Shown here: positions 1-40,582 of the stretch, in pieces
How the letters are laid out: each line of letters begins with the position of its first letter
Numbering within the stretch: position 1 is the stretch's first letter
Source of the DNA: Elusimicrobia bacterium GWA2_69_24
GTDB lineage: Bacteria; Elusimicrobiota; Elusimicrobia; UBA1565
Length of the DNA stretch: 40,582 nt
NCBI GenBank assembly: GCA_001799695.1
Contig: MGTY01000019.1
Span: 1-40,582 of the forward strand
Direction: 5' to 3'
The notes under the pieces: model-generated
The model's input: only the letters and a program-made list of their open reading frames with translations
What the model was told of the DNA's origin: nothing
The model's database searches: none
Translations under genes and position numbers: made by a program

Positions 1-83
1 ATGCCCCGCGCTACTCCGCGCCTGCATCCTGAAATCCGATCTCCCCTTTGTTTGACCGCGTCATTGCATTAGTTATGCAGGAG

Positions 84-1262
84 TCAATAATGCCCGCCCC
101 CGGCCGGCCCGGCGCCCTTGACGACTTCGGCGGCGCGCGCGGCCGGCGGCGTGTTGCGGCTGCGCCCGATCGTGATCCTCCCGTCGATCAGCACCATGGA
201 GATGCCGGGCAGGTCTCCCGCGGCGAGGGCGCCGAGGGCGTCCTTGCCGACCGAGCCCGTCGGCGAGTCGCAGACGACGAGGTCGGCCTCCGTGCCGACC
301 GCGATCAGGCCCGCGCCGAGCTTGTAGACGCGCGCCGTGTTGCCCGTCGCGCACGCGACCGCCTCGGCCGGCGCCAGGCCGCCGAGCCCCGCGAGCAGCG
401 AGAGCGTCCGGAGGACCCCGAGCGGGATGACGCCCGTGCCCGACGGCGCGTCGTTGCCGATGATGATCCGGTGGGTGGCGCGCGCGTCCGTGGCGACGCG
501 AAGCGTGTGGAGCGCGGTCTTCATGTTGCCGCACTGGACGATCTCGAGCGCCATGTCGGTCGCGACGAGCCGCTCGATCTCAGCCGTGGTCATCGAGGTC
601 GTCCCGCCGTTGATGTGGCCGACCACGTCGGGGGCCGCCTCGAGGACGACCTCCGCGGTGATCGGGCTCGAGCCCGCGATCGAGGGGCCGCCGGTGTGGA
701 TCGTCACGGTCATGCCGTGCTGCTTCGCCCAGCGGACCATCGGCGCCGCGTCCTTCCCCGTCCTCACGGACCCGAGCCCGATCTCGCCGACGAGCCTGAC
801 GCCCGCGGCGGCCATCTCGGCGAAGTCCTGCTCGACCATGCCGAGCTCGAGGATCGGCGCGCCCGCGTGGACCTTGACGCCGCCCGGCCTGAAGTTCGCG
901 TACGCCTTGGCCGCGACGATCGCGAGCGCCTTCAGCCCCACGATGTCCTTGGGCCGGCCCGGCAGGTGGACCTCCCCCGCCGAGATCGCGGTCGTCACCC
1001 CGCCGTTCATCGCCGAGTCGATGAAGTCCACCGTCCGCTGGCGCGGCGTGAAGTCGCCGAAGACGGGGTGGACGTGCGAGTCGATGAGGCCGGGCATGAC
1101 GGTCGTGCCCTTCGCGTCGATGACCGTGTCGGTGTCCTCGTCGAGGCGCCGGCCCACGGCCGCGATCCGGCCGTCAGTGATCACGATCGAGTCGGCGTCG
1201 AGGAGAGGCGTGTGGATGTCCCCGCTGACCAGCGTGCCGATGTTGCGGATCAAGGTCTTCAT
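84..1262 (-). CDS. Enamidase-like amidohydrolase
   Basis: A 392-residue metal-dependent amidohydrolase. I recognise strong similarity to enamidase (6-oxo-1,4,5,6-tetrahydronicotinate amidohydrolase) of clostridial nicotinate fermentation, from the N-terminal KNIG-type opening, the PGRPKD stretch, the VGEIGLG strand and the SRNTPPA tail. Visible metal-site residues fit the fold: H63 and H65 (DSHVH), E160 as probable bridging acid, H189 (IHTGG), H216 (GHINGG) and D271 (GNDAPSG). It starts 10 bases after the nucleotidyltransferase gene, with an AAGGGGG-like ribosome site before the ATG, so the two are probably cotranscribed. No other nicotinate-degradation gene is visible, so the true substrate could be another cyclic amide or enamide. 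The family call is firm; the substrate is inferred. Confidence 0.85.
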   Translation of the reverse strand: MKTLIRNIGTLVSGDIHTPLLDADSIVITDGRIAAVGRRLDEDTDTVIDAKGTTVMPGLIDSHVHPVFGDFTPRQRTVDFIDSAMNGGVTTAISAGEVHLPGRPKDIVGLKALAIVAAKAYANFRPGGVKVHAGAPILELGMVEQDFAEMAAAGVRLVGEIGLGSVRTGKDAAPMVRWAKQHGMTVTIHTGGPSIAGSSPITAEVVLEAAPDVVGHINGGTTSMTTAEIERLVATDMALEIVQCGNMKTALHTLRVATDARATHRIIIGNDAPSGTGVIPLGVLRTLSLLAGLGGLAPAEAVACATGNTARVYKLGAGLIAVGTEADLVVCDSPTGSVGKDALGALAAGDLPGISMVLIDGRITIGRSRNTPPAARAAEVVKGAGPAGGGHY

Positions 1263-1272
1263 GCGTCCCCCT

Positions 1273-1839
1273 TCAGCGGCGAGCGCGGTCGAGGACGGTC
1301 CGGAGTCGCTCAGCGGCCTCCGGTGCCTCCTTGAGCGCGAGGAGCGGACCGAGCTCCGCCCAGATCAGCGACTCATCCAATCGTCCGCGCTGGCGCAGCG
1401 CGACGCCCTCAATGTCCAGCCAGTCGCGCTCGCGGCCGGCGAACGCCTTGAACACGACGAGGTCTTCGGCGCTGCACGTCACGAGCGCCGCTCCCGGTTG
1501 GATCACGAACTCCGACGCGCGAGCCACCGCCCGCTCCTCGAACGGCATCGCCCCCAGGGCCACGTCAACGGGAATGCCCGCCGGGCTCCTCATGAGGACG
1601 ACGCGGTGCCTGAGCGCGAAGTCCCGGGCATCGGATCGGCGCCCGGCGAACCCCTTGAGCAAGGTGTCCACGTACGGCGCTTCCGTTCCGAAGCCCGTGA
1701 GCAGCGTGATGTCGACGTCCTGGGTGAGGCGGGGCTCGCCCCAGCGCTGCAGCGTGAGACCGCCGATGAAGCAGAAGCGCCAGCCGCGCTCTCGACAGAA
1801 GGCCTGGACCTCCAGCGCGGCGGCGAAGATCGGGTTCAC
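1273..1839 (-). CDS. Nucleotidyltransferase-fold protein (AbiEii/MNT-like)
   Basis: A 188-residue protein with the signature of the minimal nucleotidyltransferase superfamily. It has a GG motif near residues 26-27 (FIGGLTLQ), the metal-binding pair D41 and D43 (TQDVDIT), and a probable third acid at D92 (PVDVALG). A helical C-terminal part with EDLVVFKAFAGRERDWLDI is typical of AbiEii-type and similar small NTases. The GTG start at 1839 is chosen because it overlaps the stop of the upstream 77-residue gene by four bases (GTGA), implying translational coupling. The enamidase gene follows 10 bases later. Proteins of this class occur in toxin-antitoxin or abortive-infection pairs, but many are uncharacterised. 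A role here is not shown by the sequence. Confidence 0.75.
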   Translation of the reverse strand: MNPIFAAALEVQAFCRERGWRFCFIGGLTLQRWGEPRLTQDVDITLLTGFGTEAPYVDTLLKGFAGRRSDARDFALRHRVVLMRSPAGIPVDVALGAMPFEERAVARASEFVIQPGAALVTCSAEDLVVFKAFAGRERDWLDIEGVALRQRGRLDESLIWAELGPLLALKEAPEAAERLRTVLDRARR

Positions 1840-2069
1840 GCCGCGCTGCGCCGGTGGAGCAGCGCCTGCTGGCGGACGAGACCGGATCCCGTGAGACGCG
1901 CCGGATCGATCGGGACAGCGAGCGCCAGCGAGAGCAACGCGTCGCTCGCCGCCAGCGCCTCGGCGTCGGTGAGATCGCCCAGCTCTCTGGCGCGCTGCTC
2001 GGCCAGCGCAATCGCCGCGCTGCGCCACTGGGCCATCCATGCCTCCTGCGCCGCCCGGTCCATCATCAC
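1836..2069 (-). CDS. Small helical protein coupled to nucleotidyltransferase
   Basis: A 77-residue protein, rich in alanine, leucine and charged residues and predicted mostly helical, with no motif I recognise. Three possible starts lie in tandem (GTG 2069, ATG 2066, ATG 2063); the last gives a protein beginning MDRAAQEAW. Its stop overlaps the GTG start of the nucleotidyltransferase in a GTGA arrangement, so the two form a two-gene unit. A TACACT sequence 5 bases before the first ATG could be a -10 box, which would make the mRNA leaderless or nearly so. Position and size are reminiscent of the small partner in NTase-containing toxin-antitoxin pairs, but that is inference only. Confidence 0.55.
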   Translation of the reverse strand: MMMDRAAQEAWMAQWRSAAIALAEQRARELGDLTDAEALAASDALLSLALAVPIDPARLTGSGLVRQQALLHRRSAA

Positions 2070-2108
2070 CGAGTGTAGCGTGGCGCCCTTGGCCTGAGAA
2101 CCCTGTTC

Positions 2109-2185
2109 TGGGGTGCCCGGCAGGAGTCGAACCTGCGACCCTCGGATCAGAAGTCCGACGCTCCGTCCAGGCGAGCTGCAGGCGC
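2109..2185 (-). tRNA. tRNA-Arg(UCU), with unusual core bases
   Basis: A 77-base cloverleaf can be drawn by hand: D stem GCTC/GAGC, anticodon stem TCGGA/TCCGA with loop CTTCTGA (anticodon TCT, arginine AGA), T arm GCAGG-TTCGACT-CCTGC, and encoded CCA at the 3' end. The acceptor stem has one C-A mismatch at position 2:71. Several bases that are normally conserved are changed: position 8 is C (not U), 14 is G (not A), 15 is C and 21 is G. The anticodon and T arms are perfect. It lies between livF and the small gene coupled to the nucleotidyltransferase. It could be a working but divergent tRNA or one starting to decay. Confidence 0.85.
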
Positions 2186-2222
2186 GCCATGGACTTGCCG
2201 ACGTTCGACCTCGATGCCGCCG

Positions 2223-2927
2223 CTACCGGCGCACGCCGACGTACCTCAGCAGGACCTCGGGCTCGGCGGCCAGCTCGGCCGGCGTGGCGTGGCGCGCGAT
2301 GCGGCCGTTCTCGATGAGGGCGACGCGATCGGCGACCCGGAGGACGGCGTCGACCTTCTGCTCGACGAGCAGGACGCCGACCCGGCGCGCCTTGAGCGCG
2401 ACGATCGTGTCGAGCAGCCGACCGACGAGGGTCGGCATCAGCCCCTCGCCGGGCTCGTCCAGCAGGAGGAACTCGGGCCTGGCGCAGAGGGCGCGCGCGG
2501 TGGCCAGCATCTGCTGCTGGCCGCCCGAGAGCGTGCCGGCCCGCTGGCGCAGCCGCTCCCCGAGCATGGGGAAGAGGCCGAGGACGGGCTCGAGCGTGTC
2601 CGCGCCGCCGCCGCGCACGAGGAGCCCCATGCGGAGGTTTTCCTCGACGGTGAGGTGCGGGAAGAGCCGGCGGCCCTGCGGGACATAGGCGATCCCGCGC
2701 CCGGGGATCTCGTGGGGGCGGAGCCGGCCGAGATCGGTGCCGTCGAGCCTGATCGTCCCCGATCGCGGGCGGACGAGCCCCATGATCGCCCGGAGCGTCG
2801 TCGTCTTGCCCGCGCCGTTCCGGCCGAGCAAGCCCACGATCTCCCCGGCGTCGACGTGGAGGGACACCTCCTTGAGGATCTGGACCTCCCCGTAATAGCA
2901 ATCGACGCCCTCGAGCGCGAGTCTCAT
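2223..2927 (-). CDS. livF: Branched-chain-type ABC transporter ATPase LivF
   Basis: A 234-residue ATP-binding subunit of the HAAT (branched-chain amino acid) ABC family, of normal LivF length. Walker A is GRNGAGKTT (35-43), the Q-loop glutamine is about residue 84 (YVPQGRRLFP, typical of LivF), the signature is LSGGQQQ (133-139) and Walker B is FLLLDEP (153-159). The ATG overlaps the livG stop by four bases (ATGA). It powers uptake together with LivG, the permeases LivH and LivM and the binding protein encoded upstream. It is the last gene of the transporter set; the tRNA gene follows after 37 bases. Confidence 0.95.
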   Translation of the reverse strand: MRLALEGVDCYYGEVQILKEVSLHVDAGEIVGLLGRNGAGKTTTLRAIMGLVRPRSGTIRLDGTDLGRLRPHEIPGRGIAYVPQGRRLFPHLTVEENLRMGLLVRGGGADTLEPVLGLFPMLGERLRQRAGTLSGGQQQMLATARALCARPEFLLLDEPGEGLMPTLVGRLLDTIVALKARRVGVLLVEQKVDAVLRVADRVALIENGRIARHATPAELAAEPEVLLRYVGVRR

Positions 2928-3661
2928 CGCCCCAGGTAGGCCTTCTGGACTTCCGCGTGCGCCTCGATCTCACGCGGCGTGCCCTCGGCGATGATCCGCC
3001 CCTGGTCCATGACCGTCACCCGACCCGCCAGCGCCAGGACGACCGCCATGTTGTGCTCGATGACGAGCACCGTGGCGGCTCGCGCGACGTCGCGCACGAG
3101 CCCGCAGAGGCCGTCGATCTCGGCGGCGGCGAGCCCCTGGGTCGGCTCGTCCAGGACGAGCAGCTCGGGGCCGAGCGCCAGCGCCATGGCGACCTCCAGG
3201 AGACGCTGGTGTCCATACGCGAGTGCCCGCGCCGGCTGGTCCCTGAGGGCCCAGAGCCCCACCGTCACCAGGGCCGCCTCGACGTCGCGGGCCACGGCCT
3301 GCCGGTCGAGCGCGATCCAGTCGGACAGCGCCCGGAGGTGCCGGCGCTGGGCGGCCAGCGCCACGTTGTCGTACACGGAGATGCCCCGGTAGATGCTGGT
3401 GACCTGAAACGTGTAGACGATGCCCAGGCCGACGCGGTCCCACGCCCGCAGCGACGTGATGTCACGCCCGGCGAAGAGGACGCGCCCGGACGTCGGACTC
3501 AGTCGGCCGCTGATGAGGCTGACCAGCGTCGTCTTGCCCGCGCCGTTCGGCCCGATCAGCGCGCGCACTTCGCCCCGCTCGAGGCGGAGGTCCACGCCGC
3601 TCACGGCCTCGAGCCCGCCGAAGCGCTTGGAGATCGCCCTCGTCTCCAGGAGCGCGGTCAC
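2924..3661 (-). CDS. livG: Branched-chain-type ABC transporter ATPase LivG
   Basis: A 245-residue ATP-binding subunit, LivG type. Walker A is GPNGAGKTT (37-45); the ABC signature is the relaxed ALAYGHQRLLE form usual for LivG; Walker B is LLVLDEP (167-173); the H-loop region reads VIEHNM. The open frame runs further upstream, but the GTG at 3661 is preferred. It gives VTALLETRAISKRFGG, the usual LivG beginning, and overlaps the livM stop as GTGA. It pairs with LivF as the two nucleotide-binding domains of the transporter. Confidence 0.94.
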   Translation of the reverse strand: MTALLETRAISKRFGGLEAVSGVDLRLERGEVRALIGPNGAGKTTLVSLISGRLSPTSGRVLFAGRDITSLRAWDRVGLGIVYTFQVTSIYRGISVYDNVALAAQRRHLRALSDWIALDRQAVARDVEAALVTVGLWALRDQPARALAYGHQRLLEVAMALALGPELLVLDEPTQGLAAAEIDGLCGLVRDVARAATVLVIEHNMAVVLALAGRVTVMDQGRIIAEGTPREIEAHAEVQKAYLGR

Positions 3662-4593
3662 GGGAGCCACGGCGCCCACCGCGCCCGGATGCCGCCCACG
3701 ATGCCGGCCGGGACCCACAGGATGGTGACGACGAGCGTGACGCCGACCACGATCAGATACCCCGTCGTGAGGCTGCTGGCGACGTCCACGAGATAGGTCA
3801 TCACCAGCGTGCCGACCAGTGGACCCAGGGTGGTGCCGCTTCCGCCCAGCAGCGTCCAGAGCAGCGGGTAGATCGAGTAGGGGATCCCGGCGAACGTCGA
3901 GCCGACGTACGAGAAGAGCAGCGTGTAGGCCGAACCGGCCACGGCGGCGATGAGGCCCGAGACGGTCACCGCGAAGAGCTTGTAGCGGGGGGTGTTGTAG
4001 CCGAGCAGGCGGGTGCGCTCCTCGTTCTCGCGCAGCGCGCGCAGGATGTGGCCCACGGGCGAGCGAACAAGCCAGAAGTTCAGCAGGAGACAGGCGGCGA
4101 ACACGACGAGCGCCACGTTGTACTTGACCACGGGATCGGCCAGCGGGAGGCGCCGCCCGCCGAGATCGAGGGAGAGACCCGAGAGGATGAACCCCTGATC
4201 GCCCCCGGTGATCTCGTTGAAGTAGAGCGTGGCCAGGTAGAAGGCCTGGGCGAGCATCATCGTCACGATCAGGAAGGCCGGACCGGCGGTCCGCAGCGTG
4301 ATCAGCCCGACCGCAGCGGCGACGGCCAGGCCCGCGACGACGCCCGCCAGGAAGCCGGTGGCCACGCCGACACCCAGATAGGAGATGGCGAGTCCGGTGC
4401 CGTACATGCCCGCCGCGAAGAACATGGCGTGTCCGAGACTCATGAGGCCGACGTAGCCGAGGAGCAGGTTGTAGCCGGCGGCATACGCCGCGAGGACCAT
4501 GATGCGGGCCAGCATGCCGTGATGGAACGGCGGGAGGACGAGCTGGAGCACGCCGAGGAGGGCGAGGACGCCCAGGTGGAGCCCGAGCGTCAC
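3658..4593 (-). CDS. livM: Branched-chain-type ABC transporter permease LivM
   Basis: A 311-residue integral membrane permease with about eight to ten hydrophobic segments. It carries LivM hallmarks: LGYVGLMSLGHAMFFAAG near the N terminus, then GYNTPRYKLFAVTVSGLIA and a GGSGTTLGPLVG loop before the last helices. The GTG at 4593 overlaps the livH stop (GTGA), so the longer upstream frame is not used. It forms the transmembrane channel with LivH. Confidence 0.93.
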   Translation of the reverse strand: MTLGLHLGVLALLGVLQLVLPPFHHGMLARIMVLAAYAAGYNLLLGYVGLMSLGHAMFFAAGMYGTGLAISYLGVGVATGFLAGVVAGLAVAAAVGLITLRTAGPAFLIVTMMLAQAFYLATLYFNEITGGDQGFILSGLSLDLGGRRLPLADPVVKYNVALVVFAACLLLNFWLVRSPVGHILRALRENEERTRLLGYNTPRYKLFAVTVSGLIAAVAGSAYTLLFSYVGSTFAGIPYSIYPLLWTLLGGSGTTLGPLVGTLVMTYLVDVASSLTTGYLIVVGVTLVVTILWVPAGIVGGIRARWAPWLP

Positions 4594-5456
4594 GCGATCT
4601 CCTCGCCGAAGAGCCCGCGCCCCCGCACGGCCAGCACGAGCCCCACGAGCAGCGTGGCCACGATCTTGGCGAGCGTCGGGGAGAAGAGGACCGAGACCGC
4701 GCCGTCGCTCAGGCCCACGACGAACGCTGCGACCAGCGTGCCGCGGAGGCTTCCGAGCCCCCCGAGGATCACCACCACGAAGGACAGGAGGAGGGCATCG
4801 AGGCCCATGAGATAGTGGGCCTGCTGGATGGGGACGATCAGGGCGCCGGCCACGGCGGCGAGTCCGGCGCCGGCGCCGAACGCGGTCGTGTACACGCGGC
4901 CGACCGGCACGGCGAAGGCCTGGGCGATCTCGGGATCCTGCTGGGTCGCCCGCATGTAGAGGCCGAGCTTCGTCCGGGCGAGCGCGATCCAGGTCGCGAC
5001 GAGCAGGATGGCGGCGATGACACCGACGATCAGCTTGTAGCCGGAATAGCCGAACCACGGGAAGTCGACCCGGAAATAGATGGGCGCGGTCACCGGGCGG
5101 GCGTAGGGCCCGTACACCATGAGGACGACCTGCTCGAGGATATACAGGAGGCCGATCGTCGCGACGATGGTGCTCTCCGGCTCGTATCCGATCGGGCGGA
5201 GCACCAGCCGGTCGGCCACCACGGCGACGGCGGCGACGACGAGCGGGGCCACGACCAGCGCGAGCAGGAAGCTCCCGAGCAGGGTGGAGACATACCAGGT
5301 GACGATCGCGCCCAGCATGAAGAACGCCCCGTGGGCGACGTTGACGATGCGCATGACGCCGAAGACGAGCGACAGGCCCAGCGCGGTGAGCGCCAGCACC
5401 AGCGCGCCCACCGTGCCTTCGAGGAGCGCCAGGAAAAGATGCGCCCCGAGACTCAC
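4590..5456 (-). CDS. livH: Branched-chain-type ABC transporter permease LivH
   Basis: A 288-residue permease with the usual LivH features: VFGVMRIVNVAHGAFFMLGA in the first third, the RATQQDPEIAQAFAVPV cytoplasmic loop (equivalent to the RA...D...A.l.Gi loop) and the VVVILGGLGSLRGTLVAA motif. The start is GTG at 5456 with no clear Shine-Dalgarno sequence. The preceding 105-base gap holds a strong hairpin. The stop overlaps livM by four bases. The substrate of the transporter is not readable from the permease. Confidence 0.93.
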   Translation of the reverse strand: MSLGAHLFLALLEGTVGALVLALTALGLSLVFGVMRIVNVAHGAFFMLGAIVTWYVSTLLGSFLLALVVAPLVVAAVAVVADRLVLRPIGYEPESTIVATIGLLYILEQVVLMVYGPYARPVTAPIYFRVDFPWFGYSGYKLIVGVIAAILLVATWIALARTKLGLYMRATQQDPEIAQAFAVPVGRVYTTAFGAGAGLAAVAGALIVPIQQAHYLMGLDALLLSFVVVILGGLGSLRGTLVAAFVVGLSDGAVSVLFSPTLAKIVATLLVGLVLAVRGRGLFGEEIA

Positions 5457-5534
5457 GACTCGCGAGGCCCGAACGAATTGCGTTGTCGAAGGGCGCCACG
5501 GCTGTGCCGGGGCGCCCTGAGCGCCGGGGGGCTT

Positions 5535-5555
5535 GGGGGGCGCCCGGAGCCCCCC
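5535..5555 (-). terminator. GC hairpin between binding-protein gene and livH
   Basis: A 21-base inverted repeat with a seven-base-pair stem (GGGGGGC/GCCCCCC) and a seven-base loop lies just after the binding-protein stop codon. There is no following T run, so it is more likely an mRNA-stabilising or partially attenuating hairpin than a full terminator. This is a common arrangement that gives more binding protein than permease. It is flanked by a second G-rich run. The function is inferred from position. Confidence 0.5.
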
Positions 5556-5561
5556 ATGTCC

Positions 5562-6857
5562 TTAGAGTGGCTGCTTCGTATAGTCGGCCTCGGGCGCGTA
5601 CATCGAGTCCTCGATCGCCGTTCGATGGATGACGGTGAGTCGGCGCTTCTCGACCTTGGAGACGACCTGCTGGCCGAAGACCTGGTGGAGCCGCCCGACG
5701 AACCTCTTCGGCCCCTGGGGATGCTCGGTGCCCTCGGGGAAGGACTGGAAGCCTTCCAGGGTCTCGATGAAGGCCCTGTAGGCGGCGGCCCCGGGCTTCT
5801 TGTAGCCGCTCTGCTCCACCGCCCGCTTGATGACGAAGAGCGTCTCCCAGCAGCCGAACATGTGCGAGAACGTGGAGACGTCCCGCGGGTCGTTGACGCT
5901 GGCGCCGTTGGCGTTGACCCCGACGCGTTCGCGGTAGAAGCGCACGTGCTGGGGCATGGTGGCCGCGGCGTAGCGCGGGAAGGCCTCCCAGAAGTACGTC
6001 CCCTCCAGGAACTCCAGCCCGGCGCTCGCCAGGTCGACCCCCTCCAGCGAATCGATGAAGCCGAAGATCTGCGGGCGGCGCGCGCCGAAGTGCTCCCCCA
6101 TCTCCTTGACGAAGGTGAGGACGCCGGGGCCCACCATCACGTGGTAGAGCACCTCGGTGTCGGCCGGCACGCGCGGGAAGTATTTCGTGAAGGACGTCTC
6201 GGTCGGCGGGATGGGGAGCAGCGCTCGAATGGTCCCGCCCTGGGCCGTGGCGACCCGGCTGAAGAAGTCGCGGTGGTCGTGGCCGAAGGCGTAGTCGGGA
6301 AAGATCAGCGTCACCTTTTTCCCGAGGTTCTTGAGGATCCAGGGCGCGACCGCCGTGACCTGGGCCCGCACGTCGGTGATCCCGGGCTGGAAGACGTACC
6401 GGTTGAGCCGCCCCGAGGCCACGTGGTAGCCCTCGCTCACCACGATGTAGGGGATCTTCAGCTCGCCCGCCCGCGGGGCCGAGGCGATGACCACGTGCGA
6501 GAACAGCGTGCCGAAGATGAAGTCCACCTTGTGCTGGACGGCGAGCTTCTCGACCACCTCGGCGCCGCGCTTGGGATCGGTCCCGTCGTCCTCGGCGACG
6601 ATCTCGACCGGCCGTCCGCCGATGCCGCCCTTCTCGTTGATGAGCTTGACGGCGGCCGTCGTCGCCCGCTCGTACCAGCGGCCGTAGACGGCGCCGATGC
6701 CCGTCCGATGGACCTGGAACCCGAGCCGCAGGGGCCCCTCCGCCTGGGCCGCCGCGCGCCCCACCCAGGGCCCCGGGAGATGAGCGCCGAGCGCCGCGGT
6801 GGCGCCCGCCTGCAGAAAGCGCCGTCTGGAGATAGTCGCCGCTCCGTCCTGGCTCAT
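5562..6857 (-). CDS. ABC transporter periplasmic binding protein (Peripla_BP_6, Tat signal)
   Basis: A 431-residue substrate-binding protein of the branched-chain amino acid/amide family. The ATG at 6857 is preferred over the longer frame because it is preceded by AGGAGG at good spacing and begins a twin-arginine signal: SRRRFLQ at residues 10-16, then a hydrophobic stretch and a RAAAQA-type cleavage region near residue 39. The mature part shows family features such as GGIGGRPVEIVAEDDGTDPKR and the IPYIV strand. It is the first gene of the liv cluster and captures the substrate for LivHMGF. Tat export suggests folding before translocation. This family also binds amides, urea, aromatic acids and other ligands, so the substrate is unknown. 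Confidence 0.9.
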   Translation of the reverse strand: MSQDGAATISRRRFLQAGATAALGAHLPGPWVGRAAAQAEGPLRLGFQVHRTGIGAVYGRWYERATTAAVKLINEKGGIGGRPVEIVAEDDGTDPKRGAEVVEKLAVQHKVDFIFGTLFSHVVIASAPRAGELKIPYIVVSEGYHVASGRLNRYVFQPGITDVRAQVTAVAPWILKNLGKKVTLIFPDYAFGHDHRDFFSRVATAQGGTIRALLPIPPTETSFTKYFPRVPADTEVLYHVMVGPGVLTFVKEMGEHFGARRPQIFGFIDSLEGVDLASAGLEFLEGTYFWEAFPRYAAATMPQHVRFYRERVGVNANGASVNDPRDVSTFSHMFGCWETLFVIKRAVEQSGYKKPGAAAYRAFIETLEGFQSFPEGTEHPQGPKRFVGRLHQVFGQQVVSKVEKRRLTVIHRTAIEDSMYAPEADYTKQPL

Positions 6858-6918
6858 GGCCGACCTCCTGGTCCTTCGGTGTCCCGCCTCGCCGCGCGTG
6901 GGCGACTCGCGTCCCGTT

Positions 6919-6947
6919 TGAATAGCACGACCACGCCGTGGGCTCAA
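6919..6947 (-). promoter_or_regulatory. Candidate sigma70 promoter for the liv-type cluster
   Basis: On the minus strand, TTGAGC (6942-6947) and TATTCA (6919-6924) are separated by 17 bases in the 91-base gap before the binding-protein gene. The match is partial (4/6 and 3/6). The small perfect inverted repeat CCACG-G-CGTGG lies in the spacer and could be an operator. The -35 box sits just beyond the stop codon of the glycan operon's last gene. Confidence 0.35.
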
Positions 6948-6948
6948 C

Positions 6949-8337
6949 TCAGTAGGCGTTGCGGCTGTAGAAGCCGAGCCAGAGGGTCTGGATCAGGATC
7001 TTGAGGTCGAAGGCGAGCGACCAGCGCTCGATGTAGTAGAGGTCGTACTCGATGCGCTTCTCGATCGACGTGTTGCCGCGCCAGCCGTTGATCTGCGCCC
7101 AGCCCGTGATGCCGGCTTTGACCTTGTGGCGCAGCATGTAGCCGGGCACCCGGCGCCTGAACTCGGCGACGAAGCTCGGGCGCTCGGGCCGCGGGCCCAC
7201 CAGGCTCATCTGGCCGCGCAGGACGTTGAAGAGCTGCGGGAGCTCGTCGAGGCTCGACCGGCGCAGGAACGCGCCGAGCCGCGTCCGGCGCCGGTCGTCG
7301 GGGCTCGCCCACACCGGCCCGGTGTCGCGCTCCGCGTCCGCGTGCATCGTCCGGAACTTGAGCATCCGGAACCGCTGGCCGTCGAGGCCCATCCGCTCCT
7401 GACGGTAGAGCACGGGCCCCGGCGAGTTGAGCTTCACCGCGACCGCGATGGCCAGCATGAGGGGCGCCGCCACGAGCAGCGCCACCGTCCCGAGCCCGAG
7501 ATCGACGGCGCGTTTGAGCACACCGTTCCACCCGTAGAGCGGCGACTCTCGCAGGTGGATGAACGGGATCGCCTCGAACTCCTCGACGCCGCCGCGGAGC
7601 GACGCGAGCCCGAAGATGTCCGGTACGAGGTGGATGGCGACCGGGTCGTCCCCGATGCCGGCGAGCACCGTGTTGAGCCGCGAGTAGTCGCTGTTCGGCA
7701 GCGCGACGAAGACGACGTCCACCTGGTGGCGGTCGAGGATGGCGCGGACGTCGTCGAGCCCGCCGAGCCTGCGCACGTCCCCGGCCGGCATCTCGGCCTT
7801 GTCGCTCAACACGCCGAGCACCCGGATTCCGACGTCCGGCCGACGCCGGAGCACCCGGAGCACCTCGGTCGTCGGCTCGCCCCCGCCAACGACGATCGCG
7901 TACCGCTGGTTGTAGCCACGGCGCCGGGCAACGCGGAGCAGCTCACGGAACGTGGCACGCGACAGGCTCAGGACGACGATCGACATCGCCCAGAAGGCGA
8001 CGATGACGAGGCGCGAGTACTCGTACGACCGGAACACGAAGGTCATGACGGCGACCAGGACCAGCACGCCGAGCGTCGAGGCCTTCGTGACATCCGACCA
8101 CTCGGCGAGCCGCGAGCCCAGCCGATGCGGCCGATAGAGGTCGAACGCCTTGAAGGCGATCCCCCACACCGCGAGGATCGGGACGAGCTGGAGGGCGTAG
8201 CTCCGGAAGGGGGGCACGTCAACGCCGCCCACGACGTGGAAGCGGAGCACGTAGGCGCCGACCCAGCAGCCGGCGATCAGCACGAGGTCCACGAGCAGCG
8301 TGAGGTGCTCGAAGAAGCGCGAGTAGGCCTTCAGCAT
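6949..8337 (-). CDS. Polyprenyl-phosphate hexose-1-phosphate transferase (WcaJ type)
   Basis: A 462-residue exopolysaccharide-type polyprenyl glycosylphosphotransferase. It has four N-terminal membrane helices, a central nucleotide-binding-like domain (YAIVVGGGEP), a further membrane helix near residue 285, and the C-terminal bacterial sugar transferase domain. Motifs include YRQERMGLDGQRFRMLKFRT, SLDELPQLFNVLRGQMSLVG, PRPERP and GITGWAQINGWRG. It should transfer a sugar-1-phosphate from a nucleotide sugar to undecaprenyl phosphate, the first step of building the glycan made by this locus. The ATG at 8337 (overlapping the previous stop by seven bases) is preferred; a GTG at 8358 is possible. 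It is the last gene of the operon. Confidence 0.93.
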   Translation of the reverse strand: MLKAYSRFFEHLTLLVDLVLIAGCWVGAYVLRFHVVGGVDVPPFRSYALQLVPILAVWGIAFKAFDLYRPHRLGSRLAEWSDVTKASTLGVLVLVAVMTFVFRSYEYSRLVIVAFWAMSIVVLSLSRATFRELLRVARRRGYNQRYAIVVGGGEPTTEVLRVLRRRPDVGIRVLGVLSDKAEMPAGDVRRLGGLDDVRAILDRHQVDVVFVALPNSDYSRLNTVLAGIGDDPVAIHLVPDIFGLASLRGGVEEFEAIPFIHLRESPLYGWNGVLKRAVDLGLGTVALLVAAPLMLAIAVAVKLNSPGPVLYRQERMGLDGQRFRMLKFRTMHADAERDTGPVWASPDDRRRTRLGAFLRRSSLDELPQLFNVLRGQMSLVGPRPERPSFVAEFRRRVPGYMLRHKVKAGITGWAQINGWRGNTSIEKRIEYDLYYIERWSLAFDLKILIQTLWLGFYSRNAY

Positions 8338-9443
8338 GCGGCGATCTCGCTCCGGCACCGTGCGATCCAGTCGCCGAGGCGCTGCCTGAAGATCGGGCGG
8401 TCGAAGCGCTCGGCCCGGGCCCGGAGCGCTTTGGGGTCGAATCGGTCCTCGACCGCCTCGAACCGCCGGATCGCGTCAACGAGCGACTCGACCGTCTGCT
8501 CGGCGAAGAAGACCGCGGTGGGCGACTCCTCGACGGCGTCGAGCCCGACCATCGTCTCGAGCGCGCCGCCCCGGGCGAAGGCGATCGTCGGCCGGCCGGC
8601 CGCCGCGGCCTCGAGCGGGACGATGCCGTAGTCCTCGAGCGACGGGAAGAGCACCGCGCGGCAGCGCGCGTACAGCTCGGCGACCTCGGGATCCGAGCGC
8701 CAGCCGAGCAGCTCGACCGTCGGCCCGGCGAGCGCGCGGAGCGCCGGGTCCTCCGGGCCGCTGCCGACCACGACCAGGCGACGGCCGAGGCGGGTGGCCG
8801 CGGCGACGGCGAGGTCGACCCGCTTGTACGGGGCGAGCGCGGAGACGACGAGGTAGAACTCCCCGGGCGAGTCGGTGAGCCGGAACCGCTGGACGTCCAC
8901 GGGCGGGTGGAGCACGTCGGCCGACCGGGCGTAGACGCGCTGGATGCGGTCCGCGATGTGCCGCGAGATCGCGGCGAACCGGTGCACGCCCGACGTGCGT
9001 CGATCCCACCGGCGCAGCGCGGCTGCGGTCGGCGGCATCACGAGGCGGGCGACGCGCCCGGCGCGCGCGCCGAAGTAGTCGTCGTAGAGGTCCCAGACGT
9101 AGCGCATGGGCGTGAAGCAGTAGCAGAGGTGCAGCGCCCCGGGCGGCGTGCGCACCCCCTTCGCCACGCAGTGGGAGAGCGAGAGGATCACGTCGTACCC
9201 GCGCAGGTCGAACCGCCGGATGGCCGCCGGGAAGAGCGGGAGGTAGTAGCGGTAGCGCTCGGCGGCGCGCGGCAGCGTCTGCACGAACGACGTGATGATC
9301 GGGCGGTCTTCGATGAGGGGAGACACGCTGCCAGGCACGTGGAGCAGCGTGTAGAGCGGCGCCCGGGGGAACAGCTCGCAGAACACCTCGAGGCACCGCT
9401 CGCCGCCCCGCATCCCCGTGAGCCAGTCGTGAACGAGGGCCAC
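8331..9443 (-). CDS. Glycosyltransferase family 4
   Basis: A 370-residue GT-B glycosyltransferase of the retaining GT4 type. It begins VALVHDWLTGMRGGERCLE, a standard GT4 N terminus with the donor/acceptor glycine loop. It ends with the E270-x7-E278 donor-site motif in FPSLEDYGIVPLEAAAAG, and has SALAPYKRVDLAV before the nucleotide-binding half. The start is the first usable GTG in frame, 38 bases after the preceding stop, the widest gap in the operon. It probably adds one sugar of the lipid-linked glycan on the cytoplasmic face. Donor and linkage cannot be read from the sequence. Confidence 0.9.
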   Translation of the reverse strand: MALVHDWLTGMRGGERCLEVFCELFPRAPLYTLLHVPGSVSPLIEDRPIITSFVQTLPRAAERYRYYLPLFPAAIRRFDLRGYDVILSLSHCVAKGVRTPPGALHLCYCFTPMRYVWDLYDDYFGARAGRVARLVMPPTAAALRRWDRRTSGVHRFAAISRHIADRIQRVYARSADVLHPPVDVQRFRLTDSPGEFYLVVSALAPYKRVDLAVAAATRLGRRLVVVGSGPEDPALRALAGPTVELLGWRSDPEVAELYARCRAVLFPSLEDYGIVPLEAAAAGRPTIAFARGGALETMVGLDAVEESPTAVFFAEQTVESLVDAIRRFEAVEDRFDPKALRARAERFDRPIFRQRLGDWIARCRSEIAAC

Positions 9444-9481
9444 ACGGGGCGCGCCCGGCCCGGCCGCGACGCGCGCGGCCC

Positions 9482-10450
9482 CTAGCTGGCGCGGGGCCGG
9501 ACGCGACGTCGCCAATACTCCAGAAGATCGCCCAGGGTCGTCTCGAGCGGAATCGTCGTCCGCCAGCCGAGCGCCCGCTCGATCTTCTCCCTCGAGCCGC
9601 GCAGGATCGGCACGTCGGACGGCCGCAGGCGCGCGGGATCCTGGCGGATGTCGATGCGGGGGGTCGTCGAGTGTCCGATCAGGAAGCTCAGCACGCGCTC
9701 GATGGACCAGTCGACGCCGGAGCAGAGGTTGTAGACCTCGCCCGGCGCGCCTCGCTCGAGCAGCTGCCAGTAGCCCCGCACGATGTCGCGCACGTCGGAG
9801 AAGTCGCGCGTCGGCTTCAGATCGCCGACGTACACGACCGGCGCGCGCAGGCCCGCCTCGATCTCGGCGACCTGCTTGGCGAAGTTCGAGGTGGCGAAGG
9901 TCTCGCCCCGACGGGGGCCGGTGTGGTTGAACGCGCGGGCCCGCACGATGTGCATGCCGTAGCTCTTGAAGTACTGCCAGCCCATGAGGTCCTGCGTGAC
10001 CTTGCTCACCGCGTACGGCGAGAGCGGCCGCAGCGGGTTCGTCTCCCGGATCGGCAGCTCGTCGGGGTAGACGAGCCCGTACTCCTCGCTCGAGCCGATG
10101 ACCAGGAACCGCGCCGTCGAGCCGAGCTGACGCATCGCCTCGAAGAGGTTTATCTGGCTGATCGCGTTGGTCCACAGCGTCTCGGCGGGCGTCTCCCACG
10201 ACGCGGCGACGAAGCTCTGGGCCGCGAGGTGCACGACGTAGTCCGGGCGCGCACGCTCGAGGAGCGTGCGCACGGAGAACAGGTCGCGCAGGTCCGACTC
10301 GACCAGGGCGAGGCGGTCGCGCAGGTGGTCGATGTGCTCGGTCTTGCTGCGCCAGCGGAGCGAGCCGACGACCTCCGCCCCCTGGACCAGGGAATGCTCG
10401 GCGAGATGACTGCCGACGAACCCGGTGATGCCGGTGATCAGGACGCGCAT
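9482..10450 (-). CDS. GDP-mannose 4,6-dehydratase / GDP-6-deoxy-4-ketomannose reductase-like SDR
   Basis: A 322-residue extended short-chain dehydrogenase. The NAD(P) site is TGITGFVG (6-13); the catalytic set is S120/S121 with E122-E123 (GSSEEYG) and Y146-x3-K150 (YAVSK). The text mixes GMD-like RRGETF with Rmd-like signatures (FNHTGPR, DPARLRPSDVP, TLGDLLEYWRR), and its 322-residue length suits Rmd. It should make or reduce a GDP-6-deoxy-4-ketohexose, giving for example GDP-D-rhamnose, or supplying the 4-keto sugar to an aminotransferase in the same operon. Which of the two activities it has is uncertain. Confidence 0.82.
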   Translation of the reverse strand: MRVLITGITGFVGSHLAEHSLVQGAEVVGSLRWRSKTEHIDHLRDRLALVESDLRDLFSVRTLLERARPDYVVHLAAQSFVAASWETPAETLWTNAISQINLFEAMRQLGSTARFLVIGSSEEYGLVYPDELPIRETNPLRPLSPYAVSKVTQDLMGWQYFKSYGMHIVRARAFNHTGPRRGETFATSNFAKQVAEIEAGLRAPVVYVGDLKPTRDFSDVRDIVRGYWQLLERGAPGEVYNLCSGVDWSIERVLSFLIGHSTTPRIDIRQDPARLRPSDVPILRGSREKIERALGWRTTIPLETTLGDLLEYWRRRVRPRAS

Positions 10451-10463
10451 CGGGCCTATGCTA

Positions 10464-11285
10464 CTACACTTTCCCGCTACGGCTTCGGGGCCGGTCCCTG
10501 TGCGCGCGACGTCGCAGCGCGCGGCGTGCCAGCGTCGGCAGCGCGAGCGCGAGCGCCGGGCGGACCGCGAAGACCGCGCACCACCAGGGGTAGGTACCGG
10601 CCCGGACCGCGCGCCAGCGCACCCGGCACTCGGTGGCCAGGCGCTCGCTGTCGCGCCGGGCCGTCACGCGGCCGGGGACGAGGCGTCGGATCAGGAGCAC
10701 CTCCGGCAGGTTGGCCAGGCGCGTGACGGCGGCCATGCGCATCCAGAGATCGTAGTCCTGCGCCACCGCCAGGCGCGCGTCGTACCCGCCGACGCGCTCG
10801 AGGAGCGCCCGACGGACCATGACCGAGGAGTGGACGAACGGGTTCCGGCGGATGAGGAGCCGCCGGAGCGCGGCGTCGTCCTCGGGAGGGCGGAGGACGC
10901 GCACTTCCCGGCCGGCCGCATCCACCTCCCGCGCGGCGGTGCCGAGGAGCCCCACCGCCGCGTGCGCCGCGAGGAACGCGTGCTGGCGCGCGAGGCGCTG
11001 GGGCAGCCCCACGTCGTCGGCGTCGAGGCGGGCCACGAGGTCGGCCCGCGCGAGCGCGAGCGCGCGGTTCAGGGCGCGCGTGAGCCCCTCGGGCGCCTGG
11101 CGCTCGACGCGGAGCCGCGGGTCCTCGATGGCCGCGAGCACGTCCGGCGTCGCGTCGGTCGAGCCGTCGTCCACAACGATCAGCTCGAGGTCCCCGAGGG
11201 TCTGCACGAGCACGCTCCGCACCGCCTCCCCCACCCAGGGCGCGCCGTCACGGACGCCCATCACCACCGAGACGCGCGGCGTCAC
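10464..11285 (-). CDS. Glycosyltransferase family 2
   Basis: A 273-residue GT-A fold, inverting glycosyltransferase. It begins VTPRVSVVMGVRDGAPW, carries the nucleotide-binding DDGS (39-42) and the metal-binding D87-A-D-D90, and has a QDYDLWMRM motif for the acceptor/catalytic region. The GTG at 11285 overlaps the preceding methyltransferase stop as GTGA. The C-terminal 60 residues are rich in arginine with one hydrophobic segment, possibly membrane-associating. It probably transfers one residue of the glycan repeat. Confidence 0.9.
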   Translation of the reverse strand: MTPRVSVVMGVRDGAPWVGEAVRSVLVQTLGDLELIVVDDGSTDATPDVLAAIEDPRLRVERQAPEGLTRALNRALALARADLVARLDADDVGLPQRLARQHAFLAAHAAVGLLGTAAREVDAAGREVRVLRPPEDDAALRRLLIRRNPFVHSSVMVRRALLERVGGYDARLAVAQDYDLWMRMAAVTRLANLPEVLLIRRLVPGRVTARRDSERLATECRVRWRAVRAGTYPWWCAVFAVRPALALALPTLARRALRRRAHRDRPRSRSGKV

Positions 11286-12085
11286 CGCTTGACCGCCGCC
11301 GCCAGCAGCATGTGGCCGAGGAGCCGGAGCGCGGGGCCCGTGTAGAGGAGGCGCCGGGCGAGGCCCGCCACCCCGCCCCGCCGTCCGCCCGGCGCGCCCC
11401 CGCCGGCGGCGTGAGGCGCGCCCGCCTCCGGGCTCCTCCGACGCGGCAGCACGCGCCGCAGCAGGCGCGCGGGATCGTAGGGACGCATGCCGCGCACGGC
11501 GAACCCGTGGCGGGCGAGCGCCGCGGTCAGGTCGCGGCGTGAGAACGCGTACTGGTAGAACTCGCCGCCGCGCCGCGCGAGCCGTCGGCCCTGCAGCCGG
11601 AGGTACGGGGCGCCCACGCGACGCACGCCGTTGAGATAGGGCACCGAGAGGACGAGCCGGCCGCCCGGCGCGAGGACCCGGCGCGCCTCGGCGAGGATCG
11701 CGTCGGGGCCCGCCGGGTCGTGCTCCACGACGCCGAGCGAGACGTAGGCTCCGAGCGCCCCGTCCCGCACCCCGAGCGCGCGAAGCTCCATCTGCGCCAG
11801 GGGCGCCGGCGCGACGCGCCGGCAGGCGCCGAGGGCTTCGAGGCTCCAGTCCACGCCGACCACGCGCCAGCCCCGCTCGCGCAGGAGCAGCACGTACTGG
11901 CCGAGCCCGCACCCCGCCTCGAGCACCGGCCCGCTCGCCGTGCCCGCCGTCTCGAGCGCGCCGGTGACCAGGTCCGTCAGCGGGGAGGCGCGGGCCACGG
12001 CCAGCAGCTCCTCGACCGAGTGGCCACCCCAGTGCTCGGTCCAGAACTCCTGGCGGGCGGCCGTCGAGTAGTAGGCGAGCGGCAT
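11282..12085 (-). CDS. SAM-dependent methyltransferase (class I)
   Basis: A 267-residue class I methyltransferase. Motif I is VLEAGCGLGQ (54-63), followed by the acidic VVGVDWS strand and the RRVLAPGGRLVLSVPY motif typical of methyltransferase type 11 domains. The C-terminal third is basic and proline-rich. It starts four bases after the GT4 gene and overlaps the GT2 gene. In this setting it most likely O- or N-methylates a sugar of the glycan. The acceptor is not known. Confidence 0.87.
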   Translation of the reverse strand: MPLAYYSTAARQEFWTEHWGGHSVEELLAVARASPLTDLVTGALETAGTASGPVLEAGCGLGQYVLLLRERGWRVVGVDWSLEALGACRRVAPAPLAQMELRALGVRDGALGAYVSLGVVEHDPAGPDAILAEARRVLAPGGRLVLSVPYLNGVRRVGAPYLRLQGRRLARRGGEFYQYAFSRRDLTAALARHGFAVRGMRPYDPARLLRRVLPRRRSPEAGAPHAAGGGAPGGRRGGVAGLARRLLYTGPALRLLGHMLLAAAVKR

Positions 12086-12089
12086 CCGC

Positions 12090-13247
12090 TCAGCGCCCCC
12101 GCGCCCGCGCCACGTCGAGGACGAAGCGGACCTCCGCCGCCAGCAGCCGGTCGAGGTCGTAGTCGGCCAGGACGCGCTCCCGGGCCGCCGCGCCGAGGCG
12201 CGCGGCCAGCGACCTGTCGAGCAGGACCCGGCGGATCCCGGCGGCCATCGCGCCCACGTCCTCGGGATCGAACCGCACGCCGCTCTCGCCGTCGTCGACG
12301 AGGAGCCGGTTGCCCCCGCGGTCGGACACGACGCACGGCAGCGCCGCGCTCATCGCCTCGAGCAGGGCCTTCGGATGGCCCTCGGTGAGCGAGGGCAGCA
12401 CGAAGCAGTCGGCGTCGCGCAGGCGGGCCGGGAGCTCGCGATTGGGGACGACGCCGGCGAGCTCGACGCGCACGCGCCGGCTCCGGGCCCGGTCGCCGAT
12501 GGCGCGCGCCTCCGGGCCGTCGCCGATCAGCACGAGTCGCGCCGGCGGCGCGTCGACGAGCGCGAGCGCGTCGACCAGCCGGAGCAGGTTCTTCTCGGGC
12601 GACAGGCGTCCGACGTAGACGACGACGCGCTCGGCGCGCTCGCCGGGCGGCGCGGGAGCGGGCCGGAAGCGCTCGGGGTCGACGCCGTTCGGCAGCTCGA
12701 GCAGCGTGAGGCCGGGCCAGCGCCGCCGCAGCAGCGCGCCGAGGTCGCGGTTGGGAACGATCACGCCCGCCGCCCGCGGCAGGGCGAGCCGGCGCAGCCA
12801 GGCGAAGTAGGCGGGCTTCACCCGCGAGCCCGCGACGCGCACGACGGCGTCATAGTCGTAACCATACGTCACCACAAAGGGGATCCCGTAGAGCCGGCGG
12901 GCGATCACCGCGGGCAGGACGCCCGTGAACTGCTCGACCCGGAGCACCGCGCACCCGCGCAGGGCGGCGCGGTACGCGACCGGGAGCGCGAGTGCGTACA
13001 GGTGCCGGCCGACCGGGAGGCGCTTGGGATGGAGCCGGACGCGCGCGCGGAGCGCCGGGTCGTCCGTGAAGGTCTCGAGGCGCTCGTCGAAGTAGCTGAA
13101 GTATCGGACCTCGGCGAAGGCGCGCGCGTAGTGCGTCAGGTCGTAGTCGAGCAGCCGCTCCTCCTGGCCCGAGCGCTGCAGATCGGTGAGGCCGCTGCCG
13201 AGGGCGGGCAGGACGCCGACCACGGGTCCGGCGTGGCGTCCGCTCAT
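12090..13247 (-). CDS. Glycosyltransferase family 4
   Basis: A 385-residue GT-B glycosyltransferase. The C-terminal domain shows YVGRLSPEKNLLRLVDAL, the nucleotide loop IGDGPEARAI and the donor motif E289-x7-E297 (LTEGHPKALLEAMS). The N-terminal half contains GIPFVVTYGYDYD. The ATG at 13247 overlaps the previous gene as ATGA, so the long upstream frame extension is not coding. It adds a sugar to the lipid-linked intermediate; specificity is unknown. Confidence 0.9.
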   Translation of the reverse strand: MSGRHAGPVVGVLPALGSGLTDLQRSGQEERLLDYDLTHYARAFAEVRYFSYFDERLETFTDDPALRARVRLHPKRLPVGRHLYALALPVAYRAALRGCAVLRVEQFTGVLPAVIARRLYGIPFVVTYGYDYDAVVRVAGSRVKPAYFAWLRRLALPRAAGVIVPNRDLGALLRRRWPGLTLLELPNGVDPERFRPAPAPPGERAERVVVYVGRLSPEKNLLRLVDALALVDAPPARLVLIGDGPEARAIGDRARSRRVRVELAGVVPNRELPARLRDADCFVLPSLTEGHPKALLEAMSAALPCVVSDRGGNRLLVDDGESGVRFDPEDVGAMAAGIRRVLLDRSLAARLGAAARERVLADYDLDRLLAAEVRFVLDVARARGR

Positions 13248-14581
13248 CCCGCGCGCGGCCCCGGGGGCGGCGCGGCGACGCGGCCCTGCGGCGCGGCGCC
13301 GGCGTAGACGTCGAGCAGCGCGCGGACGACGCTGTCGGCGGCGAACCGCTCGCCGACGAAGCGGCGCGCGTTGCGGCCGAGGCGGAGGCGCCGGGCCTCG
13401 TCGTCCACCAGCGCGAGGATCGCGCGCGCCAGGTCTTCCGCATCGTTTCGCCGGACGAGGAGCCCGGTCTCGTCGTGCACGATCTCCTCGGGGATGCCGC
13501 CCGCGCGGGCGCCGATGGTCGGCCGGCCCGCGACCGCGGCTTCCAGCGGGATGCGTGACAGGGCCTCCGGGCCCACCGAGGGCAGGACCACGAAGTCGAC
13601 GGCGCCATAGAGACGCTGCACCTCGTCGTGGGCGAGCCGCCCGAGCCATCGCACGTCGGCGCCCGGAACGTCCGGCGGCCGATCGGGCCCGACCACGACG
13701 AAGACGGTGTCCGGACGCTCGCGCGCCACGCGGCGGACGGCCTCGAGGAAGACCGGACCCCCCTTGCCCAGCGACAGCTTGCCGAGGTAGAGCGCCGTCG
13801 TGCGTCCGTCGAGCCCGTGCCGCCGTCGGAGGACCTCGCCGGCCCCGGTCGGCTCGGCGGCCGGGCCGGGCGGGAGCGTGTAGACCACGGACGCGGCAGC
13901 GCGCCGGCCCCGGCCCGCGCCGAGGTAGATCTCGAGCAGGCCCCGGCTGACGCCGATCAGCCCGTCGACGCGCTTGAGCACCGCCTGCTTGAGACGTGCG
14001 TCGGCGTAGAGGAGCGCGAGGTTCGCCCGCACGCGCGCGCGGCGCAGCGCGGCGCCCGGACGCCCGCGGGGAGCGATGTAGTGATCGAGATAGAAGCCGG
14101 CGCACTCGCGCTGGAGCTTGAGCGCGCTGCAGTCCTTCGGCACGAAGTCGTGAGAGAGCAGACACGTCACGATGGGGCAGATGAGCCCCGTGTCCCGCAG
14201 CGTGACGAACACCGGCCGTCGGAGCACGCGGGCGGCCAGGAAGCTGCCGACGACCGCGTGCTTGTCCTGGGCGTGGACGACGTCGGCGCGCGCCCGGCGC
14301 GCCTCGGCCGCGACGGCGCGGGCGAGCCGCCAGTGGAAGCGCGGGCTCACGAAATCGCGGATCGGCGCGAGGCTCGCGCCCCGCTCGAGCCGGCGCCAGA
14401 ACGGGAACCGGACCACCGCCACGCCGCCCACGTCCTCGCGCGCCGCCGCCCCGTAGTTGGGCGTGACGACCGTCACCGCGTGTCCTCGCCGGACGAGCGC
14501 CTCGGCGAGCAGCCGGATGGACCAGGGCGAGCCCCCGGGCGCGAAGGGCGGGAAGTACTCGGTGGCGAAGAGGATGTTCAT
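13244..14581 (-). CDS. Glycosyltransferase family 4
   Basis: A 445-residue GT4-type glycosyltransferase with an intact N-terminal glycine-rich acceptor loop (TEYFPPFAPGGSPWSIRLLA) and the C-terminal LGKLSLGKGGPVFLEA and E-x7-E donor site in GPEALSRIPLEAAVAG. It is longer than its neighbours, with a cysteine-containing insert (residues about 130-165, including LICPIVTCLLSHDF). The alanine/proline-rich tail may be disordered. ATGA overlap with the upstream methyltransferase. Confidence 0.9.
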   Translation of the reverse strand: MNILFATEYFPPFAPGGSPWSIRLLAEALVRRGHAVTVVTPNYGAAAREDVGGVAVVRFPFWRRLERGASLAPIRDFVSPRFHWRLARAVAAEARRARADVVHAQDKHAVVGSFLAARVLRRPVFVTLRDTGLICPIVTCLLSHDFVPKDCSALKLQRECAGFYLDHYIAPRGRPGAALRRARVRANLALLYADARLKQAVLKRVDGLIGVSRGLLEIYLGAGRGRRAAASVVYTLPPGPAAEPTGAGEVLRRRHGLDGRTTALYLGKLSLGKGGPVFLEAVRRVARERPDTVFVVVGPDRPPDVPGADVRWLGRLAHDEVQRLYGAVDFVVLPSVGPEALSRIPLEAAVAGRPTIGARAGGIPEEIVHDETGLLVRRNDAEDLARAILALVDDEARRLRLGRNARRFVGERFAADSVVRALLDVYAGAAPQGRVAAPPPGPRAG

Positions 14582-15360
14582 CGGGCGCGGCAGACCACGT
14601 AGAAGCCCGCGTCCTCCTCCGGGTAGCGGGCCGCCAGCCGTCGCCGCAGCCGCGACAGCCGTCGGTAGAGGGCGAGCGACACGCCTCCGACGACGTCGAT
14701 CAGGCCCACCAGAGGCGTGTCGTAGACGGACGGGTACCGCGAGGCCACCACGAAGCCGCCGCGATCCAGCTCCGCCTCCAGCTCCGGGAACGTGTATTCC
14801 ACCTTGTGGTCGGGGTCGGAGTAGTGGAACAGGCCCGCCCGCTCGAGGCGCCGCTTCCAGGTGGTCGCCCGATTGGGCACCGCCAGGAGCAGCGCGCCGC
14901 CGGGCCTGAGCACGCGCCGGATCTCGGTCAGCACGGCCTGCCGCGCGTGGACGTGCTCGAGGAGGTCCATGCACAGCACCGTGTCGAAGCCGGCGTCGCC
15001 GAAGGGCAACCCCGTCTCCACGTCGCCCCGCACGAGGGCGACCGTGCCGGGGCGCGGCCCCGCGCTCGCGCGCCGGCCGACTCGGAGCGACTCTTCGCTC
15101 CGGTCGATGCCGACGGCGACCGCGCACCGCGCGGCCGCCTTGAGCGTGTGCATCGCGTTGCCGCAGCCGACGTCGAGGAGGCGGGCCCGCGGCGCGACGT
15201 GCGGCAGGTACCAGTACTGCTCGTCCGTCTCGGGCAGCAGGTGCTTGGGGTGGACGTAGTCCGGACTCTTGCCGGTCCACTTCGTGAGGCGGATGGCGAG
15301 CCGCTTGGCCTTCGCGTTCGCGAAGACCGCCGCGCCGAGGACCGTCCGACGCGCCCGCAT
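14578..15360 (-). CDS. SAM-dependent methyltransferase (class I)
   Basis: A 260-residue methyltransferase with motif I LLDVGCGNAM (61-70), the VAVGIDRSEESL acidic strand, FDTVLCMDLLEHV and RRVLRPGGALLLAVPN. The N terminus is basic with a short hydrophobic stretch; the last 50 residues form an amphipathic/arginine-rich segment. It starts two bases after another methyltransferase gene and overlaps the next glycosyltransferase by four bases. It probably methylates a glycan sugar or its lipid-linked intermediate. Confidence 0.87.
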   Translation of the reverse strand: MRARRTVLGAAVFANAKAKRLAIRLTKWTGKSPDYVHPKHLLPETDEQYWYLPHVAPRARLLDVGCGNAMHTLKAAARCAVAVGIDRSEESLRVGRRASAGPRPGTVALVRGDVETGLPFGDAGFDTVLCMDLLEHVHARQAVLTEIRRVLRPGGALLLAVPNRATTWKRRLERAGLFHYSDPDHKVEYTFPELEAELDRGGFVVASRYPSVYDTPLVGLIDVVGGVSLALYRRLSRLRRRLAARYPEEDAGFYVVCRAR

Positions 15361-15362
15361 GC

Positions 15363-16199
15363 TCAGCCGTGGAAGGAGATGGCGACGTGGATCTGGCGGA
15401 CCGCGTTGCCCGCGCGCCGGAGCAGCGCCGAGCGCACTCGCCGTCCCGGGACGGGCCGGAGCGCGGCGGCGGCGAGCCCCGCCGCGCGCAGGAGCCGCTC
15501 CCACTCCCAGTAGCGTAGCGGCCGCTCGGCGATCCCCCGCGCCGCGGCGCGCGCCCGCATCGTCCGGTCCTCGCGGAAGAGCAGGGCCCAGGGCGAGGCG
15601 CGCTCGATCCCCAGGTAGCGCCCGCCGGGAGCCAGCACCCGCCGGATCTCGCGGAGCGCGCGGACCGGGTCGGGCACGCGGTAGAGCACGACTTGCGAGT
15701 AGACCGCGTCGAACTGGCCGTCCTCGAACGGCAGGCGCTCGACGTCGGCGGCGGCGTACACGTCGGCCGGCGCGCCGAGGATCCTCCCCACCGCGAGCGC
15801 GTGCCGGCGCAGGTAGCGGGGCGAGACGTCGGTCGCGACCACGGTGCCGCGCGGCAGCCGGGCCTTGGCCAGGGCGCTCGCGTAGCAGAGCCCGCCACCG
15901 ACCTCGAGGAACGTCCGCGCCCCGGGGCCGATCAGCTCCGGCAGCCAGCGCGCGTCGCACCACTCGATCCAGTCGCGCTTGTGGTAGAAGAGCCGGCGCC
16001 ACGTCGGCACGGCGTCCTGCTCGTGCAGGCGGTCCTCGCTCCGCGTGGGCGCGCCGAGCACGGCCGGCAGCAGGTCCCACACGCCCTCGGCCGGGGCGAA
16101 CCGCCGGCCGCACCCCCTGCACTGCACGCCGTCCTCGAGCGCCCCCACGGCCTTGGCGCAGTCCGGGCAGCGGAGGCTAACCGCGCCGCCCGAAGTCAT
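15363..16199 (-). CDS. SAM methyltransferase with N-terminal zinc ribbon
   Basis: A 278-residue protein with two parts. Residues 1-45 carry C11-x2-C14 and C27-x2-C30, a Trm112-like zinc ribbon (CPDC...CRGCGRRF). Residues 90-230 form a class I methyltransferase with motif I FLEVGGGLCY, the TDVSPRYLRRHA strand and RRVLAPGGRYLGIE. It overlaps the glycosyltransferase gene upstream by 23 bases and no alternative start is seen. Such Zn-ribbon methyltransferases are common in polysaccharide and small-molecule clusters. Here it probably modifies a sugar or a carrier-bound glycan. Confidence 0.85.
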   Translation of the reverse strand: MTSGGAVSLRCPDCAKAVGALEDGVQCRGCGRRFAPAEGVWDLLPAVLGAPTRSEDRLHEQDAVPTWRRLFYHKRDWIEWCDARWLPELIGPGARTFLEVGGGLCYASALAKARLPRGTVVATDVSPRYLRRHALAVGRILGAPADVYAAADVERLPFEDGQFDAVYSQVVLYRVPDPVRALREIRRVLAPGGRYLGIERASPWALLFREDRTMRARAAARGIAERPLRYWEWERLLRAAGLAAAALRPVPGRRVRSALLRRAGNAVRQIHVAISFHG

Positions 16200-17310
16200 C
16201 GACGACCTCCTGGTAGATCTTGAGGACGTTGCGCACCGTCTGGTCCCAGCGGAAGTGGCGCTCGACGCGCTCCGCCGCGGCGGCGCCGAAGCGCGCGCGG
16301 AGCGGCTCGTCGCGGAGGAGCCGGGCCACGCGCTCGGCGAAGGCCGGGCGGTCGTTGGCCTGCGTGAGGAACCCCGTGGCGCCGTCCTCCACCATCTCGC
16401 CGAGGGAGGCGACGCGGAAGGCCACGACGGGCTTGCCGCAGGACATCGCCTCTTGCGGCGCGAGCGGAAAGCCTTCGAGGAGCGACGGGAAGACGAACAC
16501 GTCCGCGAGGTTCAGGGCGGCGACCTTCTCGGCCTCCGGAAGGTACCCGGTGAAGAGCACGGCCTCCTCGAGGCCGAGCTCGCGGGCGCGGCGCTCGAGC
16601 GGCCCGCGGAGCGGGCCCGCGCCGATCCACACGAGGACGACGTCGGGGCCGAGCGCGCCGCGCACGTCGCGGAGCACCTCGAGCATGAAGAACGGGTTCT
16701 TCCGCTCGATGAGGGGGCCGAGCGAGAGCAGCACCCGCCGGCCCTCGAGCGCGAAGCGCCGGGCGAGCGCCCGGTCCCTGGCGCGGGGCTCGTACTTGCG
16801 CCCGACGCCGCAGTGGACGACGCGCACGTGCTCGGTCCCCAGTCCCAGCTCGTCGGCGAGCTGCCGGCGGGCGAACTCGCTGTCGGTGACGACGCAGTCG
16901 GAGGCCGCGAGCACCCGCCGCTCGAGGTGCGGGTTGAGCGGGCTCGGGTCCAGGTGGTGGTGGTGCGTGACGATCGGCACCGGCAGGCGGTACCGCCGCC
17001 GCGCCAGCAGGGCGGCCGGCCCGACGTAGCGCACCGAGTGGGCGCGCAGGAGGTCGAAGCCGTGGCGGTCCCAGACCCGCTTCACGTAGCGTGGAAAGAC
17101 GAACGGCGTCACCGGCCAGCGCAGGCCCTTCGGCGGCCAGACCGGATGGACCCTGCAGCCCGGGACGTCGTCGTGGGGCTTGCCGCGCGCCAGGAGAATG
17201 TGCAGCTCGACGCCGAGCCCGGCGAGGTCGCGCAGCAGCTCGCGCTCGTAGACCTCCCCGCCGGAGCCGGACTCCGGCGCGATGCCGCAGTGGGGCGTGC
17301 AGACCCTCAT
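16177..17310 (-). CDS. Glycosyltransferase family 4
   Basis: A 377-residue GT4 glycosyltransferase. It begins MRVCTPHCGIAPESGSGGEV with the glycine loop of the acceptor site, and has a histidine-rich VTHHHHLD stretch after the first domain, LSLGPLIERKNPFFMLEVL in the linker and the E-x7-E donor motif in SLLEGFPLAPQEAMSCGKP. The ATG at 17310 overlaps the aminotransferase stop as ATGA. Donor is unknown; an amino sugar made by the two upstream aminotransferases is one possibility. Confidence 0.9.
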   Translation of the reverse strand: MRVCTPHCGIAPESGSGGEVYERELLRDLAGLGVELHILLARGKPHDDVPGCRVHPVWPPKGLRWPVTPFVFPRYVKRVWDRHGFDLLRAHSVRYVGPAALLARRRYRLPVPIVTHHHHLDPSPLNPHLERRVLAASDCVVTDSEFARRQLADELGLGTEHVRVVHCGVGRKYEPRARDRALARRFALEGRRVLLSLGPLIERKNPFFMLEVLRDVRGALGPDVVLVWIGAGPLRGPLERRARELGLEEAVLFTGYLPEAEKVAALNLADVFVFPSLLEGFPLAPQEAMSCGKPVVAFRVASLGEMVEDGATGFLTQANDRPAFAERVARLLRDEPLRARFGAAAAERVERHFRWDQTVRNVLKIYQEVVDDFGRRG

Positions 17311-18428
17311 CCGGCGCCGCCCTGGGCCGCCCGGCGGAGGGTGTCCACGATCAGGTCCTTGTCGCCGGCCTCGAGCCCGGGGGAGTTGGAGACGTAGAGG
17401 CCGCGCGCGAAGACGTCCGCGGCGGCCGGCGTGGCGGCCGGATCGAACCCGAGCGCGCGGTACGGCGCCTGCGCGGGGATCAGCGAGAAGAAGGGGCGGG
17501 TCTCGACACCCGCGGCCTGGAGCAGGCGCTCGGCCCGCGCCCTGAGCTCGGGCGTGCGGAAGAGCACCCAGTACGCGAACGGCGCGCTGCGGGCCCAGGG
17601 CCGGTCCACCGGCAGCCGGGTGATCGCGTCCTCCAGGCCGGTGAGGCGCGCGTTCAGCTCCGCCACGTTGGCGCGCCGACGGGCGAGGAAGTCCTCCGCC
17701 CGGGCCAGCTGGGTGACGCCGACCGCGGCGTGCAGGTCGGTCATCTTGTAGTTCCCGCCGAGGAGCGTGTGCACGAAAGGCTGCCCGGGCGCCTGACCGA
17801 AGTTCCGTATCGACGCCATCCGGGCGGCCAGTGCCTCTTCGTTCGTGGTCGCCATCCCCCCCTCGCCGCTCGTCACGAGCTTGTTGGCGTAGAGGGAGAA
17901 CGTCCCGACGGCCGCGAGGCCGCCGACCCGGCGCCCCCGGTACTCCGCCCCGGCGGCCTGCGAGGCGTCCTCGATCACCGGAAGCCCGTGCCGGCCGGCG
18001 AGGGCGAGCACCGGATCGAGGTCCACGGGGTGGCCGAAGAGGTGGACGACGAGGATCGCGCGCGTCCGCCCGGTGAGTCGCTTCTCGATCTGCGCGGCCT
18101 CGCTGTTGAGCGTGCCCGGGTCGACGTCCGCGAAGACCGGTCGCGCCCCCGCGAACAGGATCGCGTTGGCGGAGGCGATGCACGAGAGCGGGGTGGTGAC
18201 GACCTCGTCGCCGGGCCCGACGCCGAGCGCGAGGAGGGCCACGTGGAGCGCGGCGGTCCCCGTGCTCGTGGCCACCGCGGCGCGTACGTCGCAGAACCGG
18301 GCGAAGGCGGCCTCGAGGTCCCGCACGCGCGCGCCCTGGGTGACCCAGCCGCTCCGCATCACCGCGAGCACGGCCTCGGCCTCGGCCTCGCCGAGCTCGG
18401 GACTCGCCACCGGGACCCGCCAGGCCAT
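17307..18428 (-). CDS. DegT/DnrJ/EryC1 sugar aminotransferase
   Basis: A 373-residue PLP-dependent nucleotide-sugar aminotransferase. Family motifs are STGTAALHVALLALGVGPGD, VIEDASQAAGAEYRGR (the Asp holds the pyridine nitrogen) and the Schiff-base lysine K183 in SLYANKLVTSGEGG. It transfers an amino group, usually from glutamate, to a 4-keto (or 3-keto) deoxysugar nucleotide. It follows a clearly related aminotransferase gene by five bases, so the pair looks like a tandem duplication that has diverged. The substrate is probably a UDP-, dTDP- or GDP-linked keto sugar. Confidence 0.9.
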   Translation of the reverse strand: MAWRVPVASPELGEAEAEAVLAVMRSGWVTQGARVRDLEAAFARFCDVRAAVATSTGTAALHVALLALGVGPGDEVVTTPLSCIASANAILFAGARPVFADVDPGTLNSEAAQIEKRLTGRTRAILVVHLFGHPVDLDPVLALAGRHGLPVIEDASQAAGAEYRGRRVGGLAAVGTFSLYANKLVTSGEGGMATTNEEALAARMASIRNFGQAPGQPFVHTLLGGNYKMTDLHAAVGVTQLARAEDFLARRRANVAELNARLTGLEDAITRLPVDRPWARSAPFAYWVLFRTPELRARAERLLQAAGVETRPFFSLIPAQAPYRALGFDPAATPAAADVFARGLYVSNSPGLEAGDKDLIVDTLRRAAQGGAG

Positions 18429-18433
18429 CGCGG

Positions 18434-19546
18434 CTAGGCCTCGAGCGCGTGCGCGAGCGCCCGCGCCACGCGCTCGACGGCGTCGCGGGTCAGCCCGTAT
18501 CCCGACGGCAGGTTCACGCCCCGCGCCGCCAGATCCTCGGCGACGGGGAACCGCTCGCCCGTGGCGTACGGCGGGAGCGTGTGCATCGGGTGGAAGAAGG
18601 GCCGGCTCTCGACGCCCGCGTCGGCGAGCCGCGCGACGATCTCCGCCGCGCCGGCCCCGTCCGGGGGCAGCAGCACCGAGGACAGCCAGAACGCGTTCTT
18701 CGCCCACGGGAGCTCCGGCTGCAGCCCGAGCCCACGGCGCCGGACGAGGTCGGCGAGGCTCTCGGCGTACCACCCCGCCACGCGCCGGCGCGCTTCGACG
18801 AGCTGCGGCAGCCGCTCGACCTGCGCGACGCCGACCGCCGCCTGCAGGTTGGTCATGCGGTAGTTGAAGCCGACGACCTCGTGCCAGTAGCGTCGCTTGG
18901 CGTCCATCCCGTGGTCGCGCAGCAGCGCCAACCGCTCGCGGAGGGCCGGGTCGTCGGTCAGGCACATGCCCCCCTCGCCGGTCGTGATGATCTTGTTGCC
19001 GTAGAACGAGAAGCACCCGACGTGGCCCAGGGCGCCGACGCGCCGTCCCCGGTACTCGGCGCCGAGCGCCTCGGCGGCGTCCTCGATCACGACCAGGTTC
19101 CGCCGCCGCGCGACGGCGAGCACCGCGTCCATGTCGCACGGGTGGCCGTAGAGGTGCACGGGAACGATCGCCCGGGTCCGGTCCGTGACCCGCGCCTCGA
19201 GGTCGCGCACGTCGAGGCCCCAGTGTGTGCGATCGGCCTCGACGAACACCGGACGCGCGCCGCAGTACCGGACCGCGTTCGCCGTCGCGACGAACGTGAG
19301 CGTCGGGACCACCACCTCGTCGTCCGGGCCGACACCCGCCGCGGCGAGGGCCAGGTGGAGCGCGGCGGTGCCGTTCATCACGGCGACGCCGAAGCGCGCG
19401 GCGCAGAATGCCGCCAGGCCCGTCTCGAAGCGGGGGATGTAGGCGCCGAGCGAGCTGATCCAGCCGGAGTTGATCGCGTCCAGCACGTTCGCGACCTCGG
19501 CGGGCCCGAGGTCGGGCCGCGCCAGCGGAATCCGGTGCGGGGTCAC
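18434..19546 (-). CDS. DegT-family sugar aminotransferase, perosamine-synthase-like
   Basis: A 370-residue PLP aminotransferase with NGTAALHLALAAAGVGPDDE, the VIEDAAEALGAEYRGRRVG stretch and catalytic K185 in SFYGNKIITTGEGG. The YRMTNLQAAVGVAQVE and FFHPMHTLPPY segments recall GDP-perosamine synthase (Per), which aminates GDP-4-keto-6-deoxymannose. This fits the GDP-mannose dehydratase-like gene later in the operon, but related enzymes act on other 4-keto sugars. The GTG at 19546 overlaps the flippase stop (GTGA). Confidence 0.88.
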   Translation of the reverse strand: MTPHRIPLARPDLGPAEVANVLDAINSGWISSLGAYIPRFETGLAAFCAARFGVAVMNGTAALHLALAAAGVGPDDEVVVPTLTFVATANAVRYCGARPVFVEADRTHWGLDVRDLEARVTDRTRAIVPVHLYGHPCDMDAVLAVARRRNLVVIEDAAEALGAEYRGRRVGALGHVGCFSFYGNKIITTGEGGMCLTDDPALRERLALLRDHGMDAKRRYWHEVVGFNYRMTNLQAAVGVAQVERLPQLVEARRRVAGWYAESLADLVRRRGLGLQPELPWAKNAFWLSSVLLPPDGAGAAEIVARLADAGVESRPFFHPMHTLPPYATGERFPVAEDLAARGVNLPSGYGLTRDAVERVARALAHALEA

Positions 19547-21387
19547 GGCTGCTCCCCCCTGACGGCGCCCGCCGCCGACAGCTCCTGCGCGCGCACGTAC
19601 TCGCGGAATTCGTCGCTCGCCGCGAGCAGCTCCGCGAACGTCCCGGAGGCGACGATCTGCCCCCCGCGGACGAAATGGATCTCGTCCGCGTCCTTGATCG
19701 TCGACAGCCGATGCGCAACACTCAGGATGGTCGTCTCCCCGCGCTGCCGCTCGATGGCCTGCCGGATCAGCAGCTCGCTGCGCCCGTCCACGGCGCTCGT
19801 CGCCTCGTCGAGGATCAGCACTTGCGGCCGGCGCAGCAGCGCCCGCGCCAGCGCGATGCGCTGGCGTTGCCCGCCCGAGAGCGCGGTCCCCAGGTTGCCG
19901 ACGTTGGCCGCGTAGCCGTCGGGCAAACGCTCGATGAACTCCTCCGCGTGCGCCTCGCGGGCGGCCTGCCGGACGTCGGCGTCGGTCGCCTCCGCGCACC
20001 CGTAGGCGATGTTCGCGCGGATCGTGTCGTGCAGCAGCACCGGGTTCTGCTCGACCAGGGTGATCGCCCGCCGCAGGCCCGCGAGCTGGAACTCGGGCAG
20101 CCCGACGCCGTCGACCAGGATCTCGCCCTTGCTCGGGTCGTGGAGGCGGCAGAGGAGCAGACATAGGGTGCTCTTGCCCGAGCCGGAGGGCCCCGTGAGG
20201 GCGACGTGCCGCCCGCGGCGGAGCTCGAAGGACACGTCCCGCAGCACCGGCGTCTCGCCGTCGTAGCTGAAGGACACGCCCCGCCCCTCGATCCGCTCCA
20301 CCCGCGCCGGGAACCGCCGCGCGCCGTCCGTCATGCGATGCGCCCGCAGGAAGTCGATCTCGCCCGCGAATCGCCGATACGCGGCGAGGCCGTCGCCCAT
20401 GGTGCCGAGGGCGTGGTTGAGCCCGTTCATGATCGGCAGGAGCCGCGAGAAGAGCAGGATGAAGGGCACGACCCATCCGACCGCGCCCGGCGCGCCCCCG
20501 GTGAGGGCCACGGCCAGCAGGACCACGCCCACGACGCCGACGATACCCAGCACATGATACACGGGCCCGATCAGCCCGGCGATCCGCTGCAGCCGCAGGT
20601 CCTGCCGGAACATGTCGAGGTAGCGGGCCGCGAACCGCTCGCGCTCGCGCGCCTGCCCGCCGAAGACGTGCACGCCGGCGAGGAAGGGCAGCAGTTCGGC
20701 AAGGTAGCTGTTCAGGGTCGTCCGGGAGTCCATGCGGCCCCGGCTCGATCGGTAGATCCACGTGAAGAAGCGCGTGAGCGGCAGCGCGCCCGCGAGGAGC
20801 AGCCCGACCACCACGGCCGTCAGGCTCGGGGAGAGGGTGCTCATGATCGCCAGCACGGTGAGCGTGACGACGACCATCTCGCCGAAGGTCAAGAGCTGGA
20901 GCACGAGGCTGCTCAGGCGGTTCGCCTCGATGTGCAACAGGCTCTGCCAGTAGCCGTGATGCGGGCGGGCGCTCACCTTGAACTGGGCCGAGACCAGCGC
21001 GTCGTGCAGACGCGCGCGGTGGACGTTCGCGACACGCATCGACAGCCAGGTCTTGAGCAGCCCGTTCGCGTACGCGAGCGCCTCGCGCCCGGCCACCGCG
21101 AGCAGGATCAGTCCACCGATCAGCGGGAGCTGCCGCCCCGGGTCCACGGTGTTGATCCACTGCGCCACGCGCGGGAGCTGCGGCAGGGAGACGGTGAGCG
21201 CCGCCGCGGGCCCACCGAGGAGCTTCTGCAGGAAGGGCAGGATCAGGATGATCCCGGCCCCCTCGAACAGGGTCGTGACGGCGCCCAGGCCGATCACGAG
21301 CGCCGCGAGCGCCCAGGCCCGGTGGAGCCCGCCGAGCAGGCTCGCGACACTCCGCACGCCGTCCGTGACCGACCCCGTCGCGCTCAT
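19543..21387 (-). CDS. ABC transporter flippase (MsbA/PglK type)
   Basis: A 614-residue half-transporter with a membrane domain (about six helices, residues 25-340) fused to an ATPase domain. Walker A is GPSGSGKST (399-407), the signature is LSGGQRQ (503-509) and Walker B is VLILDEAT (523-530). The architecture matches exporters such as MsbA and the lipid-linked oligosaccharide flippase PglK. Within this operon it is the only candidate for moving the undecaprenyl-linked glycan across the inner membrane, since no Wzx-type flippase is seen. It follows the methyltransferase gene by 19 bases. Confidence 0.92.
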   Translation of the reverse strand: MSATGSVTDGVRSVASLLGGLHRAWALAALVIGLGAVTTLFEGAGIILILPFLQKLLGGPAAALTVSLPQLPRVAQWINTVDPGRQLPLIGGLILLAVAGREALAYANGLLKTWLSMRVANVHRARLHDALVSAQFKVSARPHHGYWQSLLHIEANRLSSLVLQLLTFGEMVVVTLTVLAIMSTLSPSLTAVVVGLLLAGALPLTRFFTWIYRSSRGRMDSRTTLNSYLAELLPFLAGVHVFGGQARERERFAARYLDMFRQDLRLQRIAGLIGPVYHVLGIVGVVGVVLLAVALTGGAPGAVGWVVPFILLFSRLLPIMNGLNHALGTMGDGLAAYRRFAGEIDFLRAHRMTDGARRFPARVERIEGRGVSFSYDGETPVLRDVSFELRRGRHVALTGPSGSGKSTLCLLLCRLHDPSKGEILVDGVGLPEFQLAGLRRAITLVEQNPVLLHDTIRANIAYGCAEATDADVRQAAREAHAEEFIERLPDGYAANVGNLGTALSGGQRQRIALARALLRRPQVLILDEATSAVDGRSELLIRQAIERQRGETTILSVAHRLSTIKDADEIHFVRGGQIVASGTFAELLAASDEFREYVRAQELSAAGAVRGEQP

Positions 21388-21406
21388 CGCCCTCCCTCGC
21401 GTCCCG

Positions 21407-22192
21407 TCACCGGAGCGGCACCACCACGAGGTGCCGGGCGCCGTTGCTCTGCAGGACCCCCGGCACGTCCGACACCTCGCACGGCAGGCCGAGGCGTCGC
21501 AGCATTGCGGGCAGGTCCGGCGACCACTGGATGTAGTCGCCGGTCACCTTGCGCGAGGGCCGCCACCACGCCGGTCCCTTGACGACCTCGTTCGTCCCGC
21601 TGAGCTGCTCGCACAGCACGAGGTGGCGCCGCGCGTGACGCCGCATCTCCGCCAGGAGCCCGGGGAGCGCTCCCGGGTGGAGGTGGATCAGCACACCCAT
21701 GGTGAAGATGATGTCCACGGTGCGGCCGGCGAGCATCGCCGCGGACTCGTAGAGGTCGCCGACGAGGAACTCGCCCCGGACGCGGCTCTGCGCGTGCGCG
21801 ACCGCCTCGGGGCTGATGTCGATGCCGCCGAGCCGCATGCGGGGGTAGCGCTCCTGCAGGACGTACAGGTTGCGCCCGGAGGCGCAGCCGATCTCCAGCG
21901 CGCTCTCGGCCGCGGCGAACGGCGGCAGCGCCGCCAGCCACTCGCTGCGCCGGCTGGCGCGGGTCCGCCGCTCCACCCGATCGACCTCGTCCCAGTACCC
22001 CGGGACGTACTTCGCGGAGCGGTGGGCGGCGCCGCGCCAGACGGCGGCGGTGACCGCCTTGACGCGCTCGAGGTCGGCCTGCGCGTAGCGCTCGTGGGCC
22101 GGCGTCAGCGCGATCCGCACCGCGCGCCGCAGCCCGGCGGGCACCAGGGGGCGGACGAGCCGCTTGAGCCGATCGAGGCGGGCACCGGTCAC
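21407..22192 (-). CDS. SAM-dependent methyltransferase (pseudaminate-biosynthesis-type)
   Basis: A 261-residue methyltransferase with motif I LEIGCASG (99-106), the LGGIDISPEAVAHA strand and VDIIFTMGVLIHLHPG. The IHL-HP stretch resembles methyltransferases that often sit beside nonulosonic acid genes. The N-terminal 90 residues are helical with a YWDEVDRVERRTRAS region. The GTG at 22192 overlaps the NeuB-family gene stop (GTGA), so the longer frame is a shadow. Acceptor is unknown; the position beside neuB suggests a nonulosonic acid or its neighbour sugar. Confidence 0.86.
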   Translation of the reverse strand: MTGARLDRLKRLVRPLVPAGLRRAVRIALTPAHERYAQADLERVKAVTAAVWRGAAHRSAKYVPGYWDEVDRVERRTRASRRSEWLAALPPFAAAESALEIGCASGRNLYVLQERYPRMRLGGIDISPEAVAHAQSRVRGEFLVGDLYESAAMLAGRTVDIIFTMGVLIHLHPGALPGLLAEMRRHARRHLVLCEQLSGTNEVVKGPAWWRPSRKVTGDYIQWSPDLPAMLRRLGLPCEVSDVPGVLQSNGARHLVVVPLR

Positions 22193-23235
22193 CAGGCGAG
22201 CGCCTCCCTCGGCAGCAGGGTGTCGCCCGCCACATCCGCGCGGGCCACCACCCCGATCAGCCGCGGCAGGTCGCGCGGCGAGATCCCGGTCCCGGGCCCC
22301 TTGACGGCGAGGTCCGCGGCCGTGATGACCGCGCCCTTCCGGATGTCCCGCGCGGCCACGACGCTCTTCGCCAGCCGCGCCCGCACGGGCTCCTCGCGGG
22401 GCAGCAGGCGCTTGACGGGCGCCCCCAGCGCGGCCTCGATGTTCCGGACGTTGCGAACGAGCAGCTCGAGCCCTCGCGGCTCGAGGGAGGCGGCATGATC
22501 GGGGCCCGGCAGGGTCCGGTCGAGCGTGACGTGCCGCTCGACCACGACCGCGCCGAGCGCCACGGCGGCCTCGGTGGGCGCCAGCCCGCGCTCGTGGCCG
22601 GAGTAGCCCACGAGCACGCCGAACTCGCGCCGCAGCAGCTCCATCGCGCGCAGGTTGAGGTCCTCGTTCTCCGCCGGGTACGTCGAGGTGCACTGCAGCA
22701 GGACGAGCTGATCGTGGTGGCGCCGGATGGTGCCGACGGCGTCGGCGATCTCGTCGAGCTCGCTCATCCCCGTCGACATGAGGATCGGGCGCCGCTTGCG
22801 CGCGATGTGGTCGATCAGCGGCAGGTTGGTGACGTCCGCCGAGGCGATCTTGAACGCCGGGACGCCCAGCTCCTCCACGAAATCGGCACTCCGCCGGTCC
22901 CAGGCGCTGGCGAGCAGCGTGACGCCCTGCTTGCGCGCCGCGTCGGCCAGCTCCCAGAACACCTCCTCCGGCAGCTCGAGGCGCTCGCGGTGCTCGCCGT
23001 ACGTCGCGCCGAGGGAGTTCGGCCTGAGGTACGGCGCGTCGAGCGCCGCACGAATCAGGATGTCGGGCACCGAGCGCTTCTGGAACTTCACCGCATCGGC
23101 GCCGGCGCGCGCGGCGATCTCCACGAGCCGGAGCGCCAGATCGCGCTCGCCGTTGTGGTTCACGCCGCCCTCGGCGACGACGTAGCAGGGCTGCCCCTCG
23201 CCGACCAGTCGCTCGCCGATCTGGATGGTCGTCAC
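22189..23235 (-). CDS. NeuB-family nonulosonic acid synthase (third copy)
   Basis: A 348-residue synthase that condenses phosphoenolpyruvate with a six-carbon amino sugar to give a nine-carbon nonulosonic acid. The active-site stretch E22 to G29 (AEGGVNHNG) is canonical, with N26, H27 and N28; further signatures are GADAVKFQ, FKIASADVTNLPLI, STGM and CTSTYPA. The C-terminal 60 residues are the SAF/antifreeze-like domain (KGAVITAADLAVKGPGTGI). The GTG at 23235 overlaps the cytidylyltransferase stop. No NeuC/LegG hydrolysing epimerase gene is present beside it, so its sugar substrate is unclear (ManNAc-like, legionaminic precursor or other). Confidence 0.9.
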   Translation of the reverse strand: MTTIQIGERLVGEGQPCYVVAEGGVNHNGERDLALRLVEIAARAGADAVKFQKRSVPDILIRAALDAPYLRPNSLGATYGEHRERLELPEEVFWELADAARKQGVTLLASAWDRRSADFVEELGVPAFKIASADVTNLPLIDHIARKRRPILMSTGMSELDEIADAVGTIRRHHDQLVLLQCTSTYPAENEDLNLRAMELLRREFGVLVGYSGHERGLAPTEAAVALGAVVVERHVTLDRTLPGPDHAASLEPRGLELLVRNVRNIEAALGAPVKRLLPREEPVRARLAKSVVAARDIRKGAVITAADLAVKGPGTGISPRDLPRLIGVVARADVAGDTLLPREALAW

Positions 23236-23960
23236 GGCTCCACTCCCCTGCCGAGGGCGCGCATGAGCGCCTCGGCGATCTCGAAGTCCCGCGCAGAGTC
23301 GAGGTTGACGTACCGCTCCGGGGCGGCGAAGTACGGCACGACGGCCGCGCCCTCGGTGCTCCCCGCCTCGACGATCTCCCGGCGCACCACGTCCACGACG
23401 CCCGCCGAGAGGTACAGGGGCTCCAGGCTCTGTCGCGGCACGTCCGGACCGCGCCGCCGCCGCTCGGCGGTGTCCAGGTAGGGCACGAGCCTCCCCTCCC
23501 GCAGCCGGTACATCTTAAACGGGTGCTCGCCCGCGGGCCGCACGGACTTCACGCAGTCGGCCCGCGTGCGCTCCCACAGCCCGACGGCCTCGTCGATCTC
23601 CTGCGCGGTCCGCAGCGGCTGCGTCGGGCGCAGGTGGACGATCGCGTCCGGGACGTATCCCGCGGCGTCGCCGAGCATCCGGAGCGCGTGCTGGAAGACC
23701 GGCAGGTCCGGGGTGTCGTCGGCGGCCAGCTCCGGCGGCCGCAGGAACGGCACCTCGGCGCCGTGCGCGCGCGCCACCTCGGCGATCTCGGGATCGTCGG
23801 TGGAGACGATGAGGCGGTCGAGGCTCTTCGCCCGGCGAGCGCTCTCGATCGACCACACGATCAGCGGCCGCCCGAGCAGCGGATGCAGGTTCTTCCGCGG
23901 CACGCTCTTCGAGCCTCCGCGCGCCGGGATGATGCCGAGCGCCCGGGTGTGCTCAGGCAT
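23232..23960 (-). CDS. CMP-nonulosonic acid cytidylyltransferase (NeuA-like)
   Basis: A 242-residue CMP-sugar synthetase. The CTP-binding motif IPARGGSKSVPRKN is at residues 11-24, followed by IVSTDDPEIAEVA, HLRPTQPLRTAQEIDEAV and the C-terminal AGVVDVVRREIVEAGS. It activates a nonulosonic acid as the CMP sugar for glycosyltransferases. It overlaps the preceding epimerase gene by eight bases and the following NeuB gene by four, so it is very likely the dedicated partner of that synthase. Confidence 0.9.
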   Translation of the reverse strand: MPEHTRALGIIPARGGSKSVPRKNLHPLLGRPLIVWSIESARRAKSLDRLIVSTDDPEIAEVARAHGAEVPFLRPPELAADDTPDLPVFQHALRMLGDAAGYVPDAIVHLRPTQPLRTAQEIDEAVGLWERTRADCVKSVRPAGEHPFKMYRLREGRLVPYLDTAERRRRGPDVPRQSLEPLYLSAGVVDVVRREIVEAGSTEGAAVVPYFAAPERYVNLDSARDFEIAEALMRALGRGVEP

Positions 23961-24945
23961 GCCGGCGTTCCGTGATCCAGCGCGTGCCGTGCTCCGCGAA
24001 CCAGCGGTACGTGTCCCGGAGCCCCTCCTCGAGCGTGAGCCGCGGCCTCCAGCCCAGCCGGGCCCGCAGCTTCTCGCCGGAGAGGTGCTCGAAGTAGCCC
24101 TTCTGGGACAGGTCCGTCGCCGCGACGACGGGCTCGACACCGGCGCCGGCGACGGCGATGAGCGTACGGACCAGCTCCAGCACGCTCACCGGCGCCGCCG
24201 GGGTGATGTTGAAGGCCTGGCCGCGGACAGCGGGCTCGGCCGCGTGCTCGGCCAGCAGCGCGTACGCCTCGACGGTGTCGCGCGCGTGCAGGTACGCCTT
24301 GACGGGGCTGCCGTCGCTCCGGATGACGGGCGGCTCGCCCCGGAGGAGCGCCAGCACCGAGCCCGTGACGATGTGGCTCGTGTGCGGGTCGCCGGGTCCG
24401 AAGCTGTTGACGTTCCGCGCGGCGACGACGGGCAGGTCGAAGTTCGCCGCGAAGGACCGCGCCAGGAGATCCGCGCACGCCTTGGAGACCCCGTAGGGGT
24501 CGAGCTGGTTCAGCGGCGCGTCCTCGGGAAACGGCGCGACGGCCTGGGGCCCGTAGGCATGGTTCGACGACGCGCACACGACGGCGCGCAGCGGTCCGGC
24601 GCGCCGGCACGCCTCCAGCACCGTCCACGTGCCGCGGACGTTCACCTCGAACGCGGCCACGGGCCCCGCCGCGGCGCCCTCGATCATGGACTGGCCGGCG
24701 AGGTGGAAGCACACGTCGATCGCGTGCTCGCGCAGGGCCCGCTCCACCGCCGCGCCGTCGAGCACGGTGCCGCGGGTCACCGGCACCCGGTCGGCCAGCC
24801 CGTGCACCGCCAGGCAGTCGCCGGTCGAGAGATCGAAGCCCCACGCCCGGGCGCCCCGATCCACCAGGACGCGGCCGAGCCACGCCCCGAGGAAGCCGCC
24901 CGCTCCGGTGATCATCACCCGACGGTCCTGCCAGAACTCGCTCAT
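23953..24945 (-). CDS. NAD-dependent sugar epimerase/dehydratase (CDP-glucose dehydratase-like)
   Basis: A 330-residue extended SDR. The opening FWQDRRVMITGAGGFLGAWL with TGAGGFLG at 13-20 resembles CDP-glucose 4,6-dehydratase (RfbG). The catalytic region has SSNHAYG (126-132) and Y151-x3-K155 (YGVSK); a NVNSFGPGD stretch follows. It acts on a nucleotide sugar, either by 4,6-dehydration or epimerisation. Being coupled to a NeuA/NeuB pair, it might supply the hexosamine precursor, or a further sugar of the glycan. The exact reaction is not assignable by eye. Confidence 0.82.
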   Translation of the reverse strand: MSEFWQDRRVMITGAGGFLGAWLGRVLVDRGARAWGFDLSTGDCLAVHGLADRVPVTRGTVLDGAAVERALREHAIDVCFHLAGQSMIEGAAAGPVAAFEVNVRGTWTVLEACRRAGPLRAVVCASSNHAYGPQAVAPFPEDAPLNQLDPYGVSKACADLLARSFAANFDLPVVAARNVNSFGPGDPHTSHIVTGSVLALLRGEPPVIRSDGSPVKAYLHARDTVEAYALLAEHAAEPAVRGQAFNITPAAPVSVLELVRTLIAVAGAGVEPVVAATDLSQKGYFEHLSGEKLRARLGWRPRLTLEEGLRDTYRWFAEHGTRWITERRHA

Positions 24946-25910
24946 GTTCCGCCCTTCCTGTACAGGTAGACTGCGCTCGCCCCGTGGTAACAGAGCGGCG
25001 GGGCGTCGGCGTACCACGGCTCGCGCCAGCCGTCGTGCGTGAGATACTGCTCCAGCGGCCGCCACACGTCGTCGTCCAGGCCCGCCGGCCGGCGCACGGC
25101 CAGCGGCGGCGAGACGGGCACCGGCTTGAGCCATCCCTGGGCGACCCACGCGTCCACGAGGACGCGGTTTTGCGCGACCCGCTCCTCGATCCAGGCGAAG
25201 AACCGGTCCCAGTGCCAGCCGGCTCCCTGCCCGGCGTCGCGCGCGGCCGCGGGCACGCGCTGCCGGAAGTCCTCGAGCGCCCGGTCGAGGAACCCGAGCC
25301 GGTAGTGGCCGCCCACCACGCGCTCGAGACGCACGCCCAGCGCCGGGGCCGCCGAGGCCATGATCCCCGGCGTGACCTGCCAGAGGTCCGTCAGGGACAT
25401 CGGCAACCCGAGCAGGGCGCCCAGCGTGTTGTAGACGTCTCCGCGGAAGTTCGCGAACGACGGAGACTGGACGCACAGGAGGCCGCCGGGGGCCACCAGC
25501 GCGGCGAGCGCCGCCAGCTGCTCCATCGGCTGCTCCAGATGCTCGAGCACGCCGGCCAGTACGACGACGTCGTAGGCTCCCGCGGGCGCGCGCACGCTGC
25601 CCAGGTCGCCCGCCTCGAACGTGGCGTTGGAGGTCCCGGTCGCCCGGGCCAGGAGCGCGGCGAGCTCGATCCCCTCCCCCGCGTAGTCCACGCCGTGGAC
25701 GGCCCGCGCGGACCGCGCCAGCATGAGGGCCAGCCGCCCCGGACCGCAGCCGAAGTCGAGCACGGTGCGGCCGCGTACCTCGTCCCGCAGCACGTGCTCG
25801 AGGAGCGGGAACTTGTCGCTGTAGTTCTTCGAGAGCGAGAGGTGCCCGGCGCCGTACAGCGTCTCGTACCGCTCGCGGATCGTCCGCGCCGAGATGTGCG
25901 CCTCAGACAC
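24942..25910 (-). CDS. SAM-dependent methyltransferase (class I)
   Basis: A 322-residue methyltransferase with motif I VLDFGCGPGRLAL (about 50-62), VHGVDYAGEGIELA, VVVLAGVLEHLEQP and LVAPGGLLCVQSPSF. The C-terminal third is an unusual tryptophan/proline-rich extension (RREPWYADAPPLCYHGASAV-like text) not seen in the other methyltransferases here. The start is GTG at 25910, overlapping the preceding gene by eight bases. It likely methylates a sugar in the glycan. Confidence 0.86.
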   Translation of the reverse strand: MSEAHISARTIRERYETLYGAGHLSLSKNYSDKFPLLEHVLRDEVRGRTVLDFGCGPGRLALMLARSARAVHGVDYAGEGIELAALLARATGTSNATFEAGDLGSVRAPAGAYDVVVLAGVLEHLEQPMEQLAALAALVAPGGLLCVQSPSFANFRGDVYNTLGALLGLPMSLTDLWQVTPGIMASAAPALGVRLERVVGGHYRLGFLDRALEDFRQRVPAAARDAGQGAGWHWDRFFAWIEERVAQNRVLVDAWVAQGWLKPVPVSPPLAVRRPAGLDDDVWRPLEQYLTHDGWREPWYADAPPLCYHGASAVYLYRKGGT

Positions 25911-27303
25911 CCGGCCCCCTCCTGGCGGCGGAGCGCTCGATCACCTCGACCAGCCGCTCCCGCGCGCGCCCGTCCAGGCAGTGCGCGATCTCGCTGGCCC
26001 GCTTCCGCAGCACCTCGGCGTAGGGGGCGAAGTCGCCGCGCACGATCCGCCGGAGCCCCTCGAGCGTCTCGGGCAGGCTCCGACACAGCGTGACCCCAGG
26101 AGTCGAGATCACGTCCCGCATGTGCTCGTACTCGGAGTGCTGCAGGAGCCGGTCGGGCGTCTGGTCGCCGAGGCCGTAGGCCACCACCAGCGACGGTTTG
26201 CCCATGAGCGCCGCCTCGATGATCAGCGTGGAGAAGGACGTGACGACCCCGTCGCACGCATCGATCAGCCCACGGTAGTGCGCCAGGTCCTCCCGCTCCA
26301 CGGAGTAGGAGCTGGCGCTCGACACCTTCTGCCGCATGATCTGGTCGTCGATCCACACCCCCGGCAGACCGGCCAGCTCGCTGACGTCGCGGTAGCTGCG
26401 CCGGGGATGGGGGCGGTACCAGACCAGGCACCGGCCCAGCTCTCCGCGGCCGATGGCGCCGGACAGCGCGCGGAGCTGCAGCGGCTCGTCCGCCCAGTAG
26501 GTCACCGTCGTCCCGGCGAACAGGATGACCCGCGTCTCGGGATCGATGCCCCGGGCGGCGAGGAACCGGGCGCGTCCCGGCGCCTCCCACGTCGGCCCGT
26601 AGATGTCGAAGTGCGGCGGCCCCGTGACGGCGACCCGCTCGGGCGCGACGCCGTGGTACTCGACGGCGTGGCGGAGCGTGTCCTCCCCCCAGACCGCCAG
26701 CTCGTCCGGGACCACCAGGAAGAAGCCCTTGGAGGTGAGGGTGTCCCAGCTCACCGGGCACCCCACGACGGGCACGCCCGCGGCGCGGGCCGCCTTGGCG
26801 ATCTCGACGTCGAGCGCGTCGTGGATGAAGGTCGGGATCAGCACCGTGTCCGGGGCCGTCCGCCGGATCAAGGCCACCGCGCTGCGCTGCACGGGGATCG
26901 CCGCCTCGGCGGCGCGGGCCATCGCCTCCAGGTCGCCGAGGCGCCCGAGCGCCCGCAGGAGGCGCACCTCCAGCGCGCCCCGCACGGTCCGCGTGCGGAC
27001 CGCCAGCTTGTGGCGGTACGTGGAGAGCGCCTCGCGGCGCACGTAGCTGGCCGTGCGGAGCACGGCGCGCACCCGCTGCCGCACGCGGCCTCCGACGTGG
27101 GGCTCGAGCGGCTCGACCGACACGGCGCCCTCGCCGCCGAGGTCGGCCGCGACCCGGGCGACGAACGCCGCGGGGACCACCGCCGTGAGGCGATGGCCGC
27201 GCGCGCGCAGCAGGTCGAGCAGTCCCGAGGCGACGAAATTGCGGATGTGCAGGCTGTGCGAGAGCACCGCCAGCACGCGCCGCGGCGTCACCGGCCCGCG
27301 CAT
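25903..27303 (-). CDS. GT-B-like surface-glycan transferase, capsule/CDP-glycerol transferase-like
   Basis: A 466-residue protein with a two-domain GT-B look. The N-terminal part begins VLAVLSHSLHIRNFVASGLLDLLRARGHRLTAV, split by a basic linker (residues about 85-125). The C-terminal part has WYRPHPRRSYRDVSEL and DGVVTSFSTLIIEAALMGKPSL, similar to the RPHP and D.v.S..S...Ea motifs of CDP-glycerol glycerophosphotransferases and capsule proteins. The ATG at 27303 is preferred because GGAGG lies seven bases ahead; a GTG at 27291 (GTGA overlap) is the alternative. It is a candidate transferase for an unusual donor such as a CMP-nonulosonic acid, as it sits between the two NeuB/NeuA groups. Confidence 0.72.
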   Translation of the reverse strand: MRGPVTPRRVLAVLSHSLHIRNFVASGLLDLLRARGHRLTAVVPAAFVARVAADLGGEGAVSVEPLEPHVGGRVRQRVRAVLRTASYVRREALSTYRHKLAVRTRTVRGALEVRLLRALGRLGDLEAMARAAEAAIPVQRSAVALIRRTAPDTVLIPTFIHDALDVEIAKAARAAGVPVVGCPVSWDTLTSKGFFLVVPDELAVWGEDTLRHAVEYHGVAPERVAVTGPPHFDIYGPTWEAPGRARFLAARGIDPETRVILFAGTTVTYWADEPLQLRALSGAIGRGELGRCLVWYRPHPRRSYRDVSELAGLPGVWIDDQIMRQKVSSASSYSVEREDLAHYRGLIDACDGVVTSFSTLIIEAALMGKPSLVVAYGLGDQTPDRLLQHSEYEHMRDVISTPGVTLCRSLPETLEGLRRIVRGDFAPYAEVLRKRASEIAHCLDGRARERLVEVIERSAARRGPGV

Positions 27304-27875
27304 CGCGGCGCCTCCAGCCTGAAGAGCAGCCGCAGCTCGCCCTCGCGGATCTCCTGATGGATCACGCGCGGGCGCGCCGGCGCGAAGTGCGCGAGCAGGT
27401 CCTCGGGGCGGTCGAAGCAGTACCGGTCGTGCGCGTCGGGGACGAAATCGCGCGGCGTCGCCGAGAAGACGTACCCGCCGGGGCGCAGGACCCGCGCGCA
27501 CTCCCGCGCGACCCGGGGGAAATCCCACGCGTGCTCGAAGGCGTGCGACGCGAAGACCAGCCCGAAGCTCGCGTCGGGAAACCGCAGGCGGTGCATGTCC
27601 ATGCGCCGGACGCGACGCGAGCGCGAGTAGAGGTCGATCGCCGTCACGTTCGTGAAGCCGGCGGCCGCGAACACCTCGAGCTCGACCTCGTTCCGCGCGC
27701 CGATCGACAGGACCGGCGCGTCCGGCGCCAGGTCGGCGCACCGGACCCGCACCAGCTCGACGAACGGCACCAGGCGGAAGCGGGCGTCCTTGTCGCGCTT
27801 GGCGCGGGTTTGCCGGATCTGGCTCCACAGGTAGCGCGCGTAGCGGATCCGCTCGACGAGGGCCGACCCCGCCAT
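27288..27875 (-). CDS. Methyltransferase type 11-like protein
   Basis: A 195-residue protein with a short basic N terminus and a methyltransferase type 11-like core. The motif I region reads VLSIGARNEVEL (55-66), a GxRNE variant instead of GxGxG; then VTAIDLYSRS, LVFASHAFEHAWDFP and ARVLRPGGYVFSATP. It is the shortest methyltransferase of the locus. Its ATG shares one base with the preceding stop (TGATG). Function is probably methyl transfer to a sugar, but the altered motif leaves room for a non-catalytic role. Confidence 0.78.
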   Translation of the reverse strand: MAGSALVERIRYARYLWSQIRQTRAKRDKDARFRLVPFVELVRVRCADLAPDAPVLSIGARNEVELEVFAAAGFTNVTAIDLYSRSRRVRRMDMHRLRFPDASFGLVFASHAFEHAWDFPRVARECARVLRPGGYVFSATPRDFVPDAHDRYCFDRPEDLLAHFAPARPRVIHQEIREGELRLLFRLEAPRCAGR

Positions 27876-29149
27876 CAGGTCTCCTCGCCCAGCCGCCGGC
27901 GCAGGTCGGCGACGATCCGCGCGGCGACGTCGACGTCGACGTGCGCGAAGTAGCGCCGGAGGAACTCGTGCCGCCGCGCGCGGTCCAGGCGGAACTCCGC
28001 GAGCCGGCTCCGGCCGAACCGCGCGATGAACTCGCCCACGCCGAGGCTCCAGGTCACGCCCGGGTAATTGAACAGGCATCCCGGCGCGGTGGAGAGCGCC
28101 GGCACCACCATGCGCCGGCCGTAGGCGGGCCATTCCGCGGGCGTCGGCGAGATGCAGACGTTGGGGACCCCGGCGAAGGCGGCCTCGCAGAGCGCGCCGC
28201 TGTAGAAGTGGACGCAGAGGTCCGCCGCCGAGAGGAGCTCGAGGATCGTGGCCGGGTAGTAGGCCTCGTCGTAGAAGACCCGATCCGCCAGGCGGCGCAC
28301 GTACCGCGGCACCGGGTTCTTCATCCGCGACTTCACCACCAGCAACGCGCCGTTGCGGTCGCAGAACTCCCGCACGCTCTGCGCCGTGCGCCGGTCGTTC
28401 CAGCCGTTCCTCGGGTACGGCAGGTACTCTGTGCGGCCCGAGAGCGCGATACTGGCGTACTGGAGGAGTCGCCCCCGACCGTAGATGCGCCCCGGCCAGA
28501 AGTCGCGATGGTGACGGACGCTCGCGAACGGGAACGGCAGGTAGACGACGACGGGGCGCCCCGCGGGCAGCCCGAGCCGGGCCCGGACCGTCGCCCGGTC
28601 GATGAAGCGGAGCTGCTCCAGCTCGGCGAAACCCACCGGGACGAAGATGGCGCCGAGATCCTTGCGGTAGCGGTCATGCTCCTCGCGCGTCAGCGCGCGC
28701 TCGTGCGTCACGTACTCGGCCGACCACTGAACCCACTCGGCCGAGAAGCCGTAGACGACGTCGAACAGGTGCACGGCCGAGATGATGCTCGGGTGCGGGA
28801 AGCACTGGAGCTGCGCGAGGAGCACGCCCGCGGCCAGCGGATGCAGCCGCAGCGCCTCCAGCACCGGATTCTCGGCCTGCGCGAAGAGAACGTGGAGCCG
28901 GGCCTCGTGGACGAGCCGCGCCAGCTCGTCCAGCGAGGCGAACGCCGCGGCGCGCGGCGTGCCGTTGCGGAACGCCGGCACCTCCTCGAGGTACGGGAAC
29001 TCGTACGCCTTGGGCCCCCGTCGCGGCGTGTTCACGCCGCGGTGGTCGCACAGGAGCGTCACCCGGTCGCCTCGCGCGAGCGCATGCTCGATCAGCCCCG
29101 CGAAGTGCTTGAAGTAATTCCGCCGCATCACGAAGATGCCGAGATTCAC
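27875..29149 (-). CDS. GT-B-like protein of unknown specificity, linked to NeuB
   Basis: A 424-residue protein I do not recognise as a named family. It begins VNLGIFVMRRNYFKHFAGLIEHALARGD with the GT-B-like N-terminal strand-helix, has VVVYLPFPFASVRHH at the start of a second domain and ILELLSAADLCVHFYSGALCEAAFAGVP at the place of the donor-binding helix. The plan is that of a glycosyl- or glycerophosphotransferase. It overlaps the stop of the second NeuB gene by four bases (GTGA), so a role in using or modifying that nonulosonic acid is likely but unproven. Confidence 0.68.
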   Translation of the reverse strand: MNLGIFVMRRNYFKHFAGLIEHALARGDRVTLLCDHRGVNTPRRGPKAYEFPYLEEVPAFRNGTPRAAAFASLDELARLVHEARLHVLFAQAENPVLEALRLHPLAAGVLLAQLQCFPHPSIISAVHLFDVVYGFSAEWVQWSAEYVTHERALTREEHDRYRKDLGAIFVPVGFAELEQLRFIDRATVRARLGLPAGRPVVVYLPFPFASVRHHRDFWPGRIYGRGRLLQYASIALSGRTEYLPYPRNGWNDRRTAQSVREFCDRNGALLVVKSRMKNPVPRYVRRLADRVFYDEAYYPATILELLSAADLCVHFYSGALCEAAFAGVPNVCISPTPAEWPAYGRRMVVPALSTAPGCLFNYPGVTWSLGVGEFIARFGRSRLAEFRLDRARRHEFLRRYFAHVDVDVAARIVADLRRRLGEET

Positions 29150-30207
29150 GCGAGGTCGCTCCAGGCGAGCATGGTCCCGCGCCCGACGTCGCGGGCGAGC
29201 GTGCGCCCGAGCACGTACGGCAGCTCCGCGGGCGTGATCCCCGTCCCCGGCCGCCGCCAGTCCACGGCGTCCCCCGTGAGGCGCGCGCCGCGCGCGAGAT
29301 CGCGGGCCGCGAACAGGCTGCGCCGGGCCTTCAGTTTCCCCTGGGCCTCCTCCGGGGACATGATCCGGCGGGCGCGGCCCAGCGCGACCTCCAGGTCGCG
29401 GATCGCCCGGACGAAGGCGGCGGCCTCGTGCGGCTCGACCGACATGATGTGCTCGGGGCTCCGCGTGCGGCGGTCCAGCGTGAGCGTCTTCTCGACCATG
29501 TTGACGCCGAGCGCCACCGCGGCGATGTCCATGTCCCAGCCGGGCGTGTGGTCGGAGAACGCGATCGGGAACTCGAACATCTGCCGGAGCGTGGGGATGA
29601 TCCGCAGGTTGATCGACTCGAGGCGCGCCGGATACCCGGACGGACAGTGGTGGATGATGATGCGGTCGTTGCCGGCCCCGGTGATGATCTCCACCGCCCG
29701 CTCGATCTCGCCGATCGTCGAGGAGCCGGTGTCGATCATCACCGGGATCGCGCTGGCGGCGACCCGGGCGAGCCACGGGTGATGATTGAGGTCGCCGGAC
29801 GCGACCTTGACCGCGTGGCAGCCCAGCTCCCGGACGAAATCGAGGGTCTCGGAATAGTCCACGGTGGCGAAGAAGGTGATGCCGAGCTTGTCCGCGTAGC
29901 GCTTGAGCTCGGCCCACTCCGCCCGCGTCAGCTCCCGGCGCCGCAGGATGACCTCGAGCGGCTCGGTGACGTCCTCGACGGACCCGTCGGCGTTGAGGAC
30001 CTTGTACGTGATCGCGACGTCCCGCTGGCCCATCAGCCGGTCCGTGTCCAGGATCTGGAACTTGATCGCGTCGCCGCCGGCCTCGGCCGCCACCTCCACG
30101 AGCCGCCGCGCCGACTCGAACCCGTGGTGGGTGGGGCCCGCCTCGAAGACGATGAACACGGGGTGGCCGTCCCCGCACGGGCGACTGCCGATCACGCTGT
30201 GTCTCAT
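29146..30207 (-). CDS. NeuB-family synthase, divergent (second copy)
   Basis: A 353-residue NeuB-family protein. The fold signatures are present (GGDAIKFQ, VKVASGDLNHHPWL, IIHHCPSGYPARLESINLR, FSDHTPGWDMD, EKTLTLDRRTRSPEH, and a C-terminal SAF-like GTGITPAELPYVLGRT). The phosphoenolpyruvate-site stretch reads FEAGPTHHG: E22 and H27 are kept, but N26 is T and N28 is H relative to the other two synthases. This marks a distinct subfamily that I recall from other bacterial glycan loci. It lies just after pseF (ATGA overlap), so it probably makes a different nonulosonic or related ketoulosonic acid. Product unknown. Confidence 0.85.
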   Translation of the reverse strand: MRHSVIGSRPCGDGHPVFIVFEAGPTHHGFESARRLVEVAAEAGGDAIKFQILDTDRLMGQRDVAITYKVLNADGSVEDVTEPLEVILRRRELTRAEWAELKRYADKLGITFFATVDYSETLDFVRELGCHAVKVASGDLNHHPWLARVAASAIPVMIDTGSSTIGEIERAVEIITGAGNDRIIIHHCPSGYPARLESINLRIIPTLRQMFEFPIAFSDHTPGWDMDIAAVALGVNMVEKTLTLDRRTRSPEHIMSVEPHEAAAFVRAIRDLEVALGRARRIMSPEEAQGKLKARRSLFAARDLARGARLTGDAVDWRRPGTGITPAELPYVLGRTLARDVGRGTMLAWSDLA

Positions 30208-30902
30208 GCCTTGCGCCCTCGCCTGAGAAACGTCGCGAATTCCAGGTCCAGGGGATGGTCGACGTCGACCGACGACTCCCGGTCCATGTGGTACGCGACC
30301 ACCCGACGTCCGTAGAACTCCTTCGCGCGGCGGAACCCGTCCGTCCGCGCCCACAGCGCGACGCCGTTGTGCCGGTAGAGCCGGGGCAGCCGGGAGCGGC
30401 TTCTCAGCAACCGGGGCCCGAAGGCCAGGCGCAGGACGCCGCGCGCTTCGCGGACCGCCCACCAGGGGACGTGGGGGAACTCGACCACCGACATCACCAC
30501 GTCGGCGCGCCGCCGGTCGAGGAGCGCCCAGCTCTCCCGCACGTGGCGCGCCGTCCGCATGGGCGACGTCGGCAGGAGGACGCAGAAGGCGCCGAAGCGC
30601 TCGCCGCGGCGGGTCAGGTCGTCCAGGACGTCGAGGCAGACGTCCACGACCCGCGCGGAGTCGCTCGCCAGGCGCCGGCTGCGCCGGTGGACCGTGGCGC
30701 CCGCCCGCGCCGCCACGCGGGCGATGTCCCGGTCCTCGGTCGACACCACCACGCGGTCGAACAGCCGGCTCCTGCGCGCGACGTCCACCGCGTGCGCCAC
30801 CAGCGGTTTGCCCTCGAACCGGGCCAGGTTCTTCCCCGGGAAGCGCTTGGACCCTCCCCGGGCGGGAATCACGCACAACCTGCGCGCCGACGCCCTCGTC
30901 AC
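30204..30902 (-). CDS. pseF: Pseudaminic acid cytidylyltransferase
   Basis: A 232-residue CMP-sugar synthetase with the CTP-binding VIPARGGSKRFPGKN motif (11-25), VVSTEDRDIARVA, CVLLPTSPMRTARHVRESW and a C-terminal SSVDVDHPLDLEFA, which matches the D-x-P-x-D-x substrate/metal site at the end of PseF/NeuA proteins. In the pseudaminic acid route it makes CMP-pseudaminic acid. The GTG at 30902 overlaps the acetyltransferase stop as GTGA. It is named PseF from its place in the pse block; it might also serve the divergent NeuB next to it. Confidence 0.85.
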   Translation of the reverse strand: MTRASARRLCVIPARGGSKRFPGKNLARFEGKPLVAHAVDVARRSRLFDRVVVSTEDRDIARVAARAGATVHRRSRRLASDSARVVDVCLDVLDDLTRRGERFGAFCVLLPTSPMRTARHVRESWALLDRRRADVVMSVVEFPHVPWWAVREARGVLRLAFGPRLLRSRSRLPRLYRHNGVALWARTDGFRRAKEFYGRRVVAYHMDRESSVDVDHPLDLEFATFLRRGRKA

Positions 30903-31384
30903 GGCCGCGCCCCCGCCGCGGGTCGCTCGCAGACGAGCTCCACCGTCGGGCCTGCCGCGCCGGAGGGTCTCGGCCGATATCCCGCGCGCTCGAACGTCGC
31001 GAGCGACGCCAGGTTCTGCCCCTTGACGCGCGCGATCAGACGCTCGAGGCCGAGGACGTCGAACGCCTCGCGGCCCAGCCGCCGGAGCGCCTCCAGCCCG
31101 AGCCCCTTCCCCCGCCACTCCGGCGCGAGGTTGATCGACACGACCGCCGCCCGACCCTGGAGATCCAGCCGGACCATGCCCACGGCGGCCGCCTCCACCT
31201 CGATCACGTAGAGCCGGCGGTCGGCGTCCCCGAGCACGCCCTCGAACCAGCGCGCGTGGACGTCGAGGGGCACCTCCCGCTCGTCGAACGAGGCCCGGCG
31301 CGTCTCCGGGTCGTTCCGCCAGCGCCAGAGGGCCTCGCAGTCGCCGGCGTCCGCCGGACGCAGGCGCATCCCGGCCGCGCTCAC
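30899..31384 (-). CDS. pseH: GNAT acetyltransferase, PseH-like
   Basis: A 161-residue GNAT-fold protein: MRLRPADAGDCEALWRWRND at the N terminus, ISINLAPEWRGKGLGLEAL (acetyl-CoA pyrophosphate loop RGKGLG) in the middle and NLASLATFERAGYRP near the end. In the pseudaminic pathway PseH N-acetylates the 4-amino group of the UDP-linked sugar. The sequence alone shows only a GNAT; the assignment rests on its place between pseI and pseF. The GTG at 31384 overlaps the pseI stop; ATG at 31369 is the alternative. Confidence 0.82.
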   Translation of the reverse strand: MSAAGMRLRPADAGDCEALWRWRNDPETRRASFDEREVPLDVHARWFEGVLGDADRRLYVIEVEAAAVGMVRLDLQGRAAVVSINLAPEWRGKGLGLEALRRLGREAFDVLGLERLIARVKGQNLASLATFERAGYRPRPSGAAGPTVELVCERPAAGARP

Positions 31385-32424
31385 ACGAGATCCCACGTCA
31401 GGATCGTGTCCTCCTCGATGTCGGCCTTCGCCACCCGGCCGATCACGAGGTCGAGATACTTCGGCTTGATGCCGTAGCCCGGCCGCTTGATCGTCACCAT
31501 GTCCCGCGCAATCCGCGTGCCCGTGGGGATCGCGCACGCCGCCACGAGGCTCCGGCGCGCTTTCTCGTGCATCTCGAGCTCGTCCGCCGCGGGGCCGGCC
31601 TTGCGCCCGTCGCCCAGCGCCGCCTCGACCTCGCGGACCTGCCCCACGAGCTCGGCGAGCTCCTTCGGCTCGACCGCGAACGGGTGGTCGGGGCCCTTGA
31701 GCTTCCGGCTCAGCGTGTAGTGCTTTTCGATGATGCACGCGCCGAGCGCCGCCGCGGCGGCGGCGACGTGGATCCCGAGGGTGTGGTCGGACAGGCCCAC
31801 CACGGCGCCGAAGGCGCGCCGCATCGTCTCCATGGCGCGGAGGTTCATGCGAGCCGGCGGCGCGGGGTAGAGCGAGGCGCACTGGAGCAGCGCGATCTGG
31901 TCGTTGCCGGCGCCGCGGCACGTGCCCACCGCGTCCTCGACGTCCTCGTAGGTGGCGAGCCCGGTCGAGAGGATCATCGGCTTGCCGCGGGACGCGGCGT
32001 CACGGATCAGCGGGAGATCCACGATCTCGAACGACGCGATCTTGTACGCCGGGACGCCGAGCGCGTCCAGCTCGTCGATCGCGCGATGGTCGAAGGGCGT
32101 GGACAGGAAGACGAGACCGTGGCGGCGCGCCTCGGCGGCGAGCTCCGGCTGCCACTCGCGCGGCAGCTCGATCGCCTTGATCACATCCCACGTGCTCGCG
32201 TCGGTGAGCCCCGCGAGGTACGTGAACCGAGGCGTCTTCTTCGAGTAGAGCGTCTCGGCCGAGTAGGTCTGGAACTTCACCGCGTCGGCCTTCGCCGCCG
32301 CCGCGACCGCGATCAACTCCTTCGCCATCCCCAGGTCGCGGTTGTGGTTCGCGCCGGCCTCGGCGACGACGAAGCACGGCTCGCCGTCGCCGATCCAGCG
32401 CTCGCCGATCCGGAGCCTCAGCAC
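31381..32424 (-). CDS. pseI: Pseudaminic acid synthase
   Basis: A 347-residue NeuB-family enzyme of the PseI type. The active site reads AEAGANHNRD with E22, N26, H27 and N28; PseI-type features include LSTPFDHRAIDELDALGV, YKIASFEIVDLPLI and GKPMILSTGLA. The C-terminal SAF domain is present (GTRIARDMVTIKRPGYGI). It joins phosphoenolpyruvate to 2,4-diacetamido-2,4,6-trideoxy-L-altrose, giving pseudaminic acid. GTG start, seven-base overlap with pseG. Confidence 0.9.
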   Translation of the reverse strand: MLRLRIGERWIGDGEPCFVVAEAGANHNRDLGMAKELIAVAAAAKADAVKFQTYSAETLYSKKTPRFTYLAGLTDASTWDVIKAIELPREWQPELAAEARRHGLVFLSTPFDHRAIDELDALGVPAYKIASFEIVDLPLIRDAASRGKPMILSTGLATYEDVEDAVGTCRGAGNDQIALLQCASLYPAPPARMNLRAMETMRRAFGAVVGLSDHTLGIHVAAAAAALGACIIEKHYTLSRKLKGPDHPFAVEPKELAELVGQVREVEAALGDGRKAGPAADELEMHEKARRSLVAACAIPTGTRIARDMVTIKRPGYGIKPKYLDLVIGRVAKADIEEDTILTWDLV

Positions 32425-33413
32425 GGCCGGCCCCCAACCGGCGTCGCCGCCCCGAGGCGCGCGCGCATCTCGTCCGCCACGCGGGCCGCGCCGAGCCCGT
32501 CCACGAGCGCGCGCCCGCGCGCGCCCAGGCGCCGTCGGCGCTCGGGCTCGGCGGCGAGCGCCGCGACCGCCGCGCGCACCGTGTCAACAAGGCGCGGGTC
32601 GTCCGCGTCGCCGGCGACGACGAGCGCGCCCGTGGCGGCGAGGCCGTCGAGGTTCGTCCGCTGGTTCGGCGCCAGGCAGACCGCGACCGTCGGCGTCGCG
32701 GTCGCGGCGAGCTCCAGCGCGGTCACGCCGCCCGCGGACACCGCGAGGTCGGCTGCCAGCATCAGCGGGCGGAGCGACTCGGGCGCGACCCGGAGGGTGA
32801 CGCCGTCGAGGACGCCGAGCGCGGCCCGCACCGCTTCGGCCCCGTCGCCCGCCGGCCCGACGACCACGTCGAGCGCCGCCCGGGGCAACGCCGCGCGGAC
32901 CGCGCCGGCCACGCGCGCCACCAGCGCCGCCGGCGTCGCGCCGCCGAACGCCACGAGCACGCGCTCGACGTCGCGGCCCGCCGGCCGCGCGGGCCCCGCC
33001 GCGAACACGCGCCCGAGGAGCGCGAAGCGCGGTCCGAGCAGGTAGCGTGTGCCCCGAGCCGGCGGCGGCGGGGCCAGGCCGAGGGCCGCGTTCACGACGA
33101 TGTCCGCCGCCAGGGGAAAACGGCCGGCGTCGTCCACACGCACCGTGAGCCGCACGCGCCCACGCGCCGCCTCGAGCTCGCGTGGGGACACGCGGTAGCT
33201 GTCCACGACCAGCGCGACCGCGGTGAGATCGCGCACAACCTCGAGGGCGCGCCCGAGCCCCTCGGTCTCGTCGACGAGCATCCGGCACTCGGCCCAGGGC
33301 GCGAGCGCCTCGACGAGCGCCTCCGCGCGGCGCACGTGGCCGAGCCCGGCGGCCCGCCCACCATCGGCCCGCAGGACGACGCGCGGGTGCTCAGCGCGCG
33401 AAGTGGTCGACAA
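32418..33413 (-). CDS. pseG: UDP-2,4-diacetamido-2,4,6-trideoxy-altropyranose hydrolase
   Basis: A 331-residue GT-B-fold sugar-nucleotide hydrolase. The N-terminal RADGGRAAGLGHVRRAEAL contains the GxGH motif, with H26 as the probable catalytic base (known as H17 in Campylobacter PseG). LVVDSYRVSPRELE and AVSAGGVTALELAATATPT complete the family pattern. It cleaves UDP from the sugar to give the free substrate for PseI. The start is TTG at 33413, with a 23-base overlap into pseC; no ATG or GTG fits, so this is a rare start that may lower its translation. Confidence 0.9.
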   Translation of the reverse strand: MSTTSRAEHPRVVLRADGGRAAGLGHVRRAEALVEALAPWAECRMLVDETEGLGRALEVVRDLTAVALVVDSYRVSPRELEAARGRVRLTVRVDDAGRFPLAADIVVNAALGLAPPPPARGTRYLLGPRFALLGRVFAAGPARPAGRDVERVLVAFGGATPAALVARVAGAVRAALPRAALDVVVGPAGDGAEAVRAALGVLDGVTLRVAPESLRPLMLAADLAVSAGGVTALELAATATPTVAVCLAPNQRTNLDGLAATGALVVAGDADDPRLVDTVRAAVAALAAEPERRRRLGARGRALVDGLGAARVADEMRARLGAATPVGGRPC

Positions 33414-34581
33414 CCTTCACCACCGCGGCGACGACGTCGTCCACGTCGCGGTCCTCCATCGAGGGGAACAGCGGCAGCGTCAGCAGACGCTCGTACGCGC
33501 GCTCGGCCACGGGGCAGAGCCCCTTCGGGTACCCGAGGCGCTGGTAGTAGGGGTGCCAGTACACGGGGACGTAGTGGACGCTGACGCCGATGCCCTCGGC
33601 GCGCAGCGCCGCGAAGATCGCGCGCCGGTCGGCCGCGAGGCGCTCGAGGGCGAGCAGCAGCGGGAAGATGTGCCACGCGTGCCGCACGCCGGGCGTCACC
33701 GCCTGGAGGGCGACGCCCGGGAGCCCTCCCAGCGCCGCGCGGTAGCGGGCCGCGATCGCCTCACGGCGGGCGAGAAACCGGTCGAGCTTGGCGAGCTGCG
33801 AGAGGCCCAGCGCGCACTGCACGTCGGTCAGCCGGTAGTTGAACCCGAGATCCACCATCTCGTAGAGCCACTCGCCGCTCCGAAACCGTTCCCCGGCGCT
33901 CGAGGTGATCCCGTGGTTGCGAAAGCGCGTCGCCCGCTCGGCGAACCCGGCGTCGTCCGTCACGACCATGCCGCCCTCGCCGGTCGTCACGTGCTTGACC
34001 GGATGGAAGCTGAGCGTGGTCAGGTGCGCCTGGCGTCCGAGCGGGCGGCCGTGGTACTCGGCGCCCAGGGCGTGCGCGGCGTCGTCGAGCAGCACGAGCC
34101 CATGCGTCTGCGCCAGCTGCCGCAGCTCGTCGAGGTCCGCCGGGTGGCCGGCGAAGTCCACCGCGACGATCGCCCGGGTCCGAGCCGTGAGCTTCTCGCG
34201 CACGCGGGCGGGATCGAGGGTGAGCGTGTCCGATCGGACGTCGGCGAAGACCGGCGTCGCGCCGACATAGAGCATCGCGTTGGCCGTGGCCGCGAACGTG
34301 AGGGCCGGGACGACGACTTCGTGCCCCGGACCGAGCCCCGCGGCGAAGGCCGCCGTGTGGAGCGCGGCCGTGCCCGAGGACACGGCGATCGCGTGGCGAA
34401 GCCCGAGCCGCTCCGCCACGCGCCGCTCGAACTCCGCGACCCGCGGCCCCGTCGTGATCCAGTCGCCCCGCAGGGTCTCCACGACCGCGGCCACGTCGGC
34501 GTCGTCGATCGTCTGGCGTCCGTACGGTAGCATCGCGGTACGCACCGGTGGGCCGCCGTGAACGGCGAGCCGCTCACCCAT
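33391..34581 (-). CDS. pseC: UDP-4-amino-4,6-dideoxy-N-acetyl-altrosamine transaminase
   Basis: A 396-residue PLP-dependent DegT-type aminotransferase. SSGTAALHTAAFAAGLGPGH, the LLDDAAHALGAEYHGRPLG stretch and the Schiff-base lysine K196 in LSFHPVKHVTTGEGG are the family motifs, with the SFHPVKHVTTGEGG form characteristic of PseC. GFNYRLTDVQCALGLSQL and the C-terminal SVHYVPVYWHPYYQRLGYPK fit PseC. It aminates the 4-keto sugar made by PseB. It overlaps pseB by eight bases and pseG by 23. Confidence 0.94.
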   Translation of the reverse strand: MGERLAVHGGPPVRTAMLPYGRQTIDDADVAAVVETLRGDWITTGPRVAEFERRVAERLGLRHAIAVSSGTAALHTAAFAAGLGPGHEVVVPALTFAATANAMLYVGATPVFADVRSDTLTLDPARVREKLTARTRAIVAVDFAGHPADLDELRQLAQTHGLVLLDDAAHALGAEYHGRPLGRQAHLTTLSFHPVKHVTTGEGGMVVTDDAGFAERATRFRNHGITSSAGERFRSGEWLYEMVDLGFNYRLTDVQCALGLSQLAKLDRFLARREAIAARYRAALGGLPGVALQAVTPGVRHAWHIFPLLLALERLAADRRAIFAALRAEGIGVSVHYVPVYWHPYYQRLGYPKGLCPVAERAYERLLTLPLFPSMEDRDVDDVVAAVVKVVDHFAR

Positions 34582-35542
34582 CGACGAGGCTCCGCATCTC
34601 CGCGGACGTCAGGAAGTGGTCGTTCGTGTCGCTCGCGTAGCTCGCGCCGGCCGCCAGCCGCCGCCCCTCGGTCCGGCGGGGGTATGCCCAGCTCGGCGAG
34701 AGCGGCTCGACGACGAACATGTCGTCGAGCTCGAGCGCCTGGCGCGCCTCGTCCTCGGAGATCAGGATCTCGTGGAGCTTCTCGCCCGGGCGGATCCCGA
34801 CGAACTCCGCGCGGCAGCCCGGCGCGACCGCTTCGACGAGATCCATGATCCGGGTGCTCGGGATCTTCGGCACGAAGATCTCGCCGCCGCGCATGAGGCC
34901 GAGGCAGCGGGCGACGAAGTCCACGCCCTGCTGGAGCGTGATCCAGAAGCGGGTCATCTTCGGGTCGGTGACGCTCACCGAGCCGTTGGCGCGCTGGGCC
35001 TGGAAGAGCGGGATCACGCTGCCGCGGCTACCGATGACGTTGCCGTAGCGGACGCAGGCGAAGGTGGTGCCCCGCACGAAGCCGTAGGTGTTCGCCTGCA
35101 CGAACAGCTTCTCGGCGCAGAGCTTCGTCGCGCCGTAGAGGTTGAGCGGGTTCACCGCCTTATCGCTGCTGAGCGCGATGACCCGCCCGACGCCCGAGTC
35201 GATCGCCGCGTCGACCACGTTCTTGGCGCCCATCACGTTGGTCTGGATCGCCTCGAACGGGTTGTACTCGCACGCCGGGATCTGCTTGAGCGCCGCCGCG
35301 TGCACCACGACGTCGATGTCGTGCATGGCGCGGACCAGCCGCTCGCGGTCGCGGACGTCGCCGATGAAGAACCGGAGCGCCGGGTGTCGGAGGCGCCCCT
35401 GCATCTCCGACTGCTTGAGCTCGTCGCGGCTGAACACGACGAGCCGGCGCGGGCGGTGGCGGGCGAGCACGGTCTCGACGAACCGAGTGCCGAACGAGCC
35501 GGTGCCGCCGGTGACGAGGATCGAGGCGTCAGTGAGCTCCAT
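34574..35542 (-). CDS. pseB: UDP-N-acetylglucosamine 4,6-dehydratase (inverting)
   Basis: A 322-residue SDR of the FlaA1/PseB type, which dehydrates and C5-epimerises UDP-GlcNAc to start the pseudaminic route. The NADP site is TGGTGSFG (11-18). Other signatures are FSRDELKQ, AALKQIPACEYNPFEAIQTN and SSDKAVNPLNLYGATK with D127, K128 and Y136-x3-K140; the K128-Y136 spacing equals K133-Y141 of FlaA1. RPGEKLHE and MTRFWITLQQGVDFV are also typical. ATG start, overlapping the regulator by 14 bases. Confidence 0.95.
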   Translation of the reverse strand: MELTDASILVTGGTGSFGTRFVETVLARHRPRRLVVFSRDELKQSEMQGRLRHPALRFFIGDVRDRERLVRAMHDIDVVVHAAALKQIPACEYNPFEAIQTNVMGAKNVVDAAIDSGVGRVIALSSDKAVNPLNLYGATKLCAEKLFVQANTYGFVRGTTFACVRYGNVIGSRGSVIPLFQAQRANGSVSVTDPKMTRFWITLQQGVDFVARCLGLMRGGEIFVPKIPSTRIMDLVEAVAPGCRAEFVGIRPGEKLHEILISEDEARQALELDDMFVVEPLSPSWAYPRRTEGRRLAAGASYASDTNDHFLTSAEMRSLVDG

Positions 35543-36149
35543 TGGTCCTCTTGGGCGGGGAGAGGGTGAGCAGCTTCTCCGCGGGGATCCCGAGCGCCAC
35601 GAGGTCGGGCACGTGGAGCTTGGGCTTGTCGAACGTGGCCACGACGATCCGGTCCACGTCCGCGGTCGCGAGCTCCCGCCAGTCGCGCACCGTGAGCCCG
35701 AGGAAGACGCCCTCGGCGTTCCGCGCGAACACGCCCACGGGCTCGAGGCCGGCCTCCCGGAGCGTGAGGTACGCGAGCTCCGCGGCCTCGCCCGTGCCGT
35801 AGAGCGCGATGCGCCGGAGGCCGCTCCGCGGCAGGTGCGCGAGCGCGTCCCGCAGGGTCGCGCGGGCCAGCCGGTAGAGCGCGAGCGAGCGGTCCATGTA
35901 CTGGTACGTGAGGCGGGTCTTCTCGGCGAGGCCCCGCGGGGTCAGGAGGTAGCGCAGCCGGCGGCGGGGTCGGGGTTTCCGCGGGAACTCGACAATCTTG
36001 ATGAAGCCCTTGCGCGCCAGCCGCTTGAGGTAGAGGTTCGTCAGGCCGACCGCGACGCCGAGCCGCTGGGCGAGGGCGCGCTGGGTCAGCGAGTCGGCCT
36101 CGCCGATGACGGTCAGGATCTGGAGATGACGCTCGTCGCTACGCTCCAT
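35529..36149 (-). CDS. Winged-helix regulator with C-terminal Rossmann-like domain
   Basis: A 206-residue protein. The first about 75 residues are a winged helix (ILTVIGEADSLTQRALAQRL, VGLTNLYLKRLARKGFIKIV, LTPRGLAEK), like the small regulators that head exopolysaccharide clusters. A helical linker follows, then RRIALYGTGEAAELAYLTLREAG, a Rossmann-type glycine turn (GTGEAAE) also seen in PglD- and CoA-binding-type domains. It probably binds DNA and may sense a nucleotide or sugar nucleotide through its C-terminal part. ATG at 36149 is chosen over 36176 because the longer start would lie inside the promoter. It is the first gene of the glycan operon. Confidence 0.8.
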   Translation of the reverse strand: MERSDERHLQILTVIGEADSLTQRALAQRLGVAVGLTNLYLKRLARKGFIKIVEFPRKPRPRRRLRYLLTPRGLAEKTRLTYQYMDRSLALYRLARATLRDALAHLPRSGLRRIALYGTGEAAELAYLTLREAGLEPVGVFARNAEGVFLGLTVRDWRELATADVDRIVVATFDKPKLHVPDLVALGIPAEKLLTLSPPKRTNGAH

Positions 36150-36157
36150 GGATGAGC

Positions 36158-36172
36158 GTTCAATAATTGAAC
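36158..36172. promoter_or_regulatory. Perfect palindrome, candidate operator
   Basis: The 15 bases GTTCAAT-A-ATTGAAC form a perfect inverted repeat around a single central base. It sits over the -10 box and the expected transcription start of the regulator gene and is AT-rich against a very GC-rich background. A likely role is autoregulatory binding by the winged-helix protein whose gene begins nine bases downstream. Binding has not been shown. Confidence 0.6.
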
Positions 36173-36192
36173 ACAACAGGCCCGCAGGTCAA
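36163..36192 (-). promoter_or_regulatory. Candidate promoter of the glycan operon
   Basis: On the minus strand, TTGACC (36187-36192, 5/6) and AATTAT (36163-36168, 4/6) are spaced by 18 bases. The start of transcription should fall near 36156, only about 7 bases before the ATG at 36149, so the mRNA would be nearly leaderless; no Shine-Dalgarno sequence is seen. This is the only clear promoter I find for the 29-gene run, though internal promoters cannot be excluded. Confidence 0.5.
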
Positions 36193-36255
36193 GCCAAACG
36201 AGACGGCCGGCCGACGGAGAGCGGGAGGGGGGGGCGGGCGGCGGCGGGCCGGCGC

Positions 36256-36684
36256 CTACTCGCCGATCACCTGGACCGAGACCTCGCGGCGCCGGGGACC
36301 GTCGAACTCGGCGAAGATGATCGACTGGAAGCGGCCGAGCGTCAGCTCGCCGTGGTTCAGCGCGACGGCGATGTTGCGCCCGAGGAGGGCGGCCCGCAGG
36401 TGCGAGTGGGCGTTGCCGCGCTCGCAGTCGGAGACCCGGGGGTCGTCGTGCCGGTAGCCCTGCCGCTCGGGCACGAGCCGCTCGGCGAGGGCCTTGAGAT
36501 CGTCGATCAGCGCGCTCTGGAACTCGTTGACGAAGAGCGCGCACGTCGTGTGCAGCGTGTTGACCAGGGCGATGCCCGTCGAGACGGGAAACTGCTGAAC
36601 CGCGTCCCGCACGAGCTTGGTGATGTCTGAGACCTCCGTGCGCTCCTCACTCGATAGCGTGAACGAGGCGCTGAAAACCTTCAT
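36256..36684 (-). CDS. yjbQ: YjbQ/UPF0047 family protein
   Basis: A 142-residue protein of the YjbQ (secondary thiamine-phosphate synthase-like) family, of the usual length. Signature text includes NTLHTTCALFVNE (H45), DCERGNAHSHLRAALLG (H93 and H95) and LTLGRFQSIIFAEFDGPRRR. The E. coli member has weak thiamine-phosphate synthase activity; the physiological role is uncertain. It is a single-gene unit with its own promoter, a GGAGAG ribosome site, and no coupling to either neighbouring operon. Confidence 0.93.
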   Translation of the reverse strand: MKVFSASFTLSSEERTEVSDITKLVRDAVQQFPVSTGIALVNTLHTTCALFVNEFQSALIDDLKALAERLVPERQGYRHDDPRVSDCERGNAHSHLRAALLGRNIAVALNHGELTLGRFQSIIFAEFDGPRRREVSVQVIGE

Positions 36685-36761
36685 GTCGTGCTCTCTCCGA
36701 GGCGCATCACCCTGGATTCGCTGGCGGTAATGTCAGCGAGGCTGCGCCGAGACCAACCGAT

Positions 36762-36791
36762 ACCATAACGACACAGTGCGGTAAAAGTCAA
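36762..36791 (-). promoter_or_regulatory. Candidate sigma70 promoter of yjbQ
   Basis: TTGACT (36786-36791, 5/6 match) and TATGGT (36762-36767, 4/6 match) on the minus strand are separated by 18 bases, in an AT-enriched patch of the 165-base gap between yjbQ and the peptide-transporter genes. The predicted leader is about 70 bases. Confidence 0.5.
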
Positions 36792-36817
36792 ACGCCTCAT
36801 CGCTCCGCCCCGGCTCC

Positions 36818-36838
36818 CGGGACACCCGCAGGTGCCCG
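36818..36838 (-). terminator. Hairpin after the peptide-transporter operon
   Basis: CGGG-CACC paired with GGTG-T-CCCG around a four-base loop (one bulged T), just after the last permease gene. The stem is strong, but no T run follows, so if it terminates transcription it would need Rho or be inefficient. Position between two units supports the call. Confidence 0.4.
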
Positions 36839-36849
36839 CCCGACCCGTC

Positions 36850-37680
36850 TCACCCGCCCCGCGGGTCGAGCAGGTCCCTGAGGCCGTCGCCCAGCAGGTT
36901 CAGGCCCAGCACGGTCAGGGCGATCGCCCCGCCCGGGAAGATCGCGAGCGCCGGGGCGAGCGACAGGAAATTCTGCGCTTCCTTGAGCATGAGCCCCCAC
37001 GAGGGGTGCGGGGGCTGGGTGCCCAGGCCCAGGTAGGCGAGCCCCGCCTCGGCGAGGATCGCCACGGGGAAGCTCGTGGTCGCCTGGATGACGAGCGGCG
37101 GCAGCGTGTTCGGCAGGAGGTGCCGGCCGATCACGCGCGCGTCGCCCGCGCCGAGCGCCCGCGCGGCCATCACGAACTCGCGCTCGCGCAGCGCGAGGAC
37201 GCTCGCGCGCGTGAGCCGGGCGAAGGCGGGCACGAACGCGATGCCGATCGCGACCATGCTGATCGCGACGCCCGGCGCGAAGACGGCGGCGAAGAGCAAC
37301 GCCGAGAGGATCGCCGGGAACCCCTGCACGGCGTCGATCACGCGCATGCAGCCCTCGTCGGGCCAGCCGCCCACCCAGCCCGCCAGCAGGCCGAGGAGGA
37401 CGCCGGCGCCGGCGCCGATCGCGACCGCGATCACGCCCACCGCGATCGAGGTGATCGCGCCCCGCATGACGCGCGAGAGCACGTCGCGGCCGTAGTGGTC
37501 GGTGCCGAACGGGTGGGCGCCGCTCGGCGCCTCGAGGCGCGCCCCGATCGCCATCGCGAGCGGGTCGGCCGGCGTCCAGACGAGCGAGAGCCCCGCGGTC
37601 AGGACGAGCGCGAGCGCGAGCGCGGCGCCGAGGGCGAACGTCACGTGGCGGAGCGGCCGGCGCCGGCGCATCGCGGTCAC
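36850..37680 (-). CDS. Peptide/nickel-type ABC transporter permease (DppC family)
   Basis: A 276-residue membrane permease with an N-terminal helix, a periplasmic loop carrying HPFGTDHYGRDVLSRVMRG (the DppC/OppC hallmark), further helices and the EAA-type cytoplasmic loop VMAARALGAGDARVIGRHLLP. GTG at 37680 overlaps the DppB-type gene as GTGA. It forms the channel with the DppB-type subunit. The matching ATPase genes are absent from the window. Confidence 0.92.
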   Translation of the reverse strand: MTAMRRRRPLRHVTFALGAALALALVLTAGLSLVWTPADPLAMAIGARLEAPSGAHPFGTDHYGRDVLSRVMRGAITSIAVGVIAVAIGAGAGVLLGLLAGWVGGWPDEGCMRVIDAVQGFPAILSALLFAAVFAPGVAISMVAIGIAFVPAFARLTRASVLALREREFVMAARALGAGDARVIGRHLLPNTLPPLVIQATTSFPVAILAEAGLAYLGLGTQPPHPSWGLMLKEAQNFLSLAPALAIFPGGAIALTVLGLNLLGDGLRDLLDPRGG

Positions 37681-38621
37681 TCGTACCGGATCCGGGGGTC
37701 CAGGAACCCGTACAGGAGGTCGACCGCGAAGTTGATCAGCACGATCAGCGCCGCGACGAACAGCGTCACGCCCTGGACGACGGGCAGATCGCGCGCGCCG
37801 ATCGCGCCGAGCGCCAGCCGCCCGAGGCCCGGCAGCGCGAACACCGACTCCAGGATGATCGAGCCCGCGACGAGCTGGCCGAGCTGGACGCCGGCCACGG
37901 TGACGACGGGGATCAGCGCGTTGCGGAGCGTGTGCTTGCCGATGACGACGGCCTCGGGCACGCCCTTGGCCCGCGCGCTCCGCACGTAGTCCTCGCGCAG
38001 GACGTCGAGCACCGCCGAGCGCGTCGCGCGCACGAGCACCGCCGCCTGGAACAGCCCGAGCGCGACGGCCGGCAGCAGCAGCGCCGTGACGCCGGGCCAG
38101 AACCCCGCGGACCAGCCGTCGAAGCCGCCCGACCGCATCCAGCCGAGCCGCACCGAGAAGAGCAGGATCAGGAGCAGGCCGGCCCAGAACGACGGAATCG
38201 CGATGCCGAGCTGGGAGACCACCATCGCGAGGTAGTCGCCGGCGCGCCGGTGGCGCGTGGCGGCGTAGAGCCCGAGCGGCAGCGCCGTGGCGAGCATGAG
38301 CAGCGCGGCCATCAGCGCGAGCGGCGCGGTTACGGGCAGGCGGCTCGCGATCAGGCGCCCGACCGGCACGTCGTACTGGATCGACACGCCGAGGTCGCCG
38401 CGCGCGGCGCGCGCGAGCCAGTCCGCGTACTGGACGGGCAGCGAGTGGTTCAGGCCCAGCGCTTCGCGGAGGCGCTCGGCCGCCTCGGGGCTCCCCTCGG
38501 TCCCCATGATGATGAGCGCCGGGTCCCCTGGCAGCACGCGCACCACGACGAAGATCAGGACCGAGACGACGCAGAGGGTCGCGGCGGTCGCCGCGGCCCT
38601 CCGGACGACGTAGCGACGCAC
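37677..38621 (-). CDS. Peptide/nickel-type ABC transporter permease (DppB family)
   Basis: A 314-residue permease with about six membrane helices. Hallmarks are an N-terminal LIFVVVRVLPGDPAL, GLNHSLPVQYADWLARAARG, the loop DYVRSARAKGVPEAVVIGKH and the end RIRYE. It follows the binding-protein gene by 18 bases and overlaps the DppC gene. It moves peptides or other small solutes; substrate not known. Confidence 0.93.
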   Translation of the reverse strand: MRRYVVRRAAATAATLCVVSVLIFVVVRVLPGDPALIIMGTEGSPEAAERLREALGLNHSLPVQYADWLARAARGDLGVSIQYDVPVGRLIASRLPVTAPLALMAALLMLATALPLGLYAATRHRRAGDYLAMVVSQLGIAIPSFWAGLLLILLFSVRLGWMRSGGFDGWSAGFWPGVTALLLPAVALGLFQAAVLVRATRSAVLDVLREDYVRSARAKGVPEAVVIGKHTLRNALIPVVTVAGVQLGQLVAGSIILESVFALPGLGRLALGAIGARDLPVVQGVTLFVAALIVLINFAVDLLYGFLDPRIRYE

Positions 38622-38639
38622 GCCGCGCCGGCCCGGCCG

Positions 38640-40130
38640 CTACTTGGCCCAGGCCACCTCGGAGAGGTCGAGGGCCGGCAGCGGCAGGTCCTTCCAGATC
38701 CCGGTGACGCCCGCCTTGGTGACCGCGAGCCGCGGATGCACGTAGAGCCAGACGACCGGGGCCTCCGCGGCGAGGAGGCGCTGCATCTCGCCGTAGAGCG
38801 CGCGGCGGGCGGGGCCGTCGAGCGTGGCCTCGGACTTCGCGTAGAGCGCCTGGAACTTCGGGCTGTCCCAACGGAAGTAGTACGTCGGGTTCGCGTAGTT
38901 GTTGATGTCCCAGGGCTCGGCGTGGCCGATGATCGTCAGGTCGTAGTCGGCCTGCCGGTAGACGCGCGCGATCCATTGCCCCCACTCGATCTGCTCGATG
39001 CGCACGCGGACGCCGACTCTCTTGAGCTGGTCGGTCAGGACCTCGCCGGTGCGCACCGTGTAGTAGTACTGCGGCGAGACCCTGAGCACCGCGTCGAAGC
39101 CGTTCGGGTAGCCGGCCTCGGCGAGGAGCTTCTTCGCCCTCGCCGGATCGTACGGCACGGCCCCGGCGAGGTCGACGAAGTACGGGTTGAGCGGGTCCAC
39201 GTTGCTGCCCAGCACGCGCCCGAGCCCGAACATCGCGCCCCGGACCACCTCCCGCTTGTCGCTGGCGTGGGTGAGCGCGCGACGCACGCGCACGTCCGTG
39301 AAGGGCTTGCGGGAGTTGTTCATCGCGAGGATCACGTCGTTGGTCGTGTCGCCGACGATCACCCTGAACCGCGGGTCCTTCTGCAGCTCCCCGACGTGCT
39401 CCGGCCCGAGGCCGAACATCGAGGCGTCGATGTCGCCGGCCTTGAGCGCGGCGAGCACCGCGTTCGGGTCGGCGATGAAGCGGTACGTGACCCGGTCGAG
39501 CTTCGGCAGCCCCGGGACGTGGTAGTCGGGGTTCCGCGCGAGCACGATCCGGTCGCCGCGCACCCACTGCGCGAGCGTGAACGGGCCCGTGCCGATCGGC
39601 TCGCTCTTGAACGTGCCCACCGCCTCGCGCGGGTAGATGACCGAGCCCTGGCGCGCGAGGTTCAGCAGGAACGAGGCGTCGACGTCCCTGAGCGCGAAGG
39701 TGACCGTGTAGTCGTCCGTGACGATGATGTCGCGGATGCTCGCGTAGTGCTTCGGGTGCGGGTGCTTCGTCTCGGGGTTCATCGCGCGCTGGAACACGAA
39801 CCGGACGTCCGCCGCCTTCATCTCGCGCCCGTTGTGGAAGCGGACGCCGCGCTTGAGGAAGAACGTGTAGTTCCGGTTGTCGGCGGTGTGCCAGCGCTCG
39901 GCGAGCCACGGCACGAGCCGACCCTGGCGGTCGATCTTCACCAGGGTCTCCTGGATGTTGTAGTGCACGACCGCCGCGATCGCGGACGCGGGGCTCGCGG
40001 TGAGGTCGAGCCCGGGCGGCTCGGCGCTCGTCTGGACCACGAGGCTTCGGGGCGCCTGGGCGGCGGCGGGCCCCGCCGCGAGGGAAGCCACGACCATCGC
40101 GCACCACACGACGACGGCCGTTCGGCGCAT
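38640..40130 (-). CDS. Peptide-type ABC transporter binding protein (SBP_bac_5)
   Basis: A 496-residue periplasmic binding protein of the DppA/OppA family. A Sec signal peptide (about residues 1-25, ending AAAQA) is followed by PPGLDLTASPASA, RFHNGREMKAADVRFVFQRA (the standard family signature) and VRRALTHASDKREVV. Its ATG shares one base with the upstream epimerase stop (TGATG). It would deliver the ligand to the two permeases. This family also binds nickel, heme, glycosides and other ligands. Confidence 0.92.
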   Translation of the reverse strand: MRRTAVVVWCAMVVASLAAGPAAAQAPRSLVVQTSAEPPGLDLTASPASAIAAVVHYNIQETLVKIDRQGRLVPWLAERWHTADNRNYTFFLKRGVRFHNGREMKAADVRFVFQRAMNPETKHPHPKHYASIRDIIVTDDYTVTFALRDVDASFLLNLARQGSVIYPREAVGTFKSEPIGTGPFTLAQWVRGDRIVLARNPDYHVPGLPKLDRVTYRFIADPNAVLAALKAGDIDASMFGLGPEHVGELQKDPRFRVIVGDTTNDVILAMNNSRKPFTDVRVRRALTHASDKREVVRGAMFGLGRVLGSNVDPLNPYFVDLAGAVPYDPARAKKLLAEAGYPNGFDAVLRVSPQYYYTVRTGEVLTDQLKRVGVRVRIEQIEWGQWIARVYRQADYDLTIIGHAEPWDINNYANPTYYFRWDSPKFQALYAKSEATLDGPARRALYGEMQRLLAAEAPVVWLYVHPRLAVTKAGVTGIWKDLPLPALDLSEVAWAK

Positions 40131-40582
40131 CAGCCCGCCCTCCCCTTGCGCGTCAGCGCCTCCCGGAAGTGGTCCACGGTGCGGTGGAAGCCCTCGTCGA
40201 AGCCCACGAGCGGCGCGTACGCGAGGAGCCGCTTGGCCTTCGACACGTCGGCGAGCGTGTGCGGCACGTCGCCCGCGCGCGGCGGCGTGTGGCGCCGCGC
40301 CAGCGCCCGGCCGAGGATCGCCTCGAGCGTCGCGATGATCGCCAGGAGCGTCACCCGCTCGCCGCAGCCGACGTTGAACACCTCGCCCGCCGCGTCGGGC
40401 GCCCGCGCCGCGAGCAGGTTGGCCTCGACGACGTTGTCGATGTACGTGAAGTCACGCGACTGGGTGCCGTCGCCGTGGACCTCGAGCGGCCGGCCGCGGA
40501 GCGCCCACAGGATGAAGCGCGGGATCACCGCGGCGTACTCCGACTTCGGGTCCTGCCGCGGGCCGAAGACGTTGAAGTAGCG
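40130..40582 (-). CDS. UDP-sugar epimerase (WbpP/GalE-like), 3' part
   Basis: The last 150 residues of an extended SDR running off the right edge of the window. It reads RYFNVFGPRQDP, then HGDGTQSRDFTYIDNVVEAN, and ends FHRTVDHFREALTRKGRAG; these are the C-terminal signatures of UDP-glucose/UDP-N-acetylglucosamine 4-epimerases such as WbpP. The catalytic Tyr-Lys pair lies outside the window. Overlapping stop and start (TGATG) with the binding-protein gene suggest cotranscription, an odd pairing of function. Confidence 0.85.
   Translation of the reverse strand, partial: RYFNVFGPRQDPKSEYAAVIPRFILWALRGRPLEVHGDGTQSRDFTYIDNVVEANLLAARAPDAAGEVFNVGCGERVTLLAIIATLEAILGRALARRHTPPRAGDVPHTLADVSKAKRLLAYAPLVGFDEGFHRTVDHFREALTRKGRAG

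Follow-up and report, generated by a model that had tools for sequence, protein, structure and literature searches.

The TIGR04176 (MarR_EPS) family comprises winged-helix proteins with a QR...LG..N core whose genes lie beside surface-polysaccharide clusters, traits that the regulator described here shares. Redox repressors of the Rex family bind NADH, possess a swapped C-terminal helix, and have an operator that differs from GTTCA-N5-TGAAC, the dyad considered below. MexR, a MarR family protein of Pseudomonas aeruginosa, binds paired inverted GTTGA half-sites that overlap its own promoter and that of an efflux operon, as described in passages of PMC9892617. A salt-induced MarR EPS-associated regulator is merely named in PMC10599003, and the reference-list passages of PMC1569441 do not have a MarR regulator among their subjects. 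Our literature searches found no account of a GTTCA-N5-TGAAC operator.

The window analyzed here is a stretch of 40,582 nucleotides from Elusimicrobia bacterium GWA2_69_24 (contig MGTY01000019.1). It contains a regulator gene preceded by GTTCAATAATTGAAC, a perfect 15-bp palindrome with the core GTTCA-N5-TGAAC (Table 1). An earlier note on this DNA had described the palindrome as standing out in a GC-rich genome, which holds true: 11 of its 15 bases are A or T, while the window has a G+C content of 73%. Perfect 15-nt palindromes are not rare as a class (24 in the window versus 10.9 per shuffle); only the one at 36158-36172 contains 11 or more A/T, and no equally AT-rich 15-nt palindrome arose in 60 dinucleotide shuffles of the window. 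A count over the 4.2-Mb genome, estimated to be 85% complete, gave a single GTTCA-N5-TGAAC dyad. Read along the minus strand, the order is TTGACC, 14 bases, GTTCAATTATTGAAC (36172-36158), 8 bases, and ATG (36149). The interval singled out in the earlier note (36158-36192) covers both the palindrome and the TTGACC hexamer.

Table 1. Features of the regulator locus and the downstream sugar operon (positions in the window)
Feature	Position	Strand	Basis or remark
Operator (predicted), perfect palindrome GTTCAATAATTGAAC, core GTTCA-N5-TGAAC	36158..36172	.	sequence, shuffles, comparison
-35-like hexamer TTGACC	36187..36192	-	promoter scan; 14 bp ahead of palindrome
Candidate -10 hexamer AATTAT inside palindrome	36163..36168	-	inferred from promoter scan
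Regulator start codon ATG	36147..36149	-	8 nt past palindrome; ~6-8 nt after inferred transcription start
Regulator gene, 206 aa, MarR-type winged helix and C-terminal Rossmann-like domain	35529..36149	-	profiles, structure model
DNA-binding domain, residues 1-91, MarR fold	35877..36149	-	structure match, best MexR 1lnw
C-terminal Rossmann-like domain, residues 103-202, putative effector domain	35544..35843	-	structure model, fold matches
pseB (UDP-GlcNAc 4,6-dehydratase), overlaps regulator gene end	34574..35542	-	TIGR03589, 473.1 bits, over cut-off
pseC (aminotransferase)	33391..34581	-	TIGR03588, 451.9 bits, over cut-off
pseG-like hydrolase	32418..33413	-	TIGR03590, 106.2 bits, below cut-off 153.55
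pseI/neuB-like nonulosonate synthase	31381..32424	-	367.4 and 328.4 bits, both below cut-off
ORF, C-terminal part pseH-like (GNAT)	30899..31921	-	47.8 bits, below cut-off
ORF, C-terminal part pseF-like (CMP-sugar synthetase)	30204..31118	-	154.3 bits, below cut-off

A promoter scan gave two hits (shuffle mean, 0.2), one of which pairs TTGACC (36192-36187, minus strand) with AATTAT (36168-36163) across an 18-bp spacer and matches the consensus at 9 of 12 positions. The palindrome had been placed over -10/+1 by the earlier note; on this promoter reading it does cover the -10 hexamer but ends about 1 to 2 bp before +1. If transcription starts about 7 nt past the -10 hexamer, the leader would measure about 6 to 8 nt. 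In each of the eight closest loci (L002-L009), a TTGAC box precedes the palindrome by 14 to 16 bp and an ATG follows it at 0 to 12 nt. At this spacing a ribosome-binding site would hardly fit, if at all, which makes near-leaderless translation likely there; for the regulator gene of the window, near-leaderless translation is likely, and the corresponding suggestion of the earlier note is plausible. In some distant relatives, the TTGAC box lies 20 to 24 bp before the palindrome, with TATAAT often abutting the latter. Several relatives have only a poor -10 hexamer within the palindrome. One fixed promoter register for all relatives was rejected because the distance from -35 to palindrome is bimodal (14 to 16 and 20 to 24 bp). 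An upstream TTG start (36176-36174, giving a 215-aa frame) is less likely, since protein similarity begins at the ATG and the upstream frame is lost in L003. A second sigma-70-like promoter match (TTGACT-18-TATGGT; 36762-36791, minus strand) lies upstream of a YjbQ-like gene (36256-36684).

Conservation of the site was assessed ahead of homologous regulator genes. A contig scan provided 19 homologous loci (L003-L021), and a search of the window's phylum provided 21 further loci (L022-L042) in 20 other genomes, so that 21 of 294 genomes matched with its own included. No regulator homolog was found in the 7 other genomes of the window's own taxonomic family, and the close comparison is therefore carried by the contig-scan loci. 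All 5-mer dyads with gaps of 0 to 12 were counted without bias in the 350 bp upstream of 42 regulator genes (the window's own, those of L003-L042, and that of L076, a second copy in the L016 genome). GTTCA-N5-TGAAC ranked first, with 37 of 42 genes, compared to a top count of 3 for any dyad in 100 shuffled sets. Extending the region to 650 bp raised this number to 38, the dyad being missing from L012, L013, L015, and L017. The further homologs of the window's phylum, which are 27 to 45% identical in the aligned part, are preceded by the site in 21 of 21 cases. An independent search with the TIGR04176 HMM in the phylum of Nitrospira genome G306, which contains L018, covered 295 genomes and returned 143 matches in 126 of them. 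We used 140 of these; the three set aside were a match containing stop codons, a fragment, and the match in G306 itself, which L018 already accounts for. Upstream of the long regulators, the exact site occurred within 600 bp in 108 of 122 cases, and upstream of the short ones in 13 of 18, whereas a reversed control pattern was found for 0 of 140. Pooled over several phyla, the exact dyad and gap precede 158 of 182 regulator genes within 600 bp, in 156 distinct 45-mers. The controls stayed close to zero: the count was 0/182 on the gene side (first 600 bp), none of the 59 alternative arrangements of these letters exceeded 1/182, and no other gap exceeded 2/182. An exact site is lacking in 24 of the 182 at 600 bp and in 23 at 650 bp; 5 of these 23 have a 9-of-10 match.

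This comparison strongly supports the proposal of the earlier note that the regulator acts on its own gene through the palindrome, with autorepression as the predicted outcome. It also bears on the view that no protein binds the palindrome, which would then be a product of chance or simply a -10 region rich in A/T. A -10 element must be AT-rich, and the 24 palindromes of the window show that such symmetry is frequent there; however, the exact gap and letters are kept before the pooled genes although the -35 distances vary by clade, and we give this view next to no credence. A chance palindrome was rejected on this conservation together with the AT-richness unmatched in the shuffles.

Of the long-type loci in the Nitrospira phylum, 108 have the site; 58 of them contain an in-frame ATG, GTG, or TTG inside the right half-site, and 54 of these 58 have no later ATG ahead of the conserved domain. 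A start codon within the operator and a -10 element just upstream suggest a leaderless message that would start at the operator-embedded codon. Two or three tandem copies of GTTCA-N5-TGAAC lie before the regulator at L020:4716-4805, L076:2165-2198, L042:1414-1456, and L036:2028-2102, an arrangement that suggests cooperative binding. At L021:4950-5320 (Rokubacteria genome G308), the regulator seems broken, the good match being limited to residues 99 to 138, and a search of the whole genome at E 1e-8 gave no match; operator and TTGAC box are still present upstream.

The regulator itself scores over the Pfam gathering cut-offs of HTH_24 (40.9 bits; cut-off, 21.9), MarR_2 (31.1; 27), and MarR (25.9; 24.6), which places it in the MarR superfamily by profile, and MarR folds match it at Z scores of about 12 to 14. 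No Rex family domain was found among its Pfam matches at E values up to 0.1. Its score against TIGR04176 (71.8 bits, E 4.1e-20) misses the curated cut-off of 88 bits; it is thus a relative of MarR_EPS and no member by the curated rule. The linkage to exopolysaccharide or surface-sugar genes that marks TIGR04176 is present, with pseB and pseC directly downstream. An AlphaFold2 model (mean pLDDT, 89) has MexR 1lnw as the best structural match of residues 1 to 91 (Z 13.8, rmsd 1.6, 87 aligned). Q23, R24, G35, and N38 are invariant in 51 sequences and lie in or beside the predicted recognition helix (34-47), in agreement with a fixed half-site. The C-terminal domain, modeled alone (pLDDT, 90), best matches the uncharacterized protein 2g6t (Z 11.3, rmsd 2.8, 91 aligned). 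Rex-like matches reach Z 9 to 10, yet most of the Rossmann families matched are tied in Z, and a sequence-only search with this domain returned weak, mixed matches. From these folds, a nucleotide or nucleotide-sugar is a reasonable guess for the ligand.

Regulator and operon genes lie on the same strand and overlap or abut, from which we infer a single transcript that would comprise the regulator and the pseB-pseC-pseG-pseI-like genes. The operon encodes a nonulosonic-acid-type pathway with a putative pseudaminic-type product. The same cluster contains more NeuB-like synthase ORFs (window 29146-30876 and 22189-23235) and a second PseF-like ORF (window 23232-24140); possibly, more than one nonulosonic acid is made. 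Among the genes adjoining the regulator in relatives, 30 of 69 ORFs were scanned as a sample and 26 gave hits, mostly to sugar-nucleotide enzymes, ABC flippases, glycosyltransferases, and NusG paralogs; exceptions included a histidine-biosynthesis gene and an FAD oxidoreductase. Downstream in GC-rich loci, 4 of 10 ORFs had no Pfam hit and probably represent wrong frames. A NusG paralog, a possible operon-specific antiterminator, follows the regulator at L093:2061-2555, L098:501-1013, L101:860-1408, and L019:3179-3682.

Sites were also found elsewhere. The L012 genome, which has no site near the regulator, carries three on the same contig: two between divergent genes ahead of a glycosyltransferase-like gene and one ahead of a flippase-like gene (names from translations). 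TGTTCAN5TGAACA is present in 46 of the 294 genomes of the window's phylum, and several genomes have 3 to 6 sites per contig. Sixteen regions from six genomes (G291, G126, G258, G084, G004, and G276), picked for clustered or multiple sites, contain 23 sites; a scripted rule placed the start codon inside a half-site in 7. PseB is directly preceded by a site in three genomes (485 to 490 bits; cut-off, 407.75). The same holds for a NeuB/PseF-like fusion (436.5 bits for NeuB, over the cut-off), a PseG-like protein (150.9 bits, just under 153.55), and a LegB-like protein (467.6 bits, just under 475). Further sites stand ahead of genes of different or unassigned type, including an M28-type peptidase, a fusion of an acyl-activating enzyme with an aminotransferase, and ORFs without hits. 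These distributions argue against control of the regulator genes through the palindrome by another, unlinked factor, such as a global or SOS-type regulator. The half-sites of the palindrome do resemble LexA boxes of some phyla that contain GTTC/GAAC; however, a global factor would have many sites where the window's genome holds one, a count on which a global regulator site was rejected. The site also tracks the regulator homologs across phyla and recurs in surface-sugar loci, and we regard such a factor as most unlikely.

In our judgment, the palindrome is very probably the operator of the adjoining regulator, through which the latter would repress its own gene and the pseB-pseC-pseG-pseI-like operon. 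The same dyad before most of the pooled homologs, never inside their genes, and before sugar genes elsewhere points to the operator of a conserved autorepressor with a regulon for the synthesis of surface sugars (nonulosonic acids). A MarR-type winged-helix dimer would occupy the promoter by binding both GTTCA half-sites, with their 5-base gap, and block RNA polymerase, which would repress the regulator gene and the operon co-transcribed with it. The C-terminal Rossmann-like domain would probably sense a pathway nucleotide or nucleotide-sugar and alter DNA binding, and translation would probably begin close to the 5′ terminus of the mRNA. Because the palindrome overlaps the promoter, we expect repression. 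The regulator could instead bind the palindrome and activate, or act both ways depending on its ligand, as surface-sugar operons are often turned on by dedicated factors. Binding in the -10/+1 region, which the site spans together with the start codon in many loci of the Nitrospira phylum, normally blocks RNA polymerase, however, and we consider activation quite unlikely.

With slightly less than even confidence, we extend the repressor model to a general proposal. GTTCA-N5-TGAAC may serve, across phyla, as the operator code of a MarR-type family that carries a fused Rossmann sensor of the nucleotide-sugar type and controls nonulosonic-acid and other surface-sugar loci. Many of its members would fuse promoter, transcription start, operator, and start codon in one 15-bp element, with a leaderless message starting at an initiation codon that belongs to a half-site. 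From sequence alone, a little-studied regulator family thereby gains a concrete predicted DNA target and a testable regulon. The operator could be used to find surface-sugar switches in uncultured phyla, and the presence of a sensor-like domain suggests that a metabolite of the pathway feeds back directly. Loci with the start codon in the operator offer test cases for leaderless translation and repression that share few bases.

Compared to known systems, the regulator shares its predicted operator with short TIGR04176 members over the cut-off (13 of 18) but scores below that cut-off and has an extra C-terminal Rossmann-like domain, whereas the short members examined measure 103 to 122 aa. With Rex/RSP repressors it has in common the plan of a winged helix plus a Rossmann-like fold; RSP was the first Foldseek match of the whole model, and Rex 3wg9 is among the best C-terminal matches (Z 9.9, rmsd 2.7, 92 aligned). 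In contrast to these repressors, its DNA-binding part is MarR-like, and the chains as a whole superpose poorly (TM 0.31, rmsd 14.1). The C-terminal fold also resembles UDP-quinovosamine 4-dehydrogenase 3nkl (Z 10.1, rmsd 3.1, 90 aligned), the GDP-perosamine N-acetyltransferase PerB 4eaa (Z 10.1, rmsd 3.2, 90 aligned), WbaP 8t53 (Z 9.9, rmsd 3.6, 97 aligned), and, likewise among nucleotide-sugar Rossmann domains, the PglB acetyltransferase. Unlike in those enzymes, the Rossmann domain of the regulator, with its putative ligand binding, is fused to a DNA-binding domain and comes without a catalytic domain. MexR shares the fold of the DNA-binding domain and inverted half-sites overlapping its own promoter, to which binding is predicted in our case. 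The half-site here is GTTCA and not GTTGA, the genes concern surface sugars and not efflux, and MexR has no Rossmann-like domain. By analogy, MexR offers a close precedent for the proposed mechanism.
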